This document shows positions 1 to 64,000 of a stretch of DNA of 64,000 bases, in pieces. The notes under the pieces are model-generated. The model was not told where the DNA came from, ran no database searches, and saw only the letters and a list, made by a program, of their open reading frames with translations. The DNA comes from Comamonadaceae bacterium (GTDB taxonomy: Bacteria; Pseudomonadota; Gammaproteobacteria; Burkholderiales; Burkholderiaceae_C). A program made the translations under genes and the position numbers. Numbering within the stretch: position 1 is the first letter of the stretch; each line of letters opens with the position of its first letter. The DNA lies in contig CANFCG010000001.1 in NCBI GenBank assembly GCA_947445115.1, positions 1 to 64,000 on the forward strand. The letters are read 5' to 3'.

Positions 1-43
1 GAATAAGAAAAACTAAAAAATAAAAAATAGGAAATAAAAACGC

Positions 44-973
44 ATGGAGACACTCCTCCAACAAATCATCAACGGACTCGTGCTTGGAAGCATGTACGCG
101 CTGGTGGCACTGGGTTACACGATGGTGTACGGCATCATTAATTTGATTAACTTCGCGCATGGCGAGGTGCTGATGGTGGGTGCCCTCACCAGTTACTCAT
201 GCATCAACTTGATGCGGGACGCGATGCCGAGCGCTCCAGGCTGGCTGATTTTGCTGCTGGCTCTGCTGATTGCTTGTGTGGTTTGCGCCGCGCTCAATTT
301 TTGTATTGAAAAAATTGCTTATCGCCCGCTGCGTAATGCGCCTAAGCTGGCGCCTTTGATTACGGCCATCGGCATGAGCTTACTCTTGCAAACGCTCGCC
401 ATGGTCATTTGGAAGCCTAACCCCAAGGCCTATCCCACCATGCTGCCCAATGACCCGATTCACTTAGGCGGTGCGGTGATTACGCCCACGCAAATTTTGA
501 TTTTGGCTGTTACGGCGATTAGCTTGGCGACGCTGTCTTGGGTGGTCAATCGCACGCGTCTTGGCCGTGCGATGCGGGCGACGGCCGAGAACCCACGCGT
601 GGCGGCTCTCATGGGCGTACAGCCTGACCGAGTGATTTCAGCAACCTTCATCATTGGCGCAATTTTGGCGGCTATTGCTGGCGTGATGTGGGCGGCCAAT
701 TACGGTACGGCACAGCATGCAATGGGTTTTATGCCAGGGCTGAAAGCCTTTACGGCTGCGGTTTTTGGCGGCATTGGCAATCTTGGCGGCGCGTTGCTGG
801 GTGGCATCTTGTTAGGACTGATCGAGTCCATCGGCTCGGGCTACATTGGTCAGATGACGGGCGGTGTTTTGGGCAGCCAGTATTCCGATATTTTTGCGTT
901 TGTCGTGCTCATTGTGGTGCTGACGATTAGGCCTTCTGGTTTGCTAGGCGAACGTGTGGCGGACCGAGCATGA
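44..973 (+). CDS. livH: Branched-chain amino acid ABC transporter permease LivH
   Basis: Inner-membrane permease subunit of a high-affinity importer for leucine, isoleucine and valine (possibly other amino acids or amides). The 309-residue product is almost wholly hydrophobic, with about eight likely membrane spans. Family signatures are YTMVYGIINLINFAHGE at residues 25-41 and AVFGGIGNLGGALLGG near 235-250. The ATG follows an A-rich leader with AGGA at 29-32. Its stop overlaps the livM start in ATGA, the first of three such overlaps in livHMGF, so the four genes are almost certainly one translationally coupled operon. No periplasmic binding-protein gene is present here; it may lie upstream of the window. 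The family is sure; the exact substrate is inferred. Confidence 0.93.
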   Translation: METLLQQIINGLVLGSMYALVALGYTMVYGIINLINFAHGEVLMVGALTSYSCINLMRDAMPSAPGWLILLLALLIACVVCAALNFCIEKIAYRPLRNAPKLAPLITAIGMSLLLQTLAMVIWKPNPKAYPTMLPNDPIHLGGAVITPTQILILAVTAISLATLSWVVNRTRLGRAMRATAENPRVAALMGVQPDRVISATFIIGAILAAIAGVMWAANYGTAQHAMGFMPGLKAFTAAVFGGIGNLGGALLGGILLGLIESIGSGYIGQMTGGVLGSQYSDIFAFVVLIVVLTIRPSGLLGERVADRA

Positions 974-2046
974 AAAAAATCCTCATCATTCTTTTGCTCG
1001 CTTTGCTGCCACTGGGCTTGCAGCAAATAGGCAATTTTTGGGTGCGCACGGCGGACATGGCGCTGCTGTATGTGCTGCTCGCCATTGGTCTAAATATCGT
1101 CGTGGGCTATGCAGGCTTGCTCGATTTGGGCTACGTGGCGTTCTTTGCTGTGGGTGCGTATTTGTATGCGCTTTTAGCATCGCCGCATTTAACGGAAACT
1201 TTTGCATGGATTGCCATGATGTTTCCCGCGGGCTTGCATCTCTCGCTTTGGCTGGTGATTCCGCTTGCGGTTGTGGTGGCAGGATTTTTTGGTATCCTGC
1301 TTGGTGCTCCTACGCTCAGGCTGCGAGGTGACTATCTTGCCATCGTGACGCTTGGGTTTGGCGAAATCATCCGCGTCTTTTTGAATAATCTCGATCAACC
1401 CGCCAACATCACCAATGGCCCGAAAGGCCTTGGTCAGATTGACTCGGTGCGCTTTTTCGGTTGGGATATTGGTAAAAAACTCGACCTTGGATTCATTGAG
1501 TTTTCATCAGTCACGCTTTACTACTATTTATTTTTAACGCTCGTTATCGTGGCAATTGTGATTAGCCATCGCTTGGCCGACTCACGCGTGGGTCGTGCTT
1601 GGATGGCGATTCGGGAAGATGAAATTGCCGCCAAAGCGATGGGCATTAACACGCGCAACTTAAAGCTCTTGGCGTTTGGCATGGGAGCGACGTTTGGCGG
1701 TGTGTCGGGGGTGTTGTTCGCCTCGTTCCAAGGTTTCATTTCGCCCGAATCCTTCTCGCTGATGGAGTCTGTGATGATTGTGGCGATGGTCGTGCTGGGC
1801 GGCATCGGGCATCTGCCTGGTGTGGTACTGGGTGCGATCTTGCTAGCCGTGTTGCCAGAAGGCCTGCGTTGGTTTTCTAGCATTATGGATTTGCAGCAAG
1901 CCACGAGCGGACGCTTAGACGCCTCCATCTTGCGGCAACTGCTGATTGCGCTGGCGATGATTGGCATCATGCTGGCGCGTCCCAAAGGTTTGTGGCCAAG
2001 TCCTGAGCGCGGTAAATCGCTCGAGAGCAAAGGAGCCGCGTCATGA
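970..2046 (+). CDS. livM: Branched-chain amino acid ABC transporter permease LivM
   Basis: Second membrane permease of the Liv importer, expected to pair with LivH in the inner membrane. It has 358 residues with 8-10 hydrophobic spans. The LivM-type segment NIVVGYAGLLDLGYVAFFAV lies near residues 43-62, and VVLGGIGHLPGVVLGAI near 275-292 contributes the loop that contacts the ATPases. The C-terminal tail after the last span is short and charged. Its start overlaps livH by 4 nt (ATGA at 970-973) and its stop overlaps livG in the same way (2043-2046). No lesion or unusual feature is seen. Assignment to the family is secure; only the substrate range is open. Confidence 0.93.
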   Translation: MKKILIILLLALLPLGLQQIGNFWVRTADMALLYVLLAIGLNIVVGYAGLLDLGYVAFFAVGAYLYALLASPHLTETFAWIAMMFPAGLHLSLWLVIPLAVVVAGFFGILLGAPTLRLRGDYLAIVTLGFGEIIRVFLNNLDQPANITNGPKGLGQIDSVRFFGWDIGKKLDLGFIEFSSVTLYYYLFLTLVIVAIVISHRLADSRVGRAWMAIREDEIAAKAMGINTRNLKLLAFGMGATFGGVSGVLFASFQGFISPESFSLMESVMIVAMVVLGGIGHLPGVVLGAILLAVLPEGLRWFSSIMDLQQATSGRLDASILRQLLIALAMIGIMLARPKGLWPSPERGKSLESKGAAS

Positions 2047-2846
2047 GCGAAGTCGTCCTAAAAGTAGAGAAAGCATCCAAACGCTTTGGTGGTCTGCAAG
2101 CCTTAAATGATGTGGGCTTAGAAATTAAATCAGGCGAAGTCTACGGTTTGATTGGCCCTAACGGCGCTGGCAAGACGACATTTTTTAATGTTATTACGGG
2201 GTTGTATGAACCCGACAGTGGCCACTTCACCTTATCTGGCAAGGCCTACAGGCCATCTGCGGTGCACCGCGTAGCGCAGGCAGGCATTGCACGTACGTTC
2301 CAAAATATCCGCTTGTTTGCCGAAATGACGGCATTAGAAAACGTGATGGTGGGGCAGCATTGCCGCACTAAATCTAGCATTTGGGGAGCGATGCTTCGCA
2401 CCAGAGGCTTTAAGCGCGAGGAGCGTCAAATTGAAATCAAGGCGCACGAACTACTGGATTACGTGGGCATTGGCGAGCTGGCCGATGCAAGGGCTAAGAC
2501 ACTGAGTTATGGCGATCAACGCCGCTTGGAGATTGCTCGCGCCCTCGCCACCAATCCCAAATTGCTTGCACTAGACGAGCCTGCTGCTGGCATGAACGCG
2601 ACGGAGAAAGTGATTTTGCGTGAGTTGATTGACCGTATCCGCAAAGATGGCAAGTCGATTCTTTTAATTGAGCACGACGTGAAGCTGGTGATGGGACTGT
2701 GCGACCGCGTGACGGTACTCGATTACGGCAAGGTGATCGCTGAAGGCACGCCAGCCGTGGTTCAGCGCGATCCTAAAGTGATTGAGGCTTATCTTGGTGC
2801 TAACCACGAAGCCACTGCGAGTACTGTGAGCGGGGCTGAAAAATGA
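2043..2846 (+). CDS. livG: Branched-chain amino acid ABC transporter ATP-binding protein LivG
   Basis: Cytoplasmic ATPase that powers the Liv importer as a heterodimer with LivF. The 267-residue protein has a complete ABC domain: Walker A GPNGAGKT at residues 38-45, signature LSYGDQRRLEIARAL near 152-166, Walker B LLALDEPAAGMN just after it, and the switch histidine in LLIEHDVKLVMGL. The LSYGD form of the signature and the long insert between Walker A and signature are typical of LivG rather than LivF. The start overlaps livM by ATGA and the stop overlaps livF by ATGA. Confidence 0.94.
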   Translation: MSEVVLKVEKASKRFGGLQALNDVGLEIKSGEVYGLIGPNGAGKTTFFNVITGLYEPDSGHFTLSGKAYRPSAVHRVAQAGIARTFQNIRLFAEMTALENVMVGQHCRTKSSIWGAMLRTRGFKREERQIEIKAHELLDYVGIGELADARAKTLSYGDQRRLEIARALATNPKLLALDEPAAGMNATEKVILRELIDRIRKDGKSILLIEHDVKLVMGLCDRVTVLDYGKVIAEGTPAVVQRDPKVIEAYLGANHEATASTVSGAEK

Positions 2847-3559
2847 TGTTAAGTGTTAAAAATCTAAAAGTCGCCTACGGCGGCATCCAAGCGGTCAAGG
2901 GGATTGATTTTGAAGTTGGTGAGGGCGAACTCGTCACTTTGATTGGCTCGAATGGCGCGGGCAAAACTACGACGATGAAAGCACTAACGGGATCGCTGCC
3001 ACTGCAATCGGGCGAGATCGAATTTATGGGGCAATCCATCACAGGTCGTGGCGCTTGGGATTTGGTGGCGGAGGGCTTGGCGATGGTTCCCGAAGGGCGT
3101 GGTGTGTTTACGCGCATGACGATTTTGGAGAATTTGCAAATGGGCGCGTACAGCGTTACCCATGCGAATGCTAAACAGCAAATGGCGGATGATGTGGATC
3201 GTGCTTTTACAACGTTCCCGCGATTGAAAGAACGAATCAATCAACTCGCGGGCACGATGTCGGGCGGGGAGCAGCAAATGCTGGCGATGGCACGAGCACT
3301 GATGTCGCGTCCAAAGATGCTTTTGCTCGACGAACCTTCGATGGGTTTGTCGCCATTAATGGTGGAAAAGATTTTTGATGTGGTACGTGAAGTTCGTAGC
3401 CAAGGCGTGACTGTTTTATTGGTCGAACAAAACGCCAAACTGGCGATGCAAATTGCAGATCGGGCTTACGTGATGGAGTCAGGCTTGATCACAATGAGTG
3501 GTGCAGCAAAAGACTTGCTGGATGATTCACGAGTGCGCGCAGCTTACTTAGGCGAATGA
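2843..3559 (+). CDS. livF: Branched-chain amino acid ABC transporter ATP-binding protein LivF
   Basis: Second ATPase of the Liv importer. It has 238 residues, the usual LivF length, with Walker A GSNGAGKT at residues 35-42, signature MSGGEQQMLAMARALM, Walker B MLLLDEPSMGLSP and switch histidine replaced by the family-typical VEQNAKLAM. Two adjacent ATG codons (2843 and 2846) could start it; the first overlaps the livG stop and is preferred for coupling. This is the last gene of the operon. It ends only 5 bp from the convergent miaA stop, and I see no hairpin terminator in that gap. Confidence 0.94.
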   Translation: MMLSVKNLKVAYGGIQAVKGIDFEVGEGELVTLIGSNGAGKTTTMKALTGSLPLQSGEIEFMGQSITGRGAWDLVAEGLAMVPEGRGVFTRMTILENLQMGAYSVTHANAKQQMADDVDRAFTTFPRLKERINQLAGTMSGGEQQMLAMARALMSRPKMLLLDEPSMGLSPLMVEKIFDVVREVRSQGVTVLLVEQNAKLAMQIADRAYVMESGLITMSGAAKDLLDDSRVRAAYLGE

Positions 3560-3564
3560 CGGAT

Positions 3565-4524
3565 TTATAAATTCTCAATATGCTTTAACAGCATTGCCAA
3601 ATTGGCTGTTTCTGACGGCATCGAAATTTTCCCTTTCCAGCCACGAAGCCATGTCAGTTGGCGCTTGGCAAGCTGACGAGTCGCAGCAATGCCACGCTCG
3701 CGCATGTCAGATTCGTTGCAATCGCCATCTAAGAACCCCCACACTTGGCGGTAGCCGACGCAGCGCATGGATGGCAAATCCGCATGCAGATCTGCGTGTA
3801 ATTTTAAAGCGCGTACTTCGTCCACCAAGCCATTTGCCAGCATGGAGTCGAACCGCGCAGCAATGCGTTCGTGCAGGCTGCTCCTAGATTGAGGTTCCAT
3901 GGCAATGAGCTGGAAGGCCAATCCCGATGCGGCCTGCGGGCTACCTTTTGGTTTGAAATAGCTGGAGAGCGGTTTGCCAGTCGCACGGTACACCTCTAGC
4001 GCACGTTGAATGCGTTGGCTATCGTTGGGCGAAAGCCTTGCCGCCGTGACGGGATCATGCCGGGCAAGACTGGCGTGCAGGGCAGGCCAGCCAAGGCTTT
4101 GCGCTTCTTGGTCAATCGCGGCGCGAATGACCAAATCAGCAGTTGGAAGGTCATCAATGCCATCAATCAACGCTTTGAAGTACAGCATCGTGCCGCCAAC
4201 GAGCACAGGCTCAGCGCCGCGAGCGCGAATCTCAGCGATCAAACGAGTCGCATCTCGTGCAAACTCGCCTGCGTTGTAGCTCTCGCTGGGGTCACGAATG
4301 TTGATTAAGTGATGAGGGCAAATGGCTTGCTCGGCAAGACTGGGTTTGGCTGTGCCAATGTCCATATCTTTGTAGATGGTGGCCGAGTCCACGCAGATAA
4401 GCTCTAGACGCAAGCCACGCGCAGCTTGGCTTTGCGCGTAATCGAGTGCAAGTTTGCTTTTGCCGCTGGCCGTGGGACCTGCAATACAAATGATGGGCGA
4501 AAGGTCAGGCGGGTGTGGTTTCAC
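3565..4524 (-). CDS. miaA: tRNA dimethylallyltransferase MiaA
   Basis: Transfers a dimethylallyl group to N6 of A37 in tRNAs that read UNN codons, an anticodon-loop modification that supports reading fidelity. The 319 residues carry the P-loop GPTASGKS at 16-23, the substrate loop [17 protein letters not shown], and [17 protein letters not shown], all diagnostic for the DMATase family. The start codon is GTG (4522-4524 on the complement) and it overlaps the stop of the upstream MFS gene by 4 nt (GTGA), so translation is probably coupled. mutL-miaA proximity is common in proteobacteria; here a drug-exporter gene sits between them. Confidence 0.94.
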
Positions 4525-5708
4525 GCTGGCAGTTTCCCAAATCTAGGCACAATAAACCAAGCCACTGCGCTGACACTGATGGCAAAAAACGCCATGCCAT
4601 GCATCATGGGTGCGGCGTTGTCGACTAGATTCGCACCCAACCATAAGCTGGTCGCAAAGCCAAAAGCCATCATTAAAAAACCATTCAATGCCGATGCCAC
4701 ACCTGCTTTTTGGGGGAAGTGCGCGACTGCGCCAGTTTGTCCGCTCGACTGCATCACGCCGTGGCCGACCATAAACATGTAGAACGGCGCGAGAAGACTC
4801 GCCATTGTCTGTATACCAAAGCTAGCAAACGTCACCAGTGCAAGCCCTGGCACAAGAGTGAGCCACGTGGCGCGTTTGACGGCGCTTTGAAGGCCGTACT
4901 TCTTAAGCAAATAGCGGCAATAAAACGTACCCGAAATATAGGAGACGGGCATAAAAAACAGACACAAACCGTATTGCAATTTGGATAGCCCAAGCATTTT
5001 GATAAACACAAAAGACGAACCCGCTAAAAAATTAATCATCGAACAAAAGCTAAATGTGCTCAGCATTGAGTAGCTTAAAAAAGCAGGGTGCGACAGGATG
5101 GATAGCCAGTTTGACCACAGAGTGCGCCACTCTAAGGCATGGAGGTTTCGAACCACTAACGTTTCTTGAAACCGCGCCCGCAGCATGATCCAAAGCACCA
5201 AGCCGAACGCGCTCATTAGCACCAGCGTACTGCGCCAACCCAAATACTCTGCAGCAACGCTGCCCAGCACGGCGCTGGCCAATGCGAGGAAGCCCAAGCC
5301 TGTAAATGCTTTGCTCATCACAATCGCGCCGCGCTCGGGTGCAAACAGATCACGTAGCACCGCACGCCCCGACATCACTGCTGCACCAACGCCAACACCT
5401 TGCAATGCACGCAGCGCAATCAGCCATGTGATGCTGCTGGAAAAAGCAGTTGCTAGGCCACTTAAAGTAAATAACGCAACACCCCAAAGCAACACGGGCT
5501 TGCGCCCAAAGCGGTCACTGAGCGGCCCGAGAATCAATTGCGAGATGCCAAACGCAAGCATCATCACGGATAGGGTGAGCTGGGTTTGTCCAATCGTGGC
5601 TGATAAGTCGGCTTGAATACTTGGCAGTGCGGAGAGATACAAATCGGTTGCAATAGCTTGAATTCCAAGCAACATGGCAAGGAGTACGGTGATGAATTTT
5701 TGTGACAT
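4521..5708 (-). CDS. Bcr/CflA-type MFS multidrug exporter
   Basis: Major facilitator superfamily protein of the drug:H+ antiporter (DHA1, Bcr/CflA) group, an inner-membrane exporter. The 395 residues form about twelve hydrophobic spans. The loop 2-3 motif [16 protein letters not shown] lies near residues 61-76, and the motif C-like region [19 protein letters not shown] near 105-123 is characteristic of Bcr-like pumps. It sits between mutL (14 bp upstream) and miaA (4-nt overlap) on the same strand, so it is probably transcribed with the mismatch-repair gene. The true substrate (bicyclomycin, sulfonamides, chloramphenicol or a metabolite such as cysteine) cannot be read from sequence. Confidence 0.87.
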
Positions 5709-5722
5709 GTAGACTTAAAAGT

Positions 5723-7534
5723 TCAACGTCCACGCATGAACAAATTGTCTAATTCTTTGATAGAAATTTGCCGCCAAGTGGGCCTGCCGTGGTTGCATTG
5801 ATCGGAGCGCTCGGTCACTTCCATTTGCCGTAAAAGCGCATTCATCTCATCAAGGTTCAGCTTGCGATTGGCACGTACTGCACCGTGGCAAGCCATACCA
5901 GATAAGAGCTCGTTACGCGCTTCCTCAACCAGTGTCTCGGCTGACTCAGCGTTATCAAACTCGGCGAGATTGGCCAGCACAGTCCGCGCGAGTGCTACTG
6001 CGTCGCCATTAAAAAGGGATGCAGGCACCGCCCGCACCGCCAGCGTTTTGGGCGAGAAGGCGCTGATCTCTAGACCAAGCTGGGCAAGGGTTTCAGCATG
6101 TGTCTCGGTGCTTGCCACTTCCTCTGGCGTGGCTGCAAACGTAGCGGGTACGAGCAGCGGTTGTGATGCAATGCGCTGCTCGGATTGATTCGCAAGCTGG
6201 TTTTTGAGTGACTCGTACACGATACGCTCGTGCGCGGCATGCATATCCACAATCACAAGTCCTTGTGCGTTTTCTGCCAGTACGTAAATGCCTTGGAGCT
6301 GCGCGATGGCGCGGCCCAGCATCCAGTCGTTTGATACCTTGGGATGTGCGTTTGTATCGGTCACTAATTGCAAAGACGAGGGCTGCGCAGATGACGGCTG
6401 CCACAGTGCCTGTGCTTCGTTAATTTGCAGCCGATTTTGCTGTGAATACTCTGGACGATAAAACGCGCCACCGTTCGAGCTGAGCTTGTCGAAGCCTTGC
6501 GCGATAAACCCTTCGACAGGCTCAGGGCGGACGAATTGAGCATCAGTTCCACTTCTGGGTGCTGCCAGCACGTTTTGTACGGCATGGTAGGCGGCGCTAT
6601 GCACATCGCGGCTATCGCGAAATCGCACTTCGATTTTGGTGGGATGCACATTCACATCGACCCGCGCAGGATCCATCGTGACGAATAGCACATAAATAGG
6701 CTGACGCGCACCATGCAGCACATCGGCAAAGGCTTGGCGCACAGCGTGTTGGATGACCTTATCACGCACATAGCGGCCGTTGACGTAGCAATACTGCTGG
6801 TCGGCGCGAGACCTTGCTACGTCTGGCGTGCCGACGAATCCTGTGATGCCCGCCATGCCTACCGTATGGTTAAGCGCTAAACATTTGCGACCTAGCTCGT
6901 CACCCAAAATTTGTGCGATCCGTTCGATTGGATTGGATGCGGCAAGCCACTGGTCATGCAGTTTGCCGTCAGACCAAATCGCAAAACTCACGTCGGGACG
7001 CGCGAGTGCATGACGGCGGGCGCTTTCCACGCAATGAGCCAGCTCCGTTGCGTCCGTCTTTAAAAATTTTCTGCGAGCCGGCGTGTTAAAGAACAGTTCA
7101 CGTACTTCGATGGTCGTGCCTGTGCTACGTGCTGCGGGTGATATTTCCCCGGTGCGCGCATCAATGCGCCATGCGTGCGGCTGGTCTGCTATTTGGCTAA
7201 TGATGGACATGTCCGACACGCTAGACACTGCCGCCAAAGCCTCGCCGCGAAAGCCCATGGTGTCCAAAGATTCGAGGTCGGTGAGCGATGCAATTTTGCT
7301 AGTCGCGTGGCGCTTGAGCGCTAGCGTCAGCTGGGCGCTAGGAATGCCCGAGCCGTTGTCCTCAACCACGATGGAGCGCACACCGCCTGCAAGCAACCGA
7401 AGCGTCACCTGCGTTGCGCCAGCATCTAGCGCATTGTCAATCAGCTCGCGCACCACTGACGCAGGGCGCTCGACGACCTCGCCAGCAGCGATTTGACTAA
7501 TTAATTCGTCGGGGAGTTCTCGTATGACAGGCAC
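5723..7534 (-). CDS. mutL: DNA mismatch repair protein MutL
   Basis: Mismatch-repair mediator that links MutS to strand incision. The 603-residue protein starts at GTG (7532-7534), the only start that gives the family N-terminus. The GHKL ATPase domain shows ELISQIAAGEVVERPASVV, DNGSGIP and TMGFRGEALAAVSS. The C-terminal domain holds a DMHAAHERIVYE motif matching DQHA(X)2E(X)4E of endonuclease-type MutL, except that Gln is Met, plus ACHGAVRANRKL and CNHGRP near the end. It is therefore probably a nicking MutL, as in bacteria lacking MutH (inference). The linker, residues about 333-355, contains an in-frame palindromic repeat encoding RPEPVEG and FDKLSSNG (see the repeat at 6472-6534). Confidence 0.95.
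   Translation of the reverse strand: MPVIRELPDELISQIAAGEVVERPASVVRELIDNALDAGATQVTLRLLAGGVRSIVVEDNGSGIPSAQLTLALKRHATSKIASLTDLESLDTMGFRGEALAAVSSVSDMSIISQIADQPHAWRIDARTGEISPAARSTGTTIEVRELFFNTPARRKFLKTDATELAHCVESARRHALARPDVSFAIWSDGKLHDQWLAASNPIERIAQILGDELGRKCLALNHTVGMAGITGFVGTPDVARSRADQQYCYVNGRYVRDKVIQHAVRQAFADVLHGARQPIYVLFVTMDPARVDVNVHPTKIEVRFRDSRDVHSAAYHAVQNVLAAPRSGTDAQFVRPEPVEGFIAQGFDKLSSNGGAFYRPEYSQQNRLQINEAQALWQPSSAQPSSLQLVTDTNAHPKVSNDWMLGRAIAQLQGIYVLAENAQGLVIVDMHAAHERIVYESLKNQLANQSEQRIASQPLLVPATFAATPEEVASTETHAETLAQLGLEISAFSPKTLAVRAVPASLFNGDAVALARTVLANLAEFDNAESAETLVEEARNELLSGMACHGAVRANRKLNLDEMNALLRQMEVTERSDQCNHGRPTWRQISIKELDNLFMRGR
6472..6534. repeat. Imperfect inverted repeat inserted in frame in mutL
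   Basis: Two arms, 6472-6497 and 6510-6534, flank a 12-nt centre. The core GAGCTTGTCGAAG pairs with CTTCGACAGGCTC at 12 of 13 positions. This matches the GAGCTTGTCGAAG/CTTCGACA(A/G)GCTCAG dispersed repeat common in intergenic DNA of many betaproteobacteria (from general knowledge). Here it is read in frame on the minus strand as FVRPEPVEGF...GFDKLSSNGG in the unstructured linker of MutL. A degenerate relative lies at 47315-47362. Confidence 0.8.
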
Positions 7535-7641
7535 AGGCTTATTGTCGCTGAGGTTGCATCAAAAACGTATCTCATAGCCATTTTTAGTTGTTGAAGGACT
7601 AGAATAAGTTAACTTTTGGCGTCGCCAACGTCTTAATAAAA

Positions 7642-8016
7642 ATGAATGCATTTAACCCTCCCCCCAACTTTCGCTATCTCGATCTAAAAACTGCCACCGA
7701 AAATTTTGGAGACGATGCCCTTCTGTCCGAGTTACTTTGTTTGTTGCATGATCGCCTTTCCGGCGATTGGGCGGCATTTGAGAAATCCTTCAATGAACAT
7801 CAAATCACCCCCGCTCTCGAAATAATCCATTCGATAAAAGGGACGGTCCCCATGTTCGCAGATAAACTAACGACAAGCTTCATCAGTCTCATGGAAGAAA
7901 AATTACGTACGAAAGGCTTGAATGATGAAGTTCAAGAGTTGTTTTTAAGTTTGCAATTGAGAATGCAGGAATTTATAGTAGAGCTTGGTCAATGGCACGC
8001 TGCTCAGGAGCCGTGA
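7642..8016 (+). CDS. Free-standing histidine phosphotransfer (Hpt) protein
   Basis: A 124-residue, all-helical protein with a single Hpt domain. The motif HSIKG at residues 63-67 matches the phospho-accepting HxxKG of Hpt domains, so His63 is the predicted phosphorylated residue. No other domain is visible. It would carry phosphate from the receiver of a hybrid kinase to a response regulator in the cytoplasm. It converges on the hybrid kinase gene, with a 13-nt overlap of the 3' ends (8004-8016); that kinase has a receiver but no Hpt of its own, which makes it the obvious partner (inference). The 107 bp between mutL and this gene holds no promoter that I can defend. Confidence 0.82.
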
Positions 8017-10190
8017 AAAAGGGCTCGTCGCAAACAATTAGCGAGATTTTCCTTGGTGAACGGCTTTGTAATGAAATCATTCATTCCTGCTTTAATACAA
8101 GCGTCTCGATCTGATTTCATAGCGTTGGCTGTTAGGGCTAGGATAGGGGTCATTGCATTGGGGCCCATGCCACTACGGATGAGACGGGTGGCTTCAAAGC
8201 CATTCATCACGGGCATTTGAATATCCATCAAGATAATGGCATAGGTAGTTTGTGCCGCGGCTACTACAGCTTTCTCACCATCCTCAGCTAAATCTACGGC
8301 ATACCCTAGTTGATCCAACAAGATGAGTGCCAGCTTTTGATTAATGGGATGATCCTCCACTAATAAAATTTTTATTTTATTAGTCTCGTCAGACGAGCTT
8401 GATGAACGTGGAAGGTTAATTTCCTCATTGGGCGTGATCGTTTTAGTCACCGATTCACCTGCGATGGGATCAATCGTTAGGATTTGCTGATGTTGAGGTG
8501 CGATTGGCAGTGGTAATTCAAACCAGAAACAGCTTCCTTCGTTTAATGCACTTCTCACGCCGATAGTCCCGCCCATACCCTCTACGAGACGCTTGCATAT
8601 CACTAAGCCCAGCCCCGTGCCACCAAATTTTCGCGAGGTGGAGGCGTCGACTTGCACAAAATTGGTAAAGAGTTTGTCTATGGCATCGACAGAAATTCCA
8701 ATACCCGTGTCGTGGATTTCAAATCGTAGGCCCGTAGCTGTTGATGAGATTTTTAGAACGACTTCACCGCTACTTGTAAATTTGACCGCATTTCCGAGCA
8801 AATTGAAGAGAACTTGACGCAGACGCAGGCTATCCCCTAAATAAATCACGTCTAACTCTGTGGGGAGCTCAATTCGAAAGCCAATTTTTTTATCATCAGC
8901 CTTTAAACTTAAAACAGAAGATACAAAATTGAGTTGTAGTCCGACTGAAAACGCATGTGTTTCGAAATCCATATGACCGGCTTCAATTTTTGATAGGTCA
9001 AGGATGTCATTAATTAGCGCTAAAAGTGCTTCACCAGAAAGGGCGATGTTGCGCGCATAAAAAATTTGATCAGGCTCGAGTTTGCTATCTAATAACAAGT
9101 GGGCCATGCCCAAGACGCCATTCATGGGGGTACGGATTTCGTGCGACATATTAGCCAGGAATTGACTCTTAGCCCGATTCGCGTCCTCCGCATGCACTTT
9201 TGCACTCTCTAGATCATGTCGCAAGCGATCAGACGCCAGCATCGATTGAAGTAACTGATAGAACAAGAGCAAAGTCAGTGCACTGATAGCAAAGGCTGCT
9301 GCAAGAATGGAGGTACGAGTATTTTTATACGGCGCAAGTACATCTTCTATTGATTCGCCGACGGTAAAACTAAGCTTGTATTCTGGCAGCTTGTAGTAGC
9401 CATACACTCTATCGACGCCATCCGTTTTTGAGATACGGCGAAATGATCCCGAGAGAGGCGCATTCACTTCTAGGTAGGGCGACCCCGTGATCATCTGCCC
9501 GAAACTTAACTCGCTGTCTGGGTAACGAGACATGATTTCCCCCGAGTCCCGAATCATGGCCGCAACGCCACCTTTGGCTAAACTCATTGTTTTGGCAAAC
9601 CCTGTAAACAGGACAGGACTGACAGAGATGACGATGACGCCATTAAAGTGACTATCTTTTAATAAAGGTCTTGTGAATTGAATAGTCCACTTGCCTGATA
9701 TTTTCCCTATCAGTGGTTTACTAATAAATAGTTGATCGGCGTTGGGTGAATCTTGATGTACTTTAAAGTGTTCACGTTGACTTAAATCTGTTCGATTGGT
9801 TGGTTTGGCAAGATTTGAAAATGCCATGATGCCCTCACGATCAATAGTCACGACTTGAAACGTGATATCTTGTAAGTTTTCTTGGCTATGCTGGATCGTT
9901 TTGGCAAATGCTCGCCAATCACCCGTCCAGTGCGGCCGCGTGTCCAAAAGAGCCTCATTGAGCCGTTTAATTGTCGATTTAGAGTTCTCGGCAAGCACAC
10001 GCGCTTGCGTCACGACGCTGACCTCAGCTTTTTGTAATAAGCTTTTTTTAATGCGGTCAAGCTCATAAGAAACTGTGGCCCAAATAATCGTTAAGCATAG
10101 CAACACAACCGCCAAAATGCGCAGCCGTAGTTTGTTTTGATTGGGTGATGTATCCATATCCATGATGGATGTCGTCAAATGATTAGACAC
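8004..10190 (-). CDS. Hybrid sensor histidine kinase with Cache-like sensor and C-terminal receiver
   Basis: Membrane-bound hybrid kinase of 728 residues. Order of parts: membrane span about 23-43; extracytoplasmic double-Cache-like sensor about 45-290, including the family-like DLSQREHFK and [12 protein letters not shown]; second span about 294-316; short coiled coil; HisKA with [15 protein letters not shown] (His350); HATPase with [10 protein letters not shown] and [13 protein letters not shown]; receiver with phospho-acceptor Asp656 in [12 protein letters not shown] and switch lysine in TKPF. The start is GTG at 10188-10190, supported by AAGGGA 4 nt upstream; in-frame ATGs at 10163 and 10157 are less likely. 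It lies 56 bp downstream of the HD-GYP regulator and is probably co-transcribed. The ligand is unknown; Cache domains bind small metabolites. Confidence 0.9.
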
Positions 10191-10246
10191 AAGATCCCTT
10201 TAAAAACTGTTGATCTACTTTATAAGCAAAGATGCGACTATAAAAA

Positions 10247-11302
10247 CTAAGCATAGGAGTCAGCATAGTTTGCTTGGATAGTTTGTACCTCAGCCAAGGA
10301 TCGCATAAAGGCTTGAACACACGCGGGATCTAACTGCTGCCCCGCCATGGTATCTAATTCTGAGAGGGCTTCGGTGAGTGTCCATGCTTTTTTATAAGGC
10401 CGCGCTGATGTCAGCGCATCAAAAACATCGGCAGTTGCGACAATTCTCGCTTCGATTGGAATTTGCTCTTTGGATAAACCGTTGGGGTAGCCTTTGCCGC
10501 TCCATGCTTCATGGTGATTTAATGCGATGATGGCCCCTAATTTCAAAATAGGTGTTTGGCAACTTTCCAAAATGGCGTAACCGTAGTTCGTATGTCGCCT
10601 CATTTCCGCCCACTCATCAGGTGTTAATTTCCCCTTCTTCAAGAGAATATTGTCGGGGATTCCAATCTTTCCGACGTCATGCATGGGTGCCGCCAAATAA
10701 ATATTTTCTGCCTCATCCTCTGAGAAGCCCATATTCCTGGCAATCAAACGTGAAAATAATGCCATGCGAGTCAAATGAAACCCAGTGACCGGATCGCGTG
10801 ATTCTGCTGCTTTAGCAAGAACTAAAAGGCTTTCGCGTTCACGCAGAGCCAGTTCGAGCGTCATTTCTCGTACGCCTTTTCTTAGTTCGGCATTATGGTC
10901 AATGAGCGACTTAGAAATTTGATGCAAGGAAATGAGGTTCCTTGCGCGAGCAATAAGCTCAGAAGCATCGACCGGTTTCATCAAAAAATCTACCACGCCC
11001 AAATCAAGAAGTCGATGTTTAACTTGCGGATCGGATGAGGAGGTCACCATCAATATGGGCGTATTTTTGCCATTTGGCAAATCACGATACCGTTGAATGA
11101 ACGCTAATCCATCCATTTCGGGCATCATGTAATCGACGATGACCAAATCCCAGTCATGTTTAGTGGAGAGTTCTAAGGCATGAATGGCTGAATGGCATGA
11201 TTGGATTTTGGCTTCTGGCAACTTCCCAACGACGCTCTTGAGATACACCAGATTTAAGGTTTGATCGTCCACTAACAAAATCTGTGTCATAGCGATGTCC
11301 AT
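10247..11302 (-). CDS. Response regulator with HD-GYP c-di-GMP phosphodiesterase domain (RpfG-like)
   Basis: Two-domain cytoplasmic regulator of 351 residues. The receiver (about 6-125) has Asp57 in LVIVDYMMPEMDG and Lys109 in FLMKPVD. The HD-GYP domain (about 155-340) keeps the catalytic HD at 208-209 (MHDVGKIGIPDNI), HHE at 263-265 and the GYP triad at 271-273 (GKGYPNGL), so it should hydrolyse cyclic di-GMP. A helical linker with ELALRERESLLVL joins them. Start is ATG 11300-11302; Met5 (11290) is possible. Transcribed just ahead of the hybrid kinase. A perfect 7-bp dyad lies 8 bp upstream (11310-11327). Together with the kinase and Hpt protein it suggests a c-di-GMP phosphorelay. Confidence 0.9.
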   Translation of the reverse strand: MDIAMTQILLVDDQTLNLVYLKSVVGKLPEAKIQSCHSAIHALELSTKHDWDLVIVDYMMPEMDGLAFIQRYRDLPNGKNTPILMVTSSSDPQVKHRLLDLGVVDFLMKPVDASELIARARNLISLHQISKSLIDHNAELRKGVREMTLELALRERESLLVLAKAAESRDPVTGFHLTRMALFSRLIARNMGFSEDEAENIYLAAPMHDVGKIGIPDNILLKKGKLTPDEWAEMRRHTNYGYAILESCQTPILKLGAIIALNHHEAWSGKGYPNGLSKEQIPIEARIVATADVFDALTSARPYKKAWTLTEALSELDTMAGQQLDPACVQAFMRSLAEVQTIQANYADSYA

Positions 11303-11309
11303 TCAGTTA

Positions 11310-11327
11310 AATGATTTAAGAATCATT
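11310..11327. promoter_or_regulatory. Dyad AATGATT-4-AATCATT, candidate operator
   Basis: A perfect 7-bp inverted repeat with a 4-nt centre sits immediately upstream of the HD-GYP regulator start, in the 101-bp divergent space shared with aroC. Its position over the expected 5' untranslated region would suit a repressor site or an mRNA hairpin close to the ribosome-binding site. The region is AT-rich, so chance is possible. Confidence 0.3.
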
Positions 11328-11403
11328 CTAACGAGCCTGCCTTCATCACGCTTAAAATTGAAAGTCAATATTCAATCAAAATTGTCACAACAATCCCTTC
11401 ATC

Positions 11404-12495
11404 ATGTCCGGCAACACCTTTGGCAATTTATTTGCTGTTACTAATTTTGGCGAGTCACACGGCCCTGCGATTGGCTGTGTGATTGATGGCTGCCCTCCGG
11501 GGATGGCTTTATCAGAAGCGGATATTCAAGGCGATCTCGATCGCCGTCGTCCTGGCACAAGCCGCCATGTGACGCAGCGTGCCGAGCCTGATTTGGTTCA
11601 AATTTTATCAGGCGTGTACGAGGGGAAAACCACGGGTACGCCGATTGCGCTCTTGATTCAAAACACCGATCAGCGCAGCAAAGATTACAGCAACATTTTG
11701 CAAAGTTTTCGTCCTGGTCATGCGGACTTCACCTATTTCAATAAATATGGGCTACGCGATCCTCGCGGCGGCGGACGTTCATCCGCACGGCTGACCGCGC
11801 CTATGGTGGCAGCTGGCGCTGTCGCTAAGAAATGGTTATTTGAAAAGTACGGCACTACATTTAAGGGCTGCATGACGCAAATTGGTGAGATGCCAATTGC
11901 GTTTGAATCTTGGGAGCATGTGCCTGCCAACCCTTTCTATGCGCCGATTAGCGACGTATCTGCCTTGGAAGCCTTGATGGATGGGCTGCGCAAGGCTGGG
12001 GACTCGTGCGGGGCACGTCTGCGGGTGGTCGCGAGCAACATGCCTGTGGGGCTAGGTCAGCCGCTGTTCGATAAGTTGGATGCCGATATTGCTTACGCCA
12101 TGATGGGCGTGAATGCTGTGAAGGGCGTTGAAATTGGCGCGGGATTCGCCAGCGTCGCCCAGCGCGGCACGACGCACGGCGATGAGATTGAAATGCTTGA
12201 TGTGAACGGCGTGAGAAAAGTCCACTTCAAAACCAATAACGCAGGCGGCGTTTTGGGCGGCATCAGCACAGGGCAAGATTTGGAAGTGAGCGTGGCGATC
12301 AAACCGACCAGTTCCATCTTTTCACCCAAGCAGTCGATTGATACGGCTGGCAACGCAGTCGAAGTGGTCACCAAGGGTAGACACGACCCGTGCGTGGGTA
12401 TTCGTGCGACGCCGATTTTGGAAGCGATGCTGGCGCTGGTGGTGATGGAGCATGCGCTGCAACATCGCGCTCAATGCGGTGAAGCTGCTAAATAG
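11404..12495 (+). CDS. aroC: Chorismate synthase AroC
   Basis: Last step of the shikimate pathway: 5-enolpyruvylshikimate 3-phosphate to chorismate, using reduced FMN, in the cytoplasm. The 363-residue sequence is a close match to the family from end to end: [19 protein letters not shown] at residues 13-31, [36 protein letters not shown] and the GGGRSSAR flavin-binding loop, with [16 protein letters not shown] near the C-terminus. The ATG at 11404 follows ATCCCTTCATC and has only a weak ribosome-binding site. It starts a short plus-strand run with the MFS permease gene 20 bp downstream. Confidence 0.97.
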
Positions 12496-12515
12496 GACGT
12501 GCTTCGGGCAGCTTG

Positions 12516-13736
12516 GTGAATAGAAAACACTTCCTCCCGTTCGCTGTCATGTCGGCAGCGTATTACGGGCACATCGGGTTCTTTAATCCTTACCTGCCGC
12601 TGTGGCTAAAAGATCTTGGGTTGCCGATATTGACCATCAGCATCTTGACGTCGATTCAGGCTTGGACGCGGCTTTTTGCTCCCTACGCGTGGGGCTGGCT
12701 GGCGGATACAACAGGTGAGCGCATCAAAATCCTGCGCTATAGCTCGGTCGTTGCGCTTTTGTGCTCGCTAGGCTTTTTGTGGCAAAGCGCCATCGAATCA
12801 AGCTTGGTGTGGTTGGTGCTCGTGCTTTTGTTGATGTTCACGCATACCAGTTCGATGATTCCGATGACCGAGGCTGCGATGGTGCATTTGGTGAGCCCGA
12901 CGGGTGCGCTGGATGCCAAGCGCTATGGGCGGATTCGCGTCTGGGGTTCGATTGGGTTTTTAGTCATGGTGTTTGCCTCGGGTGCGTGGTTCGAGCGGTT
13001 TTCGATTAAAGACTTTCCGTATTGGACGATTGCCTCGTTGGCGGTGGTGATGCTGGCCATTTGGTGGTTGCCGAATTTGAAAGAGGCATCGTTCGCTTAC
13101 AAAGAGAAATCGAGCGAGAAAGCGCCTATTCAGCCCATCGCGCCTATCTTGCGCTTGCCCGAAGTGCGTTGGTTTTTTGTGAGCCAATTCTTTCACGTGC
13201 TCGCGCACATGAGCATCTACATTTTTCTCTCGCTGTATTTAGATTCGCTGGGTTACAGCAAAACTTTTATTGGCCTGATGTGGGCGTTGTCCATCGTGAT
13301 GGAGATTGCTTGGTTTTATACGCAAGGGCGCTGGATTCCGAAGCTCTCGCTGCGCAAATGGCTCTTGGTCACGGCAGCCGTGATGGTGCTGCGCATGACG
13401 ATGATGGCAGGCGCGCCCCAGTATGTGCTCGTGCTATTTGCGGCGCAGTGCCTACACGCGCTCACGTTTACTGCGCACCACACGGCGTGCATTGCGCTGA
13501 TCTCACATCACTTTCCAGGCAATTTGCGTGGACGAGGGCAGGCGCTGTTTACTTCGATTGGTTACGGCTTTACGGGTGTGACGGCTGGCTTGGCAGGTGG
13601 TTGGCTATCCACCCACTACGGACTGCAAAGTGTGTTTTGGGCATCAGCGGTTTGCGCCGTTTTGGCTATGGTTGCGGCTTGGCGGGCGCTGCAATTCGGA
13701 TCTTCTACAGAGACCCCTCAAACATCATCACACTAA
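12516..13736 (+). CDS. MFS transporter, HcaT/NupG-like (MFS_1_like)
   Basis: Inner-membrane transporter of the major facilitator superfamily, about 406 residues and 12 spans. The N-terminus MSAAYYGHIGFFNPYLPLWL followed by the WLADTTGER loop resembles the 3-phenylpropionate/nucleoside-like MFS_1_like group. The direction of transport and the substrate cannot be inferred. The start is uncertain: no ATG precedes the first span without cutting into it, so GTG 12516 (or TTG 12513) is chosen over ATG 12549, which would leave a very short N-terminus. Follows aroC by 20 bp and overlaps the 3' end of convergent moeA by 32 nt. Confidence 0.82.
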   Translation: MNRKHFLPFAVMSAAYYGHIGFFNPYLPLWLKDLGLPILTISILTSIQAWTRLFAPYAWGWLADTTGERIKILRYSSVVALLCSLGFLWQSAIESSLVWLVLVLLLMFTHTSSMIPMTEAAMVHLVSPTGALDAKRYGRIRVWGSIGFLVMVFASGAWFERFSIKDFPYWTIASLAVVMLAIWWLPNLKEASFAYKEKSSEKAPIQPIAPILRLPEVRWFFVSQFFHVLAHMSIYIFLSLYLDSLGYSKTFIGLMWALSIVMEIAWFYTQGRWIPKLSLRKWLLVTAAVMVLRMTMMAGAPQYVLVLFAAQCLHALTFTAHHTACIALISHHFPGNLRGRGQALFTSIGYGFTGVTAGLAGGWLSTHYGLQSVFWASAVCAVLAMVAAWRALQFGSSTETPQTSSH

Positions 13737-14988
13737 CCAGATCACCAGCAGCGACATCACTTTGTTTATGCGCTAGAACGATCAGCCCATTGGCTTGCAC
13801 CATTGAGCTTAGTATGCCCGAGCCCTGATTGCCGGTGATTTCAACGACCAGCTCGCCATGCTCGTTCGTGCGGACGATGCCTCGCTGATACTCGGTTCGG
13901 CCTGCTTTTTTGCGAATCGCCATTGTTGATTTGGCTTGCAGCATCGGTAGCGGCTTGACATTTGCGCCCATCATTTGCAAGAGTGCAGGGCGCACGAGTG
14001 CTAAGAAGGTGACCATGACGGCGACAGGATTACCGGGGAGTCCAAAGAGCACAGCTTTTGAGCCATCGGCTCGCTTGAGCGTTCCCACTGCCATTGGGCG
14101 ACCTGGACGCATGGCGATGCGCCAAAACTCCACGTCGCCAAGCGTTCGCATCATTGTTTTCGTGTGATCGGCTTCTCCCACGCTGACACCGCCGCTGGTG
14201 ATGACGACATCGGCACTCGTGCAAGCCTTATGGAATTTGGCTTCCAGAGCATCTTTGTCGTCAGGCACCACGCCTAAATCGACAATATCAACGCCCAGTT
14301 TGGTGAGCATGCCAAACACCGTATAGCGGTTGGAGTCGTACACAGCGCCTTCGCGTGACGACTCGCCAAGACTCAAAATTTCGTCACCCGTAGAGAAGTA
14401 GGCGACCCGCAAGCGTTTAAACACGGAGACTTGTGCAAGACCAAGGCTGGCGATCAATCCCAGAGCTGCAGGCGTGATGCAGCTGCCTTTGCATAGCGCA
14501 ACCGAGCCTTGCATCAAATCTTCGCCTGCTTTGCGGCGGTTATCGCCTGCAAAAATCGCTTTATGCGGAAATCGGATGGAAGGGCGAATGGAAGTACCTG
14601 CAAGGGTGACGAGTTCGGATGGCACAACAGTATCAGCCCCTGTTGGCATCACCGCGCCAGTGGTGATTTGCACGCACTCGTTGCTACCTACGACACCGCT
14701 CCAAGCCTTACCAGCTAAGGCTTTCCCGATGATGACCAGCTCTAAAACACCATCGCCATCGTTGCATCCGCTAAAGCTGCTGGAATGAAAAGCGTAGCCA
14801 TCCATGGCCGAGTTGTCGTGCGGCGGCACATTGATGGGCGAGATGATGTCTTTGGCCAGCACGCGTCCCAATGCCTGATGCAGCGGTACGTCGGTCTCGA
14901 TCCTGTCCATTGCGAGCACAAGTTGTTGTAGAGATGCCTCTGCTGCTTCAATAGAGATCGATATTTGTTCGTTTGAATCGTTTTTCAT
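13705..14988 (-). CDS. moeA: Molybdopterin molybdenumtransferase MoeA
   Basis: Inserts molybdenum into adenylylated molybdopterin to finish molybdenum cofactor. The 427 residues show VPPHDNSAMDGYAF near 55-68, GAVMPTGADTVVPSE, the MoCF signature region SGGVSVGEADHTKT, and LFGLPGNPVAVMVTF. All are hallmarks of MoeA. Start ATG 14986-14988 lacks a clear purine-rich ribosome-binding site. No other cofactor-synthesis gene and no molybdoenzyme gene is in the window. Its 3' end overlaps the convergent MFS gene by 32 nt. The gene is divergent from asd with an 88-bp gap in which I see no strong promoter boxes. Confidence 0.94.
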   Translation of the reverse strand: MKNDSNEQISISIEAAEASLQQLVLAMDRIETDVPLHQALGRVLAKDIISPINVPPHDNSAMDGYAFHSSSFSGCNDGDGVLELVIIGKALAGKAWSGVVGSNECVQITTGAVMPTGADTVVPSELVTLAGTSIRPSIRFPHKAIFAGDNRRKAGEDLMQGSVALCKGSCITPAALGLIASLGLAQVSVFKRLRVAYFSTGDEILSLGESSREGAVYDSNRYTVFGMLTKLGVDIVDLGVVPDDKDALEAKFHKACTSADVVITSGGVSVGEADHTKTMMRTLGDVEFWRIAMRPGRPMAVGTLKRADGSKAVLFGLPGNPVAVMVTFLALVRPALLQMMGANVKPLPMLQAKSTMAIRKKAGRTEYQRGIVRTNEHGELVVEITGNQGSGILSSMVQANGLIVLAHKQSDVAAGDLVSVMMFEGSL

Positions 14989-15076
14989 AGGGAGAACTGG
15001 CGGGAAAAGGCGAAAAGTAGCCTCTAGTCAACTAAAATAGACCTCTTTTGTAACCCTGTAGCTTAAAGGTTTTGAG

Positions 15077-16234
15077 ATGAAAGTTGGTAATGTTGTTGGT
15101 TTAGTCGGTTGGCGCGGCATGGTGGGATCGGTTTTGATTGATCGCATGATTGCTGAAGGTGACTTCGATCTCATCGAGCCGATCTTTTTTTCTACCTCTA
15201 ATGCAGGTGGACGTGCGCCTGCGCAAGCCAAAAACGAAACTAAATTGCAAGACGGTTTCGATATTGCAACACTCAAAAAATGCGACATCATCATCACCGC
15301 CCAAGGCGGCGATTACACGACCGAGGTTTACCCTAAGCTTCGCGCCTCAGGCTGGACGGGTTACTGGATTGACGCGGCTAAAACGCTGCGCATGAACAAA
15401 GATTCTGTCATTGTGCTCGATCCCGTCAATCGCAATGTGATTGATGCGGCCTTAGCTCGCGGTGTCAAAGACTACATCGGCGGTAACTGTACGGTCAGCT
15501 GCATGCTCATGGGCGTGGGGGGGGTGTTTAAGGCGGGCTTGGTCGAGTGGATGAATGCGCACACTTACCAAGCGGCATCGGGCGGCGGCGCAGCCAATAT
15601 GCGGGAACTCATTACGCAGTATGGCTCGCTGTATTCAGAAGTCAAAGATTTGCTGGATGACCCCAAGTCCGCCATCTTGGAGATTGACCGCAAGATTACA
15701 AACAAACAGCGTACGTTTAGTGCGGCCGAGACGGAGCATTTCCGCGGCGTGCCACTCGGTGGCAATTTGATTCCTTGGATTGATCGCGACAACGGCGACG
15801 GTACTAGCCTTGAGGAGTGGAAGGGCGGCGCAGAGACCAATAAGATTCTCGGACTTGGCGCTGATTTTGGCTCTAGCCCCGAGTTTGCAGCGATCCCCAT
15901 TGACGAGACCTGCGTGCGCGTGGGGGCAATGCGCTGCCATTCGCAGTCGCTCACCTTTAAGCTTAAAAAGAATGTGCCGCTAGCTGATTTAGAAGCCATC
16001 ATTGCCAACGACAACGCTTGGGTGAAATATGTGCCTAACGTACGCGAAGAGACTGAACGACACTTAACCCCTGCGATGGTTGCTGGCTCACTGCAAATCC
16101 CTGTTGGACGCGTCCGCAAATTGGCAATGGGACCTGAGTATCTTGGCGCGTTTACTATTGGCGATCAATTGCTATGGGGCGCTGCCGAGCCACTGCGCCG
16201 TATGCTACGCATACTCCTACAATCCCCCCTATGA
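15077..16234 (+). CDS. asd: Aspartate-semialdehyde dehydrogenase Asd
   Basis: Reduces aspartyl phosphate to aspartate semialdehyde with NADPH, the branch point to lysine, diaminopimelate, threonine and methionine. The 385 residues begin with the Rossmann motif [10 protein letters not shown] (8-17); the catalytic cysteine is Cys138 in [12 protein letters not shown], and [11 protein letters not shown] and the late [11 protein letters not shown] segment (catalytic His) are present. This is the gammaproteobacterial-type Asd. AAAGG about 8 nt before the ATG is the ribosome-binding site. The stop overlaps the fimV start in ATGA (16231-16234), so it is coupled to the fimV-truA-trpFBA-accD series seen in Burkholderiales. 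Confidence 0.95.
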
Positions 16235-18375
16235 ACAGACCTATTCTCCTTAGCCGATTAGTCGTCTCCTTAGGGTTGACATTTTCGATGAGTGCCCAAG
16301 CTTTAACGCTGGGCAAGCTATCGGTATTGTCCTCACTAGGGCAGCCTTTGATTGCGGAGATTGAAGTCCCTGACATTTCTGCTGAAGAGTCCAACTCGAT
16401 TCGTGTCGGCATAGCTAGTGCAGAGGCTTTTAAATCTGCGGGATTGGATTACACGCCAGCCGTTGCACAAATGAATGTGGTCGGTAAGCGCCGTACCGAT
16501 GGCCGCGCCATATTAGAACTTAGGAGTGCACAGCCGATCACGGCGCCTTATTTGGACTTGGTTTTAGAGGTAACTTGGAATGCAGGTCGCATGCTGCGTG
16601 ACTACACCGTACTGCTAGATCCACCTGCGACCAGTACACAAGCGCTTGTGGTTCCTGTTCCGACGTTGCCAATCCAGTCAATGAGTTTAGCGACAGATGT
16701 GCAGTCTGCACCTGTGCCCAGCGTATCGCAGGCATCTGCAACAGAATTGCCGCCACTTGCGTCGGCCACACCTGCGCCATTACCGAATGTGCGAGCGGCT
16801 ACAAGACCTGTTGCACTCAAAGGTGTAACAACCAAGCGCGGCGACACAGCGGCGGCATTAGCCAATAATAGTAGACCTGAAGGTGTATCACTCGATCAAA
16901 TGTTAGTGGCGATGCTGCGTCGCAATCCGAATGCTTTTGTTGCGGGTAACGTCAATCGCTTAAAAACAGGAGTGTTGCTCGATGTGCCAAGTACCGATGA
17001 GATTCGAGCCATTACGCCATCCGCCGCGCGCAGCAGCATCCAAGCGCAAGCAGGTGACTTCAACGATTACCGTAAAAAACTATCTAGCAATGTCGTTGCT
17101 ACAGCCCCAGATGAATCTGGCCGAAGCGCATCCGGAAAAGTAGTGGCGCATGTGGCAGATCGACAGTCTGTCCCCACCAGTGATGATCGACTAACGCTGG
17201 CTAAGCCAATTGTTGGAAATAAAATAGTTTCTCCAGAAACAAAAATTGCACAAGAACACGCTGCTGCTGACAGTGCTGCGCGTACGACTGAGTTGAAAAA
17301 AAATATTGATGATTTGAGTAAATTGTCACCCGCCGTAGCCTTATCAGCAAGCGCGTCAGTTGCTCCAGCATCAGCGCCAATTACCGCCGCGGTGCCTCTG
17401 CCAGTGCCATTAGTGGCGGTTGTGCCTCCTCCATCTAAACCGCAAAATCGTCCGCCGCCGCCACCGTTAGAGAGTTCATTTTTGGATCAAATCATTATGA
17501 ATCCTCTGACGTTGCCGATTGCCGGTGGTGTCGGTCTGCTCGTGCTGGTAGCCGGCTGGCTAGGTATCCGTCGCCGCCGTAAATTTGCTTTTGGGCATAC
17601 ACAAATGCCTAGCCAAAATTTTTCAGCCACTCGCCAACCCAGTGACACTATTTTTGGCCCCATGGGTGCGAGCGATGTGGACACAAAAGAGTCGCCAGCT
17701 AGTACCACCATGGTGTATTCACCAAGCCAATTAGCCCCCACGACAGGTGACGTTGATCCAATTGCCGAGGCCGATGTTTATTTGGCTTATAACCGTGATG
17801 TGCAAGCTGAAGAAATTTTAAAAGCCGCTAAATTAGATACACCAACCCGTACCGATGTGCGACTCAAACTTCTAGAAATTTATGCTAAGCGTCGTGATAC
17901 TGAAGCCTTCAATGCTGATGCGCAAGACCTACACATGCTGACAGATGGTGCTGGTGCGGACTGGTATCGTGCCCGCGAACTTGCAAAGGACATTGGCTCG
18001 TCGTCTGCGTTGTTCAATGCATCGCCAGTCGAGTCCGCGCCTGCGCCTGTCTCGGCAGCTGCAACCGCACAGACAGAGCCTCATTTTCAATCCACCTCTG
18101 GGTTGATTGATTTTGATATGAATTCATTTTCACTTGATTTGCATGATTCTCCAGTTCCGGTCTCGGTCCCAGCCTCAGTGCATACGTTGTTGCCAGAGAC
18201 GGTATCTGCGTTTAATCTTGACGCTGTAGAAGATCCCAAATTAGCGCTTGCGGAAGAGTATCTATCCATTGGCGATCACGCAGGCGCTAGATCACTTATC
18301 GAAGAAGTGATACGTCAAAATGCTCATCCTCAAATTGTGACGCAAGCGCATCATATGCTTGCACGGCTGGGCTGA
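16231..18375 (+). CDS. fimV: FimV-family peptidoglycan-associated polarity protein
   Basis: Inner-membrane hub protein of the FimV/HubP family, linked to type IV pilus function, polar localisation and twitching. 714 residues from the ATG that overlaps the asd stop; a longer in-frame start at 16174 would place codons inside asd. Signal peptide residues 1-24 ending SMSAQA; FimV N-terminal domain [20 protein letters not shown]; LysM-like segment about 200-250 ([12 protein letters not shown]...[13 protein letters not shown]); long Ala/Pro-rich linker; membrane span about 430-447 ([19 protein letters not shown]) followed by RRRRK; C-terminal TPR/FimV domain ending in [17 protein letters not shown]. 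No pilus genes are nearby. Confidence 0.9.
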
Positions 18376-18380
18376 GTCTT

Positions 18381-19211
18381 TTGCGCTGGGCTTTAGGCGT
18401 TAGTTATCTTGGGACAGCCTATCACGGCTGGCAAAGCCAAGCAGACGGACAAACCGTCCAAGACAAATTAGAAGCAGCGCTTAATTTATTTGCAGATACA
18501 ACACCGCTGCTAACGCCAGAGTACCGGATTCATACGCTGTGTGCAGGGCGCACCGATTCTGGCGTTCATGGACACATGCAAGTTGTCCATTTCGATACTG
18601 ATGTGGTGCGAGACGCCGCATCATGGGTACGTGGCACCAATACGCATTTGCCCAAAGACATTGCCGTGCAGTGGGCAAAAGAAGTGCCACGCGAGTTCCA
18701 TTGCCGCGGTAGTGCCATCACTCGGCGTTATGCGTATTCGCTTTTAGAGTCCCATGTTCGTCCTAGCGTTGACGTAGGGCGTTTAGGCTGGGCGCATCGA
18801 TCGCTTGAGCTGGAACCCATGCGGCTTGCCGCGAACTATTTGCTGGGAGAGCATGACTTCACGTCCTTCCGTGCGTCGCAGTGCCAAGCGTTATCGCCTG
18901 TCAAAAACTTACTGAGCATTGACATTGCCTGCCGAGGTGAGCGTTATGCGGATCATGGGCAGCGCTATTGGCGCTTTGAGTTTGAGGGGAACGCCTTTTT
19001 GCACCACATGATTCGTAATATCATGGGCTGCTTAATCACCGTGGGGCAGGGCGCGGAATCTCCCGAATGGGTGAAAACTGTGTTGGACGCCAAAAGCCGC
19101 AAAGTTGCCGCACCTACTTTCTCACCTGATGGGCTCTATTTTTTAGGTCCTACCTATGACGCAAAATGGGGCTTGCCCATCACGCCTTTATTTACTTACG
19201 GACTGATATGA
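18381..19211 (+). CDS. truA: tRNA pseudouridine(38-40) synthase TruA
   Basis: Isomerises uridines 38-40 of the tRNA anticodon arm. The 276 residues have the nucleophile Asp59 in CAGRTDSGVHG and the N-terminal LGVSYLGTAYHGWQSQ. The start codon is TTG at 18381: it gives exactly the family's N-terminus, and no ATG is available before Tyr9. It lies 5 bp after the fimV stop and its own stop overlaps trpF in ATGA. The rare start codon may lower its expression within the operon. Confidence 0.94.
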   Translation: MRWALGVSYLGTAYHGWQSQADGQTVQDKLEAALNLFADTTPLLTPEYRIHTLCAGRTDSGVHGHMQVVHFDTDVVRDAASWVRGTNTHLPKDIAVQWAKEVPREFHCRGSAITRRYAYSLLESHVRPSVDVGRLGWAHRSLELEPMRLAANYLLGEHDFTSFRASQCQALSPVKNLLSIDIACRGERYADHGQRYWRFEFEGNAFLHHMIRNIMGCLITVGQGAESPEWVKTVLDAKSRKVAAPTFSPDGLYFLGPTYDAKWGLPITPLFTYGLI

Positions 19212-19897
19212 CAAAAATCAAGATCTGTGGACTCACCAGAGAGCAAGACGTCGATGCGGCAGTGCTTGCAGGCGTAGACGCGATTGGTTTTGTGATGTAT
19301 GCGCCCAGTCCAAGAGCGGTATCTATAGAACGTGCCGCCATGCTTGCCAAGCGCTTGCCACCTTTTGTGACCCCCGTTTTGCTCTTTGTCAATGAGCTGC
19401 AGGCCAATATTCATAAGGCCTGCGAGGCTATTCCAACTACGCTTTTGCAGCTCCATGGAGACGATGACATCGAAACGCCTGAATTTTGCGTATCGCTCAA
19501 ACGCCCTTTTATGAAAGCAGCGCGTATCCCCGTTGGCGAGGAGACGAGCTTTGACCTCGTAAAATACGCAGAGCGCTATAAAGACGCCTCAGCTATCTTG
19601 CTGGATACGCTGGTCACAGGTTACGGCGGCGGCGGCAAAACATTTAACTGGAATTCATTCAATTGGTCACAGCTTTCAACAAACGTCAGCCTTCCCCTCG
19701 TTTTGAGTGGTGGATTGACGCCTGCAAATGCCCGCGAAGGCATAGCCCTCGTTAAACCGTGGGCGGTGGATGTCAGTTCGGGCGTAGAAAGCGCACGCGG
19801 CATCAAAGACTCACAAAAAATAGCTGATTTTGTGGCAGCGGTTAAACAAGCCGACTACCAAGAAAGCCGATCGCCAAGCAAGTCAGTAGCCTTTTGA
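19208..19897 (+). CDS. trpF: Phosphoribosylanthranilate isomerase TrpF
   Basis: Third step of tryptophan synthesis, an Amadori rearrangement of phosphoribosyl anthranilate. A stand-alone 229-residue TIM barrel, as in betaproteobacteria (not fused to TrpC). Catalytic Cys7 lies in [10 protein letters not shown] and the general-acid Asp in [19 protein letters not shown]. Phosphate-binding [14 protein letters not shown] and the terminal [15 protein letters not shown] are intact. ATG 19208 overlaps the truA stop; an upstream in-frame ATG at 19166 lies within truA and is rejected. The gene is first of trpFBA. No leader peptide or attenuator is possible here because the genes overlap. Confidence 0.95.
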
Positions 19898-19914
19898 TCA
19901 TTTTTAATTTCCTT

Positions 19915-21195
19915 ATGTACGCTTACCAACAACCCGATAACACAGGACACTTTGGCCCTTACGGCGGCAGTTTTGTCTCTGAGACCTTGACGCACGCCAT
20001 CAACGAGCTCAAAGACGCTTACGCCAAATATCAGCACGATCCCGAGTTCATTCGTGAATTTAAGTACGAACTTGCCAATTACGTAGGGCGTCCGTCCCCC
20101 GTGTACCACGCGGCTCGCATGAGCCAAGAGATGGGCGGCGCGCAAATCTACCTAAAGCGCGAAGATTTGAATCACACGGGTGCGCACAAGATAAACAACA
20201 CCATTGGTCAAGCGATGCTGGCTAAACGCATGGGCAAGCCGCGCATCATTGCCGAGACAGGTGCAGGGCAGCACGGCGTGGCGACAGCCACCATTTGCGC
20301 TCGCTACGGGCTTGAGTGCATTGTGTATATGGGCTCGGAAGATATCAAACGCCAAAGCCCGAATGTGTACCGCATGAAGCTCTTGGGCGCAACGGTTGTG
20401 CCCGTGGAGTCAGGTAGCAAGACGCTGAAGGATGCTTTGAACGAAGCTCTGCGCGACTGGGTGACCAACGTGGAGAACACTTTTTACATCATTGGTACGG
20501 TGGCAGGACCTCACCCTTATCCGATGATGGTGCGTGACTTCCAAAGTGTGATTGGTGAGGAATGTCTGACGCAAATGCCTATTCACCTAGCGCATTTGGG
20601 CAAAGATAAACAGCCCGATGCCGTGGTGGCCTGTGTGGGTGGCGGCAGTAATGCGATGGGTATTTTTTATCCGTATATTCCACATGAAAACACACGCCTC
20701 ATTGGCGTGGAAGCCGCAGGTCTTGGCATTGAGACGGGTAAACACGCAGCATCCATTTCGGGCGGTACACCAGGTGTGCTTCACGGTAATCGTACGTATT
20801 TGCTTCAAGACAACAATGGTCAAATCATTGAGACACACTCCATCAGTGCTGGCTTAGATTACCCAGGTGTTGGCCCAGAGCACGCATGGCTTCATGACAT
20901 TGGACGCGCCGAGTACGTGGGCATTACCGATGACGAGGCGTTGAAGGCTTTCCACTATTTGTGCCGTATCGAGGGCATCATCCCAGCACTGGAGTCCAGC
21001 CACGCCGTGGCTTACGCCATGAAGCTGGCAAAAACCATGCGTCCCGATCAGTCGATTCTTGTCAATCTATCGGGGCGAGGTGATAAAGATATTGGCACCA
21101 TTGCGGATGTGTCAGGTGCAGATTTTTTCTGTCGCCCAAGCTGCAAAGTGCAATCAAGCAAAAGTGTTGAATCTGCAGTGGAGTTCAAGCGATGA
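19915..21195 (+). CDS. trpB: Tryptophan synthase beta subunit TrpB
   Basis: PLP enzyme that condenses indole with serine, partner of TrpA. 426 residues from ATG 19915; a TTG at 19894 overlapping the trpF stop would add seven residues (MIIFNFL) that the family does not have. Start region [20 protein letters not shown] lysine Lys92 in [26 protein letters not shown]; phosphate-binding [10 protein letters not shown]; catalytic Glu in LIGVEAAG; C-terminal [13 protein letters not shown]. The tail after residue 400 extends a little beyond the usual end. Stop overlaps trpA by 4 nt. Confidence 0.96.
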
Positions 21196-22004
21196 GCCGT
21201 ATTCAAAGTACTTTTGAAGCGCTGCAAAAGCAAGGTCGCAAGGCGCTGATTCCTTACGTCACAGCGGGTTTTCCTTTCGCCAATATCACGCCAGCATTGA
21301 TGCACGGCATGGTGGAAGCGGGCGCGGATGTCATTGAACTGGGTGTTCCTTTTAGCGACCCCATGGCCGACGGCCCTGTGATTCAAAAAGCGGGAGAGCG
21401 TGCTCTGGCGCTTGGCATTGGCCTGGTGCAGGTGTTGGCGATGGTGGCGCAGTTTCGCAAAGATGACGACAAAACGCCCGTCGTGCTTATGGGGTACGCC
21501 AATCCTGTTGAAAAATACGATCTCGTGCATGGCAAAGGAGCATTTATTGCGGACAGCGCCAAAGCCGGCGTAGACGGTGTTTTGGTAGTGGACTACCCGC
21601 CAGAAGAATGCGAGCAATTTGCCGCCGACCTGCGTAGTCAAAACATGGATTTGATCTTCTTGCTAGCACCTACCTCGACTGATTCGCGTATGGCACTTGT
21701 CGGACGCATTGCCAGCGGCTATGTTTACTACGTCTCGTTGAAAGGCGTGACGGGCTCTGGCGCATTAGATGTGGATGCGGTGGCAAGCGCTATTCCGCGA
21801 ATTAAAGCGCACGTGACGATCCCTGTTGGCGTGGGCTTTGGTATTCGCGATGCGGCAACGGCGCGTGCCATTGGCAATGTGTCGGATGCGGTTGTGATTG
21901 GTACGAAAATTATTCAATTGCTAGAAGACCAATCGCACGAAAAAGTGGTGCCAACAGCGATTCAGTTTTTGCGCGAAATTCGAGCAGCACTCGATAAGGA
22001 ATAA
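21192..22004 (+). CDS. trpA: Tryptophan synthase alpha subunit TrpA
   Basis: Cleaves indole-3-glycerol phosphate to indole, which tunnels to TrpB. 270 residues; the catalytic pair falls at the canonical numbers, Glu49 in [11 protein letters not shown] and Asp60 in PMADGPVIQ. The barrel's phosphate site [11 protein letters not shown] is present. ATGA overlap with trpB matches their fixed 1:1 complex. accD begins 3 bp after the stop, an arrangement shared with many betaproteobacteria. Confidence 0.97.
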
Positions 22005-22007
22005 GTC

Positions 22008-22904
22008 ATGTCTTGGTTATCGTCAAAAATTCTCGGCAACAAAATTGATGCGTCTGATGCAGTCGAGCGCCGCAGTGTCCCAGAGGGTTTGTGGTTCAAA
22101 TGCGCATCTTGCGAAGCCGTTTTGTACAAAACGGATTTGGAAAAAAATCAAAATGTATGCCCAAGCTGCTCACACCACATGCGGATTGGTGCAAGAGCGC
22201 GGTTAGATCAGTTCTTAGATCCCGTGGGAGCAGCCGCTTCGCACAGAGAAGAAATCGGCGCAGAAGTCACGCCGATTGATCCGCTCAAATTTACCGATTC
22301 ACGCAAATATCCCGTGCGCATTAAAGAAGCTCAAAAAGCGACTTCTGAAACTGATGCGTTAGTTGTGATGTCGGGCGCTGTGATGTGTGTACCTTTGGTT
22401 GTGGCTTGTTTCGAATTCGAATTTATGGGCGGCTCCATGGGCTCTGTGGTGGGTGAGCGGTTTGTCCGTGGCGTCGAGTTCGCTATCAAAAACAAACTAC
22501 CGTTTGTCTGCTTTACCGCTACGGGCGGCGCACGGATGCAAGAAGGCTTGCTTAGCCTCATGCAAATGGCAAAAACGAATGCGGCACTCACGCGCCTTGC
22601 CAAAAAGAAACTGCCATACATCAGCGTCTTAACCGACCCTACTATGGGAGGTGTGAGCGCTGGATTCGCCTTTCTAGGTGACATCGTTATCGCGGAACCC
22701 AAGGCACTGATTGGTTTTGCAGGTCCTCGCGTGATTGAAAGCACCGTTCGCGTGAAATTGCCAGAGGGCTTTCAGCGTGCAGAATTTTTGATGCAAAAAG
22801 GCGCTGTGGACATGATCGTCGATCGTCGCCAGCTGCGCCAAACCATCGCTAACTCACTTGCTATGCTCCAGCGCCTACCTGCTGAAGCTGTTCAATCCGT
22901 TTAA
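22008..22904 (+). CDS. accD: Acetyl-CoA carboxylase carboxyltransferase beta subunit AccD
   Basis: Carboxyltransferase beta subunit of bacterial acetyl-CoA carboxylase, forming malonyl-CoA for fatty acid synthesis with AccA. 298 residues: N-terminal C4 zinc ribbon with Cys32, Cys35, Cys51 and Cys54, then the crotonase-like carboxyltransferase domain with [40 protein letters not shown] and [16 protein letters not shown]. Its place 3 bp after trpA suggests co-expression with the tryptophan genes. In many relatives folC follows; here lysS follows 12 bp later. Confidence 0.96.
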
Positions 22905-22916
22905 AAATAAAAAACC

Positions 22917-24470
22917 ATGACCGACATTGTTCTCGACACCAATCAACTCATCGCCGAGCGCCGCGAAAAACTGAAGGCGCTTCGTGCTGGCGGCAATATT
23001 GCCTTTCCGAACGACTTCAAGCCAACGCATAAAGCCGAGGCGCTTTTTTCCCAGTACGACGCCATCGAAAAGGATGACCTCAAGCCTATGGCGGTTGAGG
23101 TCGCAGTTGCAGGTCGCATGATGCTCAAGCGAGTGATGGGTAAAGCTAGCTTTGCGACGCTGCAAGACTCGTCGTTTGGCGCGTCTAATGGCCATATTCA
23201 GATTTACGTGACGAGTGATTCGATTGGTACAGAGACACACGACGCCTTCAAACATTGGGATTTGGGCGACATCGTGGCTTGCACGGGCACGCTGTTCAAA
23301 ACCAAAACAGGCGAACTGTCGGTTCATGCGACCGAAGTGCGCTTGCTGACTAAGGCGCTGCGCCCGATGCCAGACAAGTTCCACGGCGTGGCAGACCAAG
23401 AGGTGAAATATCGCCAGCGATACATCGATTTAATGACCGATGTCGAGACGCGCAAGCGTTTTATGGCACGGTCAAAAGCTGTTGCTTCGATTCGCGACTT
23501 CATGCTTCAGCACGAGTTTTTAGAAGTCGAAACACCGATGCTGCACCCGATTCCAGGTGGTGCCAATGCCAAGCCGTTTAAGACACATCACAACGCGCTA
23601 GATCAAGAAATGTTCTTGCGTATTGCGCCTGAGCTGTACTTGAAGCGCCTGGTGGTCGGCGGCTTTGACCGCGTATTCGAGATCAACCGTAACTTCCGTA
23701 ACGAAGGCATTAGCGTTCGCCACAACCCCGAGTTCACCATGATGGAGTTCTACGCGGCGTATTGGAACTACCAAGACTTGATGACGTTTACCGAAGACTT
23801 GATTCGTCACGCGGCGATGAAGGCAGTGGGTACGCTGCAACTCACCTATGCACACCAAGGCGTTGAGAAGCCAGTTGATTTGGCTGCGCCGTTTGAGCGC
23901 ATTACCATCCGTAACGCCATCGTTAAATACACGGAAGCGGGCGTGAATGGTGAGGGCGGCGCGAGCGCCACGGTCGATAACGCCGCGTGGCTGATCGAAG
24001 CACTTAAAAAACTCGGCTTTAAAGAAGAAAAAGATCGCCTGAGTACGCGTAGCTTGGCTAGCCTGCAAGTGCTGTACTTCGAGGAAACCGTCGAAGAAAA
24101 GCTCTGGCAGCCCACCTTCATCATGGAGCATCCAACCGAAATCTCGCCGCTGGCCCGTGCTAGCGACAGCAACCCCGAAATTACCGAGCGCTTCGAGCTC
24201 TACATCACAGGCCGCGAATTTGGTAATGGCTTCTCTGAGCTAAACGACGCAGAAGAGCAAGCAGCACGCTTTCAAGCGCAAGCCAATGCTAAAGACGCGG
24301 GTGACGACGAAGCCATGTACTACGACCAAGATTTTGTGCGTGCCTTGGAATACGGTTTACCGCCCACGGGAGGCTGTGGTATAGGTATTGATCGCTTGAT
24401 GATGCTGCTGACCAACAGTCCGAGCATTCGCGATGTGATTTTGTTTCCTGCCCTTAAACGCGAAGCTTGA
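22917..24470 (+). CDS. lysS: Lysyl-tRNA synthetase, class II
   Basis: Charges tRNA-Lys in the cytoplasm. The 517-residue class II enzyme has an N-terminal OB-fold anticodon-binding domain (about 65-150), motif 1 near [20 protein letters not shown], motif 2 [20 protein letters not shown], and motif 3 [13 protein letters not shown] at the C-terminus. Length and motifs agree with standard bacterial LysS. There is no prfB immediately upstream, the arrangement known from Escherichia coli; instead it is the last gene of the trp-accD series. Confidence 0.96.
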
Positions 24471-24502
24471 GCCAGTAACTTTAATCCTGAAAGGATTGCC
24501 TC

Positions 24503-25177
24503 ATGAAGATCATCATCTTTGGCGCCAGCGGTCTAATCGGTCGCGGCGTTTTGCGCGAATGTTTGCTGGACGCAGATGTCTCTGAGGTCCTGCTGGTCGG
24601 GCGTTCTAAGATTGATCCTTCGTTCCATATGCCAACCACGAAGCTGTCTGAATTAGTGATGCCTGACATGTTTGACTACTCAAAAGTGGAGTCAGAGCTC
24701 TCTGGATTCGACGCTTGCTTTATTTGCCTTGGCATTGCGGCCAAAGACATGGCAAATGAAACGCAATATATTCGCCAGACGTTTGATTTGACGATGGCAG
24801 CGGCGAACGTGGTTGCTAAGCTCAACCCGAATATCACATTGACATATGTTTCGGGCGCTGGTACGGACGGCACGGCGCAAAGCAAGTCGCTTTGGATGCG
24901 GGTGAAGGGGCAGGTGGAGCAGGCCTTACTCGCCTTGCCGATCAAACAAGCCGTGATGTTTAGGCCGCTCGCTGTCCAAGCCGTGAATGGCGAGATTGCA
25001 CGAAACGGGCTTTACCGTGTTGGATTTTTTCTAGGCTCACCATTCATCACGCTGCTGCGCAAGTTGCTTCCTAGCAAGATTGTGACGACTGAACAAATGG
25101 GACGAACCATGTTGTCCGTTGCAAAGCAAGGTAGCACTATGCGTGTGTTTGAGAGCGCTGATATCGCACGGTTCTAG
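24503..25177 (+). CDS. NAD(P)-binding Rossmann-fold protein (atypical SDR, HTATIP2-like)
   Basis: A 224-residue atypical short-chain dehydrogenase/NAD(P)-binding protein. The dinucleotide-binding glycine motif FGASGLIGRGVLREC lies at residues 6-20, followed by CFICLGIAAKDMANE and TYVSGAGTDGT. The YxxxK catalytic motif of classical SDRs is not evident, so it may be a reductase or only a nucleotide-binding regulator; its substrate is unknown. The ribosome-binding site AAAGGA lies inside a small perfect hairpin (AATCCT-GAA-AGGATT, 24483-24497), which could damp initiation. It sits between lysS and coaX, 9 bp before the latter. Confidence 0.8.
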   Translation: MKIIIFGASGLIGRGVLRECLLDADVSEVLLVGRSKIDPSFHMPTTKLSELVMPDMFDYSKVESELSGFDACFICLGIAAKDMANETQYIRQTFDLTMAAANVVAKLNPNITLTYVSGAGTDGTAQSKSLWMRVKGQVEQALLALPIKQAVMFRPLAVQAVNGEIARNGLYRVGFFLGSPFITLLRKLLPSKIVTTEQMGRTMLSVAKQGSTMRVFESADIARF

Positions 25178-25186
25178 AATCTCCAC

Positions 25187-25954
25187 ATGCTATTCGCCCT
25201 TGATATCGGCAATTCCCGTTTGAAATGGGCGTTGTACGAAACACCTCATCCCTCTAGCCCTGTCGTTGCGCAGGGTGTTTGCTTCTTGGAAAACATCGAT
25301 CAGCTTGCCGAAAATGATTGGGCAAACTTGCCGTCTCCCAAGCACATTTTGGGCTGTATCGTTGCCGGCGATGCGATAAAAGGACGAGTAAAGGAGCAGT
25401 TGGATATATGGCAAGCCATACCGCAATGGGTGGTGGCCAGTGAAGCCGAATGCGGCTTAACGAATGGTTATGACCATCCCACGCGGTTAGGTGCGGATCG
25501 ATGGATTGCCATGATTGGTGCTAGGCAACGTGCCATTCAGCAAGGCTTGGCGAGTAAACCGCTGGTGGTTGTGATGGTCGGCACAGCAGTCACCGTGGAA
25601 GCTATCGATCCATCGGGTAAGTTTTTAGGCGGCATCATTATTCCAGGTCATGGCATCATGCTCAAAGCATTGGAGTCTGGCACGGCAGGCCTCCATGTAC
25701 CGACGGGTGAAGTTGTGCCATTTCCTACCAATACCAGCGACGCACTCACCAGTGGTGGCACATACGCCATTGCTGGCGCGGTCGAACGGATGATGAACCA
25801 TATGCGTGGGCACTACCGGCAAGAGCCGCACTGCATCATGACAGGTGGTGCAGGCTGGAAAATGGCACCAAGTATGAATACATCATTTGAATTGGTCGAT
25901 AACCTAATTTTTGATGGCTTACTGGTCATTGCCGAAGCACGATTTAAAGCTTAG
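25187..25954 (+). CDS. coaX: Type III pantothenate kinase CoaX
   Basis: First step of coenzyme A synthesis: ATP-dependent phosphorylation of pantothenate. The 255-residue product belongs to the ASKHA-fold type III family, which is insensitive to CoA feedback and is the usual form in betaproteobacteria. Motifs: [11 protein letters not shown] at 6-16 (phosphate 1), [13 protein letters not shown], and [19 protein letters not shown] (phosphate 2), followed by [19 protein letters not shown]. The 3' end overlaps the convergent aminotransferase gene by 11 nt. No birA is adjacent, although birA-coaX pairing is common. Confidence 0.93.
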
Positions 25955-27095
25955 ACAAACGATCAAGTGCCAAGTTCAATGTTTCGTCTTTTTTGGCGAA
26001 ACAAAAACGAACCACGCGCTGATCGAACCCATCGCCGTAAAAAGCCGAGAGCGGAATCGCCGCCACCCCCATCTCAGTCGTCAGCCATTTGCAAAATTCT
26101 GCTTCTGATAAATCCGACACGTCGGTAATGTCCACGCACTGAAAGTAGCTGCCTTCCGATGGCAAAATTTTGAATTTGGTTTTGGCCAGTCCTGCACGGA
26201 ACAACTCACGCTTCTTTTGGTAGAACGCGGGCAGAGTGATGTAAGGCTCTGGATTCGCCAAATACGCCGCTAAGCCATACTGGACGGGCGTGTTGACAGT
26301 GAAGACGTTGAATTGGTGGACCTTTCTAAACTCAGTCGTCAAACTGGCTGGGGCGCATACCGTACCCACTTTCCAACCCGTTACGTGAAAGGTTTTGCCA
26401 AAACTAGAGACGATGAAGGCACGATCGGCAAGGCCTGCAAATCTAGCCGCACTTTGGTGGGTGTTGCCATCAAACACCATGTGTTCATAAACCTCATCGC
26501 TAATTAAAAAGATGTTGGTCGACGCGAGCAGCTCTTGCAGCTTCAGCATTTCCGCTTCAGTCCAAATGGTGGCGCTGGGGTTATGCGGCGAGTTAATCAA
26601 GATAGCTCGGGTCTTGGATGTGATTGCGGCACTGATCTTGTCAAAGTCAGGGCGAAAGGTTTTGGGTGTGAGTGGGACTCGCACCACTACACCGCCTGCT
26701 AACTCAATATTCGGAACATAACTGTCATAACAAGGCTCTAAAACGATGACTTCATCGCCTGCTTGCACAATCGCCAAGATGATCGTGATGATGCCTTGCG
26801 TGGCGCCTGCTGTAATAGTGATTTCGGAGTTCGCGTCGTAGCGCTTGCCATGAATCGCAGCTACCTTATCGGATACCGCTTGGCGCAAAGCCGAGATGCC
26901 CACCATCGGCGGGTATTGGTTCAGCCCTTGCTGCATGGCGCTTGTGACGGCATCAACCAATTTGGGATCGCAGTTGAAGTCAGGGAAGCCTTGGCCCAGA
27001 TTGACGGCATTTTTCTCTGTGGCAAGAGCCGACATCACGGTAAAAATGGTCGTGCCAACGGCAGGCAGTTTGGTTTGAATGGCGGGGGTGGTCAT
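25944..27095 (-). CDS. Class I/II pyridoxal-phosphate aminotransferase (methionine aminotransferase, YbdL-like)
   Basis: Fold-type I PLP aminotransferase, 383 residues. The start [20 protein letters not shown], the [11 protein letters not shown] segment, and Schiff-base Lys234 in [15 protein letters not shown] are typical of the YbdL/kynurenine-aminotransferase-like group that uses methionine, phenylalanine or glutamine with 2-oxo acids. It is therefore a candidate for the last step of methionine salvage. It follows the CysB-like regulator by 13 bp on the same strand, which would fit sulfur-responsive control (inference). Converges on coaX. Confidence 0.88.
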
Positions 27096-27108
27096 AGCGG
27101 TTTTAGGT

Positions 27109-28047
27109 TTAAGCGGCTAGGGCTTTATCAATGTCAGATTTGGATAGCTGCGGCGCAAGCGCCATGGCAAAAGAGTAAACGAAATTACGCAGATAAGCAC
27201 CGCGTTTGAAGGCAATTCTAGTAATATTTTTACCAAACAAATGGCCTGCAGGCCTTATCTGGAGAGGCTTAGCAGGCATCGACTGCCCTGCTAACTCGTC
27301 ACGGATGGCCATTTCAGCCAAGATACCCACGCCCATGCCGGATGCTACATAGGTTTTGATCACGTCAGAGTCAATCGCTTCCAGCGCAATACGCGGATGC
27401 AGTTTGGCAGCATGGAATGCCGCATCAATTTTGGTGCGCCCCGTAAACGTGGGGTGATAGGTAATTAAGGGATGCGCCGCCAAGTCGGCAAGCGAAATTT
27501 GTTTTTTGCTTGCCAACGGATGATCTTCTGGCATGACCAGCATGTGTTGCCACTCGTAGCAGGGAAGGGTGACCAGTTCGGTGTAGTCCGCCAGCGATTC
27601 GGTTGCAATGCCGATCTCTGCGGTTTCATCAATCAGCATTCGCGCGACTTGATTCGGATTGCCTTGGTGCAGACTGACATTGACCTTGGGAAATTCAGAG
27701 CGCAAGCTAGCAATGGGGGCTGGCAGCACATACCGTGCCTGCGTATGCGTGGTCGCAATACTGAGCGTCCCGCTATCCTCTGCCGTGTACTGCTCGCCAA
27801 TACGGCGCAGATTACCCAGTTCACGCATGATGATTTCAACTGTTTTTAGGACTTCTTGGCCTGGCTCGGTCAGGGCTTTGATGCGTTTCCCGTGCCGAAC
27901 GAAGATATCAACCCCAAGCTCAGCCTCTAGTTCCAGGATGCTTTTAGACACGCCAGGTTGACTGGTGTGCAGGGCTTTGGCTGCCTCGGTGAGGTTAAGC
28001 CCACGCCTAGCGACCTCTTGAACAAAGCGAAGTTGATGCAAATTCAT
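27109..28047 (-). CDS. LysR-type regulator of the CysB family
   Basis: DNA-binding activator of 312 residues, longer than a generic LysR protein by the usual CysB/Cbl tail. Winged helix at about 1-60 with LTEAAKALHTSQPGVSKSIL as recognition region; effector domain starts TLSIATTHTQARYVLP, the CysB-family hallmark (TTHTQARY), and contains SDVIKTYVASGMGVGI. CysB proteins respond to O-acetylserine or sulfate/thiosulfate and govern cysteine and sulfonate genes. No cys gene is adjacent; its neighbours are ppc (22 bp upstream) and the methionine-type aminotransferase (13 bp downstream). The name cysB is plausible, but the exact subfamily is not provable here. Confidence 0.87.
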   Translation of the reverse strand: MNLHQLRFVQEVARRGLNLTEAAKALHTSQPGVSKSILELEAELGVDIFVRHGKRIKALTEPGQEVLKTVEIIMRELGNLRRIGEQYTAEDSGTLSIATTHTQARYVLPAPIASLRSEFPKVNVSLHQGNPNQVARMLIDETAEIGIATESLADYTELVTLPCYEWQHMLVMPEDHPLASKKQISLADLAAHPLITYHPTFTGRTKIDAAFHAAKLHPRIALEAIDSDVIKTYVASGMGVGILAEMAIRDELAGQSMPAKPLQIRPAGHLFGKNITRIAFKRGAYLRNFVYSFAMALAPQLSKSDIDKALAA

Positions 28048-28069
28048 GTGGAATTAATAGTTTTTAAAC

Positions 28070-30838
28070 TTAACCCGTATTGCGAAGTCCAGCCGCTATC
28101 CCATTGATTGTCATATGAATTCCAAGTTTAACCCTATCGTCTGCCTTGCCGGCACGATAGCGTTTCATCAATTCGACTTGGAGGTGGTGTAGCGGATCAA
28201 TATAGGGGAAGCGGTGCTCAATTGAACGGGCTAAAGACGGGTTGCCTGCTAGACGTTTCTTTTGTCCGGTGATCAGAGTTAAGGCTTCTTGCGTACGCAG
28301 CCACTCGCCTTGCATGAGCGCAAAAATTTTCTCTCGCAATTTTTTGTTGGGCACCAGCTGCGCGTAATGCGCAGCAAGCGCTAAATCGCTTTTTGCCAGC
28401 ACCATATCTAAATTAGAGAGCAGGGTGCGGAAAAATGGCCAATCTCGGTACATGCTTCGTAGCAGGGCGAGACTCGTTTTGTCAGCGCTCATACTCATCA
28501 CCGCACTACCAAAGCCATACCAGCCTGGTAACGACATGCGGCATTGCCCCCAGCTAAAGCTCCACGGAATGGCCCTCAAATCTTCAATTGCTTGATTCGC
28601 TTTGCGCGAAGCAGGGCGTGAGCCAATATTGAGCTCGGCAATTTCGCGAATAGGCGTGGCACTAAAAAAGTAATCACTAAACCCAGTCGTCTCGTAAACC
28701 AACGCCCGATAAGCTTGCATACTTATGTCTGAGAGCGTTTGCGCCATCGCCAAAAACTTATCCGAGGCGATATGCGTGGGCGCGAGCAAACTAGCCTCTA
28801 GTGTTGCCGCAACCAAGGTCTCAAGATTCCGCCGTCCCAACTCAGGATTGGCGTATTTAGAGCCAATCACTTCGCCTTGCTCGGTCAGGCGAATTTGCCC
28901 CCGCACGGTATCAGGTGGTTGCGCCAAAATTGCTTGATAGCTGGGGCCGCCACCGCGTCCCACCGTTCCGCCGCGACCATGGAACATGCGTAGCCGAATC
29001 GGGCTTGACGGGCAAATCGTGTCAAACAGTGCTGTGACGGCCACTTCCGCGCTGTAGAGTTCCCAGTTGCTGGTAAAAATGCCGCCATCTTTATTGCTGT
29101 CGCTATAGCCCAGCATGATGTCCTGTTCGCTGTATTGATGCGCCGCACCGCGCTGCACCATCGCCAAAATGCCGGGTAAGGCGTAAAAATCTCGCATGAT
29201 GGGCGCCGCTTGGCGCAAGTCTTCAATCGTTTCAAAGAGCGGCACGACGATCAAATCGGCTGTTCCTGTATTACTTAAGCGACCTTGAAATAAGCCCACT
29301 TCTTTTTGCAGCACCAGCACTTCCAGCAAATCGCTCACACTCTCCGTATGGCTGATGATGTAGTGCCGAATGGCTTCTGCGCCTAACTGATGGCGCAATC
29401 GATACGCCATTTCAAAAATGCCGATTTCGCTTTGCGCCAATTCCGAATATTCGGTATGCGGCACGCGCAGTGGCCGAGGGTCATCGAGTGCTTGCAAGAG
29501 CAGGGCGCGCTTGGCCAACTCATCAAGCGCTAGGTAATCTTGGCATTGACCTGCCCCGAGCATCAATTCCGCCACAACGGCAGCGTGCTTATCCGAGCTT
29601 TGGCGCAAATCGACGGTTGCCAAATGAAAACCAAATACCTGAACCGCTCGAATAAGGGGATGCAGTCGATACTGGGCGAGCGTAGTGTCGTGGTTTGATA
29701 CTAGCGAGTCCTCAATTGTTTGAAGGTCAGCAAGAAAATCAGCAGGCGATGCATAAGCGTTTTGCGGCTTTACTGCATGGCGCGTGGCTTCGCCGCCCGT
29801 CAGCTCTGCCAAACTAGCTGCCAAACGTGCATAAATGCCGATCAAAGCACGGCGGTAGGGCTCGTCAAGGCGATGCTCGCTGGTATCGGGCGAGCGATCG
29901 GCAAGCCCCTGCATAGCAGGCGTTATGTCTACCAGCATCGTGGAGAGCGAGAGTTCGCCGCCCAAATAATGCACCTCGGTCAGATAGTGACGCAGCACCA
30001 ATTCGCATTGGCGGTGCAGGGCGTAATCTAGCGTCGCCTTGTTGACATTGGGGTTGCCGTCGCGGTCACCGCCCATCCATTGCCCCATACGCAAAAAGGG
30101 CGCTAGAGGTTTGGTCTGTCCTAGGGCAATTTCCAAAGCGCCATAAAGCTTAGGAATTTCACGCAAAAAGGTCGATTCGTAAAACGACAAAGAGTTGTCC
30201 ACTTCGTCCTCTACGGTGAGCTTGCTAAGCCGAAGGAGGCGAGTTTGCCAAATTTGCATTACCAGCACCCGGATACGCGCTTCGTTAGCCGCCAATGCTT
30301 TAGGCGCGAGGGCATCGCGGGGCTGCTGCAAAGCCACAATCTCATCCCGCTCCATCAAGAGCTTGGCAATCGCGCGTTCAGCATCTAAAACACTCTTACG
30401 CTGTACTTCGGTTGGGTGCGCCGTTAAAACCGGCGAAATATAGGCAGTCGATAAAAACTGGGCAATTTTGTTGTGCGGAATTCGCGCAGCATCTAGGCGC
30501 TTGAGCGAACTATCGAGACTGCCTTCTCGCACGCTTCCCTCGCGGTCATGCACAAGCCCACGGCGCAAATGGTGCTGATCTTCCGCTAGATTGACCAGGT
30601 GACTGAAATAGGTGAACGCCCGAATCACCTGCACGGCTTGATCGCTGGTGAGTGATTTAAGCAGCTTGGTAATGCTGATCTCTGCCGCAGGATCTGGATT
30701 GCGCCGAAAGGCCACCGACTGCAAACGAATGCGCTCGACTAACTCGTAGGCAGGGGCGCCATCTTGCTCGCGAATGATGTCGCCCAAGATTTTGCCAAGG
30801 AGTCGAATGTTTTGTTTGAGCGGGAGATCTTTTTTCAT
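28070..30838 (-). CDS. ppc: Phosphoenolpyruvate carboxylase
   Basis: Anaplerotic enzyme that fixes bicarbonate on phosphoenolpyruvate to give oxaloacetate. 922 residues, the usual bacterial length. Catalytic His141 lies in [11 protein letters not shown]; bicarbonate and PEP sites in [31 protein letters not shown] and [19 protein letters not shown]; the inhibitor-binding C-terminus is [11 protein letters not shown]. The 75-bp AT-rich gap upstream contains TATTAT and a Fur-box-like element (30891-30909), both on the expected promoter side. Confidence 0.97.
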
Positions 30839-30890
30839 TGATTCGGGCTTATGATTTATTATTTAACATAATATAAATTGTGTTATTTTT

Positions 30891-30909
30891 TATGATGATA
30901 ATGATTATA
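30891..30909. promoter_or_regulatory. Fur-box-like 19-mer upstream of ppc
   Basis: This stretch agrees with the 19-bp enterobacterial Fur consensus at 15 of 19 positions, including 13 of the 14 central bases (ATGATAATGATTAT versus ATGATAATCATTAT). It lies 53-71 bp before the ppc start and just past the end of the acylase gene. The surrounding 75 bp are extremely AT-rich, which raises the chance of a fortuitous match, so this is only a candidate. Confidence 0.3.
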
Positions 30910-30913
30910 AAAA

Positions 30914-33385
30914 TTAAGGAATTAACTTTAATTTTTCTCTAAAGTTATTTGTATTCATTTGAATTTTTCTATATTCAACCTTAGACCATTCATTCGCCAT
31001 GTCTTTGTAGCGGCTAGAGAAAACCAAACCGCTTTGACCTGTTTGATAGATAAATTGTGATTTCTCCAAGTCAGAAAAATCGTATACCGCACGCAACGAT
31101 GCAGCATGACGATTGGCATAGGTGTCTGCTGGCTCGGCTAAAAAGTACTGCCCAACGTTCACCGTCATCGGGTCGCCAGCACTGGGTACAGATACCGTAA
31201 ACAGCTTATTGAGGACTGGCACGCTAGAAAACGGCCTGTGGCTTGACATGGCTGGATGCACCGCACCCCAAGTCCAAAGACTCAAGTCTCTGCCGTACAG
31301 CTTCCCCAGCTTTTCTAAAGTGGCGTCAAAAGCAGCTGTGTAGCGCTCTTGGCAGCTTTGCGGAGCGCACCACGCCTTATTGCCTTTGCCTTGATCGGCA
31401 GCCAGCATTTCCTCCATGCCTTGCCTGAATTGGCGTTTGCCATAGACCAGCTTGAAGGTGTCAGCGCCTAATTTATCGCCCAGCATGGCATGGGCTAGCT
31501 CATCGCGCCACACATTGACAATCGTCGCGGCTACGCTATTGGTTGTCATACGGCCATCAAATCTTTTGAGCTCGGTCATCACAGCCGCAGCCATGGGGTG
31601 ATCACTTTGGACTGACAGCAAACTTGGCATCACTTTGGGCGTGGATAGTGATAGCGTATCGGCTTGCGCCATCGCCATGCTAGCCATCGTATGCTTTTGC
31701 GTTTGCGCCAGCATGGTATCAATGCGCTCCAAACGGTAAGACTGTGCCCAGTCTTGCCCAATAAAGTGCGGGTAATCATCGGCGTGGATTTTTTGATTGG
31801 CTGTAGCATGCCACCCCTTTTTGTCAATGGTAGCCGCCCTCACCTCGGGCGTATGGGCGTAGGGTAACCAGCCCGCCCAGTCATATTTGGCATCCCAGCC
31901 AAGGCTTGGCGACATACCTTTGAGGTCGTCGCCAGCAGCGCGAAGCGGCACTTTTCCCACGGCTTTGTACAGTGTTTGACCGGCAGTATCGGCCATCACA
32001 ACGTTTTGCATGGGAGAGTGATAACTTGAAAATGCCGACTCTAATTCCGCGACCGTTTTTGCTTTCATGGTGCTAAGGCCAGCAACCAAGGTGAGGTTGT
32101 CCGCATCTAGTGCCGCCCAGCGTAGCGCCATCGCGTACTTAGATCTATTGAGCACGCCGTCGTAGCCGCTTTGCGCATCACTAACCACGGGGCCGTGGCG
32201 AGTAGTACGTACCGTGTATGTCACGTCCGCTTGATTTTTAACCTTGATGACCTCATTGCGCTCGGTAAATGCAGCAAAGCCCGTTGGCGTGCGGTATTGC
32301 TTGGCATTGGTGGGGTCAATTTGTTCCAAATACAAATCTTGCGTATCGGGCCCTGTGTTGGTAAAGCCCCAAGCGGTTGTTTGTGTCCGTCCCAAAATCA
32401 CGAATGGCAAGCCTGGCAAGGTCGCGCCGATCGCATCAAAATCAGGCGACTTGAGGTGTGCAAAGTACCACACGGCAGGTGCACCCAGCGCCAAATGCGG
32501 ATCGTTTGCCAAAAGCGGCTTGCCTGATTCCGTGTGCGTCCCCGAGACGACCCAGTTGTTCGAGCCACGACTGTCGATGTGCCCTAGCCCCGTTGCCCAG
32601 CCGTTGATATCCTTACCCAACAAGGCTTGCAGGCTATTTTCGTTCGGCAGACTAGAGTCAGTATGGCTTGCGAGCTTTTGATCCTTTGCTGCAAACACAT
32701 CCAAATCTTTGTACAGCTTGGCTAAATCTAGTTTGGTTGCGGGCGCTTCCGTGCCGTAAGCAGGTATCAGCTGCCACAGCTCTTGGGTTGAAAGCTTTTG
32801 CAGTGCCACTAAACGTACAAACTCGGTGCCCCAATTGCCGCCCAAATCCAGCGCCATCATCAGCCCCCAGCCCACGCTGTCCGTGGCTTTCCATTTACCT
32901 GGTTTCACTCCCAAAATATGAAACTCTGGCGGTAGCGCTTGATTGCTCGTGGCATGAAAGCCATTGATGCCATCGGCATACGCCTCTAGTGCCGCTTTTA
33001 TATCGGCGGGATACTTGGCATATTGGGCTTTGGCGGCTTGCACAATGCCTAGCGTGCGCAACAGCTTGTCCGTCTCCAGTGTCGCTGAACCCAATACTTC
33101 TGAGAGCTCGCCGTGCATCACGCGGCGATTGAACTCCAGCTGCCAGCTGCGCTCTTGCGCGTGGGTGTAGCCCAAAGCGCGCCACACGTCGAGCGGATTT
33201 TTTGCCTCAATATGCGTGACATCCGATAGATCGCGTTTGATACTGACATCTCCCATAAGTCCAGCCAGCTTGGTTTCACCGCTAAGCGTGGGGAAAGATC
33301 GGTAGATATAAATACCAATAACAAGGATCAGCAGTAAGGCAAGCGCTGAAATCGTTTTTCCGAGACGCTTAAACCAAATCTTCAT
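30914..33385 (-). CDS. Penicillin acylase family Ntn-hydrolase
   Basis: An exported or membrane-anchored amide hydrolase of the penicillin G acylase/acyl-homoserine-lactone acylase family, 823 residues. Residues 11-29 form a single N-terminal membrane span or uncleaved signal. The autoprocessing site and nucleophile are Gly274-Ser275 in SRGSNNWVVSG, followed by LLANDPHL, so it should mature into alpha and beta chains in the periplasm. AWGFTNTGPDTQDLYLEQ and ATANQKI are further family blocks. Natural substrate is unknown: lactone signals, N-acyl amino acids and peptidoglycan fragments are candidates. Its start overlaps the LD-carboxypeptidase stop by 4 nt, favouring a cell-wall-related role (inference). 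Confidence 0.9.
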   Translation of the reverse strand: MKIWFKRLGKTISALALLLILVIGIYIYRSFPTLSGETKLAGLMGDVSIKRDLSDVTHIEAKNPLDVWRALGYTHAQERSWQLEFNRRVMHGELSEVLGSATLETDKLLRTLGIVQAAKAQYAKYPADIKAALEAYADGINGFHATSNQALPPEFHILGVKPGKWKATDSVGWGLMMALDLGGNWGTEFVRLVALQKLSTQELWQLIPAYGTEAPATKLDLAKLYKDLDVFAAKDQKLASHTDSSLPNENSLQALLGKDINGWATGLGHIDSRGSNNWVVSGTHTESGKPLLANDPHLALGAPAVWYFAHLKSPDFDAIGATLPGLPFVILGRTQTTAWGFTNTGPDTQDLYLEQIDPTNAKQYRTPTGFAAFTERNEVIKVKNQADVTYTVRTTRHGPVVSDAQSGYDGVLNRSKYAMALRWAALDADNLTLVAGLSTMKAKTVAELESAFSSYHSPMQNVVMADTAGQTLYKAVGKVPLRAAGDDLKGMSPSLGWDAKYDWAGWLPYAHTPEVRAATIDKKGWHATANQKIHADDYPHFIGQDWAQSYRLERIDTMLAQTQKHTMASMAMAQADTLSLSTPKVMPSLLSVQSDHPMAAAVMTELKRFDGRMTTNSVAATIVNVWRDELAHAMLGDKLGADTFKLVYGKRQFRQGMEEMLAADQGKGNKAWCAPQSCQERYTAAFDATLEKLGKLYGRDLSLWTWGAVHPAMSSHRPFSSVPVLNKLFTVSVPSAGDPMTVNVGQYFLAEPADTYANRHAASLRAVYDFSDLEKSQFIYQTGQSGLVFSSRYKDMANEWSKVEYRKIQMNTNNFREKLKLIP

Positions 33386-34359
33386 AGCTCATCCCACAGC
33401 AGCATGGCATCCGAGCCATCACACAAAAGCCGAACAGGTGCGCCAAACGGCAGCATCACCTTGGTGGCCACATGACCGAACGGCAAGCCGGTGAGCACGG
33501 GAATCTTGAGCTTGGACGTGGACAGCTGCGTGCGCAGCCGTGCCACAACGCTCGCCATATTGAATCCCCTGTCATGTGGATAGAGTTTGGACTCGGTGAA
33601 TTGTCCCAGAACAATCGCCTTTTGCTGCGCCAAGATGCCCGCATGTAGCCACTGGGTCAGCATCCGTTCAATTCGGAATGGGGATTCGCCTGTGTCTTCA
33701 AACCAGAGTACGCCGCCCTTGATTTGCGGCATGTAGGGCGTTCCGATTAAGCTGGTCAGCACCGACAAATTACCACCCCAAAGAAGTGCCGAGTCTTTGC
33801 TGGAGGGCTTAATATATAAGGGCTTCAAGGCATATTGCTCGCACAAGGCACGGTCTGCAAGGCTTCGCTTTGGTAGCCTCCACCCTGCGCCCTCATTTTG
33901 CCCAAGCAGCACATCGTCAAAACAAGCCTCGGTGATGTCGTCCACCTCGCCCTTGGAAGAGTCCGCGCCAAAATCTGCAATCAAACTCGCGCCACTAATC
34001 GTAGCCGTGTCCGTTTTGGCGAAAAGTGCTGATTGAAACGCCGTGAAGTCGCTGTAGCCCATCCAGTGTGTTCCGTTGGCAATAGATTTGGCGATTTGCT
34101 TGTAGTTGATCTGCGGCAAAATCCTCGTCAATCCGTAGCCGCCGCGAGTGATTAAAGTTAACTCTGCACCGCTAGACGCCGCTCTGGATATGGCTTGCAG
34201 GCGTGTTTCATCATCACCTGCAAAGCGCTCGTGGCTCGCCAAAGCGTCTTTATCAATTTCAACTTGGTGGCCTTGCGACTCAAGCCGTTTAACGCCGCGC
34301 TTGAATCCTGCCTTGTCGCGCACCGCGCCAGCCGGAGAGTAAATGTAGATGTGAGCCAT
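33382..34359 (-). CDS. ldcA: LD-carboxypeptidase (peptidase family S66, LdcA-like)
   Basis: Serine peptidase that removes the terminal D-Ala from murein tetrapeptides during cell-wall recycling. 325 residues, cytoplasmic, no signal peptide. The S66 catalytic triad can be seen: Ser103 in MGYSDFTAFQ, Glu221 in LWFEDTGESP and His296 in GLPFGHVATK. NLSVLTSLIGTPYMP is another family block. It precedes and overlaps the acylase gene (ATGA) and lies 46 bp after tadA; a palindromic repeat occupies that gap (34376-34395). The symbol is given by family; microcin-immunity proteins (MccF) are paralogues but less likely here. Confidence 0.9.
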   Translation of the reverse strand: MAHIYIYSPAGAVRDKAGFKRGVKRLESQGHQVEIDKDALASHERFAGDDETRLQAISRAASSGAELTLITRGGYGLTRILPQINYKQIAKSIANGTHWMGYSDFTAFQSALFAKTDTATISGASLIADFGADSSKGEVDDITEACFDDVLLGQNEGAGWRLPKRSLADRALCEQYALKPLYIKPSSKDSALLWGGNLSVLTSLIGTPYMPQIKGGVLWFEDTGESPFRIERMLTQWLHAGILAQQKAIVLGQFTESKLYPHDRGFNMASVVARLRTQLSTSKLKIPVLTGLPFGHVATKVMLPFGAPVRLLCDGSDAMLLWDEL

Positions 34360-34375
34360 ATCAATATGAAGTTAG

Positions 34376-34395
34376 ATTCCCGCCTTCGCGGGAAT
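34376..34395. repeat. Palindromic repeat ATTCCCGC-CTTC-GCGGGAAT
   Basis: A perfect 8-bp inverted repeat with a 4-nt loop in the 46 bp between tadA and ldcA. It belongs to the ATTCCCGCxxxxGCGGGAAT dispersed family known from many beta- and gammaproteobacterial genomes; a second copy is at 62506-62525. As RNA it would form a strong hairpin that could stabilise or partly terminate the tadA transcript ahead of ldcA. There is no U-run, so it is not a classical terminator. Confidence 0.85.
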
Positions 34396-34405
34396 GACGG
34401 TTTGA

Positions 34406-34864
34406 TTATCCTTTGGCTAATGCTCTTTTCGTTCTAAAGAAATTAGTTAGTAGTGCGCCGCATTCCTCGGCCATCACCCCGCCCTCCACCTTCGTTTGGT
34501 GGTTAAACGTCGTGTCAAAAACATTGAGCAGTCCACCCGCAGCGCCTGTCTTGGCATCGCTTGCGCCGTACACCACACGGCTAATTCGCGCATGAATCAT
34601 CGCCGCCGCGCACATGGCGCAAGGCTCTAGCGTGACAAAGAGCTCGCAGTCTGGCAGTCGATAGTTTTGCAAAGCCTGCCCCGCAGCACGTAGTGCGAGT
34701 ACCTCCGCGTGAGCGGTAGGGTCGTGCAGGCCAATCACCGCGTTGCTTCCCGAGGCAAGAATCTCACCGCCCTTGACCAGTAGGGCTCCCACGGGAACCT
34801 CGCCGCGAAGCCCTGCTGCGCGTGCCTCGGCAAGGGCGAGGGTCATGAAGTCTTGGTCAGTCAT
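34406..34864 (-). CDS. tadA: tRNA adenosine(34) deaminase TadA
   Basis: Deaminates the wobble adenosine of tRNA-Arg(ACG) to inosine. 152 residues with the cytidine-deaminase-fold zinc site: His52 and catalytic Glu54 in AHAEVLALRAAG, Cys82 and Cys85 in PCAMCAAAMIHARI. VYGASDAKTGAAGGLLNVF is the TadA-typical stretch that distinguishes it from guanine deaminase. It lies 11 bp downstream of the racemase-like gene on the same strand, and a palindromic repeat follows its stop. Confidence 0.94.
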   Translation of the reverse strand: MTDQDFMTLALAEARAAGLRGEVPVGALLVKGGEILASGSNAVIGLHDPTAHAEVLALRAAGQALQNYRLPDCELFVTLEPCAMCAAAMIHARISRVVYGASDAKTGAAGGLLNVFDTTFNHQTKVEGGVMAEECGALLTNFFRTKRALAKG

Positions 34865-34875
34865 TACAAAAGCGT

Positions 34876-35559
34876 TTATGCCAAAAGACGTTTTAATTTT
34901 TCAATTGCGCTATCGAGTGTTGTGAGTACAGGTACGCCGCAAACCGCCTCTACCAAGGGTTTGCAATGCGCCATGCTGTACTGGGCGAGTGCAATTGCTT
35001 TTGCGCCTTGCAGAGTCAAACTGCGAGCCGCTTCAACAACCAGTCGGTCATGCGTAGCTACCTTATCTGCATTTAAAGCTGCCATGGCGCCTTCAGCTAG
35101 TTTTATCTGCAAGTTGACGTCTGCTGAAAACTCATTCGGCATGCTGGCGAGGGTGGGGGCAAAGCTGGAGACCAAGCCCAAAATTTGACCGTTCATGCGT
35201 CCGTGCTCACCTACCAAGGCAGCCGCTTGTTCAATCATGGCTTCGTTCGGTTTAAGGACGGGAATTTTTTGGACAGCAGCCACGGCTTCTATGCACGAAC
35301 CAAACGCAGAGCAGGTAAACAAAATCGCATCGGCGCCGCAGTCCACCGCGTACTGCGCGAGACGTTGAAAGCGCTCGTGCATGAAGGCATCTAAACCTGT
35401 GCCTGGCGCTTTGGCTTCAATGGCAGCCAAATCATTTGACAAACTGTCGTCTTGCAAGTTCATGCGATTCGCCTCGGGCCACAGCCGAATCATGGCGGAA
35501 TTAATGGGGGGCACGGAATGCGGGAGCGCGTGAATGAGAGCGATGCGAGGGGATTTCAT
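34876..35559 (-). CDS. Aspartate/glutamate/hydantoin racemase-family protein
   Basis: A 227-residue Asp/Glu racemase superfamily protein. The first catalytic-cysteine region is FTCSAFGSCIEAV and the second is AQYSMAHCKPLVEAVCG, which carries two cysteines; VPVL follows as in maleate isomerase and hydantoin racemase relatives. The N-terminus RIALIHALPHSVPPINSAM is unlike glutamate racemase MurI, so a murein role is not implied. Substrate unknown. A very strong ribosome-binding site (AAGGAGG) precedes the ATG at 35557-35559. It lies 27 bp downstream of the ROK regulator on the same strand and may be read with it. Confidence 0.8.
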   Translation of the reverse strand: MKSPRIALIHALPHSVPPINSAMIRLWPEANRMNLQDDSLSNDLAAIEAKAPGTGLDAFMHERFQRLAQYAVDCGADAILFTCSAFGSCIEAVAAVQKIPVLKPNEAMIEQAAALVGEHGRMNGQILGLVSSFAPTLASMPNEFSADVNLQIKLAEGAMAALNADKVATHDRLVVEAARSLTLQGAKAIALAQYSMAHCKPLVEAVCGVPVLTTLDSAIEKLKRLLA

Positions 35560-35586
35560 AGTGCCTCCTTTGTAGTTGCGTGCAGA

Positions 35587-36726
35587 TTAAGCATAAAAGT
35601 ATTCATGTAGCGGAATCAACGCGCCGCCCAATGCGCCTGCATCGCTGCCCACCAAGCCTGCCAATAGCTTAGGCTGCCATAGGCCTTCCCAGTTAAAGGC
35701 TTTTAATGCGTCTTCGGTTTGAGTAATAAGTTTTTGCAAAAGTAGCGGCGCCATAGAGCCATCAATCACGACAGCATCCATATCTAAAAATGCGGTGCCA
35801 CTGACAATGGCGAACGCCAATGCTTGGCTTGCAGACGCCAGCCAATCTTGGGTTTGCTTCAGATGCTGCGTACTTAATGCCTCTTCAGAATAGGCGGCCA
35901 GTGGCTCAAACGATTGCGCACTCAACCTGCCCTCAAGCTCCCACAGCGAGGCATGATTGAGCAGTTGGTCTTGCGCCATTGTCAAGGACATAGGCACGGA
36001 AGCCACCGCACCCGCGTTGCCATGCTTGGACTCCAGCATTCGCCCCTGCGAGACGACGCTGCCACCGACAAACGTATCCAGAAATAGATACAAGAAATTT
36101 TGATAATGCCGTCCCTGACCATTAAGCAGCTCTGCAATGCAAGCCGCCGCTGTATCTTTGGCCAACTTAACAGGACATGTCGTCATCGCTTGAATGGCGG
36201 CGGTAATGTCTAGAGCATTCCACTCGCTAGCTTGGGCCTCGCTGAGTCCCAGTAATTTGTGCCAACCGCCCAGGGCAAAAGGCATGGCAATGCCAATACC
36301 AATTAAGAGGTGATCTTCCTGCGTCAGTTGCGCCTGAATGCGATGCAGATGTTGTTCGATTTTGGCAAGCAACTCGTGCGCCACTGGAAACTCATAGGCA
36401 ATCGAGTAACGATCGCGTACACAGCCCAGCAAATCAACTAAGAGTACATCGGTATGGCGACGCCCAATCTTGATACCCACGCTAAACGCACCATCCGCAT
36501 TGACGGACATAGGCTTGGGGGGCTGACCAAGGCCTACGGTAACAGCTTTGTGATGCGTCAGCAATTGATATTGATCCAAGCGCCGCACAATTTGCCCAAC
36601 AGCTTGCACGCTCACATCCATGTGCTCGACAATTTTGTGCCTAGGCATGATGCCGTGCTGACGCACAATATTAAGCAGTTTGCGTTCGTTAGAGCCAAGT
36701 GGGTTTTTAACTTGCTGGGTTTTCAT
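35587..36726 (-). CDS. ROK-family transcriptional regulator
   Basis: Repressor-type ROK protein of about 379 residues: N-terminal winged helix (SNERKLLNIVRQHGIMPRHK, then SVQAVGQIVRRLDQYQLL) and a C-terminal sugar-kinase-like domain (FSVGIKIGRRHTDVLLVDLLG, FVGGSVVSQGRM). The zinc motif CxCGxxGCxE of ROK proteins is absent; the matching stretch is LNHASLWELEGRLS, with no cysteines. ATG 36726 is chosen; a TTG at 36792 would add 22 residues unlike the family and would erase the promoter. It is divergent from a PfkB sugar kinase, the usual pairing for a regulator that senses the sugar. The ligand is unknown, fructose or a related sugar being a guess. Confidence 0.85.
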   Translation of the reverse strand: MKTQQVKNPLGSNERKLLNIVRQHGIMPRHKIVEHMDVSVQAVGQIVRRLDQYQLLTHHKAVTVGLGQPPKPMSVNADGAFSVGIKIGRRHTDVLLVDLLGCVRDRYSIAYEFPVAHELLAKIEQHLHRIQAQLTQEDHLLIGIGIAMPFALGGWHKLLGLSEAQASEWNALDITAAIQAMTTCPVKLAKDTAAACIAELLNGQGRHYQNFLYLFLDTFVGGSVVSQGRMLESKHGNAGAVASVPMSLTMAQDQLLNHASLWELEGRLSAQSFEPLAAYSEEALSTQHLKQTQDWLASASQALAFAIVSGTAFLDMDAVVIDGSMAPLLLQKLITQTEDALKAFNWEGLWQPKLLAGLVGSDAGALGGALIPLHEYFYA

Positions 36727-36762
36727 GTTGACTATCTTAATGAAAGATTTTGCTAATTCATA

Positions 36763-36772
36763 GACTATAGTC
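36763..36772. promoter_or_regulatory. Palindrome GACTATAGTC in the divergent ROK/kinase promoter region
   Basis: A perfect 10-bp palindrome that overlaps the predicted -10 box of the regulator gene. A repressor bound here would block its own promoter and could also affect the divergent kinase gene. Assignment as the ROK operator is inferred from position only. Confidence 0.35.
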
Positions 36773-36792
36773 GCATCAACAACATAAATCAA
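36764..36792 (-). promoter_or_regulatory. Predicted sigma-70 promoter of the ROK regulator gene
   Basis: On the minus strand, TTGATT (36787-36792) is followed by a 17-bp spacer and TATAGT (36764-36769). Transcription would start near 36757, giving a leader of about 30 nt before the ATG at 36726. Spacing and hexamers are good for a sigma-70 promoter; this also supports the shorter protein start. Confidence 0.45.
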
Positions 36793-36804
36793 TATAGTTT
36801 ACTT

Positions 36805-37728
36805 ATGAAAAGAAAAAACACTCAGATCTCTCGTCAAGCGCTTTGTGCTGGAGAGGCGCTCATTGATTTGGTGAGTGATGAACATGGAAAACTAACGCCT
36901 TGCTTGGGCGGTGCGGTGTACAACCTAGCCCGCGCCTTGGCATTGCAAGGCGTGGGCACAGGCTATCTCAATCCACTGTCTCGGGATTTGTACGGCACTC
37001 AACTTCGCGCTGGATTAGAGGCGGCAGGTGTCGCTGTATTTGAAGCAAGCCCCGTTTTGGAGTCTACGTCGTTAGCCGTCGTCAACTTAGATGCTGACGG
37101 CAAAGCAATCTATGCGTTCTATCGAGAAGGCGTCGCTGACCGGAAGACCAGTAGCGATCAGCTTAATCATCTGAGTCGGCATGCCGACGTGCAAATCGCC
37201 TGTACAGGCTGCTTGGCATTGTCTCCAGATGATGCCAAGTCTTATCTACCTTGGCTTACAGAGCAAAAACGGCTGGGACGCACCATCTGTATTGACGTTA
37301 ACGTGCGCGCAGCCGTCATGAAAGATGATGCGGCTTATAAAGAAAACATAATGGCTGCTTGCGCCTTGGCTGACATCATTAAAGCCAGCGACGACGATTT
37401 GGCGTATTTGGACATCAGCGCAGAAGCGATGCTGACCCAATCTAGTGCGAAAATTTTTCTACTCACCCTAGGCTCGCAAGGCGCTCAGCTATTGACCCAC
37501 CAAGGGCTGCGCTTGACAGCGCCTGCCCCGCAAGGCTTGCAGCTAGTCGATACGGTGGGCGCTGGGGACTGTTTTTTTGCTGGTTTTTTGGCACATTGGC
37601 TTAACGATACATCCGATCTGCAAGCAGCGCTCGATCACGCCGTTAGCAGCGCCAGCATCAATTGCACGCGCCTTGGCTGCCAGCCGCCAACGTGGGATGA
37701 GGCGCTGGCATTGAGCAAGCCAGTGTAG
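36805..37728 (+). CDS. PfkB-family carbohydrate kinase (fructokinase-like)
   Basis: Ribokinase-superfamily sugar kinase of 307 residues, cytoplasmic. N-terminal GEALIDLVSD and GGAVYNLARALALQGVG form the sugar site; the C-terminal DTVGAGDCFFAGFLAHW (249-265) holds the anion hole and catalytic base Asp255. Closest in look to fructokinases, but ribokinase- or KDG kinase-like substrates cannot be excluded. It is divergent from a ROK regulator with a 78-bp shared control region. No sugar transporter or other catabolic gene is adjacent. Confidence 0.86.
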   Translation: MKRKNTQISRQALCAGEALIDLVSDEHGKLTPCLGGAVYNLARALALQGVGTGYLNPLSRDLYGTQLRAGLEAAGVAVFEASPVLESTSLAVVNLDADGKAIYAFYREGVADRKTSSDQLNHLSRHADVQIACTGCLALSPDDAKSYLPWLTEQKRLGRTICIDVNVRAAVMKDDAAYKENIMAACALADIIKASDDDLAYLDISAEAMLTQSSAKIFLLTLGSQGAQLLTHQGLRLTAPAPQGLQLVDTVGAGDCFFAGFLAHWLNDTSDLQAALDHAVSSASINCTRLGCQPPTWDEALALSKPV

Positions 37729-37748
37729 CTTTCTGTATACTTTGACGG

Positions 37749-38249
37749 ATGAATTCAACCACTAAGACCCTATGCTGTTTTGTCACAGGGCTTGTACTTG
37801 GATCCAGCGCTCACGCAGCTTTAGGCGAGTCGGCTCAAACCATCACCGCTGATGCCGCAGCACTTCTTTCCCTTGCCCCCGTGCACAGGGTTGTATCTAC
37901 AACATTGGCCTCCAGCGGAGTCCCCCTCTATACGCAGTACGAAATTGCCTTGCCCAACAATGGTTTAGCGGTTGAATGGAGTAACGCAGTCGGGATTGTT
38001 TTTGCTGTGTCATGGCAGTCGCCAGTCATGCCACCACTGACGATCTTGCTTGGTGGCACTCATTCGGCACACTTGCGGGCGCAGGCTAAAGGGCGACGTG
38101 GCAGTACTTCCCACTCCTTACATCAACTCAGCGCCAATGAAGGCGATTGGGTCATGCGCACCCAAGCACGCCCTAGAGCCTATGGTGGATTTGCCTACTT
38201 GCGCTCGCAAGTACCGAGTGGGTTTGATTTGAAATTATTGATGCCATGA
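37749..38249 (+). CDS. Exported DUF2844 family protein
   Basis: A 166-residue secreted protein of unknown function. A signal peptide covers about residues 1-23 (CCFVTGLVLGSSAHA, then ALGE). The conserved DUF2844 features are the YEIALPNNGLAVEWSNAVGI, VFAVSWQSPVMPPLTILLG and GGFAYLRSQVPSGFDL segments. Its stop overlaps the DUF3443 lipoprotein start in ATGA, and these two families commonly occur side by side in Burkholderiales, so the products probably act together in the periplasm (inference). It starts 20 bp after the sugar kinase gene. Confidence 0.82.
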   Translation: MNSTTKTLCCFVTGLVLGSSAHAALGESAQTITADAAALLSLAPVHRVVSTTLASSGVPLYTQYEIALPNNGLAVEWSNAVGIVFAVSWQSPVMPPLTILLGGTHSAHLRAQAKGRRGSTSHSLHQLSANEGDWVMRTQARPRAYGGFAYLRSQVPSGFDLKLLMP

Positions 38250-39601
38250 ATTTTTTGAAAATTTACCGTTATTTCACCATTACGGCGGCGCTTACTTTTC
38301 TTCTCAGTGCGTGTGGCGGCGGGGGGGCAAGCTCAAGCGCATTAGTAAGCCCCGTTTCTGCATCGCTAGTGCAAAGCCAAACTGGCGCAATGCCTGGCGA
38401 TAGTAATGTCGTCGCTATCTACATGGATGCAGGCCCCGTCACGACCAATCACGTGATTAACGCGATGTTTGTGGATATCCAAATTTGCGCCCCGGGGAGC
38501 ACAACCCAATGCGCGGTTATTGATCACGTCCTCGTCGATACAGGCTCTACTGGACTTCGGCTCATGTCCTCAGCGATACCCGCCTCCCTGGTATCGGCCT
38601 TACCCCAAGTGCCTCTTGGCTCAGGCGTGGCAGGCGAGTGTCTGCATTTTGTGCAAGGCTTTACGTGGGGTGGCGTCCGCCAGTTGGATTTGCATTGGGG
38701 CGGTAGTAACTACACAGGTGAAGTCGCGCGCACACTGAATACCCAAATTATTGCGGATACGGATACGCGGGTGGTAAATGCGCCATCGAGTTGTGTGGTC
38801 AGTGGTGGCGGCATAGCCAATGCCATGCAAACAGTTGCACAATTGGGTGCAAAGGGAATCATTGGTATTGGCGTTTTTAAATATGACTGCGGTACAGCTT
38901 GCGTTTCCACCACTGGTAATGGCTACTATGCCTGCGCTAGCTCTTGCATTAGCGCGGCAACGCCACTTGCATCGCAAGTCACACACCCCATTTCACTTCT
39001 AACCACCAATAATAATGGGAGCACCATAGCGTTGCCGTCGCTGAGCAAAAATTACGCCGATCAAGTCGCTGGGCTATTGGTGCTGGGTATCGGGACTCAA
39101 ACCAACAATGCACTCACACAGTTCAGTAGTGTGGTTAGTGCTTTACCTTACAGCGCAGGCTATTCGGCAGGCACGTTTACATCCGTCTTTAATGGTCATA
39201 CGCTGGGTGGCAGCTATATGGACAGTGGCACCTCGTTAAATTACTTCCCCGCAGCCGGCACGCTCCCGTATTTGGTGTGTACCCCAGCTTCCAGCACCAG
39301 CTTTGTCTATGGTTTGCTTTGCCCCACATCGCCCGTCACGCTAACCGCCAATATCTTTAATACCGCTAATCTGGCGGGTGCATCAACTTCAGCCACCGTA
39401 TACACCGTCAATGCTCAAACCCTTGTGAACTCAGCCTCTAGCGCCAATGCTTTTGCAGGTTTGGCTGGCAATCAAACGGCAACCAGCAACATGGTTTTTG
39501 GTGGAAGTTTCTTTTTTGGACGCTCCATTGCCACGCTCATTGAAAACCAGTCCGCATCGGGCATGAGCGTTACGGGCCCTGCGTTTGCCTATACCCCGTA
39601 A
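38246..39601 (+). CDS. DUF3443 lipoprotein with pepsin-like DTG/DSG motifs
   Basis: A 451-residue lipoprotein of a family without known function. Lipobox LLSAC puts the acylated cysteine at residue 23, followed by a flexible Gly/Ser stretch, so export and membrane anchoring are likely. Two aspartic-protease-like motifs are visible: Asp98 in LVDTGSTGLRLMSS and Asp326 in SYMDSGTSLNYFP. Between them GAKGIIGIGVFKYD (202-215) resembles the hydrophobic-hydrophobic-Gly element that completes the psi loop in pepsins, and VFGGSFFFGRSIATLIEN near the end recalls the pepsin C-terminal strand. Several cysteines (81, 89, 132, 183, 215, 219, 230, 234) could form disulfides. A bilobal aspartic peptidase fold is my inference; activity is untested. 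Coupled to DUF2844. Confidence 0.8.
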   Translation: MNFLKIYRYFTITAALTFLLSACGGGGASSSALVSPVSASLVQSQTGAMPGDSNVVAIYMDAGPVTTNHVINAMFVDIQICAPGSTTQCAVIDHVLVDTGSTGLRLMSSAIPASLVSALPQVPLGSGVAGECLHFVQGFTWGGVRQLDLHWGGSNYTGEVARTLNTQIIADTDTRVVNAPSSCVVSGGGIANAMQTVAQLGAKGIIGIGVFKYDCGTACVSTTGNGYYACASSCISAATPLASQVTHPISLLTTNNNGSTIALPSLSKNYADQVAGLLVLGIGTQTNNALTQFSSVVSALPYSAGYSAGTFTSVFNGHTLGGSYMDSGTSLNYFPAAGTLPYLVCTPASSTSFVYGLLCPTSPVTLTANIFNTANLAGASTSATVYTVNAQTLVNSASSANAFAGLAGNQTATSNMVFGGSFFFGRSIATLIENQSASGMSVTGPAFAYTP

Positions 39602-39616
39602 CTCTACGAATAGAGT

Positions 39617-40846
39617 CTAGGCAGCACTGAGCTTCACCACAAAGCAGCCCCCCATGCCTTGCATGGCTTGGCAGGTGGCACTACCGCGATGACGCTGCGC
39701 AATGCTTTTGACGAGTGCAAGCCCAAGCCCCACACCGCCATCACGTTCGCTAGCATTTTTGGCACGATAAAAAGGTTCAAAAATACGCCTGCATTCATTC
39801 TCAGCAACGCCAGGGCCATGATCTCGCACCACAATATTAAAACAATCGCACTGCGCTGTTAACGCCAAAGTCACAGCACCTTTGTCGGGATTGTTATAGC
39901 GATGCGCATTCTCTAGTAAGTTACGCAGTAAACGCCTGACTAAACGCGGATAGCCCACCATTTCAAACGAGCCTTGAGAATTATCATCAACCATGAGCTC
40001 GGCCGATGTTCTGGCGCACTCCTCCGCGGCCAAACCCATCAAATCAAAAGACTCCGTTTGGCCAATGATGGCATCAGGCGCGTCCAATCGACTTGCTAGC
40101 AAAATCTCTTCAATTAAGCTGTCTAGCTCATGAATATTACGACTAATCTCTTGGCTAGTAGACTCGGAAGCCTTATTTGGCGAGGCTTGCATCAACGTCA
40201 AAGCCATACGAATGCGTGCTAACGGCGAGCGCAACTCATGCGAAGCATTGGCCAGTAAAGACTTGTGAGCACTCATTAAGGACTCAACCTGTGCAGCTGC
40301 CAAATTAAATTTTTGCGCCAAAAATGCCACTTCATCGTCGCCTTCAACTGGCACGCGAGACGATAAATGTCCCGCACCCCATTGATCAACCCCATGCTGC
40401 AAGACTTCGAGTCGACGCATTAAACGCCGAATAATAGGGTAGGCGCCCAGCCCAACCGCAATTGCCATCAAAGCGAGCAAGCCCAAAAATCCATAGCCAG
40501 AAAAGTACCAAGGAGGCGCGGGACGTGGTGGCCGCGTTACCCGTGGCGGAATCACAAGGCTAAGTTTTTGTCCATTATCGAGACTTACATCAAAACCGCG
40601 GGTTCTAGGCGGTAGGCCCTCTGCAGCCGAGGGCTCCAGACGCCGACTGGCATGTCCGATGACTTGGCCTGTTTCGCTTCGAACTTCAATTTCGCGTTGC
40701 CCTTCACGCTGACTCATATCGACCGTTTGAATACGGAACTGCTCCTGTAAATGCTCGGTATGGTTGCTCCAAAGCAAACTCACCACAACCGCAAAAGCAG
40801 CAAGTGTGGCCACAACAGCCAACCAAATACGCGCGTAGAGTCTCAT
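39617..40846 (-). CDS. Sensor histidine kinase, CpxA-like
   Basis: Inner-membrane sensor kinase of 409 residues: membrane span about 7-26, periplasmic segment 27-115, second span about 118-138, HAMP about 139-190, HisKA with ANASHELRSPLARIRM (phospho-His203), and HATPase with NLLENAHRYNN, DHGPGVAENE and GVGLGLALVKSIAQRH. The periplasmic part is Pro/Arg-rich toward its end (RVTRPPRPAPP). It lies 11 bp downstream of an OmpR-type regulator and a CpxP/Spy-like gene, so the order is cpxP-cpxR-cpxA on one strand. The name is inferred from this context; RstB or QseC-like kinases have similar architecture. Confidence 0.87.
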   Translation of the reverse strand: MRLYARIWLAVVATLAAFAVVVSLLWSNHTEHLQEQFRIQTVDMSQREGQREIEVRSETGQVIGHASRRLEPSAAEGLPPRTRGFDVSLDNGQKLSLVIPPRVTRPPRPAPPWYFSGYGFLGLLALMAIAVGLGAYPIIRRLMRRLEVLQHGVDQWGAGHLSSRVPVEGDDEVAFLAQKFNLAAAQVESLMSAHKSLLANASHELRSPLARIRMALTLMQASPNKASESTSQEISRNIHELDSLIEEILLASRLDAPDAIIGQTESFDLMGLAAEECARTSAELMVDDNSQGSFEMVGYPRLVRRLLRNLLENAHRYNNPDKGAVTLALTAQCDCFNIVVRDHGPGVAENECRRIFEPFYRAKNASERDGGVGLGLALVKSIAQRHRGSATCQAMQGMGGCFVVKLSAA

Positions 40847-40857
40847 CCCTGTGCTCT

Positions 40858-41577
40858 CTAGCTTTGTTGCTTGGCAAAAACGTAGCCAACACCGCGGACG
40901 GTCAAGATGCGTAGTGGGTCCTTGGGGTCTACTTCAATCGCTACACGGATGCGCCCCATATGGACATCGATACTGCGGTCAAAAGCTTCCAGTTCACGCC
41001 CACGCACGGCTTCCATAATTTGATCTCGACTTAGTACGCGTCCTGCACGCTCGGCCAAAGCCAGCAACAAGTCAAACTGGTAAGACGTCAAATCGCAAAC
41101 TAAACCGCGCAAGCTGGCTTGTCGATTATTTGGATTGATCTCCAAACTACCAAACTGCAGCACTGGCTTTGTCGTTGCTGCTTGATCTTCGTTTTTACCA
41201 GCATCGGCACGTCTACGCAAAATAGCTCTGATGCGTGCTAATAGCTCGCGCGGCTCAAAGGGTTTTGGCAAATAGTCGTCCGCGCCCATCTCCAACCCAA
41301 TGATTCTGTCCATAGGGTCGCCCTTGGCCGTCAGCATCAAGATCGGGATGTGGCGCACCGCGCCTGGCAATGCGCGAATGCGTCTGCAGACCTCAAGGCC
41401 ATCCATATCAGGTAGCATTAAATCCAGCACCACCAAGCTGCAAGGCTTATCCAGCATGGCAAGGCCTTGCGTAGCCGTCATTGCCTGCGTGACCGAATAA
41501 CCAGACTGCCCCAAGTACTCACCGACCATTTTTGCAAGTCGTTGGTCATCGTCAATTAGCAGTAATTGCTCAGCCAT
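40858..41577 (-). CDS. OmpR-family response regulator, CpxR-like
   Basis: DNA-binding response regulator of 239 residues. Receiver 1-120 with acidic pocket LIDDDQ (8-13), phospho-acceptor Asp52 in VLDLMLPDMDG and lysine in LPKPFEPRELLARI; winged-helix output domain about 140-239 with LTSYQFDLLLALAERAGRVL and RSIDVHMGRIRVAIE. These latter blocks are close to CpxR/RstA. It lies 12 bp after the CpxP-like gene. A CpxR-type GTAAA-N5-GTAAA box precedes that operon (42124-42138), which supports both its identity and self-activation. Confidence 0.88.
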   Translation of the reverse strand: MAEQLLLIDDDQRLAKMVGEYLGQSGYSVTQAMTATQGLAMLDKPCSLVVLDLMLPDMDGLEVCRRIRALPGAVRHIPILMLTAKGDPMDRIIGLEMGADDYLPKPFEPRELLARIRAILRRRADAGKNEDQAATTKPVLQFGSLEINPNNRQASLRGLVCDLTSYQFDLLLALAERAGRVLSRDQIMEAVRGRELEAFDRSIDVHMGRIRVAIEVDPKDPLRILTVRGVGYVFAKQQS

Positions 41578-41589
41578 TTGTAGATTCCT

Positions 41590-42054
41590 TTAATTTTTTT
41601 TGGGCATGTCGTGCATAGGATGACGTCCATGCCGCGCCCTCATGGTAGCAGTCATCTTGACTCTTTGCTCAGGCGTCAGCACCATCGCCGAATCAAGCAT
41701 CGACTGTGTCATGCGGCGGCTAATCGCTTCGCGAATCTGACTTTGTGCAACGCGATGCTGCTCAATCGCGGCCGCATCTAGCGTGACTGCAGAAAACAAA
41801 ACCATGCCTTGTTCGCGACCGGCTTTGGCTTGTTCGTGGAGTGGTTTTAAATCGGCTTGCGTTGCTTTTGCAATAGCCAGCAGCTTTGCCTTTTGATCGG
41901 CGCTGGCGCCAATCGAATCAGCCATTCGGGAAATGTGGCGTTCCATCATTTTGCCCATCTCGGGTGGATTGGCAGGCTGCGCTTGGGATACGCCCACCGT
42001 GAGCATGAAAGCTAAAGCACTGAGCGACGATTTAAAAAAATAGCGTGCAGACAT
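41590..42054 (-). CDS. Periplasmic Spy/CpxP-family (LTXXQ) protein
   Basis: A 154-residue periplasmic helical protein. Signal peptide about 1-25 (ALAFMLTVGVSQAQ). The LTXXQ-type motif appears as VLTPEQRVKM near residues 127-136, with a second, weaker helix-turn around ISRMADSIGASADQKAKL. CpxP and Spy chaperone misfolded envelope proteins, and CpxP inhibits CpxA. As the first gene ahead of the cpxR- and cpxA-like genes, it would provide negative feedback. Methionine- and histidine-rich ends (RHGRHPMHDMPKKN) may hint at metal contact. AAGGAA is the ribosome-binding site; a TTGACA and a CpxR-type box lie upstream. Confidence 0.85.
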   Translation of the reverse strand: MSARYFFKSSLSALAFMLTVGVSQAQPANPPEMGKMMERHISRMADSIGASADQKAKLLAIAKATQADLKPLHEQAKAGREQGMVLFSAVTLDAAAIEQHRVAQSQIREAISRRMTQSMLDSAMVLTPEQRVKMTATMRARHGRHPMHDMPKKN

Positions 42055-42100
42055 ATCGAGTTCCTTATGAGTAGACGAGGACTTTATTCTGACGCTTACT

Positions 42101-42106
42101 TGTCAA
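42101..42106 (-). promoter_or_regulatory. Possible -35 element (TTGACA) of the cpxP-like operon
   Basis: The minus strand shows an exact TTGACA. The best downstream match is TAAAGT (42081-42086) after only 14 bp, so the -10 is poor, as expected for a promoter that depends on an activator. The CpxR-type box lies 17 bp upstream, the right side for activation. Confidence 0.35.
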
Positions 42107-42123
42107 GAAATGGTGAAGCTGCC

Positions 42124-42138
42124 GTAAAGTAAGGTAAA
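42124..42138 (+). promoter_or_regulatory. CpxR-type box, GTAAA-N5-GTAAA
   Basis: The sequence GTAAA GTAAG GTAAA matches exactly the GTAAA-N5-GTAAA consensus defined for CpxR in Escherichia coli. It lies in the 164-bp divergent region, 69 bp before the cpxP-like start on one side and 80 bp before the RND adaptor on the other, so one site could serve both directions. The match is seen directly; binding is inferred. Confidence 0.65.
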
Positions 42139-42218
42139 TGACTCTTTGGGGGTTTTTACCAGCCTTCTTTCTGTAAGAATCACGCATCGTTTATTTTCAT
42201 TTTTTTACGCCTGAGATT

Positions 42219-43457
42219 ATGACCCCACGCATTCCTCCATTGACCCTCGCACTTATCTTTTCAGCCGCTTTGCTGGCCGCTTGCTCTGAGAGATCTGCTC
42301 CTCAAGCAACACCAAGTGCATCGCAGCCAGCATCGACGGCATCCACTCCTACGGCAGCGGCCTCAGCGCCCGTGACAGGTGCTGTTAGCGTGACGAGTGC
42401 AAAAGCGACCCAACGTGATATGGCAGTCACGATTAAAGCAACAGGAACGGTCACGCCACTGTCCAGTGTAGATGTGAAGCCGCAAGTCACCAGCGTGGTA
42501 ACGGGAGTCAACTTCAAGGAAGGGCAATTCGTCAAACGCGGTGATGTGCTGTTTACGCTCGATTCCCGTACCGATGAGGCGAATCTGGCAAAAGCTAAAG
42601 CGCAGCTCGCCAAAGACGATGCCGCACTGGTTGATGCGAAGCGGCAGCTGACACGTAATCAAGATTTAGTTGCCAAAGCCTTTATTTCGCAAGGCGCGGC
42701 AGATACCAGCCAATCCAATGTCGATGGATGGATCGCGACGGTTGCCGCGGACAAAGCCGCCATTGATAGTGCCATGACTACGCTTTCCTACAACCGCATT
42801 ACGGCGGCGCAGGCTGGACGCGTTGGCGCCATTAGTGTGTTTGTCGGCAGTGCTGTACAAGCCAATCAAAGCACATTAGTCACCATCACGCAGTTGGACC
42901 CCATTGCGGTCGCTTTTAGCTTGCCGCAAAGCAGTCTGAGTGATGCTCTGAGTGCCTTGCAAGGCGAGGGGACCTTAGTCACGGCAAAACTAACAGATGG
43001 ACAAACCACTGTTAAGGGCAAGCTGCGCTTTGTTGACAATGTGGTCGATGCTGCCTCGGGCACCATCAAAATGAAAGCGCTATTTGGAAATAAAGAGAGC
43101 AAGCTGTGGCCTGGTGGCTTTGCCGATGTGACGCTGACTTCACGCACGATCAAAGATGCCATCGTCGTCCCGCAAGCGGCCATCATTCAAAACGCACGTG
43201 GCACCATTGTGTATGTGGTCGAAGGCGAAAAAGAAAGCAAAAAAGCCGTGCTACGCCCCATTAAAGTGCTCTTTGGACAAGGCGGCGACGCGGCAGTCAG
43301 CGGCATCAAAGAAGGTGAATCGGTTATCGTCGATGGCAAGCAAAATTTGCGCCCTAACAGCCCCGTGGTTGAGCGCGCCAAACCTGCAACCTCGCCCGCT
43401 GGTACTGCTTCGGCGCCAGCAGCTTCAGCATCCAGCACATCCGCTGCAGGAAAGTAA
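42219..43457 (+). CDS. RND efflux periplasmic adaptor lipoprotein (MdtA/AcrA-like)
   Basis: Membrane-fusion protein of a tripartite RND efflux pump, 412 residues. Lipobox LLAAC (acylated Cys near residue 22) and an Ala/Ser/Thr-rich linker follow the signal. Core domains in order: barrel-sandwich half GTVTPLSSVDVKPQVTSVVT with KEGQFVKRGDVLFTLD, alpha-hairpin about 125-180, second lipoyl half, beta-barrel about 225-305, and membrane-proximal domain with VVPQAAIIQNARGTIVYVV. The C-terminus is Ala/Ser/Pro-rich. The pump gene starts 3 bp downstream. It is divergent from the cpxP-like gene across a CpxR-type box, so stress induction is likely (inference). Confidence 0.92.
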   Translation: MTPRIPPLTLALIFSAALLAACSERSAPQATPSASQPASTASTPTAAASAPVTGAVSVTSAKATQRDMAVTIKATGTVTPLSSVDVKPQVTSVVTGVNFKEGQFVKRGDVLFTLDSRTDEANLAKAKAQLAKDDAALVDAKRQLTRNQDLVAKAFISQGAADTSQSNVDGWIATVAADKAAIDSAMTTLSYNRITAAQAGRVGAISVFVGSAVQANQSTLVTITQLDPIAVAFSLPQSSLSDALSALQGEGTLVTAKLTDGQTTVKGKLRFVDNVVDAASGTIKMKALFGNKESKLWPGGFADVTLTSRTIKDAIVVPQAAIIQNARGTIVYVVEGEKESKKAVLRPIKVLFGQGGDAAVSGIKEGESVIVDGKQNLRPNSPVVERAKPATSPAGTASAPAASASSTSAAGK

Positions 43458-43460
43458 GCC

Positions 43461-46400
43461 ATGAATTTTTCGGAACTCTTTACTCGCCGTCCTGTGATGA
43501 CGGTGCTGCTGAATCTTGCGATTGTTGGCGCGGGCATCATCGGCTACAGCAAGATTCCTATCTCTGCCCTGCCCAGCTACGATACCGCCGTGATCAGCGT
43601 CACCGCCACCTTGCCAGGTGCCAGCCCCGAGACGATGGCAAGCTCAGTCGCCTTGCAGTTGGAAAAGCAATTCCAAACGATTGCTGGCCTAGACGTAATT
43701 AGCTCGACCAGCATTTTGGGTAGCACATCACTGACGCTTGAGTTTGCCGAAGGTCGAAACATTGATGCCGCGGCGGTGGATGTGCAAGCGGCACTACTCC
43801 GTGCCCAGCGCACGCTTCCCGTGGAGATGACAAATCCGCCGTCGTACCGCAAAGTTAACCCAGCAGACGCACCCGTGCTTATCGTGGGAATGACGTCGCC
43901 CTCGCTAAAACCTTCCGAGATTCAAGATTACGCCGAGCATTTGATCTCGCCCACGCTGTCCACTATTTCTGGCGTGGCACAGGTCAACGTCTTTGCGCCC
44001 AAGCGCTTTGCCGTTCGGGTGCGCGCCAAGCCGCAAGAGTTAGCAAGTCGCGGCATGAGTCTTGAAGATTTGGCCGCAGCGATCAACCAAGCCAATTCCA
44101 ACTCGCCTGTGGGAACGCTAGATGGACCCACGCAAACTTTAATTTTGCAAGCCAACAAACAGCTGGCCACCGCGCGTGAATTTGCGGGTTTGATTGTGAG
44201 TAGCAAAGGCGGCAACACGGTTTATTTGCGCGATGTGGCAGACGTGCAAGACAGCGTTGAAGTCATCAAATCATGGGCGACAGTGAATGGCGAAAACGCC
44301 ATCATGCTCGCTATTTTGCGTCAGCCTGGTGCCAATACCGTGGCCGTGGTGGACAAGGTACGCGCCTTGTTGCCTAGTCTGTCAGCGCAGCTCCCTCAGT
44401 CGCTCAAACTAACCCCAGTCAACGACCGCTCGGTCTCGGTGCGCGAGGCGCTGCACGACGTGAATCTGACCTTAATTGGCACGATTATTTTGGTTGTGCT
44501 GGTGATCTTTTTATTCTTGCGCCATTTTGTCGCCACGATGATTCCATCGCTCTCATTGCCGGTGTCGCTCATCGGCGCGGTATCTTTGTTATGGGGCTTT
44601 GGCTATAGCCTAGACAACATCTCGCTACTCGGTCTGACGCTGGCGGTGGGTCTGGTCGTGGACGATGCGATTGTGGTGCTGGAGAACATCATGCGCCACA
44701 TCGAAGAAGGGATGCCGCCCTTTAAAGCTGCCATCCAAGGCGCACGCGAAGTGGGCTTCACCATCATTGCGATCTCAAGCTCACTGATTGCGGTGTTCAT
44801 CCCCATCTTTTTTATGCCCGGTGTGATTGGCTTGCTCTTCCATGAGTTCGCCGTGGTCGTGGGCTTATCCATCATCGTGTCGGCTTTTGTGTCACTCACT
44901 TTGGTGCCCATGCTGGCTAGCAAGTTCATCAAAGACTCGGCGCACGAGGCCCAACCTAATGCGTTGATCCGCTCGTTTGAGCGCGGCTTTAACGCCGTTC
45001 TGCGTGGCTACACGCGTAGCTTAGAAGCGGCGCTGCGTTGGAGAAAATCCATGCTTTTGCTGGCACTCGTCACGCTCATTGCCACCGTTTGGATGGCAAA
45101 TGTCATTCCCAAGGGCTTTTTCCCGCAAGAAGACATTGGGCAAATCACCGTGCAAACCGAAGCCTCTGAAGATACGTCTTTCATCGCCATGATTGAGTTG
45201 CAAGAACGTGCCGCTAACATTTTTAGGAATGACCCGAACGTTGCCAACGTGGCTTCGTTTACGGGCGGTATCAATTCGCAAAATACAGGGCGGATGTTCA
45301 TTACGCTAAAAGACAAAAGTGACCGTGCTGCCATGAAAGACGTGATCGACGGCCTGCGTAAAAAACTGCGCGGCGTCGCGGGTTTGAACGTCTTTATGCG
45401 CCCCATTCAAAACTTGCAATTGGGCGGGCGTCAAACCAAGGCGCAATACCAATACATTTTGCAAAGCGTGAAAGCCGATGAGCTGGACACGTGGGCGACC
45501 AAATTGCAAGACAAAATCAAAACCGATCCGCTGTTCCGCGACGTGACCAGCGACTCGCAGCTCAAAGCCATGCAGGCGCAGCTCAAAATTGATCGCGAGC
45601 GTGCTAACGCGCTGGGTGTGTCCATGACCAGTGTGCGCACGGCTCTCTACAGCGCCTATGGTGAGCGGCAAGTCTCCACCATTTATCTGCCCGTCGATAG
45701 CTACCAAGTCATCATGGAGGTTGCGCCCACCAGCAAGCAATTTGAAAGTGATTTGTCTAGCATTTATGTCAAATCAGGCACAGGTGCGCTGGTGCCACTG
45801 ACCAGCTTTACCACGGTGGAGCGCACGGTGGGGCCTACCGCCATTAACCATGCGGGGCAATTGCAAGCCATTACGGTATCTTTCAACCTCGCCCCTGGTG
45901 CTGCGTTAGGAGACGCCACGGCTAAACTTGAACAGGCGGGACAAGACATCAATTTACCCTCGTCCATCATTACGACCTATGGTGGTGACGCCGCGGTGTT
46001 TAAAAAATCGCAAGGCTCTCAGCTCACGCTCGTAATTGCCGCGCTTTTGGTCATCTACGTGCTGTTGGGCGTACTCTACGAGAGCTATATCCACCCGATT
46101 ACCATCTTGGCAGGCTTGCCATCGGCAGCCGTAGGTGCACTCGGTACGCTAATGTTGTTTGGACAAGATCTCACGCTGATTGCGACCATTGGCATCGTGC
46201 TGCTGATTGGTATCGTTAAAAAGAACGCCATCATGATGATTGACTTTGCACTTGATGCGCAAAGACATCAAGGCATGACGCCTGAGCAAGCTATTCACGA
46301 AGCCTGTGTGCTGCGCTTTCGTCCGATCATGATGACGACGTTGGCCGCGTTGATGGGCGCATTGCCGATTGCGCTGGGGCTGGGTGCTGGCGCTGAATTG

Positions 46401-46532
46401 CGTCAGCCACTAGGTCTTGCGGTGTGCGGTGGCCTTGTGTTTTCGCAAGCTATTACGCTCTACATCACGCCTGTTATTTATTTGACACTTGAGCGCTTTA
46501 GTGGCAAAGGACCCATCACAAAAGCAGAATGA
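43461..46532 (+). CDS. RND multidrug efflux pump, MdtB/MdtC-like
   Basis: Inner-membrane proton-driven exporter of the HAE-1 RND family, 1023 residues with 12 spans and two large periplasmic loops. N-terminus MNFSELFTRRPVMTVLLNLA; TM4 has the paired aspartates of proton relay in VGLVVDDAIVVLENI (near 397-411); GIVKKNAIMMIDFALDAQ marks TM10. YDTAVISVTATLPGASPETM and the overall pattern resemble MdtB/MdtC rather than AcrB. Only one pump gene is present, and no outer-membrane channel gene follows, so it must borrow a TolC/OprM-type channel from elsewhere. A weak hairpin (46531-46558) ends the operon. Confidence 0.93.
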   Translation: MNFSELFTRRPVMTVLLNLAIVGAGIIGYSKIPISALPSYDTAVISVTATLPGASPETMASSVALQLEKQFQTIAGLDVISSTSILGSTSLTLEFAEGRNIDAAAVDVQAALLRAQRTLPVEMTNPPSYRKVNPADAPVLIVGMTSPSLKPSEIQDYAEHLISPTLSTISGVAQVNVFAPKRFAVRVRAKPQELASRGMSLEDLAAAINQANSNSPVGTLDGPTQTLILQANKQLATAREFAGLIVSSKGGNTVYLRDVADVQDSVEVIKSWATVNGENAIMLAILRQPGANTVAVVDKVRALLPSLSAQLPQSLKLTPVNDRSVSVREALHDVNLTLIGTIILVVLVIFLFLRHFVATMIPSLSLPVSLIGAVSLLWGFGYSLDNISLLGLTLAVGLVVDDAIVVLENIMRHIEEGMPPFKAAIQGAREVGFTIIAISSSLIAVFIPIFFMPGVIGLLFHEFAVVVGLSIIVSAFVSLTLVPMLASKFIKDSAHEAQPNALIRSFERGFNAVLRGYTRSLEAALRWRKSMLLLALVTLIATVWMANVIPKGFFPQEDIGQITVQTEASEDTSFIAMIELQERAANIFRNDPNVANVASFTGGINSQNTGRMFITLKDKSDRAAMKDVIDGLRKKLRGVAGLNVFMRPIQNLQLGGRQTKAQYQYILQSVKADELDTWATKLQDKIKTDPLFRDVTSDSQLKAMQAQLKIDRERANALGVSMTSVRTALYSAYGERQVSTIYLPVDSYQVIMEVAPTSKQFESDLSSIYVKSGTGALVPLTSFTTVERTVGPTAINHAGQLQAITVSFNLAPGAALGDATAKLEQAGQDINLPSSIITTYGGDAAVFKKSQGSQLTLVIAALLVIYVLLGVLYESYIHPITILAGLPSAAVGALGTLMLFGQDLTLIATIGIVLLIGIVKKNAIMMIDFALDAQRHQGMTPEQAIHEACVLRFRPIMMTTLAALMGALPIALGLGAGAELRQPLGLAVCGGLVFSQAITLYITPVIYLTLERFSGKGPITKAE

Positions 46533-46558
46533 TGGGAATTAACGATGATTTACCCATC
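46531..46558. terminator. Weak hairpin after the RND operon
   Basis: GATGGG (46531-46536, overlapping the stop codon) pairs with CCCATC (46553-46558) around a 16-nt loop and is followed by TTT. The stem is short and the U-run poor, so it is a tentative terminator only. Confidence 0.22.
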
Positions 46559-46635
46559 TTTACGTCAACTTCATGGTGAATGCTGGCGTTAGTTTCATAA
46601 TAGTGGCATCTGCAACGTTTCATAGGAGTACTCAC

Positions 46636-47307
46636 ATGAACGCATCTTTTAAAACAACCGCGTTTATCGCCTTGCTAGGGCTTGGTGCAGCACATGCACA
46701 AACATCGCCCGCAGGCGAAATGGGGCGCGTCATCTCCACAACGCCCGTCTTGCAACAGTTTGCCGTACCATCGCAGGTCTGCGGCACACAGCAAGTGGCG
46801 ATTCAGCAACCTAAAAGCGGCGCTGGGAGCTTGATGGGCGCCATTGCTGGCGGCGCTGTCGGCAATAACGTTGGCGCTGGTTCGGGTCGTGCGGTGGCGA
46901 CCATGATTGGCGTGATTGGCGGTGCGGTCATGGGCGACAACATTGAAGGCCAACCAGCTCCTCAAGTGCAAAACATACAAACTTGCAGTACGCAAACGAC
47001 TTATGAAAACCGCACGGTTGGCTATAACGTGGTTTATGAGTACGCAGGTAGGCAGTACAACGTACAAATGCCGCAAGCACCTGGGCCATTTATTCAGTTG
47101 CAAGTCTCGCCGGTCGGCTCTGCGCCACCTGTTCAACAGCACATGGCACCCGTGGCTCAGATGCCGCAAGTTGCCGCTCCGCAGCAAGTGGTCTACGCCC
47201 AACAGCCTCAAGTCATTGTGGCTGCGCCCTATCCCTATCCCTACATGTATCCGAACGTTTCATTTGGCTTCGGCTTTGGCGGTGGTTACGGACGGCGCTG
47301 GCGCTAG
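46636..47307 (+). CDS. Exported glycine-zipper protein
   Basis: A 223-residue envelope protein. Start ATG 46636 is supported by AGGAGT at 46624-46629; an in-frame ATG at 46573 has no such site. Signal peptide about 1-21 (FIALLGLGAAHAQ). Residues about 64-106 form a glycine zipper typical of 17 kDa surface-antigen-like (Rick_17kDa) proteins: LMGAIAGGAVGNNVGAG and MIGVIGGAVMGDN. The C-terminal third is rich in Pro, Gln and Val and ends in aromatic Gly repeats (FGFGFGGGYGRRWR). Such proteins associate with the outer membrane; the specific role is unknown. It follows the RND operon by 103 bp but has its own ribosome-binding site. Confidence 0.82.
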   Translation: MNASFKTTAFIALLGLGAAHAQTSPAGEMGRVISTTPVLQQFAVPSQVCGTQQVAIQQPKSGAGSLMGAIAGGAVGNNVGAGSGRAVATMIGVIGGAVMGDNIEGQPAPQVQNIQTCSTQTTYENRTVGYNVVYEYAGRQYNVQMPQAPGPFIQLQVSPVGSAPPVQQHMAPVAQMPQVAAPQQVVYAQQPQVIVAAPYPYPYMYPNVSFGFGFGGGYGRRWR

Positions 47308-47314
47308 AGATCCG

Positions 47315-47362
47315 CCGTTCATGCTGAGCTTGCCCTAGCATTTCGACAAGCTCAATGCACGG
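47315..47362. repeat. Degenerate GAGCTTG/CAAGCTC inverted repeat between convergent genes
   Basis: TGAGCTTG (47325-47332) pairs perfectly with CAAGCTCA (47347-47354), and the outer arms CCGTTCATGC and GTGCATTG-like bases pair imperfectly out to 47315 and 47362. It is a decayed relative of the element in mutL (6472-6534). It fills the 57 bp between two convergent genes and may act as a bidirectional RNA hairpin terminator or stabiliser. Confidence 0.7.
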
Positions 47363-47364
47363 AC

Positions 47365-50300
47365 TTATAAAAATTGCGCTAACAACAACGCCACGTGAAC
47401 AGCTTCTCGTGGCGTTTTGCCATCTAGTCCCGTGCCATCAAAAATCTGATGGCGACAGCTGGTGCCGTCTGCCACCACAATCGCATTCGCTTGTTTTCTG
47501 ATAGCTGGCAACAGCGACAACTCCGCCATTTGCATTGAAATGTCGATATGACTTGGTTCATAACCAAAACTGCCGGCCATGCCGCAGCAACTGGAGTCAA
47601 TCAGTGCTGGCTTAGCCACCCCCTCGGCGCGTGGCAACCAATTCAATACTTCCAAAATCGGATTCACAGCATCAAACGCTTTTTGATGGCAGTGGCCGTG
47701 GAGCAAGATGGGCTGCGTCATTTTTTCGATAACGGTACCGCCGGAAGCACTACCCAGCATGGCCTGAAGGCCATTCATACGGCCTGCTTTGGCCTCGAGG
47801 CTCAAAAACTCTTCAAACAGAACTGCTCGTTTAGCGACTGATTCCGCTTTTGACTGCAACTCTCGATCAAAGCCCATCACTAGCGCCTCATCTCGCAAAG
47901 TCAATAAGCACGAGGGCTCTAAGCCGACGATCTTGATTCCTTTGGCTGCAAACGGCGCAAGCTCAGTTAGCAACTCCGTCATTTTTTGTTTAGCCTTGTC
48001 CACCATACCTGTGGACAAATACGTCCGTCCGCAGCACAGATGCTTGTCGCTTGCATGCTTCGCCGCCACATGCACTGTATAGCCTGTCGCCTGTAACACC
48101 TTGAGCGCAGCGTGTGCGTTTTCACTCTCAAAGTAACCGTTGAAGGTATCCACAAACAACACGACAGGTTTGGCGGCAGCGAGCACTTCGGCCTTGGTTG
48201 CGGTTGTGATAGAGCTGTTGAAGAAGTGTTTTGACTGCCATGTTGGAAGACTACGCTTGGCGGAAAATCCCAGCAGATGTTCGCTAGCCCAAGCCAGCAG
48301 CCCGATGCGGTTGCGCAAGTTAAGCACAGGTGAAAACTGGCTCGCAAGCCTTGCGTAGTCTGGCATGTAGGCAATGAGCTTGTCTTTCAATGTATGTCCA
48401 AACCGTGCTTTGTACAGCTGCGTAAATTCGATTTTGACCTTCGCCATATCCACACCCGTGGGGCAATCGCGCTTGCAGCCTTTGCAGGCAACGCACAGGT
48501 CGAGTGCGTCGTTGGCAGTTTGCAGGGCATGGTCTGAAATTTGATTAGATTGACTTTGTCCTTCAGCAAGCTGTCCACTCATCGCCATGCGCAGCGTATT
48601 CGCCCTGCCCCTTGTGACGTGCTGCTCGTCACGCGTCACGCGGTAGCTGGGGCACATCGTGCCTGCATCAAACTTGCGGCAGTGGCCGTTGTTGTTGCAC
48701 ATCTCCACCATCTTGGCGAGTCCCTGCGCAGGATCGCCGCCAGTGCCAGCCGCAGTCGTGATTTCGGTCACGGGATCGGCTTGCACGTTCCATGCTGACC
48801 AGTCGAGTGCAGGTTGCAGGGGAATCACCTTGTAGGCCTTACGGGATAGGGCTTCCACAGGAGGAAATCTGAGCAAACTAGGGCTTTCCATCTTCGGAAT
48901 CGGATGCGCTTTTGTTGCCACCATGCGCCCTGGGCACAACAAACTTGTCGGATCGAGATGCTGCTTGATGGCTTTAAACGCATCGTTAATCTTGCTGCCA
49001 AACTGCCACTCAATCCACTCGCCACGGCACAGGCCATCACCATGCTCGCCGCTATACGCACCTTTGAACTTGCGAACTAACTCGGAGGCCTCTTCCGCCA
49101 TCGCTCGCATCTTGATGCCGCCATCACGTCTCATATCCAAAATCGGGCGTACGTGCAATGTGCCCACCGACGCGTGGGCGTACCACGTGCCGCGCGAGCC
49201 GTATTTGGCAAACACGTCGGTAAGCGCCTGTGTGTACTCTGCCAATGATTCCAAAGGTACGGCGCAATCCTCGATAAAGCTCACGGGCTTGCCGTCGCCC
49301 TTGAGGCTCATCATGATGTTGAGCCCCGCCTTGCGCACTTCCCATAAATTCTTTTGCGGCGTTTCGTCGGTCATTTCGACAACGGAGTTTGGCATCCCAA
49401 GATCGCCCATCAGCTCCACCAATTGACGCATCTTCGGCAAGAGTTCGGCTTTGTTTGATCCTGCAAACTCGACGAGCAACACCGCTGCAGGCGTTTGTTT
49501 ATCGGGGTTAGCCAAGGCAGTGCGGATCGTCGGCGCGAAAGCGGGATTCTCTAGCGCCAAATCCAACATCGTGCGATCCACCAGCTCTACAGCCGTCAAA
49601 AATCCATCCGAGCCCAGCTTGACGATGTGCTGCGCCGTATCCATCGCTTTGTAAAAGCTCTCGAAATTGACCACGCCCAGTACCTTGGCTTTGGGCAACT
49701 CTGACAAGCGCAGCGTGAGGCTCTGGGTCAAGCCCAGCGTGCCTTCCGAGCCAATCAGCAGGTGCGCGAGGTTGACTGAGTTGTCTTGCGTGTACGGGCG
49801 CTCGTTCATCGGGTGGAAGACATCGAGGTTGTAGCCACCCACGCGTCGCAGCACTTTGGGGAAGTTCGCTTTGATTTCGGGGAGCAATCCGTGAGCCAGC
49901 TTTTGCACAAACTCGCCAAGCGCTCGCTCGCGACCCGTTGCCGTGTCGAAGCGTCCAAGTTGCATGGATTCGCCCACCGCGGTGAGCATCTGCAAGCCCT
50001 CCACGTTGTGTACCATATTGCCGTATTTGATAGAGCGACTGCCGCACGAGTTATTCCCCGCCATCCCGCCCAGCGTGGCTTGCGCGCTAGTGGACACGTC
50101 CACGGGATACCAGAGTCCATGGGGCTTGAGCTGCGCGTTCAAGTGATCCAGCACCATGCCAGGCTGCACCGTAACGAGCCGATTGTCTAAATCCAAATTC
50201 GTGACATGGCGCAGATATTTGCTGTGGTCAATGACTAATCCCGTTCCCACCGTTTGCCCGCACTGCGATGTACCGCCGCCACGCGCAACCAGCGGAACAC

Positions 50301-50499
50301 CCAGCCCGCGAGCCACATCCAGTGCGGCTTTCACGTCCACATCTGTTTTAGGTACGAATACACCAATGGGCGTTTCTTGGTAGATCGAGGCATCGGCGGC
50401 GTAGCGTGCGCGGTCGCCAGCAGTGAATAAAACCTCGCCGTCGGTATGGGCTAGCAGTTCGCGTTCCAGTGTCTTTGAGGTGTCAGTGTGTGCAATCAT
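47365..50499 (-). CDS. FAD-binding and Fe-S-binding oxidoreductase, YdiJ-like
   Basis: Large flavin/iron-sulfur dehydrogenase of about 1044 residues from ATG 50499 (a TTG 18 nt upstream is less likely). N-terminal FAD-binding PCMH domain with LVARGGGTSQCGQTVG and GGMAGNNSCGSRSIKYGNM, FAD-oxidase C domain with GEHGDGLCRGEW, then a 4Fe-4S region with CVACKGCKRDCPTGVD and MCPSYRVTRDEQHVTRGRAN, and a C-terminal CCG domain with CCGRTYLS and SSCCGMAGSFGYE. This is the YdiJ family, whose members oxidise D-2-hydroxyacids such as D-lactate or D-2-hydroxyglutarate and feed electrons to the respiratory chain. It is divergent from serine-glyoxylate aminotransferase, which suggests a 2-hydroxyacid/glyoxylate link. 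Confidence 0.9.
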   Translation of the reverse strand: MIAHTDTSKTLERELLAHTDGEVLFTAGDRARYAADASIYQETPIGVFVPKTDVDVKAALDVARGLGVPLVARGGGTSQCGQTVGTGLVIDHSKYLRHVTNLDLDNRLVTVQPGMVLDHLNAQLKPHGLWYPVDVSTSAQATLGGMAGNNSCGSRSIKYGNMVHNVEGLQMLTAVGESMQLGRFDTATGRERALGEFVQKLAHGLLPEIKANFPKVLRRVGGYNLDVFHPMNERPYTQDNSVNLAHLLIGSEGTLGLTQSLTLRLSELPKAKVLGVVNFESFYKAMDTAQHIVKLGSDGFLTAVELVDRTMLDLALENPAFAPTIRTALANPDKQTPAAVLLVEFAGSNKAELLPKMRQLVELMGDLGMPNSVVEMTDETPQKNLWEVRKAGLNIMMSLKGDGKPVSFIEDCAVPLESLAEYTQALTDVFAKYGSRGTWYAHASVGTLHVRPILDMRRDGGIKMRAMAEEASELVRKFKGAYSGEHGDGLCRGEWIEWQFGSKINDAFKAIKQHLDPTSLLCPGRMVATKAHPIPKMESPSLLRFPPVEALSRKAYKVIPLQPALDWSAWNVQADPVTEITTAAGTGGDPAQGLAKMVEMCNNNGHCRKFDAGTMCPSYRVTRDEQHVTRGRANTLRMAMSGQLAEGQSQSNQISDHALQTANDALDLCVACKGCKRDCPTGVDMAKVKIEFTQLYKARFGHTLKDKLIAYMPDYARLASQFSPVLNLRNRIGLLAWASEHLLGFSAKRSLPTWQSKHFFNSSITTATKAEVLAAAKPVVLFVDTFNGYFESENAHAALKVLQATGYTVHVAAKHASDKHLCCGRTYLSTGMVDKAKQKMTELLTELAPFAAKGIKIVGLEPSCLLTLRDEALVMGFDRELQSKAESVAKRAVLFEEFLSLEAKAGRMNGLQAMLGSASGGTVIEKMTQPILLHGHCHQKAFDAVNPILEVLNWLPRAEGVAKPALIDSSCCGMAGSFGYEPSHIDISMQMAELSLLPAIRKQANAIVVADGTSCRHQIFDGTGLDGKTPREAVHVALLLAQFL

Positions 50500-50571
50500 C
50501 GGAGTCGTTCTAGGCAAAATGCAATCACGCTATTTTGAGCTACTCTGCTTCTTACTTTTTAGGTCACTGTC

Positions 50572-51804
50572 ATGCCCGCACTCTCCACCATCTTGAACGC
50601 GCACCCCACGGGGCATCACTTTTTGCAAATCCCAGGCCCCTCGCCTGTGCCTGACCGTATTTTGAGGGCGATGAGTTTGCCCACCATCGACCACCGCGGC
50701 CCTGAGTTTGGTGTGCTGGGGCTGAAATTACTCAAGGGCATCCAGCATATTTTTCAAACCACGCAGCCCGTGGTGATCTACCCCGCATCGGGCACAGGTG
50801 CTTGGGAAGCCGCACTGGCTAACGTCTGCAGCCCGGGCGACCATCTGCTGATGTACGAAACAGGGCACTTCGCATGGCTGTGGCAACGTCTTGCCACACG
50901 TCTTGGCTTGCAAGTCGAGATCATCGCAAAAGAAGGCACATGCGCTGAGACGGGCTTGCCAAACAACTGGCGCAGCGGCGTGCAAGCCGACATGATTGAG
51001 GCAAGACTCAAGGCTGACACCTCGCACAGCATCCACGCTGTGTGCGTCGTGCACAACGAAACATCGACAGGCGTGACCAGCGACATCGCCGCCGTGCGCC
51101 GCGCTATTGATGCTGCCAAACACCCTGCGCTGCTACTGGTGGACACCATATCGGGTTTGGCCTGCGCGGACTATCAACACGACGCGTGGGGTGTGGACGT
51201 GACCGTGAGCGGCTCGCAAAAAGGACTCATGCTGCCGCCTGGCATCAGCTTTAACGCCGTGTCAGAAAAGGCGCTTGAGGCCAGCAAAAAAGCCACGCTG
51301 CCCAAGGCGTTTTGGGCGTGGGATGAAATCATCGAGATGAACAAAACGGGCTACTTCCCGTACACCCCAAACACTAACTTGCTCTACGGCTTGCACGAAG
51401 CGCTGAATATGATTTTGGGCAAAGATGGCAAGGCAGGACTGGCAGCCACTTTTGCGCGTCACCAGCGCTGGGCGGCGGGTGTGCGAGCAGCCGTCAATGC
51501 GTGGGGCTTGCCGATTCAATGCGGTGACGCATCGGTTTATTCGCCCGTGCTGACGGGGGTGATTACGCCCGAAGGCGTGGACGCCGACGCGGTGCGCAAA
51601 GTCATTTACGAGCGCTTCGATTGTTCGCTTGGCACAGGACTTGGCAAAGTCAAAGGGCGCATGTTCCGCATGGGGCATTTAGGCGATAGCAACGAGCTGA
51701 CTTTGATTGCGATGGTCGCGGCTTGCGAGATGGGCTTGAAACTGGCGGGCGTGAAGCTGGCGGGTTCAGGTGTTCACGCGGCGATGGATTATTTTTCGGC
51801 TTGA
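50572..51804 (+). CDS. Serine-glyoxylate aminotransferase (class V PLP enzyme)
   Basis: Transfers the amino group of serine to glyoxylate to give hydroxypyruvate and glycine, as in the serine cycle and glyoxylate disposal. 410 residues, fold-type I class V. FLQIPGPSPVPDRILRAM and IDHRGPEFG at the start, PASGTGAWEAAL for cofactor phosphate, and SGSQKGLMLPPG with the Schiff-base lysine are diagnostic for the alanine/serine-glyoxylate group. Alanine-glyoxylate or aspartate activity cannot be excluded. It lies 72 bp from the divergent flavin/Fe-S dehydrogenase gene and overlaps the convergent methyltransferase gene by 16 nt. Confidence 0.9.
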   Translation: MPALSTILNAHPTGHHFLQIPGPSPVPDRILRAMSLPTIDHRGPEFGVLGLKLLKGIQHIFQTTQPVVIYPASGTGAWEAALANVCSPGDHLLMYETGHFAWLWQRLATRLGLQVEIIAKEGTCAETGLPNNWRSGVQADMIEARLKADTSHSIHAVCVVHNETSTGVTSDIAAVRRAIDAAKHPALLLVDTISGLACADYQHDAWGVDVTVSGSQKGLMLPPGISFNAVSEKALEASKKATLPKAFWAWDEIIEMNKTGYFPYTPNTNLLYGLHEALNMILGKDGKAGLAATFARHQRWAAGVRAAVNAWGLPIQCGDASVYSPVLTGVITPEGVDADAVRKVIYERFDCSLGTGLGKVKGRMFRMGHLGDSNELTLIAMVAACEMGLKLAGVKLAGSGVHAAMDYFSA

Positions 51805-52517
51805 GGTTTCTTGTTTTTTCCAAGCCCACGCGGATTAGGATTCGGAAACGGATTCAGCGGCAGCTCCGACCAAGACGGTAGCCGCCACGCGGCACGGCGT
51901 ATGGGGCGCACACCCATCACGCGTTTTCTGGCGATTAAAAAATAGAGTCCTTCGTGATGGCTTGCCCACTGCCCGCGCTCTACTGACTCGATCACTAAAC
52001 CCAGCTCAGCAAGCGAGGCTTTGAGTCGATCAATGCCGTAAATTCTGGCGCCCTCGGGCAATCGTTTCGATCCCAGCATGTGCGCCACGCCCCATCGGCT
52101 CATTTTGTTAAATCCGGCAAATACGGCACGACCTTCGGGCACCAGCACCCTTGCAACTTCGTCCAGTACGGCGTCAGGGTCGGAGTGCATGTCGAGCGTG
52201 AACGGCAGTGTCACCAAGTCAAGCGTGGACTCAAAAAACGGGAGTGCGGAGGCATTTGTGAACAGAGCCGCTCGCTTGTCTGAACTTATACCTGCCGCGA
52301 TCCAGCGATGCGCGATGCGGCTCTGGGCAAGGGTGTGCAGGCTAGACGCGCCTAATTGCAAGGCGTGATAGCCAAAGATGTCTTGGACGGCTTTGTCATA
52401 GTGTGCTTTAACCCACTCGCGCGCAGAAGCGCCAACGCCACCCTCGGGTGATTGTTCTAACCAAGGGTTTAGCGATGGCGCAAGGCCAGGGGCTAAACCT
52501 ATAATTTGATCGCTCAT
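51789..52517 (-). CDS. SAM-dependent methyltransferase (class I, Methyltransf_11-like)
   Basis: Small-molecule-type class I methyltransferase of about 242 residues. Conserved post-motif stretches ALPFFESTLDLVTLPFTLDM and DAVLDEVARVLVPEGRAVFAG are clear; motif I is unusually weak (LQLGASSLHTLAQSR in place of a DxGxGxG loop). The start is taken at ATG 52515-52517, which interlocks with the gloB start in CATG; a TTG at 52559 lies inside gloB but has a GGAG upstream and cannot be excluded. This gene is a regular divergent neighbour of gloB in betaproteobacteria. The substrate is unknown. Confidence 0.83.
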   Translation of the reverse strand: MSDQIIGLAPGLAPSLNPWLEQSPEGGVGASAREWVKAHYDKAVQDIFGYHALQLGASSLHTLAQSRIAHRWIAAGISSDKRAALFTNASALPFFESTLDLVTLPFTLDMHSDPDAVLDEVARVLVPEGRAVFAGFNKMSRWGVAHMLGSKRLPEGARIYGIDRLKASLAELGLVIESVERGQWASHHEGLYFLIARKRVMGVRPIRRAAWRLPSWSELPLNPFPNPNPRGLGKNKKPQAEK

Positions 52518-53301
52518 GAATATCTTATCTCTAGTTACGATCCCTGCCTTTGACGACAACTATCTTTGGCTCCTTCACGACGGCATACACGCCGTTGTGG
52601 TTGACCCAGGCGATGCCGCTTCCGTACAAGCCAAACTTGCTGAGCTTGGTCTCAAGCTAGAGGCGATTCTAGTCACCCATCACCACGCCGACCATGTGGG
52701 CGGGGTGGATGCTTTACGTGACGACACAGGCGCCAAGGTGTATGGTCCCGCGTTTGAAGTTATGCCAGAGCCTTTGCAGCGCGTGGGCGCTGGCGAGACG
52801 GTCTCGGTGCTGGGCATCGAGTTTGAAGTGCTGGAAGTTCCAGGTCATACCTCAGGACACATTGCGTATTTTCACAAGGGCTCGTCTTTGCACCCTACCC
52901 CGCTGCTTTTTTGCGGTGATACGTTGTTCTCGGGGGGATGTGGTCGCTTGTTTGAAGGCACGCCCGTGCAGATGCTGGCATCACTGGCATCGCTAGCGGC
53001 CTTGCCAGAGGAGACTCTGGTTTGCTGCGCCCACGAGTACACGCTATCTAACCTCAAGTTCGCTTTGGCAGTGGACGCTGCGAATAGCGACCTTTTCGCC
53101 TACGAGGCACACTGCCAAGCGCTTCGCAAAGCTGGCATTCCGACGATTCCAAGCAGCATCGGTATTGAGAACAAAATAAACCCGTTTCTACGCAGCCATA
53201 CGGCTAGCGTTGCGGCCTCCGTTCAACAATTTGACGCTACGGCCAAATCAGCAATCGACATTTTTGCCGCTCTGCGCCAATGGAAGAATAACTTTAGATG
53301 A
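52516..53301 (+). CDS. gloB: Hydroxyacylglutathione hydrolase (glyoxalase II) GloB
   Basis: Hydrolyses S-lactoylglutathione to D-lactate and glutathione, the second step of methylglyoxal detoxification. 261 residues, metallo-beta-lactamase fold with THHHADHVGG at 54-63 (His55, His57, Asp59, His60), VPGHTSGHIAYF, FCGDTLFSGGCGRLFEG and CAHEYTLSNLKFA, and a C-terminal glutathione-binding domain (IENKINPFLRS). Its ATG shares two bases with the divergent methyltransferase start. The stop overlaps mltD in ATGA. The D-lactate product could feed a D-2-hydroxyacid dehydrogenase such as the one at 47365-50499 (inference). Confidence 0.95.
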   Translation: MNILSLVTIPAFDDNYLWLLHDGIHAVVVDPGDAASVQAKLAELGLKLEAILVTHHHADHVGGVDALRDDTGAKVYGPAFEVMPEPLQRVGAGETVSVLGIEFEVLEVPGHTSGHIAYFHKGSSLHPTPLLFCGDTLFSGGCGRLFEGTPVQMLASLASLAALPEETLVCCAHEYTLSNLKFALAVDAANSDLFAYEAHCQALRKAGIPTIPSSIGIENKINPFLRSHTASVAASVQQFDATAKSAIDIFAALRQWKNNFR

Positions 53302-54728
53302 AATTGATTTTTACACTGTTGCTGGCCACGGTCAGCAGCCTCACGCTGGCTCAAACGATACATCCCCTGCAAGCCATGCCAGCTTTGCCTCCTGTCGTGG
53401 ATGCCTCGGCAAGCCTGCCTGTGCCATCTGGCTCTCTGTTGCCGCCACTGACTTTTCCGCCGATTTCTGCACCTGCCGCAGCGCAACCTGTGCCGACAGC
53501 GTTAACGTTGCCAGCCGCGCCGCCCATTGGGACAGGCGATTTATGGGATCGCATCCGCCGTGGTTTTGCCATGCCTGATTTGCAAGACGAGTTTGTGACC
53601 AACCGCGAGCAGTGGTATGCGACAAGGCCTGATTACATTGCCCGTATGACGGAGCGGTCTAAAAAATATCTCTACCACGTGGTCGAAGAGTTAGAGGCTC
53701 GCAAAATGCCGACCGAACTGGCGCTGCTGCCTTTTATCGAGAGCGCTTTTAATCCGCAAGCGGTATCCAGTGCAAAGGCTGCGGGCATGTGGCAGTTCAT
53801 TCCCAGTACGGGGCGCGACTACTCGCTCAAGCAAAATACCTTTCGCGATGACCGGCGTGATGTGCAAGCTTCCACACGCGCCGCGCTGGACTATTTGCAA
53901 AAACTTTACGGTATGTTTGGCGATTGGCAATTGGCGCTAGCCGCCTACAACTGGGGCGAGGGCAGCGTGGGCCGTGCGATTGCTAAAAATCAACGCTTGG
54001 GTTTGCCTACCACCTACTCCGACCTCAAGATGCCCAACGAAACACGCTACTACGTACCCAAGCTGCAAGCGGTTAAAAACATCGTCTCCAATCCCGTGCA
54101 ATTTAATACCTTGCTTGACGAGATTCCCAATCACCCCTACTTTCAATCCGTGCCGATTACGCGTGATATGGATGTTGCCATTGCTGCCAAGATGGCACAA
54201 GTACCATTGGCAGACTTCAAGGCGCTCAACCCTTCGCTTTCTCGCCCTGTGATTTTGGCCGCGGGCACCCCGCAAGTGCTGATGCCGTGGGGGAATGCAG
54301 AAACTTTCAATACGAATTTAGGTGAATACAAAGGAGCGCTCGCCAGTTGGACGGCATGGACAGCGCCTAGCTCAATGAACCCCAAAGATGCCGCCAAGCG
54401 TGTAGGCATGAGTGAGGCATCCTTACGAGAAATTAATGGCATCGCCATGCATAAAGGCTTGATCAAAGCTGGATCCACACTTTTAATTCCCCGCTCTGTG
54501 CACAAAATGGAAGACGTCACGGCGCAAGTTGCTGACAACGGGCAACTCACCATGTTTGTCCCACCTCCGCCCCCGCAAAAATGCAAAGTACGCAAGGCTA
54601 AAAATGGTAGACCAATCACGAGTTGCGCCAAATCCAGCAAAGCTGCTAAAGCGACGAAAACCAATGCGGGAAAGCCTTTGCACAAGACCACTTCATCATC
54701 TAAAAGGAAAAAACATGCTCAAAAATAA
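53298..54728 (+). CDS. mltD: Membrane-bound lytic murein transglycosylase D
   Basis: Periplasmic peptidoglycan-cleaving enzyme that leaves 1,6-anhydromuramyl ends. 476 residues: signal peptide about 1-19 (TLLLATVSSLTLAQ), Pro/Ala-rich linker to 80, SLT catalytic domain about 125-275 with catalytic Glu148 in LPFIESAFNPQAVSS and AAGMWQFIPSTGRDY, LAAYNWGEGSVGRA and ETRYYVPKLQAVKNI. A LysM-like repeat follows (AKRVGMSEASLREINGI...GSTLLIPRS near 375-410). The tail is Lys-rich. No lipobox is seen, unlike the enteric protein. ATGA overlap with gloB, a conserved arrangement; the 3' end overlaps the next gene by 14 nt. Confidence 0.93.
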   Translation: MKLIFTLLLATVSSLTLAQTIHPLQAMPALPPVVDASASLPVPSGSLLPPLTFPPISAPAAAQPVPTALTLPAAPPIGTGDLWDRIRRGFAMPDLQDEFVTNREQWYATRPDYIARMTERSKKYLYHVVEELEARKMPTELALLPFIESAFNPQAVSSAKAAGMWQFIPSTGRDYSLKQNTFRDDRRDVQASTRAALDYLQKLYGMFGDWQLALAAYNWGEGSVGRAIAKNQRLGLPTTYSDLKMPNETRYYVPKLQAVKNIVSNPVQFNTLLDEIPNHPYFQSVPITRDMDVAIAAKMAQVPLADFKALNPSLSRPVILAAGTPQVLMPWGNAETFNTNLGEYKGALASWTAWTAPSSMNPKDAAKRVGMSEASLREINGIAMHKGLIKAGSTLLIPRSVHKMEDVTAQVADNGQLTMFVPPPPPQKCKVRKAKNGRPITSCAKSSKAAKATKTNAGKPLHKTTSSSKRKKHAQK

Positions 54729-55485
54729 AACCGCACTCGTCACGGGTTCGACTAGTGGCATCGGCCTTGGCATTGCCAAATCTCTCGCCAAACAAGGCGC
54801 CAACATCATCTTGAACGGTTTTGGTGAGTACGCGGCCGTCAAAGCGGAAATTGAAGCGTTAGGAGTCCGCGTGGGCTACAACGGCGCAGACATGAGCAAG
54901 CCTGCTGATATCGAAGCCATGATGGCTTATGCAACCACCGAGTTTGGCGGTGTGGATATTTTGGTCAACAACGCTGGTATTCAGTATGTCTCACCTATCG
55001 AGACCTTTCCAACTGAAAAATGGGATGCGGTGATTGCTATCAATTTGAGCTCAGCCTTCCACACCACACGCCTAGCGATTCCCTCCATGCGCACCAAAAA
55101 CTGGGGGCGCATCATCAATATCGCCTCGGCGCATGGTCTCGTGGCCTCTGCTAACAAGACCGCGTATGTAGCGGCTAAGCACGGCATTGTGGGACTTACT
55201 AAAGCCGTGGCACTAGAAGTCGCCACAACCGGCGTCACGGTCAACGCGATTTGTCCAGGCTGGGTTCTGACACCACTGGTGCAAGCGCAGATTGACGCGC
55301 GTGCTGCGAACGAGAAGATCACGGTTGATCAAGCCACCAAAGAGCTGTTGGGCGAAAAAGAGCCTTCATTGCAATTCACCACTACGGAACAACTGGGAGA
55401 GCTAGCCGTGTTTATGTGTTCGCCTGCTGCTGACAACGTGCGCGGCGTGGCATGGGCCGCAGACGGTGGCTGGACGGCCCAATAA
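54715..55485 (+). CDS. bdhA: D-3-hydroxybutyrate dehydrogenase
   Basis: NAD-dependent interconversion of D-3-hydroxybutyrate and acetoacetate, the entry to catabolism of polyhydroxybutyrate monomers. 256-residue classical SDR: cofactor motif GSTSGIG at 11-17, NNAG at 85-88, catalytic Ser138, Tyr151 and Lys155 (YVAAKHG), and NAICPGWVLTPLV. These match the BdhA family closely. ATG 54715 with AAAAGGA 8 nt before is preferred; it lies inside the end of mltD (14-nt overlap). Forms an operon with acetoacetate decarboxylase (17 bp on) and a patatin gene. Confidence 0.94.
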   Translation: MLKNKTALVTGSTSGIGLGIAKSLAKQGANIILNGFGEYAAVKAEIEALGVRVGYNGADMSKPADIEAMMAYATTEFGGVDILVNNAGIQYVSPIETFPTEKWDAVIAINLSSAFHTTRLAIPSMRTKNWGRIINIASAHGLVASANKTAYVAAKHGIVGLTKAVALEVATTGVTVNAICPGWVLTPLVQAQIDARAANEKITVDQATKELLGEKEPSLQFTTTEQLGELAVFMCSPAADNVRGVAWAADGGWTAQ

Positions 55486-55502
55486 TTGCATAGCAGAGAG
55501 CC

Positions 55503-56273
55503 ATGAACATCACCCAAGTGCGCGAGCAAGCATTTGCCATGCCGCTCACGAACCCCTCGTATCCGCGTCCGCCGTATCGGTTTTACAACCGCGAATACAT
55601 CATCATTAGCTACCGCACCGACATGGACGCGCTGCGTGCTGTGGTGCCCGAGCCGCTAGATATTACCGACCCGATTGTGAAGTACGAATTCATCCGAATG
55701 CCTGACTCCACCGGCTTTGGCGACTACACCGAGTCGGGGCAAGTGATTCCTGTGAGCTTCAATGGCGAGCACGGCAGTTATGTCCACTCCATGTATTTGG
55801 ACGATGACGCACCGATTAGCGGCGGCCGCGAGCTGTGGGGATTTCCTAAAAAGCTCGCCAGCCCCAAAATCGTTCACGAAGGCGATGTGATTGTGGGCAC
55901 ATTGCATTACGGCAGCCAGCTGTGCGCCTCGGGCACGATGGGCTACAAACACAAAATCTTGGATGAGGCTGCGCAAGCTGCTCTAACTAAAAGCATGGAA
56001 GCACCAGGCTATTTGCTCAAAATCATTCCGCATGTGGACGGCACGCCGCGCATTTGCGAACTGGTGAAGTACCAGTTAGAGGACATCCAAATCAAAGGCG
56101 CGTGGACATCGCCTGCCGCTTTGCAGCTGTATCAACACGTGATTGCCGATGTGGCGCGTCTGCCTGTACTAGAGGTCGTCTCCGCCCTGCACTTTGTGGC
56201 TGACCTGACGCTAGGCATGGGCGAAGTGGTGCATGACTATTTGAAAACGGATTCATTGAAAGACAAAGTATGA
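55503..56273 (+). CDS. adc: Acetoacetate decarboxylase
   Basis: Decarboxylates acetoacetate to acetone through a Schiff base. 256 residues; the catalytic lysine lies in the adjacent pair Lys116-Lys117 of [16 protein letters not shown], matching the Lys115-Lys116 pair of the clostridial enzyme, and [17 protein letters not shown] supplies the acidic pocket. Next to bdhA it would complete a route from 3-hydroxybutyrate to acetone, or regulate acetoacetate levels. Some homologues act on other beta-keto acids, so the substrate is probable but not certain. Stop overlaps the patatin start by 4 nt. Confidence 0.92.
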
Positions 56274-57367
56274 GTGCCAAGCCCAAAGCGGATCTTTCGG
56301 CTCAGTTAGCTAAGTACGAACGCGTCGCGCTCATGTTGCAAGGCGGCGGCGCACTAGGTTCGTATCAAGTGGGCGTGTACCAAGCGCTTGCCGAAGCCAA
56401 CTGCTTGCCGTCCTGGATTTGCGGCGTGTCAATTGGCGCCATCAACGGGGCCATCATTGCGGGCAATGCGCCGGGCAATCGCCTTGCGAAGTTGCAAGAG
56501 TTTTGGTCACTGGTCACCAGCCGCGAAGTCATGCCAGCCTTTAGTGGGCTCATGACCATGATGCTGGGGCAACCTGGGTTTTTTCAGCCCAACATCGTGA
56601 GTCCGTGGTTTGCAATGCAAGGCTCGCAAGCTGCAACCAGTTATTACGACACATCCGAGCTGCACAAAACACTAGATCGACTGATCGACTTTGGAAGACT
56701 AAACAATGGTGATGTGCGGCTAAGTGTGGGCGCAGTCAACGTAGGCACGGGTGACAACGTATTCTTCGATACCGCTAAAGAGCGACTCAGCGCCGAGCAC
56801 ATCATGGCAAGCGGTGCGTTGCCGCCTGCGCTGCCGATGGTCAAAATTGGCGATGGCTATTTTTGGGATGGCGGTATCGTCTCCAACACGCCGCTGCAAT
56901 ATCTGCTGGACGAGGAAGACGACAAGAGCTCGCTGGTGTTTCAAGTCGAACTCTTTAAAGCGGCAGGCGCTATTCCGCAAAACATGCAGCAGGCCGAAAC
57001 GCGGCAAAAAGACATCACCTATTCCAGCCGCACACGGCAAGCTACGCATGGCTTCCAGCACGCGCTTAGTCTGCGTAGTAAGCTGGCTGCGGCTTACAAG
57101 CGTATCCCCTCCGCTAAACTGAGTGCTGAGGAAAAAGCGATCATGCGCGACTATGCCGATGCGGGTGTCGTCAATTTGATCCAAATGATTTACCAAAGCA
57201 AGCCTGACGAGAACGGCAACAAAGATTACGAGTTTTCCAAATCGACTATGGAAGCCCATGTAGCGGCGGGTTACGCAGATGCGCAGCAAACGCTGGCGCA
57301 CACGGATTGGCTCGATAAACCAACGGCAGCCCAAGGCGTTGCGTTTCACCGATTGCATATTGACTAA
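56270..57367 (+). CDS. Patatin-like phospholipase family protein (with DUF3734)
   Basis: Serine lipid acyl hydrolase of 365 residues. Oxyanion loop [13 protein letters not shown] (24-36), nucleophile Ser54 in GVSIGAING, and catalytic Asp200 in [12 protein letters not shown] form the Ser-Asp dyad. The C-terminal part (about 220-340) with [20 protein letters not shown] matches the DUF3734 extension found on patatins beside bdhA. No signal peptide is visible, so it is cytoplasmic or membrane-associated. A role in polyhydroxybutyrate granule or membrane lipid turnover is suggested by the bdhA-adc operon (ATGA overlap), but this is inference. Confidence 0.9.
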
Positions 57368-57378
57368 CATTACCCCCC

Positions 57379-58995
57379 ATGACACATCAAAAAATTCTCA
57401 TCCTCGATTTCGGCTCGCAAGTCACCCAACTCATCGCTCGCCGCGTGCGCGAAGCCCATGTTTATTGCGAAGTCCATCCTTGCGATGTCACCAACGATTG
57501 GCTCAAAGACTACGCCGCTGACGGCAACCTAAAAGGCATCATCCTCTCTGGCTCACATGCCAGCGCCTACGAAGAAGCAACAGACAAAGCGCCCTCCCTT
57601 GTGTTTGCGCTGGGCATCCCCGTTTTAGGCATTTGCTACGGCATGCAAACCATGGCGCTGCAATTGGGCGGCAAGGTAGAAGCTGCTGAGGTCGTGGACG
57701 GCATCGCGAAGCGCGAATTTGGCTACGCCGAAGTGCGGGCGCGGGGGCATACCGAGCTACTCAAAGACATTGCGGACTTCACCACCGATGACGGCCACGG
57801 CATGCTCAAAGTGTGGATGAGCCACGGAGACAAAGTGACCGCGCTGCCAGAGGGCTTCAAAGTCATGGCGAGCACGCCGTCTTGCCCGATTGCGGGCATG
57901 GCTGACGAAGCGCGCAAGTTTTACGCACTGCAATTCCACCCCGAAGTCACGCACACCATCCAAGGCCAAGCCATGCTGAATCGCTTTGTGCTGGGCATTT
58001 GCGGAACCAAGGCAGACTGGATCATGCGTGACTACATCACCGATGCGGTCGCCTCCATCAAGCGCCAAGTTGGCTCTGAGCACGTGATTTTGGGCTTGTC
58101 GGGTGGCGTGGATTCATCCGTTGCCGCAGCGCTCATCCACCGCGCCATTGGCGACCAGCTGACCTGCGTGTTTGTCGATCACGGCTTACTCCGCTTGGGC
58201 GAAGGCGACATGGTGATGGGCATGTTTGTTGGCAAGCTCCACGCAAAAGTCATCCGCGTCGATGCCGAGGCCCAGTTCCTTGGGCACTTGGCGGGAGTGT
58301 CAGAACCCGAAGCCAAACGCAAAATTATTGGCCGCGAATTTGTGGAGGTCTTCAAGGCCGAAGCCGCAAAAATTAAGGGCGCAACGTTCCTAGCGCAAGG
58401 CACCATCTACCCCGACGTGATTGAGTCGGGCGGCGCAAAAACCAAGAAGGCCGTCGTCATCAAAAGCCATCACAACGTGGGCGGCTTGCCCGAGCAATTA
58501 GGGCTCAAACTGCTAGAGCCACTGCGCGAACTCTTTAAAGACGAAGTGCGCGAACTCGGCGTGGCGCTTGGCCTGCCAGCCGATATGGTTTATCGCCATC
58601 CGTTCCCAGGCCCAGGACTTGGCGTGCGCATTTTGGGCGAAGTCAAAAAAGAATACGCCGATTTGCTACGCCGTGCGGATGCGATCTTTATCGAAGAACT
58701 GCGTAACTTTAAAGATGCGGATAGCGGCAAAAATTGGTATGAACTCACCAGCCAAGCCTTCACCGTGTTCCTACCCGTCAAGTCCGTGGGCGTGATGGGC
58801 GACGGCAGAACCTACGATTACGTCGTCGCGCTAAGAGCCGTGCAAACCTCAGACTTCATGACCGCAGACTGGGCAGAACTGCCCTACGCGCTACTCAAAA
58901 AAGTCAGCAGCCGCATCATCAACGAAGTGCGCGGCATTAACCGCGTAACGTATGACGTGTCGAGTAAGCCGCCTGCGACTATTGAGTGGGAGTGA
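57379..58995 (+). CDS. guaA: GMP synthase (glutamine-hydrolysing) GuaA
   Basis: Converts XMP to GMP with glutamine as nitrogen source. 538 residues: class I glutamine amidotransferase domain 1-200 with nucleophile Cys86 in LGICYGMQ and the later FHPEVTHT (catalytic His and Glu); ATP-pyrophosphatase domain with P-loop [14 protein letters not shown]; and dimerisation domain ending [17 protein letters not shown]. The [10 protein letters not shown] form of the amidotransferase loop is a known betaproteobacterial variant of the more common SGGP. No guaB is adjacent. It begins 11 bp after the patatin gene. Confidence 0.96.
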
Positions 58996-59016
58996 AAATC
59001 TATCGATTGGATGAAC

Positions 59017-59321
59017 TTTTTCAAGCCTATGAAGTGCACTATTATTCTTTTATATTAATTAAAACATAGGGATTGTTATGAATGAAGAACTCAAAAAGAT
59101 GGATGCGGCTATTGGTGGATATTTATTATCCAAATGGCTTCCGCATGGAAGCATTCGTAAAATTATTTTTTTTATCTTTGTAGTTTTTGCAATTTCTGGT
59201 TTCTTAAGCGTACCTGAGTGGTGGCATTATTTACTGTTATTTTTTGCATTAACGATGTCACCTCGTGTTATTGGCTCATTAGCCTGCGGTTTAGGGAAAG
59301 TCACAAGTTTTTTTCAAGCCT
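59017..59321. other. AT-rich segment bounded by a 12-bp direct repeat
   Basis: TTTTTCAAGCCT occurs at 59017-59028 and again at 59310-59321. The DNA between is markedly AT-rich compared with guaA and the reductase on either side and contains only one small gene. The second copy lies in the last codons of that gene, and the remains of a VOC-family gene begin right after it. This looks like a scar of insertion or slipped recombination. Confidence 0.5.
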
Positions 59322-59332
59322 CAAAAAACTGA
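59078..59332 (+). CDS. Small hypothetical membrane protein
   Basis: I do not recognise this family. The 84-residue product has a polar, charged N-terminus (about 1-27), then two hydrophobic segments separated by a short WW-containing turn: about 28-45 (IIFFIFVVFAISGFLSV) and 49-62 (WHYLLLFFALTMS), and a short polar tail. AGGGA lies 7-8 nt before the ATG. Its base composition is far more AT-rich than its neighbours and it sits in a repeat-bounded insert, so it is probably a recent acquisition. A fragment of a larger transporter is possible. Confidence 0.55.
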   Translation: MNEELKKMDAAIGGYLLSKWLPHGSIRKIIFFIFVVFAISGFLSVPEWWHYLLLFFALTMSPRVIGSLACGLGKVTSFFQASKN

Positions 59333-59439
59333 ATGCAAACTGCGTGCTGAATGAGATGCCTCATGATGAGTTGTTTTATGACGTGTACTTCCGCGACTTG
59401 GATGGCAACAAGCTTTGCGCGTTTTGTATAGTGGAGTGA
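59332..59439 (+). pseudogene. 3' remnant of a VOC (glyoxalase/bleomycin-resistance) family gene
   Basis: Reading 59332-59439 gives about 35 codons ending ELFYDVYFRDLDGNKLCAFC and then IVE and a stop. The YFRDxDGNKLCAFC ending is typical of the last strand of VOC-superfamily dioxygenase/glyoxalase-like proteins. No matching N-terminal part can be found upstream, where the AT-rich insert lies, so this is a decayed 3' fragment rather than a gene. Confidence 0.6.
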
Positions 59440-59450
59440 GGGCATCAATC

Positions 59451-60092
59451 ATGACAAAAGTTCGCGTAGCAGGATTTAGCATCTCTATTGACGGCTTCGG
59501 AGCTGGCATCGAGCAAAGCCTTCAGCAGCCTCTTGGCAAAGACGGTGCAGAGCTGATGCAATGGATGTTCCCTACGCGCTTTTTTTACGCCATGCAAGGC
59601 AAAGAAGGCGGCACGACTGGCGTGGATGACCAATTTGCACACCGCGCCATGGACGGCTTTGGCGCATTCATCCTTGGCCGCAATATGTTTGGACCCGTGC
59701 GTGGCGAGTGGACGGACGACCAATGGAGGGGTTGGTGGGGTGATAACCCGCCCTATCACGCACCGACCTTCATACTCACCCACCACCCACGCGCATCTAT
59801 TGAAATGGAAGGCGGCACGGTCTTTCACTTTGTGACCGAAGGGATTGAGGTTGCGATGCACCGTGCGCGTCAAGCTGCTGGCGAGAAGGACATCAAAATT
59901 GGTGGCGGGGTTGATACGGTGCGGCAGTATCTACGTGCAGGGCTTGTCGATGAAATCCACTATGCCGTCTCGCCCGTTGTTCTAGGGCGGGGCGAGGCTA
60001 TGTTTACGGGGATTGATCTACGGGCGATGGGGTATCTTGTCAGTGAACACGTGGCAACCGATTTAGCGACGCACATTGTGCTCAGCCGCTAA
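59451..60092 (+). CDS. Dihydrofolate reductase family protein (RibD C-terminal domain)
   Basis: A 213-residue DHFR-fold reductase of the RibD_C group. VRVAGFSISIDGFGAG at the start, GFGAFILGRNMFGPVRGEW in the middle and IGGGVDTVRQYLRAGLVDEI with SPVVLGRGEAMF near the end are the family blocks for NADPH binding. It is not a true folate-pathway FolA; the substrate is unknown. ATG 59451 has GAGGG 8 nt upstream; an in-frame TTG at 59415 lies in the VOC remnant. Converges on the YjdM-like gene with a 10-bp gap. Confidence 0.84.
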   Translation: MTKVRVAGFSISIDGFGAGIEQSLQQPLGKDGAELMQWMFPTRFFYAMQGKEGGTTGVDDQFAHRAMDGFGAFILGRNMFGPVRGEWTDDQWRGWWGDNPPYHAPTFILTHHPRASIEMEGGTVFHFVTEGIEVAMHRARQAAGEKDIKIGGGVDTVRQYLRAGLVDEIHYAVSPVVLGRGEAMFTGIDLRAMGYLVSEHVATDLATHIVLSR

Positions 60093-60102
60093 ATCATTAA
60101 CC

Positions 60103-60447
60103 TTAGACTTTTTTCACAAAACCAGACTTCAGTTGCATGGCACCCACGCCGTCTATCTTGCAGTCAATATCGTGATCGCCTTCAATGATTCGGATGTTTT
60201 TAGCTTTTGTGCCCACCTTAATGACGAGCGATGAGCCTTTGACTTTGAGGTCTTTGACCAAGGTCACGGTGTCTCCGTCTACCAGCACATTGCCATTGGC
60301 ATCGCGCACAACGCGCACTTCTTCGGCATTGGCTTCAGCGGACGAGGGAGTCCACTCATGAGCGCACTCGGGACAAATCAAGAGGCCGGCATCTTCGTAG
60401 GCAAATTCAGAGCCACATTTGGGACAATTGGGGATAGTTGAAGTCAT
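60103..60447 (-). CDS. YjdM/PhnA-family zinc-ribbon protein
   Basis: A 114-residue cytoplasmic protein of the PhnA/YjdM family, historically tied to alkylphosphonate uptake although that role is not established. N-terminal zinc ribbon with [20 protein letters not shown] (two CxxC knuckles, about 9-28), then the conserved beta-rich domain [20 protein letters not shown] and a [19 protein letters not shown] ending. ATG 60445-60447 interlocks with the GST start; a GTG 21 nt upstream is less likely. No phosphonate genes are in the window, so a phn function is not implied. Confidence 0.87.
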
Positions 60448-61051
60448 GCCTAATTTTACTTTGCCCACCCTTTTTTCCTTCCGTCGCTGCCCCTATGCCA
60501 TGCGAGCCCGCATGGCGCTTGGGGTTGCTGGCATTGCATATCAAACGATTGAGGTGTCACTCAGGGCAAAACCGCCTGAATTACTTGCCATTTCGCCCAA
60601 GGGAACCGTGCCCGTGATGCAGTTGCCTGATGGCACGATGCTAGAGCAAAGCCTAGACATCATGCGCTGGGCGCTTGCGCAAAATGATCCTGCGGGATGG
60701 TTAACCGCCGACACCGAAGCAAAGATCAACCACTGGATTGTGCTTTGCGACGACACATTCAAGCCACTGTTGGATCGCTACAAATACGCGAGTCGCCATC
60801 CTGAGCTGACGATGGCGCAGCACCGCGAACGAGCCATGTCAGCGTTTATTTTTCCCTTGGAAAATGCTCTACAAGCCATACCAGATAAGGCTTCGCGAGC
60901 ATCGCTTGCCGATGCTGCCATATTCCCATTCGTGCGCCAGTTCGCTGCTGTCGATCAAAAATGGTTTGATACCCAACCGCTACCCGCCGTGCAGGCGTGG
61001 CTGGCGCGTTGGTTGGCCTCCGAATTGTTTGTCGCAATAATGAAGAAATGA
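60446..61051 (+). CDS. Glutathione S-transferase family protein
   Basis: A 201-residue GST-like protein. Thioredoxin-fold N-terminus [18 protein letters not shown] (near 8-25) carries a CPxA-type site, with the cis-proline and glutathione-contact segments [11 protein letters not shown] and [13 protein letters not shown]; the alpha-helical C-terminal domain has [15 protein letters not shown] with the N-cap aspartate. Function is unassigned; it may be a thiol transferase. Its ATG shares bases with the divergent YjdM-like gene, and its stop overlaps the MEMO-AMMECR1 gene in ATGA, so it is translationally coupled to the AmmeMemoRadiSam pair. Confidence 0.88.
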
Positions 61052-62535
61052 CTCTCTCAATAGTTCGCCCCCCTGCTCTTGCCAACGCCTTTTATGCGGG
61101 CGATCCACTCACGCTGATGCGCGAGGTGGATGCACAATTGAGTGAAGGAATGCGGCTTGTAACAGCGCAACTTCACGCTCAATCAACCTGTCCAAAAATC
61201 TTAGTCGCCCCTCACGCAGGCCACGTCTACTCTGGCTTGGCGGCCAGCGTCGGCTATGCACGGATTGCGCCGCACATCGCCAAAATCAAACGCATCGTCA
61301 TGCTGTGTCCTGCGCACCGCGAGTACTTCCAAGGCGTTGCACTGCCAGATGTGTTGGCATTTGCCACACCGCTGGGCACGATGGCCGTCGATGCGCTGTG
61401 CGTTGCCGCCGTCAGCGATTTACCCTTTGTGGGCAACTATGCCAAAGCGCACGAGCAGGAGCACGCGCTGGAGGTTCATCTGCCGTTTTTGCAGCGCTTG
61501 TGGAAAGACTTAACTGTCGATTCGCAGCCGACAATTCTGCCAATGGTCGTGGGCGATGTGTCCGCAGAGCAAGTCTCTAGCTTGATTGAGCGCTTGTGGG
61601 GCAACGACCAAACGTTGATTTTGATTAGCACTGATCTGTCGCATTTTCAAACCTATGAATCGGCCAAGGCCACGGACAACTTGACTTGCGAGATGATTCG
61701 CGCTTTGCAGACAAATATTACCCACGCGCAGGCTTGCGGTGCAACGCCGCTCAATGCAGCGCTAATGCTTGCCAACAAAAGACTCTTGCAGATTGAGCAA
61801 CTCGCGTATTGCAACTCGGGTGATACCGCTGGCAATACGCCTGAGGGACGAGAGCGCGTGGTCGGTTACGCAAGCTTTGCGCTTTATGAAAACGCTGCTG
61901 ATACGCAAAACGGCATTCGTGCAAGCCTTACTGGATATGGCCTGCAGGCCGATCAAGGCGCTGCGCTCGTACAACTCGCGCGAGCCGCGCTGCATCACAC
62001 AGCGGGTGCGCCTGTCATGCCTACGCCCATGCAAGCGCCGTGGTTAGAAGCCGCTGGCGCGTGCTTTGTCACGCTATCCAAAAATGGACAACTGCGCGGC
62101 TGTATCGGTAGTTTGATGGCGCATCGCTCTATCAAAGACGATGTGATTCACAACGCACAGGCCGCGGCGCTGCATGACCACCGCTTTGCGCCCGTCACGG
62201 CAAATGAAGCACCCGAGCTGATGATTGAAGTCTCTGTTCTCACAAGCCCCGTCCCTCTTGGCTTTGCGAATGAGGCGCATGCGCTGTGGCAGCTCCAACC
62301 GCTCAAGGACGGTGTGATTTTTTCTGCCGAAGTGAACGGGCAACCCTACCGCAGCACCTTCTTGCCGCAGGTGTGGGGACAGATGGCGGACGCGCAGCAG
62401 TTCATGGCGCAGCTCAAAATGAAGGCGGGACTACCCGCTGATTTTTGGTCGGATGCAGTGCAGTTGCAAACCTACCGTGTGCAAGAATTTCATGAGCAAT
62501 CTGTCATTCCCGCGGAGGCGGGAATCCATGGATAG
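61048..62535 (+). CDS. Fused MEMO-AMMECR1 protein (AmmeMemoRadiSam proteins B and A)
   Basis: A 495-residue fusion of two families found together in the uncharacterised AmmeMemoRadiSam system. MEMO domain about 5-285: metal-ligand-like His56 in APHAGHVYSG, His90 in LCPAHREYF and Cys230 in ACGATPLNAAL, with AHEQEHALEVHLPFL and STDLSHF. AMMECR1 domain about 300-481: LRGCIGS at 349-355, then IEVSVLTSP and FLPQVWGQ. The final residues (SVIPAEAGIHG) are encoded by a dispersed palindromic repeat (62506-62525), so the tail is recent. ATG 61048 overlaps the GST stop; a start at 60997 would lie inside GST. Biochemical role unknown. The radical SAM partner overlaps by 8 nt. Confidence 0.92.
   Translation: MTLSIVRPPALANAFYAGDPLTLMREVDAQLSEGMRLVTAQLHAQSTCPKILVAPHAGHVYSGLAASVGYARIAPHIAKIKRIVMLCPAHREYFQGVALPDVLAFATPLGTMAVDALCVAAVSDLPFVGNYAKAHEQEHALEVHLPFLQRLWKDLTVDSQPTILPMVVGDVSAEQVSSLIERLWGNDQTLILISTDLSHFQTYESAKATDNLTCEMIRALQTNITHAQACGATPLNAALMLANKRLLQIEQLAYCNSGDTAGNTPEGRERVVGYASFALYENAADTQNGIRASLTGYGLQADQGAALVQLARAALHHTAGAPVMPTPMQAPWLEAAGACFVTLSKNGQLRGCIGSLMAHRSIKDDVIHNAQAAALHDHRFAPVTANEAPELMIEVSVLTSPVPLGFANEAHALWQLQPLKDGVIFSAEVNGQPYRSTFLPQVWGQMADAQQFMAQLKMKAGLPADFWSDAVQLQTYRVQEFHEQSVIPAEAGIHG
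62506..62525. repeat. Palindromic repeat ATTCCCGC-GGAG-GCGGGAAT at a gene junction
   Basis: Perfect 8-bp inverted repeat, same family as 34376-34395. It encodes VIPAEAGI at the end of the MEMO-AMMECR1 protein and ends 2 nt before the radical SAM start codon. In RNA it would form a strong hairpin covering the ribosome-binding region of the downstream gene. Confidence 0.85.
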
Positions 62536-63607
62536 TTATCTCGCAAACTGGTGGCACGCCTTACCAGATGGGCGTTTGCAATGCGACTTGTGCCCGCGCG
62601 AATGCAAACTCTACGAGGGACAACGCGGCCTGTGCTTTGTGCGCGAGCGGCGTGGCAATCAAGTCGTTTTGGATACATGGGGGCGCTCATCGGGGTTTTG
62701 TTTAGACCCGATTGAAAAGAAGCCGCTCAACCATTTCTACCCAGGCTCTAGCATTTTGAGTTTTGGTACGGCGGGTTGCAATCTGGCTTGCAAGTTTTGC
62801 CAAAACTGGGATATCTCTAAAAGCCGTGACACCGACAAAATTGGGCAACGGGTGTTGCCAGAGCAAATTGCAGCAGGATGCTTGGAGCTCAAAACCCCAG
62901 CAATTGCCTTTACCTATAACGACCCCATCATATTTGCCGAGTACGCCATGGACGTGGCGGACGCCTGCCACGCAAGTGGTATCCGCACGGTGGCTGTGAC
63001 AGCAGGCTACATCCACCCTGCGCCGCGCAAAGCCTTGTTTGCCAAGATGGACGCTGCGAACGTGGACTTGAAAGCTTTTTCGCAAAGTTTTTATGCAAGC
63101 ACCTGTTCGGGCGATTTACAAACGGTTTTGGATACGCTGGTTTACATCAAACATCGCACGAATTGCTGGTTAGAAATCACCACGCTACTCATTCCAGATG
63201 CCAACGATTCCGATGCTGAGATCGCTGCGCTTAGCCAGTGGGTCATGCGCGAGCTGGGGCCCGACGTGCCGCTCCACTTCTCGGCCTTCCACCCTGACTA
63301 CAAGATGCTGGACAAGCCGGCGACGCCACCCGAGACGTTGATACGAGCTCGCCGCATTGCCATAGACCAAGGGCTGCGCTATGTGTACACGGGCAACATC
63401 CATGATGCAGCAGGTGGAACGACGGATTGCCCTAGCTGCCAGCATCCTGTCATTCAGCGCGACTGGTATCACATCGAAGCTTATGCGCTCACGCATGGCA
63501 ACCAATGCCCGAATTGCAGTCACCCGATCGCAGGACATTTCGAATCACTAAGCGGTGAGTTCGTACAATTCGGTAGGCAACGTATTCCTGTTCAATTTAA
63601 TTCGTGA
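62528..63607 (+). CDS. AmmeMemoRadiSam system radical SAM enzyme
   Basis: Radical S-adenosylmethionine protein of 359 residues. The 4Fe-4S cluster motif CNLACKFC gives Cys84, Cys88 and Cys91. N-terminal Cys19, Cys22, Cys26 and Cys36 (CDLCPREC...GLCFVRER) match the PflA-like subfamily, and two C-terminal CxxC knuckles (CPSCQHP and CPNCSHP) form a probable extra metal site, so an auxiliary cluster or zinc is possible. Start ATG 62528 is chosen; an upstream in-frame ATG (62453) would only add repeat-encoded residues. Translation is likely coupled to the MEMO-AMMECR1 gene (8-nt overlap). Substrate unknown; family members co-occur with MEMO and AMMECR1 domains. Confidence 0.92.
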   Translation: MDSYLANWWHALPDGRLQCDLCPRECKLYEGQRGLCFVRERRGNQVVLDTWGRSSGFCLDPIEKKPLNHFYPGSSILSFGTAGCNLACKFCQNWDISKSRDTDKIGQRVLPEQIAAGCLELKTPAIAFTYNDPIIFAEYAMDVADACHASGIRTVAVTAGYIHPAPRKALFAKMDAANVDLKAFSQSFYASTCSGDLQTVLDTLVYIKHRTNCWLEITTLLIPDANDSDAEIAALSQWVMRELGPDVPLHFSAFHPDYKMLDKPATPPETLIRARRIAIDQGLRYVYTGNIHDAAGGTTDCPSCQHPVIQRDWYHIEAYALTHGNQCPNCSHPIAGHFESLSGEFVQFGRQRIPVQFNS

Positions 63608-63616
63608 GCACAAAGC

Positions 63617-64000
63617 ATGAACCGCAAAACTTTTCTCTCCTCTACTCTTTCTTTTTTATCTCTTGGAGCCTTTATGACAACTGAAGCCAACGCCGCTGCA
63701 CCTATCACCGAAACCCTACCATCAGGTGTCAAGATCACTCACACCGTTGTTGGCACGGGTGCAAACCCTAAAGCAACGGACACCGTCAAAGTGCATTACA
63801 GCGGGACGCTAGAAAACGGCAAAGAGTTTGATAGCTCGTACAAGCGCAACGCACCCATCTCATTCCCGCTGCAAGGCGTGATTAAGGCCTGGACCGAAGG
63901 CGTACAAAAAATGAAGGTGGGCGGAAAAGCCATACTGGTGTGCCCTCCGGAGACGGCCTACGGTGCGCGTGGCGCGGGCGGCGTGATTCCGCCGAATGCA
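63617..64000 (+). CDS. FKBP-type peptidyl-prolyl cis-trans isomerase (partial)
   Basis: Cut by the window edge; 128 codons are seen. Residues 1-26 look like a signal peptide (FLSLGAFMTTEANA). The FKBP domain runs from about residue 38: VKVHYSGTLENGKEFDSSY, PLQGVIKAWTEGVQKMKVGG and PPETAYGARGAGGVIPPN carry the conserved Tyr, Phe/Asp and Ile/Tyr positions of the FK506-binding pocket, so prolyl isomerase activity in the periplasm is expected. It starts 9 bp after the radical SAM stop and may belong to the same operon. Confidence 0.9.
   Translation, partial: MNRKTFLSSTLSFLSLGAFMTTEANAAAPITETLPSGVKITHTVVGTGANPKATDTVKVHYSGTLENGKEFDSSYKRNAPISFPLQGVIKAWTEGVQKMKVGGKAILVCPPETAYGARGAGGVIPPNA

Follow-up and report, generated by a model that had tools for sequence, protein, structure and literature searches.

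Pepsin-like aspartic peptidases have been described as rare in bacteria and the characterised shewasins as cytoplasmic, and the single-lobe retropepsin-like enzymes must dimerise. According to PMC4814920, shewasin D is active at acid pH, sensitive to pepstatin and mainly cytoplasmic. A surface aspartic protease of mycobacteria, PecA (PE_PGRS16), is reported in PMC6819658 to carry a DTG and a DSG motif and to require its Asp for self-cleavage and for the processing of surface proteins, and the same paper cites a PE_PGRS16 structure, 4EHC; as presented there, PecA therefore sets a precedent for surface aspartic proteases in bacteria. Here we describe a two-gene locus in a window of 64,000 nucleotides (the whole stretch of DNA that was analysed, in which all coordinates below are counted), composed of a DUF3443 gene and a DUF2844 gene, and consider it likely that DUF3443 constitutes a new family of pepsin-like, two-lobed aspartic peptidases in clan AA, which is membrane-tethered and is served by DUF2844. 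The features of the locus are as follows.

36805..37728, + strand, PfkB-family kinase gene, flanking but not a member of the pair, adjoins the empty site of two congeners on one side
37749..38249, + strand, DUF2844 gene, 166 aa, signal-peptide-like start (by eye), PF11005 match
38246..39601, + strand, DUF3443 gene, 451-aa lipoprotein, predicted two-lobed pepsin-like aspartic peptidase (from PF11925 and the model)
38246..38314, + strand, predicted lipoprotein signal and lipobox, residues 1-23 (LLSAC, Cys23), followed by GGGG (from sequence and conservation)
38537..38548, + strand, putative catalytic motif 1, D98-T-G-S
38558..38560, + strand, Arg105, at the pepsin Trp39 position as inferred from the ungapped motif register
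38648..38650, + strand, Phe135, tip of the predicted beta-hairpin flap, at the pepsin Tyr75 position
38855..38872, + strand, GIIGIG, residues 204-209, putative psi-loop element of lobe 1
39221..39232, + strand, putative catalytic motif 2, D326-S-G-T
39494..39523, + strand, VFGGSFFFGR, residues 417-426, putative psi-loop element of lobe 2, in a tentative register
39617..40846, - strand, convergent histidine-kinase-like gene (by eye), the other border of the empty site

The 451-aa open reading frame was assigned to DUF3443 (PF11925) with an E-value of 5.5e-88 over residues 53-449 (295.8 bits against a curated cut-off of 25), a family still labelled as of unknown function in a Pfam copy with the newest models from 2025. 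An NCBIfam search with the protein gave no match, and the one reverse-strand frame translated across the DUF3443 stretch contained many stops. The lipobox Cys was present in all 133 homologues aligned at this position, with Gly at +2 in 128 of the 133 and Asp in none, so that the sequence combines the two marks of an outer-membrane lipoprotein, a lipobox Cys and a +2 residue other than Asp. Under the Lol sorting rule, lipoproteins without Asp at +2 are delivered to the outer membrane; the Gly at +2 therefore predicts this destination for DUF3443, and on these grounds an outer-membrane or surface location is quite probable. Among 141 distinct DUF3443 homologues, Cys81, Cys89, Cys132, Cys230, Cys234 and Cys345 were invariant where aligned, and Cys183 (137/139), Cys219 (125/126), Cys359 (136/140) and Cys215 (126/134) nearly so; these ten conserved core cysteines of the sequence fit an oxidising compartment. 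Some members carry an extra N-terminal region between anchor and enzyme, with weak PKD-like matches in two of four, and others a long GS/TP linker at this place, as would be the case in the design of a reaching tether.

Structure prediction was performed with AlphaFold2 on the mature DUF3443 protein together with 56 homologues (alignment A3, which comprises 56 of 80 loci and this protein, after 14 near-duplicates and 10 N-terminally extended sequences were left out). The resulting model had a pLDDT of 85.7 and a pTM of 0.88, and its 34 residues (of 429) with pLDDT below 50 lay nearly all in the linker (model residues 1-26) and in the loop 279-284. This model bore out the pepsin-like fold that the original prediction had inferred, complete with both lobes. 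A Foldseek search of the PDB returned 392 matches at E <= 0.001; the strongest had an E-value of 7.7e-10 and a probability of 1.00, and the 50 listed were all BACE1 or BACE2. The TM-scores by query were modest (0.42-0.48), presumably because of loop insertions and a lobe shift. Supportively, VIA aligned the model with 1wkr, the Irpex lacteus aspartic proteinase, at Z 25.1 (291 residues, rmsd 3.2 A), with rhizopuspepsin at Z 23.0 and with human pepsin at Z 22.1, and all 50 matches listed were pepsin-type peptidases or zymogens. The VIA alignments spanned about model residues 30-429 against single chains, that is, both lobes, and Asp98 and Asp326 sit in separate halves of the model, one per lobe. 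PE_PGRS16 (4EHC) was absent among the 50 Foldseek and 50 VIA matches listed, which is no argument against a relationship. From this model and its matches, the two-lobed pepsin-like fold of DUF3443 is near certain.

The two aspartate motifs on which the original prediction was built, Asp98 in VDTGS and Asp326 in MDSGT, are present 228 residues apart and are the only two occurrences of D[TS]G[ST] in the protein (LVDTGS and YMDSGT). When the protein sequence was shuffled, two such motifs arose in only 27 of 20,000 shuffles, and amino-acid composition by itself is therefore a poor explanation of the pair. Both aspartates were without variation among the homologues in which they could be aligned, Asp98 in 138/138 and Asp326 in 139/139, the 141 distinct sequences having a gap at Asp98 in three cases and at Asp326 in two. 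Since the 80 loci taken from genome_contigs had been picked by the patterns VDTG or WGLPFF, these loci agree at Asp98 partly by construction; a profile-found set of 66 sequences, free of motif patterns, retained Asp98 in 63/63 and Asp326 in 64/64. In each motif, positions two and four were Thr or Ser throughout the aligned homologues, and the motif Gly was kept in all but one of the 138-139 aligned homologues (G100A; G328A).

The glycine blocks named in the original prediction were also located, GIIGIG at residues 204-209 and VFGGSFFFGR at 417-426, and supply this protein with the hydrophobic-hydrophobic-Gly elements IIG in lobe 1 and VFG in lobe 2. Gly207 of the first was found in 138/138 homologues and the block corresponds to model strand 182-186. 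The second element is not strict across DUF3443, since residue 417, before the lobe-2 Gly419, is Asp in 119 of 138 aligned homologues. In hhalign comparisons with weak scores, VFGGSFFFGR lay opposite pepsin WILGDVFIR, but two residues off a Gly-on-Gly register; the model has a short helix (420-423) directly after Gly419, which favours placing Gly419 on Gly302. In that register, on which the following assignment depends, the pepsin Asp303 position is occupied by Leu in 116/138 homologues, and a Leu here is common to DUF3443 and to Shewanella and Colwellia sequences.

Two departures from pepsin were as constant as the aspartates. In the model, strands 105-112 and 116-129 (127-134 and 138-151 in full-length numbering) form a hairpin after the first Asp, and Phe135 occupies its turn (model residue 113), the flap assignment being read off the model secondary structure. 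The Tyr75 of the flap, a criterion of peptidase family A1, is absent from DUF3443, with Phe in 138/138 aligned homologues; the aligned residue is Tyr in the SYQDG and SYSSG of the relatives L147 and L008 (see below), of which the pepsin counterpart is TYGTG. Likewise, Arg105 follows Asp98 by seven residues, as Trp39 follows Asp32 in pepsin, and was found in 138/138. As to the consequence of a flap Phe, PMC2761423 shows Phe75 in Marinomonas and Sinorhizobium homologues in an alignment that is uncertain there, states that no Phe75 homologue had then been characterised or proven active, and records that rhizopuspepsin Tyr75Phe retains weakened activity. The invariant flap Phe of DUF3443 would accordingly allow a direct test of whether a natural enzyme needs Tyr75, a question left open by PMC2761423.

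These departures bear on whether DUF3443 is a peptidase at all. It could be a pepsin-fold protein without peptidase activity, whose cleft binds a peptide, a glycan or a surface ligand in the manner of a plant xylanase inhibitor, and the invariant Phe in the flap and the invariant Arg at the Trp39 position are what such a protein might display; moreover, PMC2761423 mentions family A1 members that are not peptidases and deems bacterial homologues without psi-loop motifs likely to be inactive. However, the non-peptidases named in PMC2761423 have non-conserved aspartates, whereas no aligned DUF3443 homologue has lost either Asp or the Thr/Ser at the second and fourth positions of the two motifs, and a purely structural reason for retaining both Asp is hard to give. 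We consider a binding protein of this kind unlikely, and judge from the sequence and the model that DUF3443 is probably an active aspartic peptidase.

The original prediction did not include the DUF2844 partner, its four-base overlap with DUF3443, the ten conserved core cysteines or the departures at Phe135 and Arg105. The DUF2844 gene (PF11005; E 1.3e-21, 77.3 bits against a curated cut-off of 22.4) lies directly upstream of the DUF3443 gene and overlaps its start by four bases. A DUF2844 upstream on the same strand, as judged by domain positions, was found for 138 of 150 DUF3443 frames (77 of the 80 loci from genome_contigs, which have flanks up to 8 kb, and 61 of 70 frames in loci of ~1.5 kb); as the 150 frames include this gene itself and genes present in two loci, they collapse to 128 of 140 distinct genes, and for some of the 12 unpartnered genes the stretch ends before the partner position. 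The lipobox Cys codon of DUF3443 lies a median of 77 bases beyond the DUF2844 stop (111 distances, 104 of them at or below 200 bases, in 125 frames with a lipobox), which indicates that the DUF3443 signal peptide begins at or near the DUF2844 stop. Among 44 genomes chosen by hand from those searched, DUF2844 occurred in 30 of the 32 with DUF3443 (it was not found in G725 and G781) and in none of the 12 without. The two genes occur twice in tandem on one stretch of G535, and G833 has an additional, divergent DUF2844 without a DUF3443 within the 3.5 kb examined.

The DUF2844 chain was analysed in an alignment of 54 of 64 selected sequences and this one (A4; one sequence, L135, is apparently frame-broken). 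Its predicted mature N-terminus carries A-x-L-G, with Leu25 in 132/133 and Gly26 in 131/133, and conserved residues are distributed along the whole chain. The model of DUF2844 (pLDDT 83.9, pTM 0.76) consists of a helix, four strands, a long helix, three strands and a short helix, in this order. Foldseek of this model against the PDB gave no significant fold match (best E 0.027), and the top VIA match, YdcD at Z 7.5, is within the chance range by the note of the tool itself, followed at lower scores by DUF2874 proteins (Z 4.0-4.4) and a BLIP-like protein (Z 3.7). PepSY and BLIP-type domains act as propeptides or inhibitors, and DUF2844 resembled the YpeB structure 5boi at chance level (Foldseek probability 0.91, E 0.04; VIA Z 5.3); there was no sequence link to PepSY/YpeB-like domains, PepSY being matched by 1 of 55 DUF2844 members at E 0.21, and no pepsin-inhibitor-like or pro-segment fold was significant among the matches listed. 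A PepSY/BLIP-like inhibitor or propeptide would fit DUF2844, as a tentative reading.

No pro-segment was recognised in DUF3443, and DUF2844 would therefore most likely be an inhibitor or a folding helper in trans; whether it is a regulator or chaperone of DUF3443 we judge to be about evenly balanced. In the mechanism we propose, DUF2844 would be made just before DUF3443 and released to the periplasm, where it would hold or fold the enzyme in trans. DUF3443 would be exported and acylated at Cys23, and its Gly-rich linker would tether it to the outer membrane. A peptide may then be bound in the cleft beneath the beta-hairpin flap tipped by Phe135, and a water molecule activated between Asp98 and Asp326 would attack it. 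Instead, DUF3443 might mainly cleave DUF2844, the latter being the effector and not the regulator, a relation with which the near-obligate pairing, the gene order and the conserved A-x-L-G with which mature DUF2844 is predicted to begin agree; yet no conserved cleavable linker was seen by eye in DUF2844, and a near-invariant N-terminus is equally compatible with binding, so that we give this arrangement a low probability. A wider proposal, which we offer tentatively and hold to be rather doubtful as a whole, is that the two genes form a module that is acquired or lost together, in which a surface-facing outer-membrane pepsin is accompanied by a separate secreted protein acting in trans as a substitute for the pro-segment of eukaryotic pepsinogens. 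This substitute would maintain the fold of the enzyme and hold it inactive until it is in place. With its tandem and four-lobed relatives, the module would be the main, as yet unnamed, pepsin-like branch in Burkholderiales-type bacteria.

The distribution of the pair was determined in genomes and in flanking DNA. In whole-genome profile searches, DUF3443 was above cut-off in 7/299 genomes of the phylum, 3/303 of the class, 48/399 of the order, 28/299 of the family and 1/5 of the genus, each count including this genome itself and the rank samples overlapping; DUF3443 is common in this order, patchy within the family and genus, and rare across the class. PF00026 was found in 2/303 genomes of the class and 1/330 of the order. 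A generally far wider spread of DUF3443 than of PF00026 consequently holds within the order, where the exported DUF3443 greatly outnumbers the canonical pepsins (48/399 vs 1/330), and fails in the class, where the two are about equally rare (3 vs 2 of 303). A scan of genome_contigs with the single DUF3443 protein confirmed no relative. A pattern scan of the same collection, with patterns from the closer 12-member alignment A2, as alignment A1 (48 of 53 selected locus sequences and this protein, 49 members) was too diverse, gave at least 531 confirmed stretches; the 80 loci kept were mostly from betaproteobacteria, and seven had Acidobacteriota-type titles.

Of four congeners compared, two have the pfkB and kinase-like genes next to each other, the matches being 41 bases apart in G705 and overlapping in G965, and the pair is missing there without trace; the two flanking genes lie on different contigs in G823, and a close pfkB was not found in G903. 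The adjoining flanks in these two congeners suggest that both genes were gained or lost together. The GC content of the pair resembles that of its surroundings, so that composition gives no pointer to a recent foreign origin, and promoter and terminator scans remained at background level. Neighbour clustering over the 80 loci, with crude gene calling, gave two clusters at the pair positions (67 and 30 loci) and others of at most 23, and no larger operon was recognised in this way. A defence or phage reading of the locus was dropped as well, because searches of NCBIfam, PADLOC and PHROGs yielded nothing meaningful.

The relationship to clan AA was also sought in sequence profiles, a check that the original prediction had proposed and that succeeded in part: DUF3443 is linked to the clan by weak matches and a bridging relative, but PF00026 was not reached by DUF3443 directly. 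PF13650 (Asp_protease_2) was weakly matched by 5 of the 49 members, the best at 0.0013, and PF13975 by 1 of 49, both families being part of clan AA; PF00026 gave no match at E <= 10 for any of the 49, in a search in which the HMMER filters drop most matches above 0.1. Neither the DUF3443 sequence nor the profile of alignment A1 found a PDB chain at E <= 10. The bridging relative, L008, is a giant open reading frame in G137 that was met as a weak DUF3443 match in the profile search, and its pepsin-like part matched PF13650 above cut-off (1.4e-8) and, below the cut-offs, PF13975 (1.3e-5, in two stretches), DUF3443 (1.1e-4), PF00026 (0.019) and PF20729 (E 0.024). Compared by hhalign, the DUF3443 profile matched L008 with P 2.6e-6 and a tandem relative, L147, with P 3.7e-7, Asp98 being aligned with DTGS and Phe135 with a Tyr. 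With pepsin alone the hhalign comparison was weak (P 0.013 for A3, 0.04 for A1), and with this score A3 placed Asp326 exactly on Asp215; with a bacterial PF00026 protein, P was 0.03 across 19 columns, with Asp98 on the Asp of DTGS. A direct PDB search with L008 returned solely chance aldehyde dehydrogenase matches, and a search for more bacterial PF00026 sequences around G1024 found this to be the sole such genome in its order. That DUF3443 is no pepsin relative, but an unrelated beta-rich lipoprotein with coincidental motifs, would agree with the lack of a significant direct match to PF00026 or the PDB in these searches and is nevertheless extremely improbable, given a fold match at Z 22-25 across both lobes, an invariant Asp pair and a sequence bridge to clan AA.

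In the literature collection searched, no paper contained the names DUF3443 or DUF2844, PF11925 was unmatched, the matches to 'PF11005' were, by their titles, unrelated Plasmodium gene names, and no lipoprotein pepsin-like family with its own partner gene was found. Compared with the eukaryotic family A1 enzymes (pepsin, rhizopuspepsin, polyporopepsin and BACE; PF00026), DUF3443 is predicted to have the same single-chain two-lobed fold, and this protein likewise has one D[TS]G[ST] per lobe with the IIG and VFG elements. Unlike those enzymes, which have Tyr75 and Trp39, DUF3443 has Phe and Arg in 138/138, together with ten conserved core cysteines, a lipoprotein anchor and no recognised pro-segment. 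As the flap Tyr is absent and no significant sequence similarity to PF00026 was detected, we do not file DUF3443 in A1 and prefer to regard it as a pepsin-like family of its own within clan AA. The bacterial retropepsin-like enzymes of PF13650 and PF13975 have one lobe, whereas DUF3443 has two in one chain. PecA, as described in PMC6819658, is carried (PF20729) on PE_PGRS proteins and is not a lipoprotein, and its link to DUF3443, by way of L008, is weak. Other bacterial parallels are shewasins A and D, which, as described in PMC2761423 and PMC4814920, are two-lobed with both Asp, like DUF3443, and the Marinomonas and Sinorhizobium homologues aligned in PMC2761423, which share its flap Phe; the bacterial pepsins of PMC2761423 have no predicted signal peptide, whereas DUF3443 is a lipoprotein. 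Collectively, two families of unknown function are brought together into a single testable system, which, if active, would provide many betaproteobacteria and some Acidobacteriota with an envelope aspartic peptidase and a dedicated partner, and which supplies two-lobed bacterial sequences for the question of the origin of pepsins.

Relatives of the DUF3443 peptidase candidate were found in duplicated and extended forms, and the loci concerned were as follows (L, locus; G, genome; C, contig).

L147, 733-2775 (G414): tandem pepsin-like protein
L149, 402-2402 (G450): tandem pepsin-like protein
L008/L150 (G137:C33): giant open reading frame
L151 (G535:C3:400500-406000): tandem cassette DUF2844-DUF3443-DUF2844-DUF3443, the final DUF3443 incomplete at the stretch end
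L168 (G833:C7:29000-32500): divergent DUF2844
G371, C9:3707-4666: canonical PF00026 pepsin
G371, C13:240405-241469: DUF3443

The L147 and L149 proteins are lipoprotein-like, 666-680 aa in length, and each carries two complete pepsin-like units in tandem. Since each protein contains four D[TS]G motifs, both probably comprise four lobes. The two halves of the L147 protein aligned collinearly (phmmer E 1.9e-6, one target, filters off), and in both proteins the second unit carries a Tyr at the flap place, the position of pepsin Tyr75. By profile search, both matched the single-lobe, retropepsin-like PF13650 at 2e-4 to 3e-4, slightly under the cut-off. In the same type of search, the pepsin-like domain of the giant L008 protein formed a bridge from DUF3443 to the clan AA profiles. 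This domain adjoins weakly Big/cadherin-like sequence in an open frame of 4118 aa, of which 2815 aa lie inside the stretch examined.

Duplication was also observed in DUF3443 itself. Two head-to-tail DUF3443 genes occur in three genomes, all of genus g342, and are preceded by a single DUF2844 gene in G724 (L063) and G833 (L064), the stretch from G910 (L048) being too short to show this. The L168 stretch of G833 contains no DUF3443 beside its divergent DUF2844, possibly an independent use of DUF2844. The second DUF3443 of the L151 cassette has a ~130-residue linker after the lipobox, rich in GS and TP repeats, and the L137, L071, L139 and L113 proteins carry an additional ~150-residue region between lipobox and DUF3443, in the N-terminal third, with weak PKD-like resemblance in two of the four scanned.

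A canonical PF00026 pepsin and DUF3443 are both present in G371, a genome of the Burkholderiales. Two canonical PF00026 homologues were found in the Gammaproteobacteria, L145 (G1024) and L146 (G968), and, as judged by eye, both have signal-peptide-like starts, whereas the shewasins are cytoplasmic.
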